Origin: Candidatus Tayloriibacteriota bacterium
GTDB lineage: Bacteria > Patescibacteriota > Minisyncoccia > Phycocordibacterales > PALSA-1337
Reading direction: 5' to 3'
Assembly: GCA_028286665.1 (NCBI GenBank)
Contig: JAQBRD010000026.1
Location: 71,967 to 107,970 of the forward strand
DNA length: 36,004 bases
Under the pieces are notes generated by a model. That model was not told where the DNA came from, ran no database searches, and saw nothing but the letters and a program-made list of their open reading frames with translations. Each line of letters begins with the position of its first letter. Position 1 is the stretch's first letter. Shown piece after piece: positions 1 through 36,004 of the stretch. Position numbers and translations under genes: made by a program.

Positions 1-1
1 T

Positions 2-316
2 GAGATCAAGGGCGAAACGAAGAATTCCGACGGCGCGTATTTCCGCCAGCTCGTCTTTTATCGAATGCTCCTCGGCGATGATTTCAGATGGAAAGGCAAG
101 GCGATCATCCCTGCGCTCGTATTCGTCTCGCCTGATGACAAAGGCCGATGCCCGACTGTGGCGCTGCCGATCGAGCCTGCCGACATCGAGTCGCTCAGGG
201 AAAACATACAGACGCTCATCGAGAGCGTCTGGAGCGGCCGGATACTCGCAGGCCGATGCGATGATGAGAAATGCGAATGGTGTGGGATGCGGGAGCTATT
301 TCGTGTTCGCGTATAG
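2..316 (+). CDS. C-terminal end of a RecB-type PD-(D/E)XK nuclease, probably the tail of a UvrD/AddA/AddB-like helicase-nuclease (5' truncated by window edge)
   Basis: The frame is open from base 2 to the TAG at 314-316, so the gene starts outside the window; the internal ATG at 65 is not a plausible start. The fragment opens with Glu-Ile-Lys, which fits the (D/E)xK catalytic motif, followed by RQLVFYRMLL, which fits the QxxxY motif of RecB-family nucleases. It ends with a Cys cluster (C-x4-C-x2-C in GRCDDEKCEWCGMREL), similar to the C-terminal Fe-S cysteines of AddB/Cas4-type nucleases. In Patescibacteria such domains usually close UvrD-like DNA repair helicases, but no helicase motif is visible here, so a free-standing nuclease cannot be excluded. 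The 3' end overlaps the convergent DsbA-like gene by 21 bp. Confidence 0.6.
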   Translation, partial: EIKGETKNSDGAYFRQLVFYRMLLGDDFRWKGKAIIPALVFVSPDDKGRCPTVALPIEPADIESLRENIQTLIESVWSGRILAGRCDDEKCEWCGMRELFRVRV

Positions 317-1129
317 GATCTCGATCGTCGCTTTCATGACTTCGAGCGGCAATGCGCCGTTCACGCTGAGGAATCTGCCGTCATCGCTGAACATGACCGG
401 GTAGTCTCCGTTCTGGGACCTGTAGGGTTCGTACACCTTCATGACCTGATCTCGGACGGAAGACGAGATCGGCTTATTGAGAGCGATGATGCTCGATGGC
501 GTGCCTGAGATGCCCGCATTGAGTCCGTCGGTCTTGTCCGCATTGACTCGGGCAGCCATCCTTCCGCTTGCGAGGCACGTATTGAATTTCACGACGTCGA
601 TACCGACGTATTTTGCGATATTCGGAAGCTCGTTCTGGTCGAGTCCGTTCGGGCTGGTCGAAGTGACCGAAGGGGTGATCTCATAGAGGCGATTCGTATA
701 TGCCCAGAATTTATCGTTGCCTCCGACTTCGGCTGCGCATTCGAGCGCCTGCGATTCATGCCCGGCATTCTTGTGGAGGATGTTTCCAGCCGGGTCCGGG
801 GTATCGAGAGGATAGCTGCGATAGACCCAGGCGACGCTGCCTGCCTTGCCATAGTCGCTCATGAGCTGCTGCATGACCGGGTGGAATATCTTGCAGAAAG
901 GGCACGAAGGATCGGAGTACTCGACGATCTTTATCGGAGCATTCGGACTGCCGAGAATGTGGTCGGTCGCGCTCACCGGACGTATCGAGATGACGATCTG
1001 CTCGACTGGTTTCGCCGATGCTACCGGAGCTGGGCGTTTCGTCCAAATGACCGACGCCGCGACGATTGCTCCGGCCACGATGATCGCCACAGGGATATTG
1101 AGTATTGGTGCTTGTTTAGATGATTCCAT
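296..1129 (-). CDS. DsbA-family thiol:disulfide oxidoreductase, membrane anchored
   Basis: This is a 277-residue protein with an N-terminal membrane segment (about residues 11-29, NIPVAIIVAGAIVAASVIW) and a short linker leading to a thioredoxin-fold domain. The catalytic motif CPFC is at residues 76-79 (YSDPSCPFCKIFHP), and the cis-proline expected opposite the active site is in GISGTP (about T210-P211). HP after the CxxC, a helical insertion and the total size match the DsbA/DsbG-like thioredoxin_4 group. It probably forms or shuffles disulfides in exported proteins on the outer face of the membrane; the Cys-paired surface protein at 21175-22662 would be a natural substrate (inference). It overlaps the end of the upstream nuclease gene and is divergent from the ZIP gene across about 50 bp. 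Confidence 0.82.
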   Translation of the reverse strand: MESSKQAPILNIPVAIIVAGAIVAASVIWTKRPAPVASAKPVEQIVISIRPVSATDHILGSPNAPIKIVEYSDPSCPFCKIFHPVMQQLMSDYGKAGSVAWVYRSYPLDTPDPAGNILHKNAGHESQALECAAEVGGNDKFWAYTNRLYEITPSVTSTSPNGLDQNELPNIAKYVGIDVVKFNTCLASGRMAARVNADKTDGLNAGISGTPSSIIALNKPISSSVRDQVMKVYEPYRSQNGDYPVMFSDDGRFLSVNGALPLEVMKATIEILYANTK

Positions 1130-1179
1130 GCGTATATACTTTGGCTATTAATTAGCTAATAGTATATCACACGCAATTC

Positions 1180-1923
1180 ATGACTCTCATTCTTATCGCA
1201 ATCGGAGCCTTCGTCGCGACGTTTCTCGGAGGGTTGTTCGCCCTCCGCGTCCGCGACAAGCTCCATCTCGTCCTCGGTTTCAGCGCCGGAGCCGTAGTCG
1301 GCGTCGCGTTCTTCGATCTTTTGCCGGAATCGCTCGACCTTGCCGGAACTCATTTTCAAGCGTCGACGATCACTGCGGTTGTCGCTGCAGGCTTCGTCCT
1401 GTTCATGATCGCAGATCGCTTCCTCTTCCCGCATCATCACGATGCTGATCATTGCGAAAATGAGCATCACGAGCATCACCTCCAGGCTCGTCGCGGATCG
1501 CTCGGAGCAGGGAGCCTTTCGATACACAGCTTCCTCGACGGCATCGGCATCGGACTCGCATTCCAAGTTTCCCCGACAGTCGGCCTCATCGTCGCGTTCG
1601 CAGTCCTGGCGCATGACTTCTCGGATGGCATCAATACTGTGAGCATGATCGTGAAGAACGGCGGCGAACGGAAGCTCGCATTGAAATGGCTTCTCGTCGA
1701 TGCTGCGGCTCCGGTCATCGGCATCATCGCATCGAGCTTCATCAGGGTTCCGGAAGCTTCGCTCGGCATGCTGCTCGCCCTCTTCTGCGGATTCTTCCTC
1801 TATATCGGCGCGAGCGATCTGCTTCCTGAAAGCCATCACGCGCATCCGACAGTATGGACGACGGTCGCTACGGTCCTCGGCATCGCGGTCCTCTATGGCG
1901 CAGTCAATCTCGCTGGCTTGTAA
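1180..1923 (+). CDS. ZIP-family divalent metal transporter
   Basis: This 247-residue multi-spanning membrane protein has the features of ZIP (ZupT/Zrt-Irt-like) transporters. The first helices are MTLILIAIGAFVATFLGG and a segment containing FFDLLPESLD. A His-rich cytoplasmic loop follows at about residues 86-104 (HHHDADHCENEHHEHH). The TM4 metal-site motif HSFLDGIGIG and the TM5 motif AHDFSDGINT come next. In most ZIPs the TM5 motif is HExPEG; here it is HDFSDG, so the metal-binding Glu is replaced by Asp. The family moves Zn2+, Fe2+ or Mn2+ into the cytosol; the substrate cannot be read from sequence. The gene stands alone and ends at a bidirectional terminator. Confidence 0.88.
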   Translation: MTLILIAIGAFVATFLGGLFALRVRDKLHLVLGFSAGAVVGVAFFDLLPESLDLAGTHFQASTITAVVAAGFVLFMIADRFLFPHHHDADHCENEHHEHHLQARRGSLGAGSLSIHSFLDGIGIGLAFQVSPTVGLIVAFAVLAHDFSDGINTVSMIVKNGGERKLALKWLLVDAAAPVIGIIASSFIRVPEASLGMLLALFCGFFLYIGASDLLPESHHAHPTVWTTVATVLGIAVLYGAVNLAGL

Positions 1924-1942
1924 TCGCGCGCACAAATGAAAA

Positions 1943-1964
1943 CCCCGCTTCGTATGAAGCGGGG
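1943..1964. terminator. Bidirectional intrinsic terminator between convergent genes
   Basis: CCCCGCTTC (1943-1951), loop GTAT and GAAGCGGGG (1956-1964) form a perfect 9-bp hairpin. T-rich DNA follows on the plus strand, and AAAA precedes it, giving a T run for minus-strand transcripts. It separates the ZIP gene from the convergent membrane protein gene. Confidence 0.85.
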
Positions 1965-1978
1965 GCGTCTTTGTTTCA

Positions 1979-2533
1979 TCACTTGTACATGAGTTTTTCC
2001 TTGCCAAAGGTCACTCCGTACACCTGCTTCCACCATTTCGGCTGATCGATCCGACCGGTTATCCAGTCGAATGCGCAGAGCGCTATCCAGAAGAGGACGA
2101 GGAGCGCTGTCCATATCTTGTCCTGCGCCGTACCCTCAAGAAGGGTGAGGAGCGTGAAGCTCAGCGACAGGTACATCAGCAGCGGGACGATGAACAGCGT
2201 ATGGTATCTGTCCGATGCGCCCTCCTGCCTGAAGATTCCTTGGACTACGATTCCGAGCAGCATGCTTCCGGTTATCGCGAGCGCGTGGAATGCTCCGCTT
2301 GCGAGCCATTGGTGGTGGATCCCGTTTTTCTGCATTGTGGACGCACCCATGAGGATGCAGCAGAGGAGCGCGATGTCCCCGATGCTTGCCGACCAGGCGA
2401 CGTTATACCCGATGCCTTTGAAGAGGAACCGCATCGGGTGCTGCACTCCGTAGAGCAGCATGTAGAGGACGAAGACTTGGGCCCAGATTTCAGTGACGCT
2501 GAACAGATAGTGACTGCAATGCAATGCCTGCAT
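1979..2533 (-). CDS. Multi-spanning membrane protein of unknown function
   Basis: I do not recognise the family. With the ATG at 2533 the protein has 184 residues and about five hydrophobic segments (around IWAQVFVLYMLLYGV, IGDIALLCCILMGAS, FHALAITGSMLLGIVVQGIF, LFIVPLLMYLSLSFTLL, WTALLVLFWIALCAFDW), then a basic tail ending FGKEKLMYK. The frame stays open upstream to a TTG at 2614. The ATG at 2533 is preferred because a Shine-Dalgarno-like GGAAAGG lies 6 nt upstream and because the predicted transcription start (about 2626) would leave a TTG start almost without leader. The resulting leader is about 90 nt long. It is a single-gene unit ending at the shared terminator at 1943-1964. Confidence 0.7.
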   Translation of the reverse strand: MQALHCSHYLFSVTEIWAQVFVLYMLLYGVQHPMRFLFKGIGYNVAWSASIGDIALLCCILMGASTMQKNGIHHQWLASGAFHALAITGSMLLGIVVQGIFRQEGASDRYHTLFIVPLLMYLSLSFTLLTLLEGTAQDKIWTALLVLFWIALCAFDWITGRIDQPKWWKQVYGVTFGKEKLMYK

Positions 2534-2604
2534 TATGACCTTTCCGCGGATATTGCTACCCGGCTTTGATGATTGTTGACTGCGTTTTTTTGCAAATTTC
2601 GTAC

Positions 2605-2661
2605 CTGTTTTCAAACAGCTGCGTACTGCAGCATTATATCATTAAAAGTCTGTATGGTCAA
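2605..2661 (-). promoter_or_regulatory. Promoter and leader motif for the membrane protein gene
   Basis: On the minus strand TTGACC (complement of 2656-2661) is followed by a 17-bp spacer and an extended -10, TGA-TATAAT (complement of 2633-2638). The leader then carries CTGTTTGAAAACAG (complement of 2605-2618), which can form a small CTGTT/AACAG hairpin. It resembles the TTTGA leader motifs upstream of other accessory genes in this window. Confidence 0.65.
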
Positions 2662-2663
2662 TA

Positions 2664-3305
2664 TCAGAACGGCAGCGTGAATGTCATCGCGTGATCGCTC
2701 TTGGTTTCCCAGTGCGTCGTATCAAGCTTGATGTCGCGGATGTTCGCATTCGGCTTCCCGGGAACTACAATCGCGCCGAGGTCCTTGTATTTCAGATGCT
2801 TGTTCTTGAGCGCATATTCATAGAGCTCCTTGGTGATCTTCACGTCTTCAAGGCAGTATTTGATGATCTTGTCGATCTCGCCGCTTTTCCACCACGCGAT
2901 CGCTTCGAGGCCGTGGCCGGATTTGTTGCGGCCGAGCGTCGCTTCCGCGAGCGTATCGAGCTTGATGCGGCGGCCGAGCGATTTCTTCACTTCAGCCATG
3001 AGGTCAAGGCTCTTAACTTTCGTAAGATCGCCGGTGTAGTACTTGTTGAGGAGAGGAATATCGAAATGATCGCCATTGAAGGTGATGAGCATGTCAGCCT
3101 GCTCCATGATCGGCCAGAGCTTCGGAAGGTCTTCAACAAGATAACTCGAATAGCCGGAGCCTGCTTCAGCCGGAGCTTTTCCGGTGCCGTCATCAGCTGC
3201 TGAATCGTGGATGCAGACGACTGAAATAGTGAGAGCCGCAGGATCATTCGATCCTACATCTTGAAAAAGATCCCTCGTTTCGATATCGAATGTGATTTTG
3301 CGCAT
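2664..3305 (-). CDS. DEDD-type 3'-5' exonuclease, PolB-exonuclease/RNase H-like fold
   Basis: This is a 213-residue stand-alone exonuclease domain. Exo I is ITFDIETRD near the N-terminus, supplying the first Asp and Glu. Exo II is LITFNGDHFDIPLL at about residues 83-96, and Exo III is YCLEDVKITKELY at about residues 150-162, with the YxxxD spacing of the DEDDy subclass. This arrangement matches the predicted 3'-5' exonucleases related to the family B polymerase proofreading domain (RNase_H_2 / DNA_pol_B_exo2 groups). It likely trims DNA 3' ends in repair; no polymerase is linked. It lies 32 bp downstream of hisS with no visible promoter, so it is probably cotranscribed with hisS. Confidence 0.82.
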   Translation of the reverse strand: MRKITFDIETRDLFQDVGSNDPAALTISVVCIHDSAADDGTGKAPAEAGSGYSSYLVEDLPKLWPIMEQADMLITFNGDHFDIPLLNKYYTGDLTKVKSLDLMAEVKKSLGRRIKLDTLAEATLGRNKSGHGLEAIAWWKSGEIDKIIKYCLEDVKITKELYEYALKNKHLKYKDLGAIVVPGKPNANIRDIKLDTTHWETKSDHAMTFTLPF

Positions 3306-3337
3306 TTGTGGGTCGTTTTTTTTATTTGTTTTCTCTG

Positions 3338-4648
3338 CTATTTGCTGACGATTTCTGCGATCTGGTCCTGGGTGACTTTCTGCTCGTCGCCGGTCGCGAG
3401 ATGCTTCAGCGTGAGCTGTCCGCTTGTCGCTTCTGTTTCGCCGATGATTATGATGTATGGGATGCCGCGCTTGTCTGCGGCTTTGATCTGGTCGCTGATT
3501 TTCTTTCCTGAATAGTCGACCGCGACGCGAACGCCCTGATTTCGGAGATCCTGCGCGAGGTCGTTCGCATATCCTGTCTGCTTTTCATCGATGATCGCGA
3601 GTGAAAGATCAGCTGGTGAGACAGCCGTAGCTGAAACTATTCTGTTGTAGGTTTCCATGAGGTCGCGCGCGGTGACATCTCCAGCTCCGAAGCCGACTGC
3701 AGGGATCTTGTCTCCGCCGAAGAGGGAAAGGAGATCGTCGTATCGTCCGCCGCCGAGGACGGCTCGTCGGTTCGCAGGGTTCTTGTCGAATGTCTCGAAG
3801 ACGATGCCTGTATAGTAGTCGAAGCCGCGCATGAGCGTCTGATCGAAGCGTGCATTGGTGATGCCGAGCGATTCGAGTCCGGCAATGACTTCCTTCACTT
3901 CGCGGATGCCGGCGTGCTCTTCCTTCGTCTGCGGAAGATTGGAAACGAATTCTTCGAAATTCTTCGAGTTGAGAAGAGTGATGAATATAGGCGTCTTGTC
4001 CGCGAGGATTTCCTGAGCTGACGCCTCGAATGCATCTGCGGGGAGCTTGTTCTTGCGGTCGATGAGCTTGGAGATCTTGTGCGCCTGTTCATCTGAAAGG
4101 CTGAAGACGTCGCGGCTCACGTAGTCCATGAGCTTCCGGCTGTTGATGCGGATCTCGAAATCAGTTTCAGTCGGGCCGTACGACTTCGTGATCTCATGCG
4201 CCATCTGGATGCACTCGATCTCTGCCTGAAGGCTCGTCACGCCGAAGATGTCGACGTTGAGCTGCCAGTGTTCGCGGAGGCGGCCTCGCTGGGGATTCTC
4301 ATATCGGAAGAGGTTCGGGATCGAATACCATCGCAACGGGAAAGTGAGCTCGCGGCGTCGCGCTGCTACCATGCGGGCGACTGTCGGCGTCATCTCGGGA
4401 CGGAGGGTTACCTCGCGCTCGCCGCGATCGGTAAATGTGTATGTCTGCTCGTTGACGATCTCTTCGCCTGATTTCGCTCGATATAGATCTGCGGGCTCGA
4501 GGATCGACGCGCCATATTCCTGATAGCCATATTTCTGTACGGTATCGCGCCAGATCGAGAAGATCTGATTCTGGATCGCCATATCCTCGGGGTAGAAATC
4601 ACGGACGCCCTTGTAGCTTTCGGTCGATAGTTTTTTGTTGTCGGACAT
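3338..4648 (-). CDS. hisS: Histidyl-tRNA synthetase
   Basis: This 436-residue class II synthetase charges tRNA-His. It has GVRDFYPED near residue 14, the motif-2 loop FRYENPQRGRLREHWQ at about 114-129 (Arg and Glu for ATP and amino acid binding), the His-specific motif LMRGFDYYTGIVFE at about 272-285, the GGGRYDDLL segment at about 300-307, and motif 3 AVGFGAGDVTARDL at about 317-330. A C-terminal anticodon-binding domain is present (LAIIDEKQTGYA to the end). Length is normal for the family. The start at 4648 is supported by an extended -10 (TGC-TAAAAT) exactly 6 nt upstream, which implies a leaderless mRNA. It is divergent from truB across 45 bp. Confidence 0.96.
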   Translation of the reverse strand: MSDNKKLSTESYKGVRDFYPEDMAIQNQIFSIWRDTVQKYGYQEYGASILEPADLYRAKSGEEIVNEQTYTFTDRGEREVTLRPEMTPTVARMVAARRRELTFPLRWYSIPNLFRYENPQRGRLREHWQLNVDIFGVTSLQAEIECIQMAHEITKSYGPTETDFEIRINSRKLMDYVSRDVFSLSDEQAHKISKLIDRKNKLPADAFEASAQEILADKTPIFITLLNSKNFEEFVSNLPQTKEEHAGIREVKEVIAGLESLGITNARFDQTLMRGFDYYTGIVFETFDKNPANRRAVLGGGRYDDLLSLFGGDKIPAVGFGAGDVTARDLMETYNRIVSATAVSPADLSLAIIDEKQTGYANDLAQDLRNQGVRVAVDYSGKKISDQIKAADKRGIPYIIIIGETEATSGQLTLKHLATGDEQKVTQDQIAEIVSK

Positions 4649-4654
4649 GCGAGC

Positions 4655-4687
4655 ATTTTAGCAAAAACAGCGCCAAACTGCTACCAT
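4655..4687. promoter_or_regulatory. Divergent pair of extended -10 promoters for hisS and truB
   Basis: Minus strand: TGC-TAAAAT (complement of 4655-4663), then six bases to the hisS ATG. Plus strand: TGC-TACCAT (4679-4687), then six bases to the truB ATG at 4694. With normal -10 to +1 spacing both transcripts would start at the A of ATG. Neither has a convincing -35 box. The two promoters share the same 45 bp, so RNA polymerase binding should be mutually exclusive. Confidence 0.65.
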
Positions 4688-4693
4688 ATCGGG

Positions 4694-5482
4694 ATGATAC
4701 AGAAGAGCGCGCTCATATATAAGAAGCTCGGAGAGACGCCGCTCGAAGCGCTCGAGCGATTCCGCGTCATTCAGGCAAGCGAAGGCCGTGCAGAGTTTGC
4801 AGGCATTCCAATGACATATGCAGGCCGGCTCGATCCAATGGCCGAAGGCTTGTTGCTCATTCTTCTCGGCGACGAATGTAAAATGAAGGAAAAATATCTC
4901 GGACTCGGCAAAACCTACGAAGTCGAGATCGTCTTCGGCATATCGACCGATACGCACGACATGCTTGGCCTTGCGGAAATGAAGGATCGCTCCGGTGCGG
5001 CACATCCGGCAGCAGCTACCGATGTGGTCGTTTCGAAAGTCGACCTGCAGAAATATGTCGGAAAATTCGAGCAGCGATATCCTGCGTATTCATCGAAGAC
5101 TGTGGACGGTCGTCAGCTGCATGAACTCGCACGGGCAGGAGAGCTGCCGGATGCTGAGGATATGCCGAGCAAACAGGTTGAAATTCATTCGATCGAATTG
5201 CTCGAAGTAGAATCGATTTCTGCGGACATGCTTCGCAATAGAATATTCAGCTCGATCGATCTCGTGAAGGGGGGTTTTCGTCAGGATGAAATAAAAGATC
5301 GCTGGACAGCGGTATTTTCAGAAAAGGATTTTCCAGAAAAATTGAAACTGATGAAAATCAAAGTCGATTGCTCGAGCGGCACCTACATGCGCGCGCTCGC
5401 GCATCGGATCGGAGCTGAACTCGGGTGCGGCGCGTTCGCGCTTTCGATCAAACGGACAATTCTCGGGCCGTATCAGTTCTGA
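4694..5482 (+). CDS. truB: tRNA pseudouridine-55 synthase TruB
   Basis: This 262-residue protein converts U55 in the T-loop of tRNAs to pseudouridine. The catalytic motif is AGRLDPMAEGLLLI, with the nucleophile Asp at about residue 47. Further TruB signatures are GKTYEVEIVFGISTDTHD at about 77-94, the RYPAYSSKTVDGRQLHELAR segment and, near the C-terminus, VDCSSGTYMRALAHRIGAELGCGA. The usual N-terminal KPxGxTS motif is replaced by IYKKLGETPLEALERF, a divergent version. No C-terminal PUA domain is visible. The start at 4694 is supported by the -10 box ending six bases upstream. Confidence 0.9.
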   Translation: MIQKSALIYKKLGETPLEALERFRVIQASEGRAEFAGIPMTYAGRLDPMAEGLLLILLGDECKMKEKYLGLGKTYEVEIVFGISTDTHDMLGLAEMKDRSGAAHPAAATDVVVSKVDLQKYVGKFEQRYPAYSSKTVDGRQLHELARAGELPDAEDMPSKQVEIHSIELLEVESISADMLRNRIFSSIDLVKGGFRQDEIKDRWTAVFSEKDFPEKLKLMKIKVDCSSGTYMRALAHRIGAELGCGAFALSIKRTILGPYQF

Positions 5483-5495
5483 TTCGTTTCATACA

Positions 5496-5504
5496 TGGTA
5501 TAAT
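5496..5504 (+). promoter_or_regulatory. Extended -10 promoter for the 54-residue membrane protein
   Basis: TGG-TATAAT at 5496-5504 just after the truB stop. The ATG at 5516 is 11 nt downstream, giving a leader of about five bases. Confidence 0.6.
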
Positions 5505-5515
5505 CTCCGCATCAT

Positions 5516-5680
5516 ATGGATCGGAAGAAACTCATCTGGATATTCATGACGGTCGGTTCGGCTGCAGGCGGATATATGCCGCTGCTCTGGGGCGGTGCCT
5601 CATTCTCGTTGTCATCTGTCATCCTGAGCGCGATCGGGGGAATTGCAGGCATCTTTATCGGCTTCAAACTCGGCAGCTAA
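5516..5680 (+). CDS. Small hypothetical membrane protein (54 aa)
   Basis: The protein begins MDRKKLIWIFMTVGSAAGGY and ends GIFIGFKLGS. It has two hydrophobic, glycine-rich segments (about residues 6-26 and 32-52) separated by MPLLWGGASFS, so it is probably a helical hairpin in the membrane. The consensus -10 box immediately upstream, the positive-inside N-terminus and the strong terminator just downstream indicate a real single-gene unit rather than chance. From memory, short proteins of this pattern (DRKKLIW...PLLWGG) recur in Parcubacteria, but no function is known to me. Confidence 0.72.
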   Translation: MDRKKLIWIFMTVGSAAGGYMPLLWGGASFSLSSVILSAIGGIAGIFIGFKLGS

Positions 5681-5701
5681 CTTGAAATCATTCGACGAAA
5701 G

Positions 5702-5729
5702 AAAAAACCGCGATTGATCGCGGTTTTTT
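5702..5729. terminator. Bidirectional intrinsic terminator
   Basis: AAAAAACCGCGAT (5702-5714) pairs with ATCGCGGTTTTTT (5717-5729) around a very short loop. A-run and T-run flank the GC stem, so it can stop both the plus-strand small gene and the convergent typA transcript. Confidence 0.88.
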
Positions 5730-5737
5730 CTTTCGTA

Positions 5738-7543
5738 TTACATGTCCTTTCGAGAAGCCTTCGCTCGGTCGGTATTCGTGAGGAACTTCTTGCGGAGTCG
5801 GACGTTCTTCGGAGTGATCTCGAGGTATTCGTCGCCGCGCATGGTTTCAAGTCCGCGCTCGATATCGAGTTCCCAGCATGGAGTGAGCATGATGTGCTCG
5901 TCGTTTCCGGATGATCGCATGTTGCTCATCGCTTTCGCCTTACATGGATTCACTTCCATATCTTCTCCCTTTGAAACGTCTCCGACGACCATACCTTCAT
6001 ATACTTCAGTGGTAGGGCCGATGAAGAGTCGTCCTCGCTCCTGGAGATTCCAGAGTGCGAATGCAAGCGCCTTTCCAGGCATCATCGATGTCATCGAGCC
6101 GGTCGCATGCTTTTCGATTTCGCCTGCGTATTCCTTGAATTCGATGAATCGGCTCGCGAGGATGCCGTTTCCTTTCGTGTCGATCATGAAAGCGCCTCGG
6201 TAGCCGAGGAGGCCTCGGGTAGGGATGCTGAAGACCATTCGTACTTGGCCTTCCTTTGTTCGCATATCCATCATGACTGCCTTCCTTTTTCCGAGCTTTT
6301 CGATGATGACACCTGAGCAATCCTCTGGTGCGTCGATCGTGAGCTCTTCATATGGCTCGCTCTTGATCATCTTTCCGTTCGCATCAGCGATGTCCTTCAC
6401 GATGACCTGCGGCTGGGAAACCTGGAGCTCGTAGCCCTCGCGTCGCATGTTCTCGAGAAGCACTGCGATGTGGAGCTCGCCTCGTCCGTATACTTTGAAA
6501 TATTCATTAGATGAAAAATCCACTTTGAGTCCGACGTTGATCTCGAGTTCCTTCTCGAGTCGCTCTCGGATCTGTCGTCCGGTAACGAATTTTCCTTCGC
6601 GTCCTGCAAATGGGGAATTGTTGACGAGGAAGTTGAGGGAGATGGTCGGCTCGTCGATCTTGATGGCTGGCATCGCGACCGTGTCGGTATTGTCGACGAT
6701 CGTCTCTCCGATGAAGATCTCAGGGAGACCTGCGATGACGGCGATGTCGCCGGCTGCAGCCTCCTTCACTTCGACTCGCTTCTTTCCGGTGAATGTGAAC
6801 ATCTTGGTGATCTTGCCTGGCACGGTCTGTCCGTCGATCTGCTTCACGAAGACGCTCTGGCCGTCCTTTATCATGCCGTCGTATATTCGGCAGACTGCGA
6901 GTCGTCCGAGGAAGTTGTCGTAGCCGAGGTTGAATACCTGCGCCTTGAGCGGGAGGGTTGCCTGTTCCGGAGTATTGGCTGCTGGCACATGCGAAAGGAT
7001 GCAGTCGAGGAGCGGCTTGAGGTCAGTCGCTTCGTCTGACATCTTCATCTTCGCGACGCCCTGTCGGCCGATCGCGTAGACAGTAGGGAAGTCGAGCTGG
7101 TTGTCGCTCGCGCCGAGTTCCATGAAGAGCTCGAGGACTGCGTCGTGCGTGCCGGTGACATCTGCAGCTGGCTTGTCGATCTTGTTGATGACGACGATCG
7201 GCTTCATGCCGAGTTCGAGAGACTTCTTGAGGACGAATCGCGTCTGCGGCATCGGACCTTCCTGCGCGTCCACGATGAGGAGGACGTTGTCGATAGATTT
7301 GAGCACGCGCTCTACCTCTGAACCGAAGTCGGCGTGTCCTGGGGTGTCGACGATGTTGATCTTCGTGCCTTTGTATTCGACTGAAGTGTTCTTCGCATAG
7401 ATCGTAATACCGCGCTCCTGTTCGAGTGCGTTTGAGTCCATCGAGCCTTCATCGGTGTGACCGCACTGGGTCATGATGGCGTCGGTGAGCGTGGTCTTGC
7501 CGTGGTCCACGTGAGCGATGATTGCGATATTGCGAATTTCCAT
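5738..7543 (-). CDS. typA: Ribosome-associated translational GTPase TypA/BipA
   Basis: This is a 601-residue translational GTPase of normal family length. The G1 motif is AHVDHGKTT (residues 10-18), the switch I threonine lies in RGITI (44-48), G3 is DTPGHADF (66-73) and G4 is NKID (120-123). Domain II follows (from about residue 200), then the EF-G-like domains III and V and a basic C-terminal domain ending RKKFLTNTDRAKASRKDM, which is specific to BipA/TypA. It binds 70S ribosomes and assists 50S assembly and stress adaptation. Arg codons are largely CGA, as in rpsB and tsf. It is a single-gene unit with its own -10 box and terminator. Confidence 0.96.
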   Translation of the reverse strand: MEIRNIAIIAHVDHGKTTLTDAIMTQCGHTDEGSMDSNALEQERGITIYAKNTSVEYKGTKINIVDTPGHADFGSEVERVLKSIDNVLLIVDAQEGPMPQTRFVLKKSLELGMKPIVVINKIDKPAADVTGTHDAVLELFMELGASDNQLDFPTVYAIGRQGVAKMKMSDEATDLKPLLDCILSHVPAANTPEQATLPLKAQVFNLGYDNFLGRLAVCRIYDGMIKDGQSVFVKQIDGQTVPGKITKMFTFTGKKRVEVKEAAAGDIAVIAGLPEIFIGETIVDNTDTVAMPAIKIDEPTISLNFLVNNSPFAGREGKFVTGRQIRERLEKELEINVGLKVDFSSNEYFKVYGRGELHIAVLLENMRREGYELQVSQPQVIVKDIADANGKMIKSEPYEELTIDAPEDCSGVIIEKLGKRKAVMMDMRTKEGQVRMVFSIPTRGLLGYRGAFMIDTKGNGILASRFIEFKEYAGEIEKHATGSMTSMMPGKALAFALWNLQERGRLFIGPTTEVYEGMVVGDVSKGEDMEVNPCKAKAMSNMRSSGNDEHIMLTPCWELDIERGLETMRGDEYLEITPKNVRLRKKFLTNTDRAKASRKDM

Positions 7544-7575
7544 GATAATTAAATTAATGAAGCCCTTTCGGACGA

Positions 7576-7581
7576 TTTATA
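7576..7581 (-). promoter_or_regulatory. Probable -10 box of typA
   Basis: On the minus strand GG-TATAAA (complement of 7576-7581) lies 32 nt before the typA ATG, giving a leader of about 26 nt. The leader shows no clear Shine-Dalgarno sequence. Confidence 0.5.
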
Positions 7582-7602
7582 CCTTCTCTAAGCGATTTTC
7601 TT

Positions 7603-7635
7603 AAAAAAGACCCCTGCGGGCGTTTGCCCCCGGGG
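7603..7635 (-). terminator. Terminator-like hairpin upstream of typA, minus orientation
   Basis: CCCC (7611-7614) pairs with GGGG (7632-7635) and GGGC (7618-7621) with GCCC (7626-7629). On the minus strand the hairpin is followed by TCTTTTTT. No minus-strand gene lies upstream, so it would terminate either stray transcription or a short RNA starting near 7645-7660, or act as an attenuator on a second typA promoter. Confidence 0.5.
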
Positions 7636-7695
7636 CGGTGTTATTAGATGACTATTAAAGCATAATTTTTGTTGCAAAGTCAAATTAGGCTACTA

Positions 7696-7724
7696 TTGAC
7701 ATTCTAATATATATGATATATAAT
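7696..7724 (+). promoter_or_regulatory. Near-consensus sigma-70 promoter
   Basis: TTGACA (7696-7701), 17-bp spacer, TATAAT (7719-7724). This is the best promoter match in the window. The predicted start is near 7731, leaving a structured leader of about 105 nt before the gene at 7837. Confidence 0.8.
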
Positions 7725-7745
7725 ATGAACAGGTCAGATCGGCAC

Positions 7746-7797
7746 ATTCAAACGGGACGCAGGCGAAAGAAAAGCCTGGAGAATCTGTTTGAATAAC
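7746..7797 (+). promoter_or_regulatory. Structured 5' leader of the downstream membrane protein gene
   Basis: ATTCAAAC (7746-7753) pairs with GTTTGAAT (7787-7794). An inner hairpin CAGGC (7760-7764) / GCCTG (7774-7778) has loop GAAAGAAAA. The purine-rich internal loop between them contains GGGACG on one side and GAGAATCT on the other. The 3' arm overlaps the boxA-like TCTGTTTGAATAAC (7784-7797). It could be a cis-regulatory RNA. It matches no riboswitch that I can name with confidence. Confidence 0.5.
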
Positions 7798-7836
7798 GTT
7801 GCAAATCTGCTCATTGTCAGTTGAAAAAGTTGTATT

Positions 7837-8226
7837 ATGAAAAAAGTTCTATTCTTTACCATAGTCTCTCTCGTTGTAATCTTCTCTACAATGATAACCT
7901 ATGGTTTGTGGTATGCCGGAGGAGCTATGATAATAGGTGCAATTATATTCGGAATGATCACAATTATTGCGATATGGGTGCTACTCGAAATCATGGGCAC
8001 AGGACAGTCAATGCCAATAAATTGGTATTTGGCAGAAAATCAAATACTTCGTGTATCCGTACTTAACTCTTATCAGGATAAGTATCACATTCTTGCCGAG
8101 ATTAAACCTGGTAAGATAAGGTATTTAACGGTTAAAACCAAAAATCAACAAACTGATCTTAAGGTGGGTTATTACTACCGTTACTGCAGTGGCAGGCTTG
8201 AGACTTTGCCAATCGGCTGCAATTAG
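7837..8226 (+). CDS. Hypothetical membrane protein with small C-terminal domain
   Basis: I do not recognise this 129-residue protein. Two membrane helices occupy about residues 3-25 (VLFFTIVSLVVIFSTMITYG) and 29-52 (GAMIIGAIIFGMITIIAIWV). A polar domain of about 75 residues follows and looks beta-rich (ILRVSVLNSYQDKYHILAEI, KIRYLTVKT, GYYYRYCSGRLETLPIG), so it may be a small membrane-attached beta domain. Base composition is more AT-rich than in neighbouring core genes, suggesting an accessory origin. The start is the first ATG after the strong promoter and structured leader; no clear Shine-Dalgarno sequence precedes it. A strong terminator follows. Confidence 0.7.
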   Translation: MKKVLFFTIVSLVVIFSTMITYGLWYAGGAMIIGAIIFGMITIIAIWVLLEIMGTGQSMPINWYLAENQILRVSVLNSYQDKYHILAEIKPGKIRYLTVKTKNQQTDLKVGYYYRYCSGRLETLPIGCN

Positions 8227-8248
8227 CCAGTAAGATCGAGAATCTCGT

Positions 8249-8276
8249 CTCCCCGCGCCAAATCCGGCGCGGGGAG
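8249..8276. terminator. Intrinsic terminator
   Basis: CTCCCCGCGCC (8249-8259), loop AAATCC and GGCGCGGGGAG (8266-8276) form a perfect 11-bp GC-rich hairpin, followed by TATTATTTAT on the plus strand. It lies between convergent genes. Confidence 0.85.
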
Positions 8277-8288
8277 TATTATTTATAT

Positions 8289-8840
8289 CTAGATGCTCTT
8301 CAGATAGTACGTCCACCCCGGCTGCCATTTCCACGGCTTCACGATTGCGGCTTTGAGCGGTTCCTTGTTGATGAGATGGTCGAGTGCATACTGAGTTGCT
8401 CGATGGCCGATGATGAGGATCTTCGCGCCGCCCTCGACGTCTTTGTAGTCCTCGAGCAGTTCTTTCAGGAATTCCTTCATACGCGCGGTCGTCTGGATAT
8501 AGCTTTCGCCTTTCGGGAATGGTTCCGCGATGCGGTTCACTCGTTCGGCCTCTACTTCAGAACTCGGCTTGCGGGTCCATTCGCCATAGTCGCATTCGCG
8601 GAGGCGAGCATCTTGGAATGCTTCAATATCGCGCCCTTCGAAAGCGATCTGCGCTGTCTTGTATGATCGCTGGAGGTCCGAGCAGAATATCGCGTCGAAG
8701 CTGCGGTTGGCATAGCGTACACCCTTTTCCTTGGATTGCTGGATGCCGAGCGGAGAGAGCTCCACGTCGAAATGCCCCGAAGAGACATGCGATTCGTTGT
8801 CGAGCGACGTGCTATGGGCTTCGAAGGTGATCTTTATCAT
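8289..8840 (-). CDS. Histidine phosphatase (phosphoglycerate mutase-like) family protein with atypical active-site motif
   Basis: This 183-residue protein has the histidine phosphatase layout. The N-terminal strand and catalytic His are in ITFEAHSTSLDNE, then DVELSPLGIQQSKEKG, SDLQRSYKTAQIAF (the second conserved Arg), an acidic helix region with ECDYGEW, and the second His in ILIIGHRATQYAL at about residues 144-156. The usual RHGxT motif is replaced by AHSTS, so the first conserved Arg and the Gly are absent while both histidines remain. Related proteins with AH(S/A)T-DNE occur in other bacteria (recalled, not checked). A small-molecule phosphatase role is likely but the substrate is unknown. 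TGC-TAGTAT lies 7 nt before ATG. Confidence 0.78.
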   Translation of the reverse strand: MIKITFEAHSTSLDNESHVSSGHFDVELSPLGIQQSKEKGVRYANRSFDAIFCSDLQRSYKTAQIAFEGRDIEAFQDARLRECDYGEWTRKPSSEVEAERVNRIAEPFPKGESYIQTTARMKEFLKELLEDYKDVEGGAKILIIGHRATQYALDHLINKEPLKAAIVKPWKWQPGWTYYLKSI

Positions 8841-8847
8841 TGGATTG

Positions 8848-8856
8848 ATACTAGCA
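8848..8856 (-). promoter_or_regulatory. Extended -10 promoter, leaderless configuration
   Basis: Minus strand TGC-TAGTAT (complement of 8848-8856), followed by seven bases and the ATG at 8840. It predicts transcription starting at or one base before the start codon. Confidence 0.6.
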
Positions 8857-8906
8857 GATACGCGCGCATATTCATACTATGAAAATTCTAGGCTGGAAAA
8901 AGGCAA

Positions 8907-8945
8907 GCCGCGCAGTGATTCCGTCAATGACGAAATGTGCGCGGC
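8907..8945 (-). terminator. Terminator of the secreted protein gene
   Basis: GCCGCGCA (8907-8914) and TGCGCGGC (8938-8945) are perfect inverted repeats enclosing a smaller CGTC/GACG hairpin. On the minus strand the structure is followed by TTGCCTTTTTCC. It lies just after the stop of the gene at 8958-9524. Confidence 0.6.
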
Positions 8946-8957
8946 AAGAGAGCTTTC

Positions 8958-9524
8958 TCACGGAGTCACATCTGACGTCCGGAAGAAACCTACGCCTTCA
9001 TCTGCATAATACACTGCGCCCATATTCGTGGAGGTAGCCATTAATTTGTCGTATTCCACGAACCAGGTCTTCAAGTCCATGCTCGATTCGAGGCGGTAGT
9101 AGTGATTGGGAACGGTATCCCATTCGACTGATACTGCTTTCCGAATCTTGGTTTTGACGGGCACCGGACGCTTGCCGCTCGGTATCGTGATGTTTATCGA
9201 ACTGTGGGTTTCCCCAGACCCTCCGTCAGAGATGTCGAAGGTGAAGTGGGTACTCGGGGTCTCCCATTTTCCGACGACCCAGGTGAATGACCCGGTGTTC
9301 GGGACATAGAAGGCGACCCAGCTCATCGTCCCTGTATCCTGGTCCTGGATGGAGATGAACACATGATCCCAGGCCGCGGAGTTGGTCGATTTCCATTTAA
9401 TGGTGCACACGTCTCCGTTATAGAGCGTATCCCCGTCATGAGGAGACGATATGACCGGCTGCGCTGCGGTTTCGAATGCGAGCATGAATAGGAGAATTGC
9501 GACAACTGTCGTAATTGATTTCAT
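8958..9524 (-). CDS. Secreted protein with Kre9/KNH-like Ig-type domain
   Basis: This 188-residue protein has a clear signal peptide (MKSITTVVAILLFMLAFETAAQ, cleavage likely after AQ or nearby). The mature part starts PVISSPHDGDTLYNGDVCTIKWKS, which matches the N-terminal Ig-like domain of the Kre9/KNH or Ser-Thr-rich GPI-anchor-like family (I.sP..GdTw..G....I.W.s) and runs to INITIP at about residue 115. The C-terminal part (VEWDTVPNHYYRLESSMDLKTWF ... GFFRTSDV) resembles the short beta modules closing many bacterial secreted proteins. No C-terminal anchor is visible, so it is probably released or wall-associated. Role unknown. It has a strong promoter and an 86-nt leader. Confidence 0.72.
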   Translation of the reverse strand: MKSITTVVAILLFMLAFETAAQPVISSPHDGDTLYNGDVCTIKWKSTNSAAWDHVFISIQDQDTGTMSWVAFYVPNTGSFTWVVGKWETPSTHFTFDISDGGSGETHSSINITIPSGKRPVPVKTKIRKAVSVEWDTVPNHYYRLESSMDLKTWFVEYDKLMATSTNMGAVYYADEGVGFFRTSDVTP

Positions 9525-9550
9525 AAGTATTATTCTTTCTGAAGGCGTAT

Positions 9551-9645
9551 TTCAAAGATCGGCTATCCAACATGGAAGCCGTCTCATTGAGATTCGGCCT
9601 GCATATCTTTCTATGTATATTAACACATTGTTAGTAAATTGTCAA
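9551..9645 (-). promoter_or_regulatory. Promoter and leader with hairpin and boxA-like motif
   Basis: Minus strand: TTGACA (complement of 9640-9645), 17-bp spacer, TAATAT (complement of 9617-9622), start near 9610. The leader contains a GCCG-TCTC/GAGA-CGGC hairpin (9578-9598) and then CGATCTTTGAA (complement of 9551-9561). The same promoter core and CGATCTTTGAA occur upstream of the gene at 35406-35705. Confidence 0.7.
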
Positions 9646-9704
9646 TTAAATGCGACGAGAGAGGGCTGTAACATAGCGCATGCGAATGATTCGTGAGCAT
9701 TTCC

Positions 9705-9733
9705 TTGCAATAATGAGGCTTCTTTGTTATAGT
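9705..9733 (+). promoter_or_regulatory. Promoter of rpmE, leaderless configuration
   Basis: TTGCAA (9705-9710), 17-bp spacer, TATAGT (9728-9733), then seven bases to the ATG at 9741. Here both promoter boxes are present, which makes the predicted start at the initiation codon more secure. Confidence 0.75.
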
Positions 9734-9740
9734 TTTCGGC

Positions 9741-10007
9741 ATGAAAAAAGACATCCATCCAAAGGACTATCGCCAGGTCATCTTCGTCGACAACTCGAAC
9801 GGAGCTCAGTTCCTCGTTTCATCTACGATCAAGACGAAGGAAATGGCGAAGTGGACAGACGGAAAGGAATATCCTGTCTACCATGTTGAAATCTCAAGCG
9901 CTTCTCATCCGTTCTACACGAACCAGGAGAAGACTATGGACGCAGCCGGCCGAGTCGAGAAGTTCAAGACGCGACAGTCGAAGTCAACTGCTTCGAAGAA
10001 GAAGTAG
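9741..10007 (+). CDS. rpmE2: 50S ribosomal protein bL31 type B
   Basis: This 88-residue protein begins [20 protein letters not shown] and continues with [30 protein letters not shown] and a Lys/Ser-rich tail. The spacing KxxIHPxY...SHPFYTG is typical of L31 type B, the form lacking the zinc-binding cysteines of type A; no Cys is present here. L31 lies at the central protuberance of the 50S subunit and bridges to the 30S head. The gene precedes prfA, a frequent neighbour of rpmE in bacteria. It is followed three bases after the stop by a large structured element. Confidence 0.95.
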
Positions 10008-10009
10008 CG

Positions 10010-10121
10010 AAAATAAATACGCGTCCTTTCTCGGGTACGCTGTTGAAATCTCCTGATTTCACAGCTCCTCCTCGACCTCGAAGGTCTGCGGAGAGCCCTC
10101 GAAAGAACGCTTATTTATTTT
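10010..10121. ncRNA. Structured three-way-junction element, copy 1 (candidate ncRNA or mRNA 3' structure)
   Basis: Bases 10010-10035 pair with 10096-10121 (22 of 26 positions), interrupted by single mismatches and a TC/TC internal loop (10031-32 / 10099-100). Inside are two arms. Arm 1 is GCTGT (10039-10043), bulged T, GAAATC, loop TCCT, GATTTC, ACAGC (to 10065). Arm 2 is CTCC (10068-71)/GGAG (10090-93), a TC/TGC internal loop, GACCT (10074-78)/AGGTC (10082-86) and loop CGA. The same architecture recurs at 31565-31692 with different sequence but compensating changes. On the minus strand the internal loops read GA/GA and GCA/GA, typical RNA tandem-GA motifs, so the active strand is uncertain. 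It lies between rpmE and prfA. Confidence 0.75.
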
Positions 10122-10140
10122 CCTAAGCTATCTTCTTTAA

Positions 10141-10149
10141 TGCTAGAAT
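10141..10149 (+). promoter_or_regulatory. Extended -10 promoter of prfA
   Basis: TGC-TAGAAT at 10141-10149, with the prfA ATG ten bases downstream, so a leader of about three or four bases. It gives prfA transcription independent of rpmE. Confidence 0.55.
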
Positions 10150-10159
10150 AAATAACCAT

Positions 10160-11140
10160 ATGGCCCTCGACCTTGAAGCGCTCCGCAAAAATCACAAGAC
10201 AGCATATCTCGCAGATATGTATGACAAGCTTGCAAAGGAAGAGCAGGAGATTTTGTCGATGATGTCTGATCCTGCGATGAAAGAGCTTGCAGAACAGGAT
10301 CTCGCATCGGTCGTCGAGCAGAAGAAGAACCTCGAGACGCAGATCGACGCGATCCTTGAATCTGAAAAGGAGGAGGTAGAAAATCCTGCAGAAATCATCC
10401 TCGAAATCCGTGCTGGTGCCGGCGGCGACGAAGCGGCGCTCTTTGCCGAGGAACTCGCGACGATGTATCGGCTCTATGCCGAATCCCAGGGCTGGTCTGC
10501 GCGCGTCATCGAAGAATCAAGGAGCTCAGTCGGCGGCTACAAGGAAGCATCGATCGAGATCAAGGGCAAAGGCGTCTATGAAGCGCTTCGATATGAAACC
10601 GGCGTGCATCGAGTGCAGCGCGTTCCTGAAACCGAGAAGATGGGCCGCGTCCACACCTCTACGATCACAGTCGCTATTCTTCCGATCCGAAAGAAGGTGA
10701 AATTCGAGATCCGACCGGATGAGATCGAAATGGAATTCTCTCGCGCAGGCGGAAAGGGAGGTCAGAACGTCAACAAGGTCGAGACGGCCGTCCGACTCGT
10801 ACATCGACCGACAGGCATTGACGTTCGCGCGACCGGAGAGCGCAGCCAGTCGAAGAATCGCGAGACGGCGATGTCCATCCTCATGGCGAAGCTCGAAGCC
10901 CTCTATGACGAGCAGGAAGCGAAGAAATTCTCCGCGAACCGGAAAGGCCAGGTCGGAACCGGCGACCGATCCGAGAAGATCCGCACCTACAATTTCCCGC
11001 AAGGCCGCATCACCGACCATCGCATCAAGCTGTCGTGGTACAACATGGAATCGATTTTCGCTGGCAAGATCCAGCCGATAATCGACGCTATTTATAAATA
11101 CAAGGAGACTGGAATCGCGGGAAACGAGGACGAAGAATAA
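10160..11140 (+). CDS. prfA: Peptide chain release factor 1
   Basis: This 326-residue class I release factor reads UAG/UAA stop codons and releases the nascent chain. The N-terminal helical domain is shorter than in E. coli RF1 (about 360 residues in total). Domain 2 begins at [19 protein letters not shown]. The codon-recognition position has the PxT-type motif of RF1 ([10 protein letters not shown], residues 154-163), not the SPF of RF2. The GGQ motif is at 200-202 ([13 protein letters not shown]), followed by ERSQSKNRE and a normal C-terminus (IAGNEDEE). TAG, TAA and TGA-free frames throughout the window fit the standard code. Confidence 0.95.
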
Positions 11141-11165
11141 TTTCATACAGCAAATCCGCAATAGA

Positions 11166-11191
11166 AAAGCCCGCCACTTGTGGCGGGCTTT
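11166..11191. terminator. Bidirectional intrinsic terminator
   Basis: AAAGCCCGCCAC (11166-11177), TT, GTGGCGGGCTTT (11180-11191): perfect 12-bp hairpin with A and T runs, between convergent prfA and the gene at 11197. Confidence 0.9.
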
Positions 11192-11196
11192 CAGTT

Positions 11197-11769
11197 TCAG
11201 GATTTTTCCTGTGGACGAATGCGGATGGTTTCATCCGTGCGTTTTTTCTTGCCGAGATACATGATGTTGAGCGGCAGGAAATATTTGTCGTGATAGAGCT
11301 CGAAGCGCGCATCGCGCCTGCCTTTTGCCTGCATCTTCTTGAAGATGCGAAGCATGTCTTTCACGTGCTTGAGCTTCCAAGCATCTCCCCGGTCCCATTT
11401 TTCAGGGAGCAGGGGGATGTTTGAGAGCCAGAATTCACGTAAGACCCTACTCATATATTCTGCGACGAAGGGCAAAGAACATTGCTCCATGCCTCTGAGC
11501 CATGTCATCGAAGCTTCCATGTCGCTGCGGACTTTTCTGGTCCACTGCACGTGCATCGAATGCATCGAGAGCGGGCCGCGATTTTCCAAGCTATTCATGA
11601 AGCGTACGAAATTCGATTCCGGCTGCTTCTTTTTCTTGGGCGGCCTGTTCTTCGGTGGCCGCCGACCGATGTAGTTGGTTACGGTGTGCCGAATGCGATT
11701 TTTCATACGTTGCTGAGCTGCGATTGCGATCGGGGATGCGAACTCATTCGATGATATCAGGAGCCTCAA
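11197..11769 (-). CDS. Hypothetical basic protein
   Basis: I do not recognise the family. The open frame gives up to 190 residues, but its first codon at 11769 is TTG. A likelier start may be the ATG at 11706 (MKNRIRHTVTNYIG), which removes 21 residues. The N-terminal part is strongly basic and proline-rich (GRRPPKNRPPKKKK) and could contact nucleic acid. The rest is alpha-helical with many aromatic residues (WTRKVRSDMEASMTWLRGME, VLREFWLSNIPLLPEKW, MLRIFKKMQAKGRRDARF). No membrane segment is visible. It is divergent from the gene at 11821 and ends at a strong shared terminator, which supports a real gene. Confidence 0.6.
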   Translation of the reverse strand: MRLLISSNEFASPIAIAAQQRMKNRIRHTVTNYIGRRPPKNRPPKKKKQPESNFVRFMNSLENRGPLSMHSMHVQWTRKVRSDMEASMTWLRGMEQCSLPFVAEYMSRVLREFWLSNIPLLPEKWDRGDAWKLKHVKDMLRIFKKMQAKGRRDARFELYHDKYFLPLNIMYLGKKKRTDETIRIRPQEKS

Positions 11770-11805
11770 TCTTTTTCAACCGAAGGTATCTTCGAAGGCG
11801 AGTGA

Positions 11806-11814
11806 TGTTATAAT
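11806..11814 (+). promoter_or_regulatory. Consensus extended -10, leaderless configuration
   Basis: TGT-TATAAT (11806-11814), then exactly six bases to the ATG at 11821; the expected +1 is the A of ATG. Confidence 0.7.
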
Positions 11815-11820
11815 TGCCGC

Positions 11821-12462
11821 ATGGAAAAAATAAGCCATGAGCCGCAGGAGGAATCTCAGCCTGAGATCGCATCGCATGAGAAATCATTTGCATCGAGCTT
11901 CGTCGATAAAGCGAAGAAGACGATCGGCCTCGCTGGAGTGATCGGTCTCGGATATTTCGGCGGCATGCAGGAAAACGAAGCCAGAGGCGCAGAACATTCT
12001 GGAGCAGATCAGGAGCCGCAGGCTGCGCTCGCAGTCGAGCAGTCGAAGATTGAACAGGCAGTGCATGCAGCGGCCGATGCTGAATCCGCCAAAGCCGAAT
12101 ATTGGACGCTCAAATGGAGCGAACTCAAATCAGATGAAAGCGAAGGGAAGCTGCAGAAGCATAAGCACGAGGCTTTCGACATCGAAGGCAAACAGCCGCT
12201 CGCTGCCGAAGATAGTTTCCGGCTTTACTCGATGAAAAATGAAAAAGGGGAGCTTTCATACGTAGCGAGAGATGAGCGTGGAGGAGAATCTTTCTATATC
12301 GACGCGGTGAATCCGGAAGTCGCTGAGACGATCGGACGTTATTTCTACTATACGAATCCTCAGCTGAAACAGCAGTTCAAGAAAGCCATGGATCACGAGC
12401 GTGAATTGAATGATGCAGGCCTGATTGAGCCGGGTGCATATAAGGATACCAAGTGGCCGTAA
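11821..12462 (+). CDS. Hypothetical protein with N-terminal hydrophobic segment
   Basis: I do not recognise this 213-residue protein. A charged N-terminus of about 30 residues precedes a short hydrophobic glycine-rich stretch (TIGLAGVIGLGYFGGM, about 34-49) that may be a single membrane segment or signal. An acidic, Ala/Glu-rich region follows (about 55-95, probably helical), then a C-terminal domain with SFRLYSMKNEKGELSYVARDE, ESFYIDAVNPEVAETIGRYF and LKQQFKKAMDHERELNDAG. The start is fixed by the consensus -10 six bases upstream. The gene lies between the prfA terminator region and ung and ends 27 bp before ung, which has its own promoter. Confidence 0.68.
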   Translation: MEKISHEPQEESQPEIASHEKSFASSFVDKAKKTIGLAGVIGLGYFGGMQENEARGAEHSGADQEPQAALAVEQSKIEQAVHAAADAESAKAEYWTLKWSELKSDESEGKLQKHKHEAFDIEGKQPLAAEDSFRLYSMKNEKGELSYVARDERGGESFYIDAVNPEVAETIGRYFYYTNPQLKQQFKKAMDHERELNDAGLIEPGAYKDTKWP

Positions 12463-12474
12463 TTCTCAAGTTCA

Positions 12475-12483
12475 TGCTATCGT
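12475..12483 (+). promoter_or_regulatory. Extended -10 of ung, leaderless configuration
   Basis: TGC-TATCGT (12475-12483), followed by six bases and the ATG at 12490. The -10 is imperfect but the TGC extension and spacing repeat the pattern of neighbouring genes. Confidence 0.5.
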
Positions 12484-12489
12484 AATGTC

Positions 12490-13182
12490 ATGAACATCCG
12501 CATCGAACCATCCTGGAAAGAAGCGCTCAAGGAAGAATTCGGCAAAGAATATTTCAAGCAGCTCACCGAATTCGTGAAGCGGGAATATCTTTCGACGACC
12601 GTCTATCCGCCGCCGAAGTTCGTCTTCAATGCATTCGAGCTCTGTCCATTCGACAAGGTCGAGGTCGTCATCCTCGGCCAGGATCCGTACCATGGCGCAG
12701 GACAAGCGCATGGACTTTCATTCTCAGTGCCGGAAGGGCAGCGCATCCCGCCGTCGCTCCAGAATATTTATAAGGAAATAAAAAACGATCTCGGCGCAGC
12801 TGCTGGCAGCGCGGCTGGAACAAATAGTGAAATCCCGAAGTCAGGAAATCTCGAGCATTGGGCGAAGCAGGGAGTGCTTCTTCTCAATGCGACGCTCACT
12901 GTCCGAGCGAGCACTCCGGGGTCGCATCAGCATCAGGGCTGGGAAGCCTTTACTGACGCGGTCATCCGCACGATTTCAGACAAGAAAGAGCATGTCGTAT
13001 TCATCCTCTGGGGCCGCTATGCCAGGGAAAAGGCCGCACTTATAGACGGATCGAAGCATCTCATTCTCGAATCCGCCCACCCGTCGCCGTTTTCAGCCAC
13101 TCATTTCTTCGGCAATCATCATTTCAGCCAGACCAATGCGTACCTCGAAAAGCATGGAAAACAGGCTATCAAGTGGATCTAA
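12490..13182 (+). CDS. ung: Uracil-DNA glycosylase, family 1
   Basis: This 230-residue enzyme excises uracil from DNA to start base excision repair. The water-activating motif GQDPYHG is at residues 63-69, followed by AHGLSFSVPEG and IPPSLQNIYKEIKNDLG. The uracil-binding strand is VLLLNATLTV, and the DNA-intercalation loop is ESAHPSPFSATHFFGNHHFSQTN near the C-terminus (HPSPxS with the catalytic His). A low-complexity Ala/Gly/Ser insertion (AAAGSAAGTNSEIPKSGN) after NDLG is unusual for the family. The gene is monocistronic by promoter placement; the rpsB -35 box begins two bases after its stop. Confidence 0.95.
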   Translation: MNIRIEPSWKEALKEEFGKEYFKQLTEFVKREYLSTTVYPPPKFVFNAFELCPFDKVEVVILGQDPYHGAGQAHGLSFSVPEGQRIPPSLQNIYKEIKNDLGAAAGSAAGTNSEIPKSGNLEHWAKQGVLLLNATLTVRASTPGSHQHQGWEAFTDAVIRTISDKKEHVVFILWGRYAREKAALIDGSKHLILESAHPSPFSATHFFGNHHFSQTNAYLEKHGKQAIKWI

Positions 13183-13183
13183 G

Positions 13184-13212
13184 TTGCAAAAAAACCAGGT
13201 ATTTGCTACACT
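13184..13212 (+). promoter_or_regulatory. Promoter of rpsB
   Basis: TTGCAA (13184-13189), 17-bp spacer ending in TGC, TACACT (13207-13212). The predicted start is near 13219, leaving about ten bases to the ATG at 13229, with no Shine-Dalgarno sequence. Confidence 0.7.
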
Positions 13213-13228
13213 CTCCACACATTATTTT

Positions 13229-13900
13229 ATGGAAAAAAAGATCGACAATATGTTCAAGGCCGGTGCGCACTTCGCATTCAGCAAGTCTCGCCGACACCCA
13301 ACAGCAGCGCCATTTATTTTCGGCGTGAAGAATAAGGTTGAAATCTTCGACCTCGAAAAGACCCAGATCGTCCTTGAGAAGGCTCTTGCCTTCATCAGCG
13401 CTCTCGGAAAGGACAAGAAGCCTATCCTCATCGTCGGAGGAAAGAGCGAAGCTCGAAAGGCCGTCGTTGAAGCAGCTACTGCGCTCAACATGCCATTCGT
13501 CGACAAGCGATGGATCGGAGGAACCCTCACGAACTTCCCAGAAATCCGACGCCGCGTCGAGAAGCTCGAAAAGCTCACTGTCGAACGAGAGAAGGGCGAG
13601 CTCGTCAAATACACGAAGAAGGAGCGACTGCTCATCGACCGAGAGATCTCGAACCTCGAGTATATGTTCTCAGGAATCGTCTCATTGAAGGGCATGCCAG
13701 CTGCGCTCATCGTCGTCGACCCGAAGAAAGAGGCTATCGCAGTCAAGGAGGCTCAGGACAAGGGCATTCCAGTCATCGCTATCTCAGGATCCGACTGCAA
13801 CCTCAAAGAAGTCACCTATCCTATCGTCGGAAACGATGCATCTCAGGCAAGCATCGCGTTCTTCATGAGCGAAATCGTGAAGGCGTACAAGGCAGCGTAG
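13229..13900 (+). CDS. rpsB: 30S ribosomal protein uS2
   Basis: The ATG at 13229 gives a 223-residue S2 starting MEKKIDNMFKAGAHFAFSKS. The frame is open further upstream into ung, but the promoter at 13184-13212 and the family's usual N-terminus (AGvHfGh) fix this start. S2 signatures include HPTAAPFIFGVKNKVEIFDLEKT, VDKRWIGGTLTNFPEIRRRV, the basic helical region and PAALIVVDPKKEAIAVKEA. S2 binds late at the 30S head-body junction. Seven of ten Arg codons are CGA and three CGC, an unusual preference for a highly expressed gene. tsf follows, the classical rpsB-tsf pair, separated by a terminator/promoter region. Confidence 0.95.
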   Translation: MEKKIDNMFKAGAHFAFSKSRRHPTAAPFIFGVKNKVEIFDLEKTQIVLEKALAFISALGKDKKPILIVGGKSEARKAVVEAATALNMPFVDKRWIGGTLTNFPEIRRRVEKLEKLTVEREKGELVKYTKKERLLIDREISNLEYMFSGIVSLKGMPAALIVVDPKKEAIAVKEAQDKGIPVIAISGSDCNLKEVTYPIVGNDASQASIAFFMSEIVKAYKAA

Positions 13901-13912
13901 TCTCCCCGTCAT

Positions 13913-13939
13913 GTGTGTTACAATACGTAGCACACTTTT
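13913..13939 (+). terminator. Terminator or attenuator between rpsB and tsf, overlapping a -10 box
   Basis: GTGTGTTAC (13913-13921) pairs with GTAGCACAC (13927-13935), nine pairs including one T-G wobble, loop AATAC, followed by TTTT (13936-13939). The hairpin contains TGT-TACAAT (13916-13924), a good extended -10 for tsf with a leader of about 34 nt. The same bases may therefore end rpsB transcripts and start tsf transcripts. Confidence 0.6.
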
Positions 13940-13964
13940 CGTGTAATTATATTTTTATAATCAT

Positions 13965-14561
13965 ATGGCAACAACTATCACAATAGAGCAGGTAAAGAAT
14001 CTTCGAGATCAGACTGGCATCTCAGTCATGCAGTGCAAGAAAGCGCTCGAAGAAGCCGGCGGTGATACGGAGAAGGCGCTCGTCATCCTCCGAAAGAAGA
14101 GCGGAGAACTCGCTGCGAAGAAGGGCGACCGAACATTCGGCGCCGGATCTGTCCAGGCGTATATTCACGCGACTGGCCAAGTCGGCGCGATGGTCGAACT
14201 CGTCTGCGAGACTGACTTCGTCTCAGGAAATGATGAGTTCAAAACTCTTGCTCGCGACATCGCGATGCATGTGACTGCTTCGAATCCGAAGTTCCTCAAG
14301 AAGGACGATATCGATGAGAAGGCTCGAGAGACAGCGAAGTCCGTCTTCATCGAAGAAGTGAAGAGCAAGCCTGCAGCGATGCAGGAGAAGATCCTCGAAG
14401 GCAAGCTTGCGACCTACTTCGGCGAGATGGTCCTCCTCAACCAGCCATTCATCAAGAACCCCGAACTCACCATCGAAGCGCTCATCGCTGCGGCTGTCCA
14501 GAAATTCGGCGAGAAGATCGAGATCGCTCGATTCACCCGTTTCGCCGTGCTCGAGAAATAA
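13965..14561 (+). CDS. tsf: Elongation factor Ts
   Basis: This 198-residue nucleotide exchange factor for EF-Tu has the N-terminal UBA-like domain with VKNLRDQTGISVMQCKKALEEAGGDTEKAL, then KKGDRTFGAGSVQAYIH and the core motif GAMVELVCETDFVSGNDEF (the TDFV element that inserts into EF-Tu). It is much shorter than E. coli EF-Ts (283) and retains a single compact core repeat, as in several other bacteria. Five of seven Arg codons are CGA. The ATG at 13965 follows an AT-rich leader. Confidence 0.94.
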   Translation: MATTITIEQVKNLRDQTGISVMQCKKALEEAGGDTEKALVILRKKSGELAAKKGDRTFGAGSVQAYIHATGQVGAMVELVCETDFVSGNDEFKTLARDIAMHVTASNPKFLKKDDIDEKARETAKSVFIEEVKSKPAAMQEKILEGKLATYFGEMVLLNQPFIKNPELTIEALIAAAVQKFGEKIEIARFTRFAVLEK

Positions 14562-14564
14562 ACC

Positions 14565-15044
14565 ATGGCTGATGCTGCAATAATCATCTTCATCATTGCG
14601 CTCCTCGGCATCGTGGGCATGATTTTCCTGAAGATGCAGCAGCTCAAGACTGGGCAGAAGTCTGTCCTCTCGAAGCTCGGCGAAGGCGGTGACCATCATG
14701 TGCATGCGGCGTATGACAAGGTCAAGTTCTTCCTCAGCCATATCAATAAGCGCACCGGCATCGCGCTCATGCAGTGGATCGCATTCCATATCCTGAGCTG
14801 GGTGCGAAACCTCTATCTTCGAATCCGCGAGAAGGCGCATCGCCATCCGCACAGCAAGAAGGTCATCGACATGGTCACGGGGAGGGGCGAGGTCAGCAAG
14901 AACAAGGGTTCCTCTTTCTATATCAAGCACATCGCTTCAGAAACGATCAAGCCGAAGCCGCAGCAGTTTCAGGCAAAGGAGCATGTCGCGCCGCATTCCA
15001 TGCCGTCAGCAGCAGACGTAGTTGCTGAAAGTCAGGAAAAATAG
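14565..15044 (+). CDS. Hypothetical single-span membrane protein
   Basis: I do not recognise this 159-residue protein. It begins MADAAIIIFIIALLGIVGMIFL, one N-terminal membrane helix (about residues 4-23), followed by a basic, His-rich cytoplasmic or external part with predicted helices (DKVKFFLSHINKRTGIALMQWIAFHILSWVRNLYLRIREKAHRHP) and a disordered Pro/Ala-rich C-terminus. The start is three bases after the tsf stop, so translation is probably coupled and expression tied to tsf. That position suggests steady expression, but no role can be read. Confidence 0.7.
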   Translation: MADAAIIIFIIALLGIVGMIFLKMQQLKTGQKSVLSKLGEGGDHHVHAAYDKVKFFLSHINKRTGIALMQWIAFHILSWVRNLYLRIREKAHRHPHSKKVIDMVTGRGEVSKNKGSSFYIKHIASETIKPKPQQFQAKEHVAPHSMPSAADVVAESQEK

Positions 15045-15059
15045 TATCTTGTTACATAC

Positions 15060-15132
15060 GCCACCTTAGCTCAGTTGGTAGAGCAACGCTTTTGTAAAGC
15101 GAAGGTCCCCAGTTCGAGCCTGGGAGGTGGCT
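15060..15132 (+). tRNA. tRNA-Thr (anticodon UGU)
   Basis: A 73-nt cloverleaf can be drawn. Acceptor GCCACCT/AGGTGGC has seven pairs. The D arm is GCTC AGTTGGTA GAGC. The anticodon stem is ACGCT/AGCGA with a closing A-A mismatch, loop TTTGTAA and anticodon TGT. The variable loop is AGGTC, and the T arm is CCCAG TTCGAGC CTGGG. The discriminator base is T. CCA is not encoded, so it must be added by a CCA-adding enzyme. The anticodon reads ACA and other ACN codons by wobble. Confidence 0.95.
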
Positions 15133-15153
15133 CTCGAAAGAAAGGCCTAATAT

Positions 15154-15162
15154 TGATATAGT
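15154..15162 (+). promoter_or_regulatory. Extended -10 promoter of pheS
   Basis: TGA-TATAGT (15154-15162), then nine bases to the ATG at 15172, so a leader of about three bases. It places transcription start right before the short form of PheS. Confidence 0.5.
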
Positions 15163-15171
15163 TATACGGCT

Positions 15172-15873
15172 ATGGAAAACAAAAAAGGCCACCTGCACCC
15201 GATGACGCATGTCGTTCGAGAGATCGCGAAGATCTGGAGCGATATGGGTTTTGCAATTGCATCGGGTCCGGAACTCGAGAAGGAATTCTATAACTTCGAC
15301 GGACTCAATATTCCTGCCGATCATCCAGCGCGCGACATGCAGGACACTTTCTGGCTGAAGCCGCTCAGCGACCGTAAGCTCCTCCGCACCCATACGACAT
15401 CACTTACTGCGAGGACGCTCGAAAGCCACAAGGGCCAGTTCCCAGTCCGCCGGATATTTCCCGGCAAGGTATTCCGGAATGAAGCCACTGACGCGACGCA
15501 TGAGGCGCAATTCTTCCAGCTCGACGGCATGTATGTCGACAGGAACGTCTCGCTCTCGCATCTGAAGGGAACGCTCACGCATTTCTTCACCGAGCTTCTC
15601 GGCAAGGACGTCGAGCTGCGATTTCGGCCGAGCTACTTCTCGTTCACCGAGCCGTCAGTCGAGATCGACATAAAGTTCAAAGGAAAGTGGCTCGAAGTGA
15701 TGGGCGGCGGCATGCTCCATCCGAATGTCTTCAAGGCTGCGGGCGTCGATCCGAAGGAATGGTCCGGCTTCGCATTCGGCGGAGGGATCGATCGGCTCAT
15801 CATGATCAAATACGGCATCGACGATATCCGCAATCTGTACTCAGGCGATCTTCGCTTTATCAATCAATTCTAA
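15172..15873 (+). CDS. pheS: Phenylalanyl-tRNA synthetase alpha subunit, short form without N-terminal coiled coil
   Basis: This is a 233-residue catalytic subunit, against about 330-350 in typical bacteria. It starts directly at GHLHPMTHVVREIAKIWSDMGF, the segment that normally follows the N-terminal coiled coil. Class II motif 1 region is GPELEKEFYNFDGLNIPADHPARDMQDTFW. Motif 2 is GKVFRNEATDATHEAQFFQLDGM, and motif 3 is GFAFGGGIDRLIMIKYGI near the C-terminus. The tRNA-binding coiled coil is missing: no open upstream extension exists because tRNA-Thr ends 39 bp before, and a promoter lies in that gap. It forms the alpha2beta2 enzyme with PheT, encoded two genes downstream. Confidence 0.94.
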   Translation: MENKKGHLHPMTHVVREIAKIWSDMGFAIASGPELEKEFYNFDGLNIPADHPARDMQDTFWLKPLSDRKLLRTHTTSLTARTLESHKGQFPVRRIFPGKVFRNEATDATHEAQFFQLDGMYVDRNVSLSHLKGTLTHFFTELLGKDVELRFRPSYFSFTEPSVEIDIKFKGKWLEVMGGGMLHPNVFKAAGVDPKEWSGFAFGGGIDRLIMIKYGIDDIRNLYSGDLRFINQF

Positions 15874-15886
15874 TTTCAAAAAATAT

Positions 15887-16342
15887 ATGATGTCATCAAA
15901 ACCAAACTACAAAGTAGGACTCGATCTTACGAAGGTCGCTCCGCGCAGCCCGAAGGTGAAGATGGGCGGATTCGTCATCATCGGACGAACTATCGACAAG
16001 TGCCGCGCGAAGCTCTGGGGCAATATCGGCGAATATCATTTCGACTGTCCGCTCGACAATATGCTTTTCGGCTTCAAGGGAATCAAGGGCGAGGACTTCA
16101 AGAATTTCGTTGCTGAAGGCCATTCGGATGACGAGATCGTCGCTTGGGTGAAAGAGAACGGCATGCCGAAATCGGATGCTGAAGTCGCAGAGTGGGCAGC
16201 GTCTGCCGAAAAGGTGAACTATGCCGAAAACCCGGACAAGAAAGCGTGGCTTGAAGGAGAGAACGCTCGCCTCGGCCTCGACAAGGACGCGACGCTCTTC
16301 GATATGCTCGACGCTGACGATACGGCAAGCTTCAAGAAATAA
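15887..16342 (+). CDS. DUF5069 domain protein
   Basis: This 151-residue protein begins (after two Met codons) SSKPNYKVGLDLTKVAPRSPKVKMGGFVIIGRT and continues IDKCRAKLWGNIGEYHFDCPLDNMLFGFKGI. This matches the DUF5069 signature (dLt..PRSp...LGGyv.l.R..DKcRA.l.G..GeYh..CPLD), with conserved Cys residues in DKCRA and FDCPLD. The C-terminal part has the helical DDEIVAWVKENG repeat-like element and an acidic tail. Function is unknown to me. The gene sits between pheS and pheT, 13 bp after pheS and 18 bp before pheT, in what must be one operon. Confidence 0.85.
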   Translation: MMSSKPNYKVGLDLTKVAPRSPKVKMGGFVIIGRTIDKCRAKLWGNIGEYHFDCPLDNMLFGFKGIKGEDFKNFVAEGHSDDEIVAWVKENGMPKSDAEVAEWAASAEKVNYAENPDKKAWLEGENARLGLDKDATLFDMLDADDTASFKK

Positions 16343-16360
16343 CATCGCGACGAATATCAC

Positions 16361-18274
16361 ATGAAAACTTCGACCAGCTGGCTCCAGACGTATTTTGAGA
16401 AACCGATCCCGTCGGCTGAAAAGCTTGCGGATCTCTTCACGTTCCACGCGTTCGAAGTGGAGTCATCGGAAATCGTCGGAGGTGATACCGTGCTCGATGT
16501 GAAGGTTCTTCCGGATCGCGCTCATTACGCGCTCTGCCATAAAGGCATCGCGCTCGAAGTCGCTGCGATTACCGGCCTTGCGAGAATTCTTCCGAAGGCT
16601 GCAGCAGTCAACGAGTCTGCTATCCCGGTTTCGCTCACAGTTGAAACAGACCTCTGCCGCCGCTATATCGCCCGAATGATCCGCGACGTGCAGGTCAGCG
16701 ATTCTCCTGCATGGCTCAAGGAAAAGCTCGAAGCTGTCGGTCAGCGCTCGATCAATACTATCGTCGATGCGACGAACTACGTCATGCTCGACGTTGGTCA
16801 GCCGCTCCATGCATTCGATGCTGATAAGGTATCGGGAGGACTCGTCATCCGAGCGGCGCGAGCAGGCGAGAAGGCCGAGACACTCGATGGCAAGATCGTC
16901 GAGCTCGCAGCCGACATGCTCGTCGAGGCAGATGCAGAACGCGTCCTCGCGATCGCCGGCATCAAGGGCGGCAAATACGCCCAGATCGATTCGAATACCA
17001 AAAACATCATCATTATCGCCGGCAATTTCGAGCCGACGACTGTTCGACGCACCTCGACCAAGATCGGCATCAGGACGGATGCTTCGAAGCGCTTCGAGAA
17101 TAACCTGAGCCCTGAGGTCGTCGCTGACGGCATCGCGCATCTTTCGGCGCTCATCGCGAAGCTTTCTCCGGATGCCAAATTCGGTGCAGCTGTAGATCAT
17201 TATCCGAAAGCAGCGCAGCAGACCAAGCTCATCGTGAAGCCGCAGGACATCAGCAATCGTCTTGGCGTCGCTATCTCTGAAAGCGAGATGATCGATATCC
17301 TCGGCCGCCTCGAAGTCGCCGCAGAAAAGATGGGCGACTCGCTCGAGCTTTCGATTCCGCTCTACCGCCGCGACATGGTCATCTTCGAAGACATCGTCGA
17401 AGAAGTCGGCCGCATCTACGGATACGACAAGATCTCGCTCCAGCTTCCTCCGAAGCCTGCTGCCGCGCCTCAAGCCGACAAGTCTTTTTATTATGCTGAA
17501 AAAATAAAGAATACGCTCGTCGACCTCGGTTTCTCCGAAGCATATCTCTATACGCTCGTCGCCAAGGGCGATGTCGAAATCGCATATCCGCTCGCCTCAG
17601 ACAAGAAAGCCCTCCGGACGAATCTCACCGAAGGCATGCAGCGATGCCTCGATCTCAATGTGAAGAATGCGGATCTCCTCGGACTCGATCAGGTGAAGAT
17701 GTTCGAGATCGGCACAGTCTTCAGCGGCGGCCGGGAATACATGTCGCTCGCCATCGGCGCGCAGCAGGTGAAGAAGGTGAAGGGCCAGAAAGGCGAGAAT
17801 CTCGTCGCTGACGCGATTATGGCGATCGAAGCAGGCCTCGGCATCAAGCTCGAGAGCAAGGTTCAGCCATCGCCGGTCGGAGCTACAGCCGAATTCGATC
17901 TCGGAGCGATCATCGCAGGCCTCCCAGGAATCGAGAGCTATGACGATCTCAAGTTCGGCAAGATCCCCGATATCAAATATCAGAAATATTCCCTCTATCC
18001 ATTCATCGTCCGCGACATCGCGCTTTTCACTCCTGACAGCGTCACTGAAGCAGAAGTCTGGGCTGAAATCAAAAAGGGAATCGCAGACGAAGACTCGCTC
18101 GATCTGCTCGCGCGCCATGCGCTCTTCGATGTTTTCAAAAAAGACGGCAAGACCTCATACGCTTTCCGCATGGTCTTCCAGTCCATGACCGAAACGCTCA
18201 CCAACGACGACGTGAATGCGATCATGGAAAAAATCTATTTCCGCGTGAAAGACAAGGGCTGGGAAGTGCGATAA
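16361..18274 (+). CDS. pheT: Phenylalanyl-tRNA synthetase beta subunit lacking the EMAP/OB tRNA-binding domain
   Basis: This 637-residue subunit is shorter than the usual 780-800. The N-terminal B1 part (STSWLQTYFEKPIPSAEKLADLFTFHAFEVE) runs straight into VGGDTVLDVKVLPDRAHYALCHKGIALEVAAITG, so the OB-fold (EMAP-II-like, tRNA_bind) domain normally between them is absent. The B3/B4 editing domain follows (about 105-260, with INTIVDATNYVMLDVGQPLHAFDADK), then B5, the catalytic-like B6/B7 core (around RRDMVIFEDIVEEVGRIYGYDKI) and a C-terminal FDX-ACB anticodon-binding domain from about residue 545 (YPFIVRDIALF). It completes PheRS with PheS. Confidence 0.95.
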   Translation: MKTSTSWLQTYFEKPIPSAEKLADLFTFHAFEVESSEIVGGDTVLDVKVLPDRAHYALCHKGIALEVAAITGLARILPKAAAVNESAIPVSLTVETDLCRRYIARMIRDVQVSDSPAWLKEKLEAVGQRSINTIVDATNYVMLDVGQPLHAFDADKVSGGLVIRAARAGEKAETLDGKIVELAADMLVEADAERVLAIAGIKGGKYAQIDSNTKNIIIIAGNFEPTTVRRTSTKIGIRTDASKRFENNLSPEVVADGIAHLSALIAKLSPDAKFGAAVDHYPKAAQQTKLIVKPQDISNRLGVAISESEMIDILGRLEVAAEKMGDSLELSIPLYRRDMVIFEDIVEEVGRIYGYDKISLQLPPKPAAAPQADKSFYYAEKIKNTLVDLGFSEAYLYTLVAKGDVEIAYPLASDKKALRTNLTEGMQRCLDLNVKNADLLGLDQVKMFEIGTVFSGGREYMSLAIGAQQVKKVKGQKGENLVADAIMAIEAGLGIKLESKVQPSPVGATAEFDLGAIIAGLPGIESYDDLKFGKIPDIKYQKYSLYPFIVRDIALFTPDSVTEAEVWAEIKKGIADEDSLDLLARHALFDVFKKDGKTSYAFRMVFQSMTETLTNDDVNAIMEKIYFRVKDKGWEVR

Positions 18275-18279
18275 ACAAG

Positions 18280-18304
18280 AAAGCCCGACACTAAGTCGGG
18301 CTTT
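18280..18304. terminator. Bidirectional intrinsic terminator
   Basis: AAAGCCCGAC (18280-18289), loop ACTAA, GTCGGGCTTT (18295-18304), then GCTTTAAT. It sits five bases after pheT and faces the convergent gene at 18324. Confidence 0.9.
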
Positions 18305-18323
18305 GCTTTAATCAAACGCTGGG

Positions 18324-18713
18324 TTAAGGTTTTCGAAATACCGCATTTTCAATTTCGCGATACGTCAGTCGAAATAATTCTAAGACATCCGGATACGATA
18401 GCTTCAAATTTTTAGCCAAAGTCTCCAGATTTTTTCTGAGTTCCTCAGTGGGAAATTCTTTCCTGCGAATTACTTCTGCGACGAATATTGCCTTTGATAT
18501 TTCGAACGAACGCTTAGGCTTGAAGCTCCTGTGCACGTTGTCGTTTATGACAGCGTTACAAAAACGATGATATTCAAGCTCGCCCACGTTTGTCGATCTT
18601 GAAAGATTTTTTGCCAGTATTTTCGATTCACGAGAATTAGGCTCCTTCAAAGTCTTCTGGATCAAAAAACTAACGATGTTCAATGTAAGTATTGCTCTTT
18701 GTTCGGATTTCAT
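18324..18713 (-). CDS. Hypothetical protein, accessory
   Basis: I do not recognise this 129-residue, all-helical, basic protein (MKSEQRAILTLNIVSFLIQKT ... YREIENAVFRKP). Segments such as SKAIFVAEVIRRKEFPTEELRKNLETLAKNLKLSYPDVLELF look like a small helical bundle; there is no membrane segment. Codon use is AT-rich and unlike the neighbouring pheT and gyrB, so recent acquisition is possible. Its start has AAGGAAGG 6 nt upstream, one of few good Shine-Dalgarno sequences in the window, and the promoter at 18739-18767 supports expression. Confidence 0.65.
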   Translation of the reverse strand: MKSEQRAILTLNIVSFLIQKTLKEPNSRESKILAKNLSRSTNVGELEYHRFCNAVINDNVHRSFKPKRSFEISKAIFVAEVIRRKEFPTEELRKNLETLAKNLKLSYPDVLELFRLTYREIENAVFRKP

Positions 18714-18738
18714 CTATTTCCTTCCTTTGTTCCATGTG

Positions 18739-18767
18739 ATAATGCCTTATGTAATATGCTTAGTCAA
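18739..18767 (-). promoter_or_regulatory. Promoter of the accessory gene at 18324-18713
   Basis: Minus strand TTGACT (complement of 18762-18767), 17-bp spacer, CATTAT (complement of 18739-18744). The predicted leader is about 18 nt and contains the Shine-Dalgarno-like AAGGAAGG. Confidence 0.6.
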
Positions 18768-18789
18768 GCGTGTTTTAAGCTTATAAATT

Positions 18790-18798
18790 TGCTATAAT
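18790..18798 (+). promoter_or_regulatory. Extended -10 promoter of gyrB
   Basis: TGC-TATAAT at 18790-18798. The predicted start is near 18805, giving a leader of about 50 nt, longer than for most core genes here. Confidence 0.6.
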
Positions 18799-18855
18799 CC
18801 AAAGGCAATAACAGCGCTCAAAAAGCCTCATATAAGCCCAAAAAATCTACCCACA

Positions 18856-21030
18856 ATGGCCAAAGACCTCGAAGAAAAGACAGCGAAGAAGAAAGACAGC
18901 TACGGCGCCGATTCCATCCAGGTGCTCGAAGGGCTTGAACCGGTACGAAAGCGCCCGGGCATGTACATCGGAACCACTGGTCCCGACGGTCTTCATCATC
19001 TCGTCACTGAAATTTTCGATAACTCTCGCGACGAGGCCATGGGCGGCTTTGCCAATGAGATCGAAGTCGCGCTCCTCCCGGGCAATCGCGTTCGAGTCGT
19101 AGACAACGGTCGAGGCATTCCGGTCGACATTCAGAAACAGACGAAGGTTTCAGCTCTTGAAACCATCATGACCGTCCTCCATGCCGGAGGAAAGTTCGGC
19201 GGCGAAGACAGCGGCTACAAAGTCTCCGGAGGTCTCCACGGCGTGGGAGCGTCAGTCGTGAATGCGCTTTCAGTCTATACGCAGGTGGTCGTCCATAAGG
19301 ACGGCGGCATCTACATGCAGGAATATTCGCAGGGAAAGAAGAAAGCTGCGGTGAAAAAGATCGGCAACACAAAGACTCACAATACTATCGTCACCTTCGA
19401 ACCGGATCCGATCATATTCAAGGAGGGTATTATCTTCGATTTCAATCGTGTCGTGAATCACATGCGACAGCAGGCGTATCTCGTGCGAGGCCTCCGCATC
19501 ACCGTCATTGACGCCCGAGAAGGCAAGGACGGCATCCTGAGCGAAAGCAAGCGCAGCAAGGACGGTCGAGTGGAAGTCGATACCGATATCGTCTATCTCC
19601 GCGACCTCTTCCTCCAGGTTCCTTCGCATACCTTCTTCTTCGAAGGAGGCCTTGCGTCGCTCGTGAAGTTCAACAACCAGATTCTGAAGCCGCTCCACAA
19701 GAATATTTTCTATATCGAAAAGAAAGTCGAAGGCGTCGAATCAGTCGAGGTAGCTCTCCAGTATGCCGATGATATTTCATCCCGCATCCTCGCATTCGCA
19801 AACAACATCCACACCCCTGAAGGAGGAACGCACATCACTGGTTTCAAGACCGCTCTTACTCGTACGCTCAATACCTATGCCAAGAAGAACAATATGGCGA
19901 AGGACGGGGAAGACAACTTCACCGGAGATGACGTGCTCGAAGGTCTTACTGCGGTAGTCTCGGTCAAGCTCCAGGAAATCCAGTTCGAAGGCCAGACGAA
20001 GGCGAAGCTCGGTTCAGTCGAAGCGCAATCAGCCGTCGCGACCGTATTCGGCGAATCATTTGCCGCATTCCTCGAAGAGAATCCAGAAGATGCCCGCGCC
20101 ATCATTCAGAAGGTGATTCTCGCCATGAAGGCTCGAAAGGCTGCGAAGGCTGCGAAGGACTCCGTCCTCCGAAAGGGCGCACTCGAAGGCATGACGCTCC
20201 CTGGAAAGCTCGCAGACTGTCAGTCAAGCAACGCTTCAGAATCAGAGCTCTTCATCGTAGAGGGAGACTCTGCAGGAGGTACTGCGAAGACCGGCCGCGA
20301 TCGACGCATCCAGGCCATCCTGCCGCTTCGAGGCAAGATCCTCAACATCGAGCGAGCTCGCCTCGATCGAATGCTCGGCTCTGAGCAGATAAAGAACCTC
20401 GTGCTCGCATTCGGTACCGCGATCGGCGATACCTTCGATATCAGCAAGCTCCGCTATCACAAGATCATCCTCGCGACAGATGCCGACGTCGACGGAGCGC
20501 ATATCCGCACGCTCATTCTCACGCTATTGTACCGATACTTCAAGCCGCTCATCGAAGGAGGTTTTGTCTACATCGCGCAGCCGCCGCTCTACAAGGTGAA
20601 GCGAGGAAAGGAATTGCTCTATTTCTACACGGAAGAAGAAAAGGTGAAAGCCCTCGGCAAGGAAGTTCCTGAGATGAACGAAGTCGACGCGGACATGCTC
20701 ATTGAAAGCGACGACTCTCGAGAACGGCTTCTTGAGAGAGCCGGCACCGATACTGAAGTCGAAGAAATGGATGCGGAAACGGCGAGCGCGATATTGGCGG
20801 GGAAGAAGAGCGTCAAGGTTTCCATCCAGCGCTATAAGGGTCTCGGAGAGATGAATGCCGACGAGCTCTGGGAAACGACGATGGATCCCGAGCGACGAAT
20901 CCTCAAAAAGGTCGCAATCGAGGATGCGCAGGATGCGGACAAGGTCTTCGACATGCTTATGGGGACTGATGTTCCGGCGCGAAAGATGTTCATTCAATCG
21001 AATGCCAAGAAGGCTTCTATTGACATTTAA
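18856..21030 (+). CDS. gyrB: DNA gyrase subunit B
   Basis: This 724-residue type IIA topoisomerase ATPase subunit works with GyrA to introduce negative supercoils. The GHKL ATPase motifs are [16 protein letters not shown] (catalytic Glu near residue 52), [24 protein letters not shown] and [16 protein letters not shown]. The transducer carries the QTK loop ([10 protein letters not shown]). The TOPRIM domain has [20 protein letters not shown] (Glu near residue 470) and [14 protein letters not shown], and the C-terminal part has [19 protein letters not shown] (near 660). The insert around [24 protein letters not shown] is acidic and variable. ParE cannot be fully excluded, but the tail [19 protein letters not shown] fits GyrB. 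Confidence 0.93.
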
Positions 21031-21100
21031 TATAGATTTAAGGTAAGTTACTGGTATCTGAGTAGGTATTGAAAACAGGAGAATTTCAGCATATAGAAAG

Positions 21101-21127
21101 GAGGGCCTGTACAGCCCTTGACTTTTT
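21101..21127 (+). terminator. Probable gyrB terminator overlapping the next promoter
   Basis: GAGGGC (21101-21106), loop CTGTACA, GCCCTT (21114-21119), then GACTTTTT. Six pairs including one wobble. The last stem bases TT and the following GACT also form the -35 box TTGACT of the downstream gene. Confidence 0.55.
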
Positions 21128-21146
21128 ATGCTATTACATATATAAT
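21118..21146 (+). promoter_or_regulatory. Promoter of the surface protein gene
   Basis: TTGACT (21118-21123), 17-bp spacer, TATAAT (21141-21146). The predicted start is near 21153, which excludes the upstream in-frame ATG at 21118 and supports the ATG at 21175 with a 22-nt leader. Confidence 0.75.
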
Positions 21147-21174
21147 AACCCGCATAACATTTAAACACATATTT

Positions 21175-22662
21175 ATGAATTATCAATCAGCAAAGACCAA
21201 TATCGCCAAGCTTTCAGGGACAATCGCAGTAGCAATCGTTCTTGTGGGCGTTGCTGCGTTCGCTCCTGCGAAGACGCACGCGTTCGATCCGATCCAGCTT
21301 GTCGATCCACTTTGCCTTTGGAGCGGCTGCGGAAGCAAGCCGGCGCCGACGACTGTCGTAAATAAGAAATATGTCAACAATTCCAACAATACTGGAAACA
21401 TCGGCAGCCCAGGAGGCACCGTGGTGAATGGAAACAATAACACTACGGTCGGCGGCAACGGAAGGACTACTCCTGTTGCTGTTGCTGCTGCGACTCCTTC
21501 GTATACATATGGCGGCAATGGCGGAAGCAGCTACAACTCTCTCGGTGGAAACTGCTACCCGGTCTCTTCGACTGCGAATGCCGGCGATAGCGTCTCGTGG
21601 AGAGTTTCATCATACGGAGGCAATGGCAGCTACTACTATTCATGGTCTGGAAATGACGGCCTGAGCGGAAGCGGATCGAATGTGAATATCCGATACAATT
21701 CTCCTGGCACCAAGAACGCGACGGTCACTATCGTCTCAGGCTCTCAGACGATCACTCGAAATTGCTCGCCTTCTGTCTATGTGCAGCAGGACAGCTCGTA
21801 TTACGACAACAACAACTACTATAACAACGGCTACAACAACAATAATTACTACGATAACGGCTACAACAATAATTACTACGATAATGCCTATAACAGCGGC
21901 TACAGCAATTATTCTCAGCTCTCTGTCTCATGCGTCGCCAATGCTTCATTCGCTCCGATAGGACAGAATGTCCAGTGGACTGCGAATGCTTCAGGAGGAA
22001 ACGGCGGATATACGTACCGATGGACGGGAACTGACGGCGTTTCAAGCTCAGGATCATACCTCGGCGTAAACTACGGGACTCCGGGCGTGAAGTACGCATC
22101 GGTCACCGTGTACTCAAGCGGCCAGTCGATCACTCGCGATTGTTCGGGAAGCGTCACAGTCGGCGTCCGAAACGACCAGTACGGAAACAATAATGGAAAC
22201 GGAAACAACGGCAATCTCGAGATCGCATGTTTCGCTGATGCTGATCGAACCCGCATAGGCGTTCCTGTCACCTGGGGCGTAGAAGCTACCGGCGGAAACG
22301 GCAACTTCTCATACTCATGGTCAGGCAGCGAAGGCCTTTCCGGATCGCAGCGATCCGCAGTCACTTCATATTCGACTCCGGGAACCAAGAACGCGACTGT
22401 AACTATTACGTCAGGCGGCATCTCGGCTTCGAAGCTCTGCGGAAACGTAGTCACGGTTGTCTCGCCCTCGACCGGCGCTAACAATAGCGGCGCGACCGTC
22501 ACGAGGAATCCTCAAGCAGACAACTCCTCATTCACCGGATCATCGCTCTTCTCGCTCCAGAACGTGCCATGGGGCTGGGTGGCGATCCTTGTGATCCTCG
22601 TCCTCGTCTCGATGGTCATGTACCTCCTCTTCACCCGACGAGAGCTCGAGATCAAGAAGTAA
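21175..22662 (+). CDS. Surface protein with three PKD-like/Ig-like domains and C-terminal membrane anchor
   Basis: This 495-residue exported protein has an N-terminal hydrophobic signal (about 13-34, LSGTIAVAIVLVGVAAFAPA). Three homologous domains of about 80 residues follow, at about 124-202, 250-330 and 347-430. Each has the pattern Cys near the start, V.W, GGNG-Y-Y-W-G-DG(L/V)S, PG-K-A-VT(I/V), a second Cys near the end and a final V. This is a PKD-like beta-sandwich with a probable disulfide between the ends. A Tyr/Asn-rich linker lies at about 205-247. One membrane helix near 464-489 (WVAILVILVLVSMVMYLLF) and the tail TRRELEIKK anchor it with the domains outside. A role in the cell surface layer or in attachment to a host is inference. 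Confidence 0.82.
   Translation: MNYQSAKTNIAKLSGTIAVAIVLVGVAAFAPAKTHAFDPIQLVDPLCLWSGCGSKPAPTTVVNKKYVNNSNNTGNIGSPGGTVVNGNNNTTVGGNGRTTPVAVAAATPSYTYGGNGGSSYNSLGGNCYPVSSTANAGDSVSWRVSSYGGNGSYYYSWSGNDGLSGSGSNVNIRYNSPGTKNATVTIVSGSQTITRNCSPSVYVQQDSSYYDNNNYYNNGYNNNNYYDNGYNNNYYDNAYNSGYSNYSQLSVSCVANASFAPIGQNVQWTANASGGNGGYTYRWTGTDGVSSSGSYLGVNYGTPGVKYASVTVYSSGQSITRDCSGSVTVGVRNDQYGNNNGNGNNGNLEIACFADADRTRIGVPVTWGVEATGGNGNFSYSWSGSEGLSGSQRSAVTSYSTPGTKNATVTITSGGISASKLCGNVVTVVSPSTGANNSGATVTRNPQADNSSFTGSSLFSLQNVPWGWVAILVILVLVSMVMYLLFTRRELEIKK
21790..21915 (+). repeat. Asn/Tyr codon repeat tract in the surface protein
   Basis: The tract is built almost only of AAC/AAT, TAC/TAT, GAT/GAC and GGC codons. A unit of about 30 bp beginning GGCTACAAC and ending TACTACGATAA is repeated twice, with a decayed third copy. 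It encodes the NYYDNGYN-type linker between domains 1 and 2. Length variation between strains would be expected from slippage. Confidence 0.75.
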
Positions 22663-22700
22663 TAAAGGGTCCGATGAAGATTTTATAAGGAATTCATTGC

Positions 22701-22728
22701 AAAAAACCACCCTGAGGGGTGGTTTTTT
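22701..22728 (+). terminator. Intrinsic terminator of the surface protein gene
   Basis: AAAAAACCACCC (22701-22712), loop TGAG, GGGTGGTTTTTT (22717-22728): perfect 12-bp hairpin with T run. Confidence 0.92.
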
Positions 22729-22736
22729 GCTATACT
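22728..22736 (+). promoter_or_regulatory. Extended -10 of holB, fused to the preceding terminator
   Basis: TGC-TATACT (22728-22736), whose first T is the last base of the terminator T run. Seven bases separate it from the ATG at 22744, so the holB mRNA should be leaderless. No -35 box at the proper distance. Confidence 0.6.
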
Positions 22737-22743
22737 ACGATGC

Positions 22744-23451
22744 ATGGAAGAACTCACGCTGCATGTCAAAAATGGAAATCTTTATCACGCATACTGCATT
22801 CCTGGCAGGGGCGGCGATATCCTCCCTGGGCTCAAGGCATTCCTCGAAAAAGAGCTCGGGCTGGCGACTGTCGGAAATCCGGACTTCCGCCACATCTCGG
22901 TCGAATCATTCGGCATCGATGACAGCCGCAGGGTGAAAGAGATGCATACTACGCTGCCGCTTGCTGAAGGGGGGCGGAAGGTCTTCATCATCGAGACGAA
23001 TGCGGTGACCAATGAGGCTCAGAATTCGCTGCTGAAAATCCTCGAGGAACCGCAGTCCGGGACGCATTTCTTCATCATCGTGCCTACTGCTGAGATGTTC
23101 CTTCCGACGATACGATCGAGAGTGATGATCATCCGCGATGTTGGCGGAAATCAGGCCTCCAGCCGAAACGAAGGCGGAATTCGAGCAGAAGCATTTCTCG
23201 CGATGCCGATGAAGGATCGGATAGCGTTCGTCGACGACCTGGCTGCGGATATCAGCGATGAGAAAGCGGCGAAGCAGGACGCGGTCTGCTTCCTCAATGA
23301 CCTGGAGTCGCTTCTCAGCAGGAACATTGCAGAACTCGATACCGCAGCGAAGCGGCAGTCCGTCGAAGCGGTGATCCGGGCTCGGGACTATATACGCGAC
23401 CGGTCGCCGTCGGTGAAGCAGCTGCTTGAGTACGTAGCGCTTTCAGTATAG
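22744..23451 (+). CDS. holB: DNA polymerase III delta'-like clamp loader subunit
   Basis: This 235-residue protein resembles the RecA-like domain of delta'. It starts with NLYHAYCIPGRGGDILPGLKAFLEKELG, where the usual P-loop (GxxGxGKT) is degenerate. It continues with DDSRRVKEMHTTLPLAEGGRKVFIIETNAVTNEAQNSLLKILEEPQSGTHFFIIVPTAEMFLPTIRSRVMII, which carries the Walker-B-like and sensor regions (NSLLKxLEEP, TIxSR). The loss of the nucleotide site fits delta', which does not bind ATP. The C-terminal collar domain is short compared with E. coli (334 residues). It helps load the sliding clamp. Located directly upstream of frr. Confidence 0.85.
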   Translation: MEELTLHVKNGNLYHAYCIPGRGGDILPGLKAFLEKELGLATVGNPDFRHISVESFGIDDSRRVKEMHTTLPLAEGGRKVFIIETNAVTNEAQNSLLKILEEPQSGTHFFIIVPTAEMFLPTIRSRVMIIRDVGGNQASSRNEGGIRAEAFLAMPMKDRIAFVDDLAADISDEKAAKQDAVCFLNDLESLLSRNIAELDTAAKRQSVEAVIRARDYIRDRSPSVKQLLEYVALSV

Positions 23452-23473
23452 TATTAAGAAATAACAAATATAT

Positions 23474-24028
23474 ATGGCTACATACGATTTCACAAAATTC
23501 AAGAAAGGCATCGCAGGAGCTGAGGAGTGGCTCAAGAAGGAATTTTCAGGCATCCGGACTGGTCAGGCTTCGCCTGCGGTTCTCGACGGCGTCAAAGTCG
23601 AATCATACGGCACGGTCGTGCCGATCTCTCAGGTAGCCGCTGTCACTACTGAAGGCCCTCGCACTATCCGCATCATTCCGTGGGACGCTGGGCAAGTGAA
23701 GGATATCGAGAAGGCAATTACGATCGCGAATCTCGGCCTTTCAGTCGGCGTCGATGACAAGGGCATTCGCGTCAATTTTCCAGAACTCACGTCTGAACGA
23801 CGCACGGCGATCCTCAAGATCGCGAAGGAGAAAGTAGAGGAAGGCAAGAAGCAGGTCCGATCGCATCGCGACGACGTCATGAAGGAACTCCAGACAAAAG
23901 AGAAGGACGGCAGCTTCGGCAAGGACGATGTCTTCCGCTTCAAGAACGAGGCGCAGAAGATCGTCGATCAGGCGAACAAGAATCTCGACGCATCCTTCGA
24001 GAGAAAGGAAAAGGAGATCCTCAGCTAA
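23474..24028 (+). CDS. frr: Ribosome recycling factor
   Basis: This 184-residue protein has the normal RRF length and two-domain layout. The helical N-terminus has AEEWLKKEFSGIRTGQASPAVLDGVKVESYGT, followed by the domain II core (PISQVAAVTTEGPRTIRIIPWD, KAITIANLGLSVGVDDKGIRVNFPELTSERR) and the long C-terminal helices ending KEKEILS. With EF-G it splits post-termination ribosomes. TATAGT at 23447-23452, overlapping the holB stop codon, may give a separate short leader of about 15 nt. rseP follows at 33 bp. Confidence 0.96.
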   Translation: MATYDFTKFKKGIAGAEEWLKKEFSGIRTGQASPAVLDGVKVESYGTVVPISQVAAVTTEGPRTIRIIPWDAGQVKDIEKAITIANLGLSVGVDDKGIRVNFPELTSERRTAILKIAKEKVEEGKKQVRSHRDDVMKELQTKEKDGSFGKDDVFRFKNEAQKIVDQANKNLDASFERKEKEILS

Positions 24029-24061
24029 TTAATCCGATCGGCGAAGCTTGCCTACTAAAAC

Positions 24062-25168
24062 ATGCATATCATTATTTTCTTGCTGGTGCTCGCGGTGCTC
24101 ATCTTCGTGCATGAGCTCGGGCATTTCGTCATGGCGCGCGCTTTCGGAATTCGCGTCGATGAATTCGCGCTCGGCTTCGGACCGAAGATCTATTCGAAGA
24201 AAGTCATGTCTGCCAAGCACGGCGAGACCGCATATTCCCTCAACCTCATCCCGTTCGGCGGATACGTGAAGATCTTCGGAGAGAATCCTGACGAGGATTC
24301 CCTGAAAGGTCCTGATGCGAAGCGGAGTTTCGTCAATAAGCCGAAATACGTTCAGGCAGCGGTGCTTGTCGCCGGGGTGATCTTCAATTTTCTTTTCGCT
24401 TGGGCGATCTTCGGAGCGGTCTTCATGGCTGGCTTTCCAGCATCGACCGACAGCTATCCTGAATACGCTTCGAGAATCACGGATAATCGCGTCCTCATCA
24501 CTTCGGTCGCTGCAGACAAGCCAGCTGCGGCCGCCGGCATCAAGCCTGGAGACGAACTCGTCAATGCGGACGGATCGGCAGTCAGCGTCACGGACTTTCA
24601 GAACAGGATCAATGCGAGCGGAGGGAAGCCGGTAGCGATCTCATATAAGCATCTCGATCTGATGAGCACTGCGACAGTCATTCCGACGACAGGCATCATC
24701 GAAGGACGATACGGCATCGGCATCCAGATGTCTGAAGCGGGCACGCTCAAGCTTCCGATCCATCTCGCGATCTGGGAGGGCGGCAGACTCGTCATCGACA
24801 TGATCCAGCAGACTGCTGTCGGCATCTATAACCTCATCGCTACATCGCTCGGAGGAAAGGGGTCGCTCTCGTCAGTCACCGGCATCGTCGGCATCGAGGG
24901 CATGGTGAAAGATGCGACGGATATGGGCTTCTCGCATCTTCTCGCATTCGTCGCCCTCATCTCCATCAATCTCGGCGTGCTCAATCTCGTGCCGTTCCCG
25001 GCGCTCGATGGCGGACGGCTCCTTTTCGTCATCATCGAAGCGGTCAGCCGACGCAGCATCAAGCCTTCGGTCGCCAACGCGATCAATGCTGTCGGATTCT
25101 GCATCCTCATCCTTCTCATGGTCGTCGTCACGTGGCACGATATTGCAACGAGGTGGTTTGTGAAATAG
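24062..25168 (+). CDS. rseP: Site-2 protease family zinc metalloprotease RseP
   Basis: This 368-residue intramembrane M50 protease has the zinc motif HELGH at residues 17-21 inside the first membrane helix (IIFLLVLAVLIFVHELGHF). It is followed by DEFALGFGPKIYSKK and NLIPFGGYVKIFGENP, the conserved S2P loop. A single PDZ domain lies at about 140-190 (VLITSVAADKPAAAAGIKPGDELVNADG). The third catalytic ligand is in LNLVPFPALDGGRLLF near residues 308-323 (LDG Asp). It cleaves membrane-spanning substrates after a first cut, typically anti-sigma factors or signal peptides; no partner gene is visible here. Confidence 0.95.
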   Translation: MHIIIFLLVLAVLIFVHELGHFVMARAFGIRVDEFALGFGPKIYSKKVMSAKHGETAYSLNLIPFGGYVKIFGENPDEDSLKGPDAKRSFVNKPKYVQAAVLVAGVIFNFLFAWAIFGAVFMAGFPASTDSYPEYASRITDNRVLITSVAADKPAAAAGIKPGDELVNADGSAVSVTDFQNRINASGGKPVAISYKHLDLMSTATVIPTTGIIEGRYGIGIQMSEAGTLKLPIHLAIWEGGRLVIDMIQQTAVGIYNLIATSLGGKGSLSSVTGIVGIEGMVKDATDMGFSHLLAFVALISINLGVLNLVPFPALDGGRLLFVIIEAVSRRSIKPSVANAINAVGFCILILLMVVVTWHDIATRWFVK

Positions 25169-25207
25169 AATACTTCCATATCATTTTCCCATTAATAATC
25201 ATTATTC

Positions 25208-26455
25208 ATGCGCCAATCACAGCTTTTCACCAAGACCCGAAAAGAAGCCCCGAAAGACGAGGTTTCAAAGAACGCGCAGCTCCTTATCCGCGCCGGTTTC
25301 GTGCACAAGGAAATGGCAGGAGTGTATTCGTTCCTGCCGCTTGGACTTCGAGTGATGAATAGAATCTCAAACATTATCCGCGAAGAGATGAACTTGCTTG
25401 GCGCTCAGGAAGTTTTGCTCACTGTTTTGCAGGATAAAAATATATGGGTGACAGCTGGAAAATGGGATGACAAAGTAGTGGATAATTGGTTCAAGACAAA
25501 ATTGAAGAATGAAACCGAGGTCGGTCTGGGATATAGCCATGAGGCAGAGCTCACAAATTTGCTCAAGGATTATGTGCGATCGTGGAGAGATTTGCCGCTC
25601 TACATATATCAGATTCAAACTAAATTTCGAAACGAGTCGCGTGCGAAGAGCGGCATTATGCGCGGCAGAGAATTTCTGATGAAGGACATGTATTCATTTT
25701 CGCGAACTCAAGAGGAGCACGCTTCATTCTATGAGAAAGCCAAAGCCGCATACTTCAATGTATATAAAAGGGTCGGCATCGGCGAACAGACTTATATAAC
25801 TTCATCGAGCGGAGGCAGCTTCTCGAAATTCTCCGATGAGTTCCAGACAGTGACTGATGCGGGCGAAGACGTCATCTATGTTTGCGAAAAATGCAGACAG
25901 GCAATCAACGATGAAATTTTTAAAGAGGTGTCAGCTTGTCCGCTGTGCGACAATAAGGATTTGATGAAAAAGAAAGCTGTCGAGGTGGGAAATATATTCA
26001 ATCTCGGAGTAAATTTTTCGGAGCCGCTTGACCTTTCTTTCGCAGATGAAACCTCAGTAAAAAAGTCAGTCATCATGGGATGCTACGGCATTGGAATCGG
26101 CCGGCTTATGGGTACGGTTGTTGATGTGTTTGCTGATGAAAAAGGCATCATTTGGCCGAAAGAGATCGCGCCGTTCGATGTGCATCTCACGCCGATTTTT
26201 GATAAGGAAGGAAAAGTGAAGCCGGCAGCCGATGCGCTGTATGCGGATCTCGTCTCGAAGGGAATTTCCGTCCTCTACGATGACCGAGATATCCGTCCAG
26301 GCGAAAAGTTCGCTGACAGTGATCTTATCGGTATTCCTTTACGCGTCATCATGAGCGAGAAGACGATGGCAGAGAATATTCTCGAGGCAATAGATCGAAC
26401 GACCGGCGAGGTGAAGAGAGTTCCTGTCAGCGACATTGAAAGAATTATCAAATAA
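25208..26455 (+). CDS. proS: Prolyl-tRNA synthetase without the large editing domain
   Basis: This 415-residue class II enzyme starts MRQSQLFTKTRKEAPKDEVSK, the bacterial-type N-terminus, with EMAGVYSFLPLGLRV. Motif 2 is YQIQTKFRNESRAKSGIMRGREFLMKDMYSF (about 134-164) and motif 3 is IMGCYGIGIGRLMGTVV (about 289-305). The anticodon-binding domain is C-terminal (VHLTPIF onwards). Between motifs 2 and 3 the INS editing domain of about 180 residues is replaced by roughly 60 residues with two Cys pairs, CEKC (226-229) and CPLC (244-247), possibly a zinc knuckle. Trans-editing of Ala-tRNA-Pro would need another protein. The middle of the gene (about 25.4-26.15 kb) is AT-richer than its ends and neighbours. 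Confidence 0.94.
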   Translation: MRQSQLFTKTRKEAPKDEVSKNAQLLIRAGFVHKEMAGVYSFLPLGLRVMNRISNIIREEMNLLGAQEVLLTVLQDKNIWVTAGKWDDKVVDNWFKTKLKNETEVGLGYSHEAELTNLLKDYVRSWRDLPLYIYQIQTKFRNESRAKSGIMRGREFLMKDMYSFSRTQEEHASFYEKAKAAYFNVYKRVGIGEQTYITSSSGGSFSKFSDEFQTVTDAGEDVIYVCEKCRQAINDEIFKEVSACPLCDNKDLMKKKAVEVGNIFNLGVNFSEPLDLSFADETSVKKSVIMGCYGIGIGRLMGTVVDVFADEKGIIWPKEIAPFDVHLTPIFDKEGKVKPAADALYADLVSKGISVLYDDRDIRPGEKFADSDLIGIPLRVIMSEKTMAENILEAIDRTTGEVKRVPVSDIERIIK

Positions 26456-26464
26456 TATTTTTAC

Positions 26465-27628
26465 ATGAATCCACAAAGCACATTGCAGCAGCAGTTTCCG
26501 CTCAGCCCGAAGAAGTTCTATAAGAAGATGATATCGCAGCTGTTCGGCTCGATCTTCCTGGGCATTGCCGTCGGCGTCATCTCGGCTTTTATCTATGCGG
26601 CGATAACAAATCAGCATGCGAATCTCTGGACTGGCATCTCGATCGGCGTCGCCGGCTTCATCGTCGGCTTCTGCATTGCAGCTGTCCCGTATGCTGTCTA
26701 TGTGAAGGCATACATCAAGCGCTACTATTATGCCGGCGAAGAGCATTTCCTCACGATAAAGAAGGGAGTATTCGCACCTACCGAAATCCATGTCCAATTT
26801 CAGAAGATCCAGGATGTGTATGTCGATCAGGATATCATCGACCGCATCATGGGACTCTACGACGTACATATCGCGAGCGCGACTGTGGCTTCGGGAATCG
26901 AAGCTCATATCGACGGCGTCGAAAAGGAGGCTGCAGAGGGGCTGAAGAAATTCCTCCTCGAAAAGGTTTCGGGCACCGGCATTTATTCGAATCAGCAGAA
27001 CCAAGTCGGCGGACAAGGACAGCCGACTGTCCAGTCGCAGCAGGGCCAGCAGGCAAAAAGCGAACCGGTCAAGCTGAATCTTGCGGAGGATATTTCCGAG
27101 AAGACATATCCGCTCACCGGCAAATGGGTGACAGTCTCGGTGATCAGTCGCGCGATCTCATCGATAGCATTCGCATTCTTCCTCGTGCTCATCTTCGTCA
27201 TAAAAGCGAAGGACATCTCGATTCAGGATAATCTTGGCGTCATCATCCTTTCATTCGTCGGCCTTGTCGGCGTGTCTTTCGTCTGGAGGCTCATCACGCT
27301 CTTCCTCTGGAAGAAGAATTACGCATTCAGCTTCAATGCGGATAATATTTATTACAAAGATGGCATCTTCAGCCTCTCTGAAAAGCACATGCCGTACTCG
27401 TCGATCCAGGACGTGACCGTCTCGCAGGGATTCGTCGACCGGATGTTCGGGCTTGCGACGGTGAGCATCGAGAATGCGGCTTCTCAGGCTGTCGTCACTT
27501 CGAAAGGAAGCCGGGCGGTATTCAATGGCATCCTCATCCAAGGACTCACCCCGCAGAATGCGAACAAGATAACCGATCTGCTCAAGACCAATGTCCTCGG
27601 CAGGAATTCATCGAAGTACGGATTGTAG
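26465..27628 (+). CDS. Membrane protein with two bacterial PH (bPH2/YdbS-type) domains
   Basis: The 387-residue protein is an internal duplication. Each half has two membrane helices (about 23-47 and 55-80; 224-247 and 256-282) followed by a bacterial PH domain of the YdbS/YdbT type. The first domain reads FLTIKKGVFAPTEIHVQFQKIQDVYVDQDIIDRIMGLYDVHI (95-136). The second reads IYYKDGIFSLSEKHMPYSSIQDVTVSQGFVDRMFGLATVSI (about 295-335). A Gln/Gly-rich linker (about 176-198) separates the halves. These proteins are thought to sit at the membrane; their ligand is unknown. It starts ten bases after proS, so the two are probably one transcript, with no evident link in function. Confidence 0.85.
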   Translation: MNPQSTLQQQFPLSPKKFYKKMISQLFGSIFLGIAVGVISAFIYAAITNQHANLWTGISIGVAGFIVGFCIAAVPYAVYVKAYIKRYYYAGEEHFLTIKKGVFAPTEIHVQFQKIQDVYVDQDIIDRIMGLYDVHIASATVASGIEAHIDGVEKEAAEGLKKFLLEKVSGTGIYSNQQNQVGGQGQPTVQSQQGQQAKSEPVKLNLAEDISEKTYPLTGKWVTVSVISRAISSIAFAFFLVLIFVIKAKDISIQDNLGVIILSFVGLVGVSFVWRLITLFLWKKNYAFSFNADNIYYKDGIFSLSEKHMPYSSIQDVTVSQGFVDRMFGLATVSIENAASQAVVTSKGSRAVFNGILIQGLTPQNANKITDLLKTNVLGRNSSKYGL

Positions 27629-27633
27629 AATCG

Positions 27634-27700
27634 GAATCGCGTCTCACTGCGTTCGACGTGATTCGGCGGAATTCGATAATTCGAAATCCAAGCCGAATCA
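27634..27700 (+). other. Two overlapping, mutually exclusive hairpins between the PH-domain gene and mreB
   Basis: Hairpin A: 27634-27643 pairs with 27655-27664 (ten pairs, one G-T wobble). Hairpin B: TGATTCGGC (27659-27667) pairs with GCCGAATCA (27692-27700), extended by GGAATTCG/CGAAATCC (27668-27675 / 27682-27689, one A-A mismatch) with loop ATAATT. Bases 27659-27664 belong to both. No T run follows, so it is not a plain intrinsic terminator. Confidence 0.55.
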
Positions 27701-27738
27701 GAACACAGAAATAGCTTGAATCTAAGCCATACTAGTAG

Positions 27739-27755
27739 TATAGTTCCAGTATAAG
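27739..27755 (+). promoter_or_regulatory. Probable mreB promoter boxes
   Basis: TATAGT (27739-27744) and TATAAG (27750-27755) both precede the mreB ATG at 27765. The second would give a leader of about three bases, in line with the short-leader pattern here. No -35 box is clear. Confidence 0.45.
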
Positions 27756-27764
27756 CGCGAAAAT

Positions 27765-28826
27765 ATGGCTCAAAACCTGAAAGAACGGATATACAACTAT
27801 CTTTCCAATGATATTGGAATCGACCTCGGAACCGCGAACACGCTCGTGTATTTGCGCGGACACGGCATTGTCGTGAATGAGCCGTCAGTCGTAGCGGTGA
27901 ATCAGAAGACCGGACGTGTCGTCGCGGTCGGTCAGTCTGCGAAAGACATGCTCGGACGAACTCCTGCGCATATCACTGCGGTCCGACCTCTCGTCGATGG
28001 CGTGATATCCGATTTCGAAGTGACTGAAGAAATGATCGCATACCTCGTGAAGAAGGCAGAGGAGTATTCGAAGAAGATGCTCGGTCCGCGCGTCGTCGTC
28101 GGAGTTCCATCCGGAGTGACCAATGTCGAGATCCGCGCAGTCCGCGATGCGACCCGCAATGCGGGCGCACGCGAGGTCTTCATCGTGGAGGAGCCGATGG
28201 CCGGAGCGATCGGCATCCGGCTTCCGGTCCATGAGCCTGTCGGCAGCATGGTCATCGATATCGGCGGAGGCACGACTGATATCGCGGTCATTTCGCTCGG
28301 GGGCATCGTCCGGTCAAAGAATCTCAAAATTGCCGGCGACAAGCTCAATAACGACATCATTTCTTATATCAGAAACGAATTCAAGATCCTCATCGGCGAA
28401 AAGACCGCTGAGTATATCAAGATGACAGTAGGTACGGTAATTCCTGGCGAACCGATGGAGACGACTATCCGCGGGCGCGACCTCATCACCGGTCTTCCTC
28501 GAGAAGTGGTCATCACCGATTCCGATATCCGCGAAGCGATGGCTCAGTCGATCGATGTCCTCGTCGAAGCGACAAAGGAAGTCCTCGAAACCACCCCTCC
28601 TGAAATCCTTTCCGATATCATGCGCATCGGCATCTATCTCGTCGGCGGCGGCGCCCTCATCAAAGGCCTCGCGAAGCTTATTTCAGATACGATCAAGATT
28701 CCGGTCCACGTCGCAGAAGATCCGCTTACAGCCATAGCCCGCGGCACCGGCATCATCCTCGAAGATCTCGTAACCTACCAGGATGTCCTCATTCAGAACG
28801 AAGATGAATTACCAGCTCAAAAATAG
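27765..28826 (+). CDS. mreB: Rod shape-determining actin-like protein MreB
   Basis: This 353-residue bacterial actin has phosphate 1 motif DIGIDLGTANTLVYLRGHGIV (about 17-37), VAVGQSAKDMLGRTP, PLVDGVISDFEVTEEMI, and VVVGVPSGVTNVEIRAVRDA. The connect and phosphate 2 region is MVIDIGGGTTDIAVISLGGIV (about 163-183), and the adenosine motif is GIYLVGGGALIKGLAKLI (about 288-305). It polymerises under the membrane and positions the lateral wall elongation machinery. First gene of the mreBCD-mrdA operon; its end overlaps mreC. Confidence 0.97.
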   Translation: MAQNLKERIYNYLSNDIGIDLGTANTLVYLRGHGIVVNEPSVVAVNQKTGRVVAVGQSAKDMLGRTPAHITAVRPLVDGVISDFEVTEEMIAYLVKKAEEYSKKMLGPRVVVGVPSGVTNVEIRAVRDATRNAGAREVFIVEEPMAGAIGIRLPVHEPVGSMVIDIGGGTTDIAVISLGGIVRSKNLKIAGDKLNNDIISYIRNEFKILIGEKTAEYIKMTVGTVIPGEPMETTIRGRDLITGLPREVVITDSDIREAMAQSIDVLVEATKEVLETTPPEILSDIMRIGIYLVGGGALIKGLAKLISDTIKIPVHVAEDPLTAIARGTGIILEDLVTYQDVLIQNEDELPAQK

Positions 28827-29592
28827 CTCCCGCCGCAGGAAGAATCCTGCATTCGCATTCCTCGGAATAGGCTTCGTCATCATCCTCATCGCTTGGCTGA
28901 TCTTCTCTCCGAATTCTCTCAGCCTCGCCGTTTCGAAGATCATTTCGCCATTCTGGAATATCGACAAGGCAGCTTCCGGTTCGCTATCGACCAAAGCCTC
29001 TCTTGAAAAAGAAAATGCTCGATTGCAGCAGAAGATCGAGGAGCTCGCTCCTTCGGATGCACGCATCCAGGAACTCACGCAGGAAAATCTCGAGCTCAAG
29101 GAGCTGCTCGGCAGGACGGCGATCAAGGACGGAGTGCTTGCGGCAGTCGTGAAGAAGCCGCCCTTTTCGCCCTATGACACGCTCATCATCGACGCTGGAA
29201 CCGCAGAAGGAATCGCTGCAGGCGATATGGCTTACGCGCTCGGCAATATTCCGATCGGCAAAGTCGAAGAAGTCCGGGTCAATTCCGCGAAGATTTCCCT
29301 GTATTCGAATCCTGGCCTGAAATATGAAGTGAGCATCGGCCCGAAGAACATCATGGCGACCGCAACGGCCCGCGGCGGCGGCGCGTATGAAGTGACGCTC
29401 CCTCGGGATGCGATGATCCAGGTGGGCGACCCCGTGACGATGCCGAGCGTCTATTCGTCGGTATTCGGAACGGTTTCGACAGTCATCGCGGTGCCAGCCC
29501 GAGCGTTCGCGACGATCCTATTCAATAGTCCGGTCAATGCGAATGAGCTCCGATGGGTCATCATCCAGCATTCGGGCATCGAAACCTTCTAA
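28804..29592 (+). CDS. mreC: Rod shape-determining protein MreC
   Basis: The protein has 262 residues from the ATG at 28804 (an alternative in-frame ATG at 28783 adds seven residues). Both starts overlap the mreB end, suggesting translational coupling. A short basic N-terminus (NSSRRRKNPAF) precedes one membrane helix (FLGIGFVIILIAWLIF). A coiled coil follows (ASLEKENARLQQKIEELAPSDARIQELTQENLELKELLG), then the MreC beta domains (VLAAVVKKPPFSPYDTLIIDAGTAEGI, PIGKVEEV, VGDPVTMPS). It links MreB inside to PBP2 outside. Confidence 0.93.
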   Translation: MNYQLKNSSRRRKNPAFAFLGIGFVIILIAWLIFSPNSLSLAVSKIISPFWNIDKAASGSLSTKASLEKENARLQQKIEELAPSDARIQELTQENLELKELLGRTAIKDGVLAAVVKKPPFSPYDTLIIDAGTAEGIAAGDMAYALGNIPIGKVEEVRVNSAKISLYSNPGLKYEVSIGPKNIMATATARGGGAYEVTLPRDAMIQVGDPVTMPSVYSSVFGTVSTVIAVPARAFATILFNSPVNANELRWVIIQHSGIETF

Positions 29593-29596
29593 TCAG

Positions 29597-29881
29597 ATGG
29601 ATTTCATCAAGACATACAATATCCAGATCCGCATCGCTGCCGCCATCCTCATGCTTGCCCTCATCGCGTGGGCACCTTGGTGGCTCATCATCCTCGCGAT
29701 GATTGCGGGAGGAATCTGCTTCGATGTCTACTATGAAGTTCTCATTTTTGGAGTTATGATTGACGCACTCTACGGAACTTCAGGGCAGGGGATCTTCAAC
29801 CTTCAGATCAAATATACCCTCATCGCAATCCCGCTATTCTTCATCGCGATCATGCTCCGCAAAAGGCTCCGTACGAAGTAA
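29597..29881 (+). CDS. Small membrane protein in the mreD position
   Basis: This is a 94-residue hydrophobic protein (MDFIKTYNIQIRIAAAILML...AIMLRKRLRTK) with about three membrane segments: around IAAAILMLALIAWAPWWLIILAMIAGGI, YEVLIFGVMIDALYG and KYTLIAIPLFFIAIML. It sits exactly where mreD lies in mreBCD-mrdA operons: four bases after mreC and two bases before mrdA. MreD is normally about 160 residues with five to six helices, so this is either a strongly reduced MreD or a replacement. The segment DVYYEVLIFGVMIDALYG recalls MreD's conserved D...G(x)..D.L. Start chosen at 29597; the frame is open upstream inside mreC. Confidence 0.72.
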   Translation: MDFIKTYNIQIRIAAAILMLALIAWAPWWLIILAMIAGGICFDVYYEVLIFGVMIDALYGTSGQGIFNLQIKYTLIAIPLFFIAIMLRKRLRTK

Positions 29882-29883
29882 CT

Positions 29884-31575
29884 ATGACCAGAAAGCTGAG
29901 AAAACTATTCCAGCGCAGATCATCGCTCCATGAGATCGATCCTGACGAGATATTCCTCGATTCGCACAATATCCCGCAGTTCGACACGGACCAATTCGAA
30001 GGCCGAATCGACAGGCCGATCTCAAGAATGTCGCTCATCATGACGCTGCTCGCCTTCGCGCTCATCCTCTGCGTGTACCTTTCGCGCGTCTGGGATCTCC
30101 AGGTGGTGAAGGGCGCAGACTTCAATCAGAAAAGCGAGAACAACAGACTTCGGCACTCGCCGATATTCGCCGCTCGCGGCGTCATCTATGACAGGAATAA
30201 CGTCGAACTCGGATGGAATGCTCCGGGCGACGATGCTGATGTCTCGCTCCGCAAATACAAGAACATCCCAGGACTCGCCCATGTCCTCGGCTATGTGCGA
30301 TATCCGTCGAAGGACAGCTCCGGCTTCTATTATCGTGAGGATTTCGAAGGCGTCGACGGAGTCGAGAAATATTTCAATGACAAGCTCCGAGGAACGAACG
30401 GCCTGAAGCTCATCGAGGTCGACGCGCACGGCAAGGTTCAGTCCGAGAACGGAATCCAGGCTCCGAAAGAAGGCGAAAACATCGCATTGTCCATTGATTC
30501 GCGCGTCCAGAGCGAACTCCACGCTGCGATCAAGCATATCGCCGAAAGCGTCGGTTTCAACGGCGGCGGAGGCATCATCATGGACGTCCACACCGGCGAG
30601 GTCATCGCTATGACGAGCTATCCGGAATTCGATCCGCAGATCATGTCAGACCGCGCTGACAAGACGCTCATCACGAAATATCTCACTGACAAGAATACTC
30701 CGTTCCTCGATCGCGTCATCGACGGCCTCTATACGCCAGGCTCGATCGTGAAGCCGTATGTCGCCCTCGGCGCGCTCAAGGAGAATATCATCGATCCGAA
30801 TACGAATATCCTCGGAACCGCATATATTTCGATCAAGAATCAATACGATCCGACGCAGGAGACATTGTTCCGCGACTGGAAAGCTCAGGGCCTCGTCGAC
30901 ATGCGCAAGGCGATCGCCGTATCATCTGACGTGTATTTCTATGAAATCGGCGGAGGATACAAGGATCAGAAAGGCCTCGGCATCGCCAAGCTCGACCATT
31001 ATTTCCAGCTCTTCGGCTTCGGCGAGCAGATCAAGGACTCGTTCTTTACCGGCGGTTCGGGCTTCATTCCGACTCCTGAATTGAAGGCTAAGCAGTTCAA
31101 CGGCGAATCGTGGCGTCTCGGAGACACCTATCACACCGCCATCGGACAGTACTCATTCCAGGTGACGCCGATACAGATGGTGCGCGCAGTCGCTTCGATC
31201 GCGAATAACGGCGCGCTCCTCAATCCGACGATCCTGAAGGATCAGCAGGGCAGCGTCGAACGGCAATTGGATATCCCAGCTTCTGATTTCGAAGTCATCC
31301 GCGAAGGCATGCGCAAGGGCGCGCTCGAAGGTACCGGCGTATCGCTCAATGTCCCGTATGTCCATATGGCTACGAAATCCGGCACCGCCGAGCTCGGAGT
31401 CACCAAGGAAAACGTCAACTCATGGATGACCGGATTCTTCCCGTACGAGAATCCCCGCTATGCATTCGCAGTCGTTCTCGAACGCGGATCGCGCCACAAC
31501 CTGATTGGTGCAGGGGCAGCGATGCGCGAAACGATCGATTGGATGAGCAAGAATACTCCGGAATACTTCAAGTAG
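29884..31575 (+). CDS. mrdA: Penicillin-binding protein 2, peptidoglycan transpeptidase
   Basis: This 563-residue class B PBP has a cytoplasmic basic/acidic N-terminus, a membrane helix at about 50-66 (SLIMTLLAFALILCVYL), and the PBP dimerisation domain starting FAARGVIYDRNNVELGWNAPG. The transpeptidase domain carries the active-site serine in YTPGSIVKPY (S287-I-V-K290), the second motif SSD (347-349, AVSSDVYFYEIGGGY) and the third motif KSGT in MATKSGTAELG. It crosslinks lateral wall peptidoglycan with RodA; rodA is not in this window. Last gene of the mre operon; its final codons form part of a 25-bp inverted repeat. Confidence 0.95.
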   Translation: MTRKLRKLFQRRSSLHEIDPDEIFLDSHNIPQFDTDQFEGRIDRPISRMSLIMTLLAFALILCVYLSRVWDLQVVKGADFNQKSENNRLRHSPIFAARGVIYDRNNVELGWNAPGDDADVSLRKYKNIPGLAHVLGYVRYPSKDSSGFYYREDFEGVDGVEKYFNDKLRGTNGLKLIEVDAHGKVQSENGIQAPKEGENIALSIDSRVQSELHAAIKHIAESVGFNGGGGIIMDVHTGEVIAMTSYPEFDPQIMSDRADKTLITKYLTDKNTPFLDRVIDGLYTPGSIVKPYVALGALKENIIDPNTNILGTAYISIKNQYDPTQETLFRDWKAQGLVDMRKAIAVSSDVYFYEIGGGYKDQKGLGIAKLDHYFQLFGFGEQIKDSFFTGGSGFIPTPELKAKQFNGESWRLGDTYHTAIGQYSFQVTPIQMVRAVASIANNGALLNPTILKDQQGSVERQLDIPASDFEVIREGMRKGALEGTGVSLNVPYVHMATKSGTAELGVTKENVNSWMTGFFPYENPRYAFAVVLERGSRHNLIGAGAAMRETIDWMSKNTPEYFK

Positions 31576-31692
31576 GATATTCGCATCTACCTCAGAAGGC
31601 GCTAGTCCGGTCTGCTGACCGGCTAGCTTTTCTCAGACATCTGCATGTCTTCCGAAAACTTCTTCGATAGATGCGAATATCCTACTTGAAGT
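31565..31692. ncRNA. Structured three-way-junction element, copy 2
   Basis: Bases 31565-31589 pair perfectly with 31668-31692 (25 bp). Then a C-G pair (31591/31666), a TC/TC internal loop (31592-93 / 31664-65) and AGAAG (31594-98)/CTTCT (31659-63). Arm 1: GCTAG (31601-05), bulged T, CCGGTC, loop TGCT, GACCGG, CTAGC (to 31627). Arm 2: TTTTC (31628-32)/GAAAA (31654-58), TC/TCC internal loop, AGACAT (31635-40)/ATGTCT (31645-50), loop CTGC. This repeats the design of 10010-10121, with the same bulge, loop and internal-loop positions but different stem sequences. The 5' arm includes the last three codons and the stop of mrdA. No T run follows on either strand, so it is not an ordinary terminator. 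Confidence 0.78.
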
Positions 31693-31724
31693 TTCTCGCC
31701 TATTCATCAGTATGTTAATTAAAT

Positions 31725-31753
31725 AAAAAACGAAGCTCGCGGGATGCGCGAGC
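31725..31753 (-). terminator. Terminator of the small membrane protein gene
   Basis: GCTCGCG (31735-31741), loop GGATG, CGCGAGC (31747-31753). On the minus strand the hairpin is followed by TTCGTTTTTTATTTAATT, a clear T run. It confirms minus-strand transcription of the gene at 31786. Confidence 0.85.
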
Positions 31754-31785
31754 CTGGTTTCGTGGTATGTATTCATGCTTGGTGG

Positions 31786-31992
31786 TCAATGGAACTTTTT
31801 TCGTCCGGTCGCAACCTGGAATAGATTCCATGAGAGCGATGCGAGGAATATTGCGGCACCGATGATCGCGGATGCTTTCATGAATCGGGCGTCTGTCTCT
31901 ATGCCTTCCGCGCTGCAATAGCAGATGCAGAAATAGAATGCCATGAGGCCGCAGCCGATGCCTCTGGCCAGGGGAATCAGGATCATTTTCAT
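31786..31992 (-). CDS. Small hypothetical membrane protein (about 68 aa)
   Basis: From the ATG at 31992 the protein reads MKMILIPLARGIGCGLMAFY and so on, with two hydrophobic segments (about 3-25 and 37-56, ASAIIGAAIFLASLSWNLF) and a basic C-terminus (QVATGRKKFH). An ATG at 32025 would add eleven polar residues (MELPEHSSFHT); the frame above it begins only with a TTG inside the leader motif. The shorter start is preferred because the hydrophobic segment then begins at the N-terminus. A promoter upstream and a terminator downstream on the same strand support it as a real gene. Function unknown. It faces away from greA, with which it shares the upstream region. Confidence 0.65.
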   Translation of the reverse strand: MKMILIPLARGIGCGLMAFYFCICYCSAEGIETDARFMKASAIIGAAIFLASLSWNLFQVATGRKKFH

Positions 31993-32026
31993 AGTATGAA
32001 AACTGGAATGTTCGGGCAGTTCCATC

Positions 32027-32078
32027 GTCAAAGAACGATTTCACATCAAAACTGTATCACTTATTTCTGATTAGTCAA
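32027..32078 (-). promoter_or_regulatory. Promoter and boxA-like leader motif of the small membrane protein gene
   Basis: Minus strand TTGACT (complement of 32073-32078), 16-bp spacer, TACAGT (complement of 32051-32056), start near 32044. CGTTCTTTGAC (complement of 32027-32037) follows about 7 nt after the predicted start and lies within a possible ATCGT/ACGAT hairpin. It is close to the boxA antitermination element of rRNA leaders in several phyla (recalled). Confidence 0.55.
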
Positions 32079-32102
32079 TAAATGTGGGGTATTGCAGGAT
32101 TC

Positions 32103-32131
32103 TTTACTTAGTGCCGATTTTGGGTTATGAT
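32103..32131 (+). promoter_or_regulatory. Promoter of greA
   Basis: TTTACT (32103-32108), 17-bp spacer, TATGAT (32126-32131). The leader to the ATG at 32164 is about 26 nt and AT-rich, without a Shine-Dalgarno sequence. Confidence 0.6.
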
Positions 32132-32163
32132 AGCGACACATTATTAATTTCTATTCAACCTTC

Positions 32164-32631
32164 ATGCTCGACGAAAAACAATATCTTACCAAGGAGAAGT
32201 TCCATGAATTCACGAAGGAACTCGAACAGCTTCGCATGGTGAAACGCAAGGAAGTCGCTGAGCATCTCGAATACGCAAAGAAGCTCGGAGATCTTTCCGA
32301 GAATGCCGAGTACCAGGAAGCCCGCGAAGAGCAGGCAGAAGTCGAAGGCCGCATCAGCCACCTCGAGCAGGTTCTGAAATCAGCACTCATTCTCTCTGAG
32401 AAGCATGGCGACGTCACCGCTATCGGATCTACGGTAGTCATCCAGAAGGACGGCGATTCTGAAAAGCGCACGTACAAGATCGTCGGTTCCGAAGAAGCGG
32501 ACATGGCTGCAGGAAAGGTCTCGAATCATTCTCCGATCGGAGCAGCGCTCATCGGCAAGAAGAAGGGCGACTCTTTCTCATTCAAGACTCCGAAAGGACC
32601 CGTCTCATACAAGCTTATCAGCATCGAATAA
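32164..32631 (+). CDS. greA: Transcription elongation factor GreA
   Basis: This 155-residue protein matches GreA in length and layout. The N-terminal coiled coil carries YLTKEKFHEFTKELEQLRMVKRKEVAEHLEYAKKLGDLSENAEYQEAREEQAEVEGRI as separate helices; the acidic tip residues are in LGDLSENAEY. The C-terminal FKBP-like domain ends SFSFKTPKGPVSYKLISIE, with VSNHSPIGAALIGKKKGD before it. GreA rescues backtracked RNA polymerase by stimulating transcript cleavage. It probably forms an operon with lysS, 40 bp downstream. Confidence 0.95.
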   Translation: MLDEKQYLTKEKFHEFTKELEQLRMVKRKEVAEHLEYAKKLGDLSENAEYQEAREEQAEVEGRISHLEQVLKSALILSEKHGDVTAIGSTVVIQKDGDSEKRTYKIVGSEEADMAAGKVSNHSPIGAALIGKKKGDSFSFKTPKGPVSYKLISIE

Positions 32632-32671
32632 TGCAGTACGCGCCGCTCTGCGCGCCTGCAAGAAATACAAT

Positions 32672-34150
32672 ATGGCTTCACTCGAAGAACTCCGCGCGAC
32701 GCGCATAGAAAAGCTCGAACTGCTCAAGAAAGCAGGCATGAACCCGTTCCCGGCGAAGGTGCCGCGAACTACCTGTCTCGCTGACGCGAAAGCGAACTTT
32801 GCCGAAGGCAAGGCGTATTCGGTCGTCGGCCGCGTCATGGCGATCCGCGGACAGGGAGCGATCATATTCATCGTTCTCGATGACGGCAAGGCGAAATTCC
32901 AGGCAGTCTTCAAGAAAGACGCATTCGAAGCTGCTGGCACTGCGGATTTTTTTGAGCTTTTCACGAAGGCGATCGACATCGGCGATTTCATTTCAGTCAC
33001 TGGAACATTCTTCACGACGCAGCGCGGCGAGCAGAGCATCCTCGTCACGAGCTGGGTCATCGCAGCGAAAGCCCTCCTTCCGCTGCCTGAGAAATGGCAC
33101 GGCATCACCGACTCCGACGAACGATACCGCAAGCGCTATCTCGACTTCGTCATGAATCCGGAGCTCCGCGATGTTTTCTATAAGAAGGCGAAATTCTGGG
33201 AGGTCACCCGGCGCGTCATGAATCAGCATGGCTTCCTCGAAGTAGAGACGCCGACGCTCGAAGTGACGACTGGCGGCGCGGAGGCGGCTCCTTTCAAGAC
33301 GCACCACAATGACTTCGATCTTCCGGTCTACATGCGTATTTCCATCGGCGAACTCTGGCAGAAGCGGCTCATGGCCGGCGGTTTCCAGAAGACATTTGAA
33401 ATCGGACGAGCATATCGAAACGAAGGCTCAAGCCCGGATCATCTCCAGGAATTCACCAACATGGAATTCTATTGGGCATATGCAGACTACAAGGATGGCA
33501 TGGAACTGACGCAGGAACTCTATCGCACGATCGCGACGGAGGTTTTCGGCACGACGAAATTCACTTCGCGAGGCCATACATTCGACCTTGCAGACGAATG
33601 GAAGCTCATCAATTATGTCGATGAGATCAAGGCGCAGACAGGGATCGATGTGATCGCTGCTTCGGAAGATGACATGAAGAAGAAGCTCCAGGAGCTCAAG
33701 GTGAAATATGACGGCGAGAATAAGGAGCGCCTCACGGATACGCTCTGGAAATATTGCCGAAAGAATATCTCCGGTCCGGCGTTCCTCGTCGATCATCCGC
33801 TCATCGTCGGTCCGCTCGCGAAGCCGGTCATTGATGAAAAGGGAGTCGCGCAGCCGAAGGTGCAGATGTTCCAGCCGCTCTTCGCCGGAAGCGAAGTCGG
33901 CCGCGGCTACTCAGAGCTCAATGACCCGATCGATCAGAAGGCGCGATTCGACGCGCAGGCGAAGCTCCTTGCTGCAGGCGATACCGAAGCGATGATGCCT
34001 GACTATGAATTCGTCGAGATGCTCGAGCACGGCATGCCGCCTACCTGCGGATTCGGATTCGGCGAGCGCGTCTTCGCCATCCTCATGGACAAGCCGATTC
34101 GCGAGATGCAGACTTTCCCGCTCATGCGGCCGAAGGAGGAGGGGAAGTAG
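32672..34150 (+). CDS. lysS: Lysyl-tRNA synthetase, class II
   Basis: This 492-residue class IIb synthetase has an N-terminal OB-fold anticodon-binding domain (VVGRVMAIRGQGAIIFIVLDDGKAKFQAVF). Motif 1 is in DFVMNPELRDVFYKKAKFWEVTRRVMNQHGFLEVETPTLEV. Motif 2 is FEIGRAYRNEGSSPDHLQEFTNMEFYWAYADY, and motif 3 is PPTCGFGFGERVFAILMDKP near the C-terminus. LysRS typically has GxGxDRL in motif 3; here it is GFGFGERV, a variant that keeps the essential Arg. Length is normal. The GC-rich gap after greA (GCGCGCC-containing) shows no clear promoter, so cotranscription with greA is likely. Confidence 0.94.
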   Translation: MASLEELRATRIEKLELLKKAGMNPFPAKVPRTTCLADAKANFAEGKAYSVVGRVMAIRGQGAIIFIVLDDGKAKFQAVFKKDAFEAAGTADFFELFTKAIDIGDFISVTGTFFTTQRGEQSILVTSWVIAAKALLPLPEKWHGITDSDERYRKRYLDFVMNPELRDVFYKKAKFWEVTRRVMNQHGFLEVETPTLEVTTGGAEAAPFKTHHNDFDLPVYMRISIGELWQKRLMAGGFQKTFEIGRAYRNEGSSPDHLQEFTNMEFYWAYADYKDGMELTQELYRTIATEVFGTTKFTSRGHTFDLADEWKLINYVDEIKAQTGIDVIAASEDDMKKKLQELKVKYDGENKERLTDTLWKYCRKNISGPAFLVDHPLIVGPLAKPVIDEKGVAQPKVQMFQPLFAGSEVGRGYSELNDPIDQKARFDAQAKLLAAGDTEAMMPDYEFVEMLEHGMPPTCGFGFGERVFAILMDKPIREMQTFPLMRPKEEGK

Positions 34151-34177
34151 GCAAATTTCGGAATAATAGATGCAGAA

Positions 34178-34203
34178 AAGGCGATGACCGGAGTCATCGC
34201 CTT
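34178..34203. terminator. Bidirectional intrinsic terminator
   Basis: AAGGCGATGAC (34178-34188), loop CGGA, GTCATCGCCTT (34193-34203): perfect 11-bp hairpin between lysS and the convergent secreted protein gene. Confidence 0.82.
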
Positions 34204-34226
34204 CGCGTTTAAACTTTTCTCTTCAA

Positions 34227-35354
34227 TTAACCTTTGGTTGGGCTCGTGTAGTCTTGCGACGACTTGAGCTGCAGGTTGGGAGTAATGTGGTACGCTCCCG
34301 CCGGCAGATTCGTCGTCACACCGGTTGCGCCGTTTGGCACGTCGATGATCAACTTCGTTTTCGTCAGCAGATTTTCTGCGACGAACTGCGTAGCGTACTG
34401 GGTGTCCGTATGGACGCTCAGGTATACTGGGTTTACGCTCTTCTGGTCCCATGTGGCGACCAGGAGGGGTACCTTTCCGTATCCGTTCCATGACCAAACA
34501 TACGTGTCCAAGTTGCTTTTGTTCCGGAATGACTTGAAGTCTTCAGAATCATGCAACAAGACTTTGATGAGCACGTCGCTGATCTGTACTTCCGACAAGC
34601 TTCGGGCATTGTAGGCTTTCACCTGCCAGCGCCAGTAGCCGTCGCAGTGCTGTTTCCATGTCGAGATGACGACAGTATCGTCGCTTCCAGCTCGTCCCGA
34701 CGGATACATCATGTATTCGCCGTAGCCGACCGTAAGCTGCATGCCTTTATAGTTCGCCGGATTATAGCCATCGTGCGAGATAATGCGAGCATCCTGAATG
34801 CCATCCACGGGAATTTTGATGAACTCACGCAGATACATTGAGGGTGTTTCGCTGTATTCCGGCAGTGACCAGTTTCCGTAGTTATCCTTTGAAGGATACC
34901 CGCCACTGCTGCCTTCGAGCAGAATAGAGTTGTCGGTATTCCAGCCGTAGAGCACGCTGGCGTCATTGGTGTCCCAAAGCCGCGCATTGATGCCGATATA
35001 GGCAGTCGGATCGACCACTTGGTAATCCGTCGTGTACATTCCCATGATGTCGGCGAATGCATCGAGGGTTTTATTGTCGTTGGTCAATTGGAAGAACGGG
35101 ATTTGATCCCCGTTCAGTGCCTGACTCCCGACCGTAAACTTCTCGCTGCCGCCCTGTACACGCTTGATCGACCACGAGGTCAATGTTGCGTGGTTGGTGA
35201 GCATCCAGAGATCTGGTGCGTCATCCAGGTGACAGACAGCAGGCGTGGTGGTAACCAATGCTGTTGTGGTTGTGGTCTGGCCATTGCTGGAAGCAGTGGC
35301 GAAGTTGAACAGTGCGAGGGCCGCACAAGCCATGATCAATTGTTTCATTTTCAT
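34227..35354 (-). CDS. Secreted protein of unknown function
   Basis: I do not recognise this 375-residue protein. The signal peptide is MKMKQLIMACAALALFNFATA, with cleavage likely near ATASS. The mature part begins with a Thr-rich stretch (QTTTTTALVTTTPAV) and is then aromatic- and Asn/Asp-rich with many predicted beta strands (APDLWMLTNHATLTSW, SILLEGSSGGYPSKDNYGNW, KGMQLTVGYGEYMMYPSG, GYWRWQVKAYNARSLSEV, DTYVWSWNGYGKVPLLVATWD). Only two Cys are present in the mature protein and no C-terminal anchor is seen. Codon use is less biased to the host's usual choices than in lysS, suggesting an accessory gene. It lies 51 bp after the gene at 35406-35705, presumably one operon. Confidence 0.7.
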   Translation of the reverse strand: MKMKQLIMACAALALFNFATASSNGQTTTTTALVTTTPAVCHLDDAPDLWMLTNHATLTSWSIKRVQGGSEKFTVGSQALNGDQIPFFQLTNDNKTLDAFADIMGMYTTDYQVVDPTAYIGINARLWDTNDASVLYGWNTDNSILLEGSSGGYPSKDNYGNWSLPEYSETPSMYLREFIKIPVDGIQDARIISHDGYNPANYKGMQLTVGYGEYMMYPSGRAGSDDTVVISTWKQHCDGYWRWQVKAYNARSLSEVQISDVLIKVLLHDSEDFKSFRNKSNLDTYVWSWNGYGKVPLLVATWDQKSVNPVYLSVHTDTQYATQFVAENLLTKTKLIIDVPNGATGVTTNLPAGAYHITPNLQLKSSQDYTSPTKG

Positions 35355-35405
35355 AATCAGTCTTTCTTCCGTTACCGAGTTTCTGTGTTTGTTTACCGCA
35401 ATTGT

Positions 35406-35705
35406 TTAGTTTGTTGTTGCCTGAACTGCTGCTGATTGCACGTTTTGTGCGCTATCAGCACGAGAACCACCAAGCTTGAGTCCTCTCATTTTGATTTGGA
35501 TCACATTGCCGTTCGTAGGATGAGGAAGTTCCTCAGGCTGCGGGGCTTTGCTTTCCGAAACAAAATTGGTTTGGGTTATGTGGTTAACGACGGTTAACTC
35601 ACGGGTTATTGTTTGGACGTTAGTCGCTTTATTGAGCAATAGCAGGGCAATGAATGCCACTAGCAACAAGCTCAAAAAGCCCAGTAATTTGGTCTTTTTG
35701 TTCAT
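35406..35705 (-). CDS. Small membrane-anchored protein of unknown function
   Basis: This 99-residue protein has an N-terminal membrane helix (MNKKTKLLGFLSLLLVAFIALLLLNK, about residues 8-24). An extended external part follows, rich in Thr, Gln, Asn and Pro (ELTVVNHITQTNFVSESKAPQPEELPHPTNGNVIQIKMRG), and it ends in a Ser/Ala/Gln/Thr-rich tail. No family is recognised. It is first in a two-gene unit with the secreted protein at 34227-35354 and has a strong promoter; an assembly or anchoring role for that partner is possible but unproven. Confidence 0.65.
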   Translation of the reverse strand: MNKKTKLLGFLSLLLVAFIALLLLNKATNVQTITRELTVVNHITQTNFVSESKAPQPEELPHPTNGNVIQIKMRGLKLGGSRADSAQNVQSAAVQATTN

Positions 35706-35719
35706 TTTAGAGAAAAGTT

Positions 35720-35779
35720 TTCAAAGATCGCTTCTTTCTTGTCGAGATGTATATTAGCACTCTATTCAAAAAATGTCAA
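35720..35779 (-). promoter_or_regulatory. Promoter and boxA-like leader motif of the two-gene secreted-protein unit
   Basis: Minus strand TTGACA (complement of 35774-35779), 17-bp spacer ending TGC, TAATAT (complement of 35751-35756), start near 35744. The leader carries CGATCTTTGAA (complement of 35720-35730), identical in 11 of 11 bases to the motif upstream of the secreted protein at 8958-9524. Confidence 0.7.
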
Positions 35780-35820
35780 TAGTATCCCTATCGGCTATTC
35801 AGAGCTGCAATCCGTGATCA

Positions 35821-35849
35821 TTGACTATGATGTATAAGAGTGTTAGTGT
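35821..35849 (+). promoter_or_regulatory. Possible promoter of the gene entering from the right edge
   Basis: TTGACT (35821-35826), 17-bp spacer, TAGTGT (35844-35849). It is divergent from the promoter at 35751-35779 and upstream of the open frame at 35930. Confidence 0.45.
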
Positions 35850-35929
35850 TTCGACAAATTAGTCAGGCCTTACAAGCCCAAAAATTGAATACAGTCGACA
35901 ACAACAATGCGGTTCCAGAAGAAGTAATT

Positions 35930-36004
35930 ATGAAAACTAACAGTAAAGTCCCGAAGTCAGCAACCTTAGGTTACTTGATGGGGGTGCTGAACGATCGGAC
36001 GCTT
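35930..36004 (+). CDS. Start of a possible gene, cut by the window edge
   Basis: An ATG at 35930 opens a frame of 25 codons without stop to the window end (MKTNSKVPKSATLGYLMGVL then NDRTL). No family can be named from this. It follows a plausible promoter with a leader of about 75 nt. AGAAG lies some ten bases upstream as a weak ribosome binding site. Confidence 0.35.
   Translation, partial: MKTNSKVPKSATLGYLMGVLNDRTL

Follow-up and report, generated by a model that had tools for sequence, protein, structure and literature searches.

The two inverted repeats and their structure

The window analysed here is a stretch of 36,004 nucleotides from a Candidatus Tayloriibacteriota genome (G000; contig JAQBRD010000026.1). 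It contains two inverted repeats, of 114 bp and 128 bp, both on the forward strand and both at the 3' end of a gene. The first (bp 10009-10122) starts 2 nt past the stop codon of rpmE (bp 9741-10007, forward strand; ribosomal protein L31, Pfam PF01197, E 1e-24), and prfA follows 38 nt downstream of it. Its 27-nt arms are 85% complementary. The outer stem, formed by an A-rich 5' arm (bp 10009-10030) and its partner (bp 10101-10122), has 20 of 22 positions paired and encloses a three-way-junction core (bp 10031-10100) with a TC/TC internal loop, GGG paired to CCC, and two arms. Arm 1 carries a bulged T, and arm 2 a TC/TGC internal loop. Almost the same core is present in a copy elsewhere in the genome (G000:C1:11737-11836). 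The second repeat (bp 31565-31692) has 34-nt arms that are 91% complementary, and its core (bp 31590-31667) has TGCT as the loop of arm 1. The repeat overlaps the end of a gene for an mrdA-type penicillin-binding transpeptidase (bp 29884-31575, forward strand; Pfam PF00905 and PF03717), the stop codon of which falls in the closing helix, within 25 bp of perfect pairing. Compared with shuffled sequences, the fold stability of the two copies corresponds to z-scores of -6.3 and -11.4, respectively.

The initial annotation had presented these repeats as two copies of an undescribed three-way-junction RNA family, and its description of the sequence was accurate in nearly every detail. The inverted repeats were found where it had placed them, and the upstream genes are rpmE and mrdA as judged by their Pfam matches. 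The anatomy that it proposed for arm 1 (5 bp, a bulged T, 6 bp and a 4-nt loop) is present in both sequences, as are the six compensating pairs in that arm and the proposed internal loops, TC/TNC in arm 2 and TC/TC in the closing helix. Comparison of the element with Rfam gave no matching family.

A DNA search of the genome yielded a third copy, which has the same core within another 25-bp perfect closing stem and fills the gap between convergent peptidyl-prolyl isomerase and pyruvate kinase (pyk) genes. We built a covariance model (R1) from the first and third copies, leaving out the second. R1 recovered the second copy in the window independently (E 5e-10, filters off) and found additional copies in the window's genome. 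A broader covariance model (R2) was made after R1 and scored the two window copies at 94.3 and 63.9 bits. The covariance-model search that the initial annotation had called for thus gave further copies in the same genome and in relatives, at many places, showing that the element is not bound to one gene.

Distribution and genomic setting

R1 matched 12 of the 53 genomes of the family, a patchy presence, and R2 matched at least 108 of the 397 sampled genomes of the order. R2 found at least 9 copies in the window's genome, which also contains 1 diverged copy. Six other genomes carry at least 12 to at least 44 copies, including at least 12 in G004, at least 26 each in G070 and G289, at least 43 in G434 and at least 44 in G168. 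These counts are lower bounds, because the wide searches scored the best ten candidates per genome and because the R2 search missed a clearly related copy with a 32-bp perfect stem (G000:C1:53251-53370). Beyond the order, a handful of genomes had matches among their best ten candidates.

A collection scan with a pattern for one subfamily gave 79 loci, practically all in Patescibacteria and nearly all in records named Nomurabacteria, Kaiserbacteria, Vogelbacteria or Parcubacteria. This pattern gave no matches in viral contigs, and neither exact nor degenerate patterns of the G000-type core gave any in viral and genome collections. One record named Burkholderiales (L236, JAMPXW010000004.1) holds a Patescibacteria tsaD carrying the element; as this stretch of the protein appears to be the same as in G424, the genome has probably been mis-binned or given a wrong name. 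Two structural variants were also seen: two copies in direct tandem with a period of 89 nt (L077:9-184), and a copy following an rpoD-like gene that has an extra hairpin inside arm 2 and a 36-nt arm with 35 positions paired (L097:7489-7657). A literature search, mostly without subscription papers, found no earlier description of such elements in Patescibacteria or Parcubacteria.

In the window's genome all ten copies examined are intergenic, and 8 of the 10 clearly lie directly against a stop codon or extend over one. For three of these the neighbours are rpmE, mrdA and the peptidyl-prolyl isomerase/pyk pair; for the others they are putative rpoD-, rpoC-, hsp20- and mltG-like genes and, on the opposite strand, a putative ribosome-recycling-factor-like gene. 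The remaining copies have a similar intergenic setting, one of them beside a putative tRNA. The A-rich and T-rich arms of these copies resemble bidirectional terminators with short loops elsewhere in this genome. One such structure lies in the window itself (bp 5695-5736), where 20 bp pair perfectly around a loop of 2 nt and A/T tracts are present; by its sequence this palindrome is a putative bidirectional terminator, and its pairing extends past the T-tract. A terminator role is likely for the copies in this genome, where the arms may make the element a bidirectional terminator, and some intergenic copies could have acquired a role at transcript ends.

In other genomes the element lies inside protein genes. 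Most copies of the subfamily are within coding sequence, in both orientations, and 53 of 78 are flanked upstream and downstream by at least 60 codons of open frame, the copies being read in two different frames. The conserved housekeeping genes that host them in Nomurabacteria-type genomes include tgt, uvrD, tsaD, uvrB, ileS, mnmA and def, with GSLSPRARGALPLGSSACETP and GVSQADGPRGSAPRARGDSDP as examples of the insert peptides. Genes with in-frame copies in genus g96 include tsaD, uvrB, uvrD, tgt, def, fmt and recG; in TsaD, TGT, Def and Fmt the insert lies within the match to a single Pfam domain. A loop of UvrB that is intact and 42 nt long in three insert-free species is extended in two other species by 99 or 114 nt of element, both arms included. 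Some copies are old and inherited rather than recent jumps, since those in tsaD and uvrD are orthologous across related species; at the tsaD site the orthologous copies show compensated arm changes.

Several observations were made at the same protein sites. At one tsaD site the copies of different species have opposite orientations (L118, L119 and L121 versus L124), which could reflect either independent insertions or a flip via recombination between the element's own arms. In UvrB, between ...RPVS and YPGQIQDF, other species (L162, L165, L163, L166) contain at least three unrelated palindromic inserts, namely an HSILEG-type insert, a CCCATAGGTC palindrome and a GGTGGACAAATTATCCACC palindrome; the loop is thus an insertion hot spot shared by several families of elements. 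Variability was also seen in another loop of UvrB (LLSYFP...PDFLTI). In UvrB L157, L153 and L154, and in L120, peptides such as SPPTPLLAKERG derive from a CCTCCCCCTT...AAGGGGGAG palindrome, a separate repeat family within coding sequence.

If the elements were ordinary bidirectional intrinsic terminators with elaborated loops and no mobility, the intergenic position of all ten G000 copies, most of them at a stop codon, and their terminator-like arms would be accounted for. However, a terminator needs no conserved core sequence, a core of about 64 nt is identical at five places in G004, the mrdA copy has no clear T-run and the insertions inside proteins remain unexplained, so that we regard this explanation as quite unlikely.

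Conservation of the fold in DNA or RNA

Given the slid and shuffled controls, the covariation proposed by the initial annotation is beyond doubt. Among 26 distinct copies both sides change in 29 of 32 pairs. In total 93.7% of the cells pair, versus 61% after shuffling and 40-50% with the partner slid, although the effect size is somewhat inflated because this alignment was fitted to the structure. Pairwise identity is higher in the unpaired core (0.70) than in the paired core (0.55) and the outer stem (0.34). From these sequences, it appears that a reader of the element would sense its shape and unpaired bases, not the sequence of its stems. In the separate set of 78 subfamily copies, hairpin A has 29 different 5-bp arms, with 3 G-T and 3 A-C mispairs among 390 pairs, and the motif CGTC occurs in one hairpin loop of 65 copies.

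Selection on an RNA fold is expected to tolerate G-U pairs and to exclude A-C. In three alignments we counted 2762 Watson-Crick pairs, 35 G-T and 87 A-C. G-U thus made up 1.25% of the paired cells, with no preference for it on either strand, and the wobble tolerance on one strand that is expected of a structured RNA was not seen in these alignments. Stems of tRNAs from the same genomes had 169 Watson-Crick pairs, 9 G-U and 1 A-C (from 15 tRNAs only). Moreover, sense and antisense readings of the element give unrelated peptides, and conservation is therefore at the DNA level.

These results divide the initial interpretation. The three-way-junction family is real and apparently undescribed, but its RNA nature is not supported: G-U pairs are fewer than A-C mismatches, copies lie in frame in proteins, they multiply within genomes, and there are insert-free species. 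An RNA-only reading was rejected on the G-T and A-C counts together with the coding insertions. More generally, a functional structured RNA, whether a 3'-end or a small RNA, conserved for its RNA fold would agree with the strong covariation and with the window copies at gene 3' ends, and in the absence of an Rfam match it would be new. We nevertheless consider it very unlikely, in view of the rare G-U pairs, the majority of subfamily copies lying in coding sequence in both orientations, and the patchy presence within the family. Strong covariation by itself is no proof of RNA; here the avoidance of G-U points to DNA. Integron-like, attC-like cassette recombination sites would share a folded single strand with a bulge, variable stems and a position after genes, but RYYYAAC...GTTRRRY boxes are present in 0 of 88 copies, copies lie within genes and no cassette arrays were seen, which makes such sites extremely improbable. 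Most likely the family is a mobile palindromic DNA element and not an RNA gene.

Probable mobility and relation to known palindromic elements

Such a mobile DNA element would very probably be non-autonomous, and it may depend on structure-specific recognition of its folded strand. Five copies in G004 combine the identical core with differing perfect stems of 25-29 bp. In G434, about 30 copies (L085-L096) belong to a longer unit resembling a MITE (GAACCCATTTCAAAACCCC ... GGGGTTTTGAAATGGGTTC), in which the flanks are conserved and the three-way junction occupies the centre. A search for a near-identical empty site that would define the boundaries or a target-site duplication gave none, the UvrB comparison being too diverged. 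The G000 and G004 copies suggested insertion of a bare core into existing terminator loops; this was rejected, as in uvrB the stems arrive with the insert. Two candidate partner enzymes were also rejected. A Y1/RAYT transposase is absent from G000, G004, G053, G070, G289, G117, G121 and G223, several assemblies being incomplete, and its presence does not follow copy number. Reverse transcriptase does not track copy number either and is missing from several high-copy genomes, including G000.

We propose that a single strand of the element, about 100-130 bp long, folds as a stem topped by two hairpins, in the shape of a Y. A structure-specific enzyme would recognise this folded strand through its shape and unpaired bases, with the bulged T, the TGCT loop and the TC/TGC and TC/TC internal loops as candidate features, which would leave the stem sequence free. 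Integron integrase, which acts on attC sites, and TnpA-type enzymes, which act on hairpins, are analogues. Two processes, alone or together, could keep the arms identical: templated copying of one arm from the other within the hairpin, and selection for perfect pairing of the stem. Insertions would persist only where they are harmless, in exposed protein loops when read without stops or right after a stop codon. Tentatively, the scheme can be taken further: a host or element enzyme may move a folded strand that it recognises only by the shape of the junction and the bases left unpaired, and copying from arm to arm may rewrite the stems, giving copies with the same core and unrelated perfect stems that can be flipped in place.

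One element family is thus present at dozens of copies per genome despite the very small genomes of Patescibacteria, and the core enzymes UvrB, UvrD, TsaD, TGT and IleS carry it. Selfish palindromes within proteins, which Rickettsia and Wolbachia are known to have, are thereby shown to be more general among host-dependent bacteria with reduced genomes. With hundreds of copies, sites that recur and presence or absence among species, the family offers a large comparative set for finding how such elements move, Rickettsia palindromic elements (RPEs) included.

RPEs and the palindromic elements of Wolbachia include in-frame inserts in proteins, and the likeness is considerable: palindromes of 100-150 bp, intergenic as well as in frame in conserved genes, with no known transposase and with repair and tRNA-related genes struck (PMC10969869, PMC2229807, PMC3767692). 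The element agrees in size (repeats of 114 and 128 bp in the window, uvrB inserts of 99 and 114 nt) and in having both in-frame and intergenic copies. It differs in its hosts, the 79 pattern loci being practically all in Patescibacteria and not restricted to Rickettsia and Wolbachia, in a three-way-junction core of fixed form whose unpaired bases are conserved, and in its much freer stems. The peptides showed no similarity to models of NCBIfam or Pfam, libraries that may contain no RPE models.

REPs are high-copy palindromes near gene 3' ends, and some lie inside repair genes such as uvrB and uvrD (PMC3733652). The GTAG and CGTC super-families resemble the element in these locations, and CGTC is also the motif in the subfamily loop. 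REPs, however, are single hairpins of 20-40 bp that end in a GTAG or CGTC tag, whereas the element is longer than 100 bp, has three helices and needs no RAYT-type transposase in the genome. With MITEs it shares being short, non-autonomous, multi-copy and built on inverted repeats, but it has no terminal inverted repeat common to all copies, no parent transposase and no demonstrated target duplication; the longer unit with conserved flanks in G434 is a MITE-like exception. Coding palindromes are also present in Nematomorpha mitochondria, for which arm conversion by template switching has been proposed (PMC6649704). There, as here, the two arms of a perfect palindrome within coding sequence change in concert, but a mobile conserved core is lacking. 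Judged by its sequence, the element would thus be an apparently undescribed family with the way of life of an RPE or MITE, a different and unusually well-defined fold, and hosts in another bacterial phylum.
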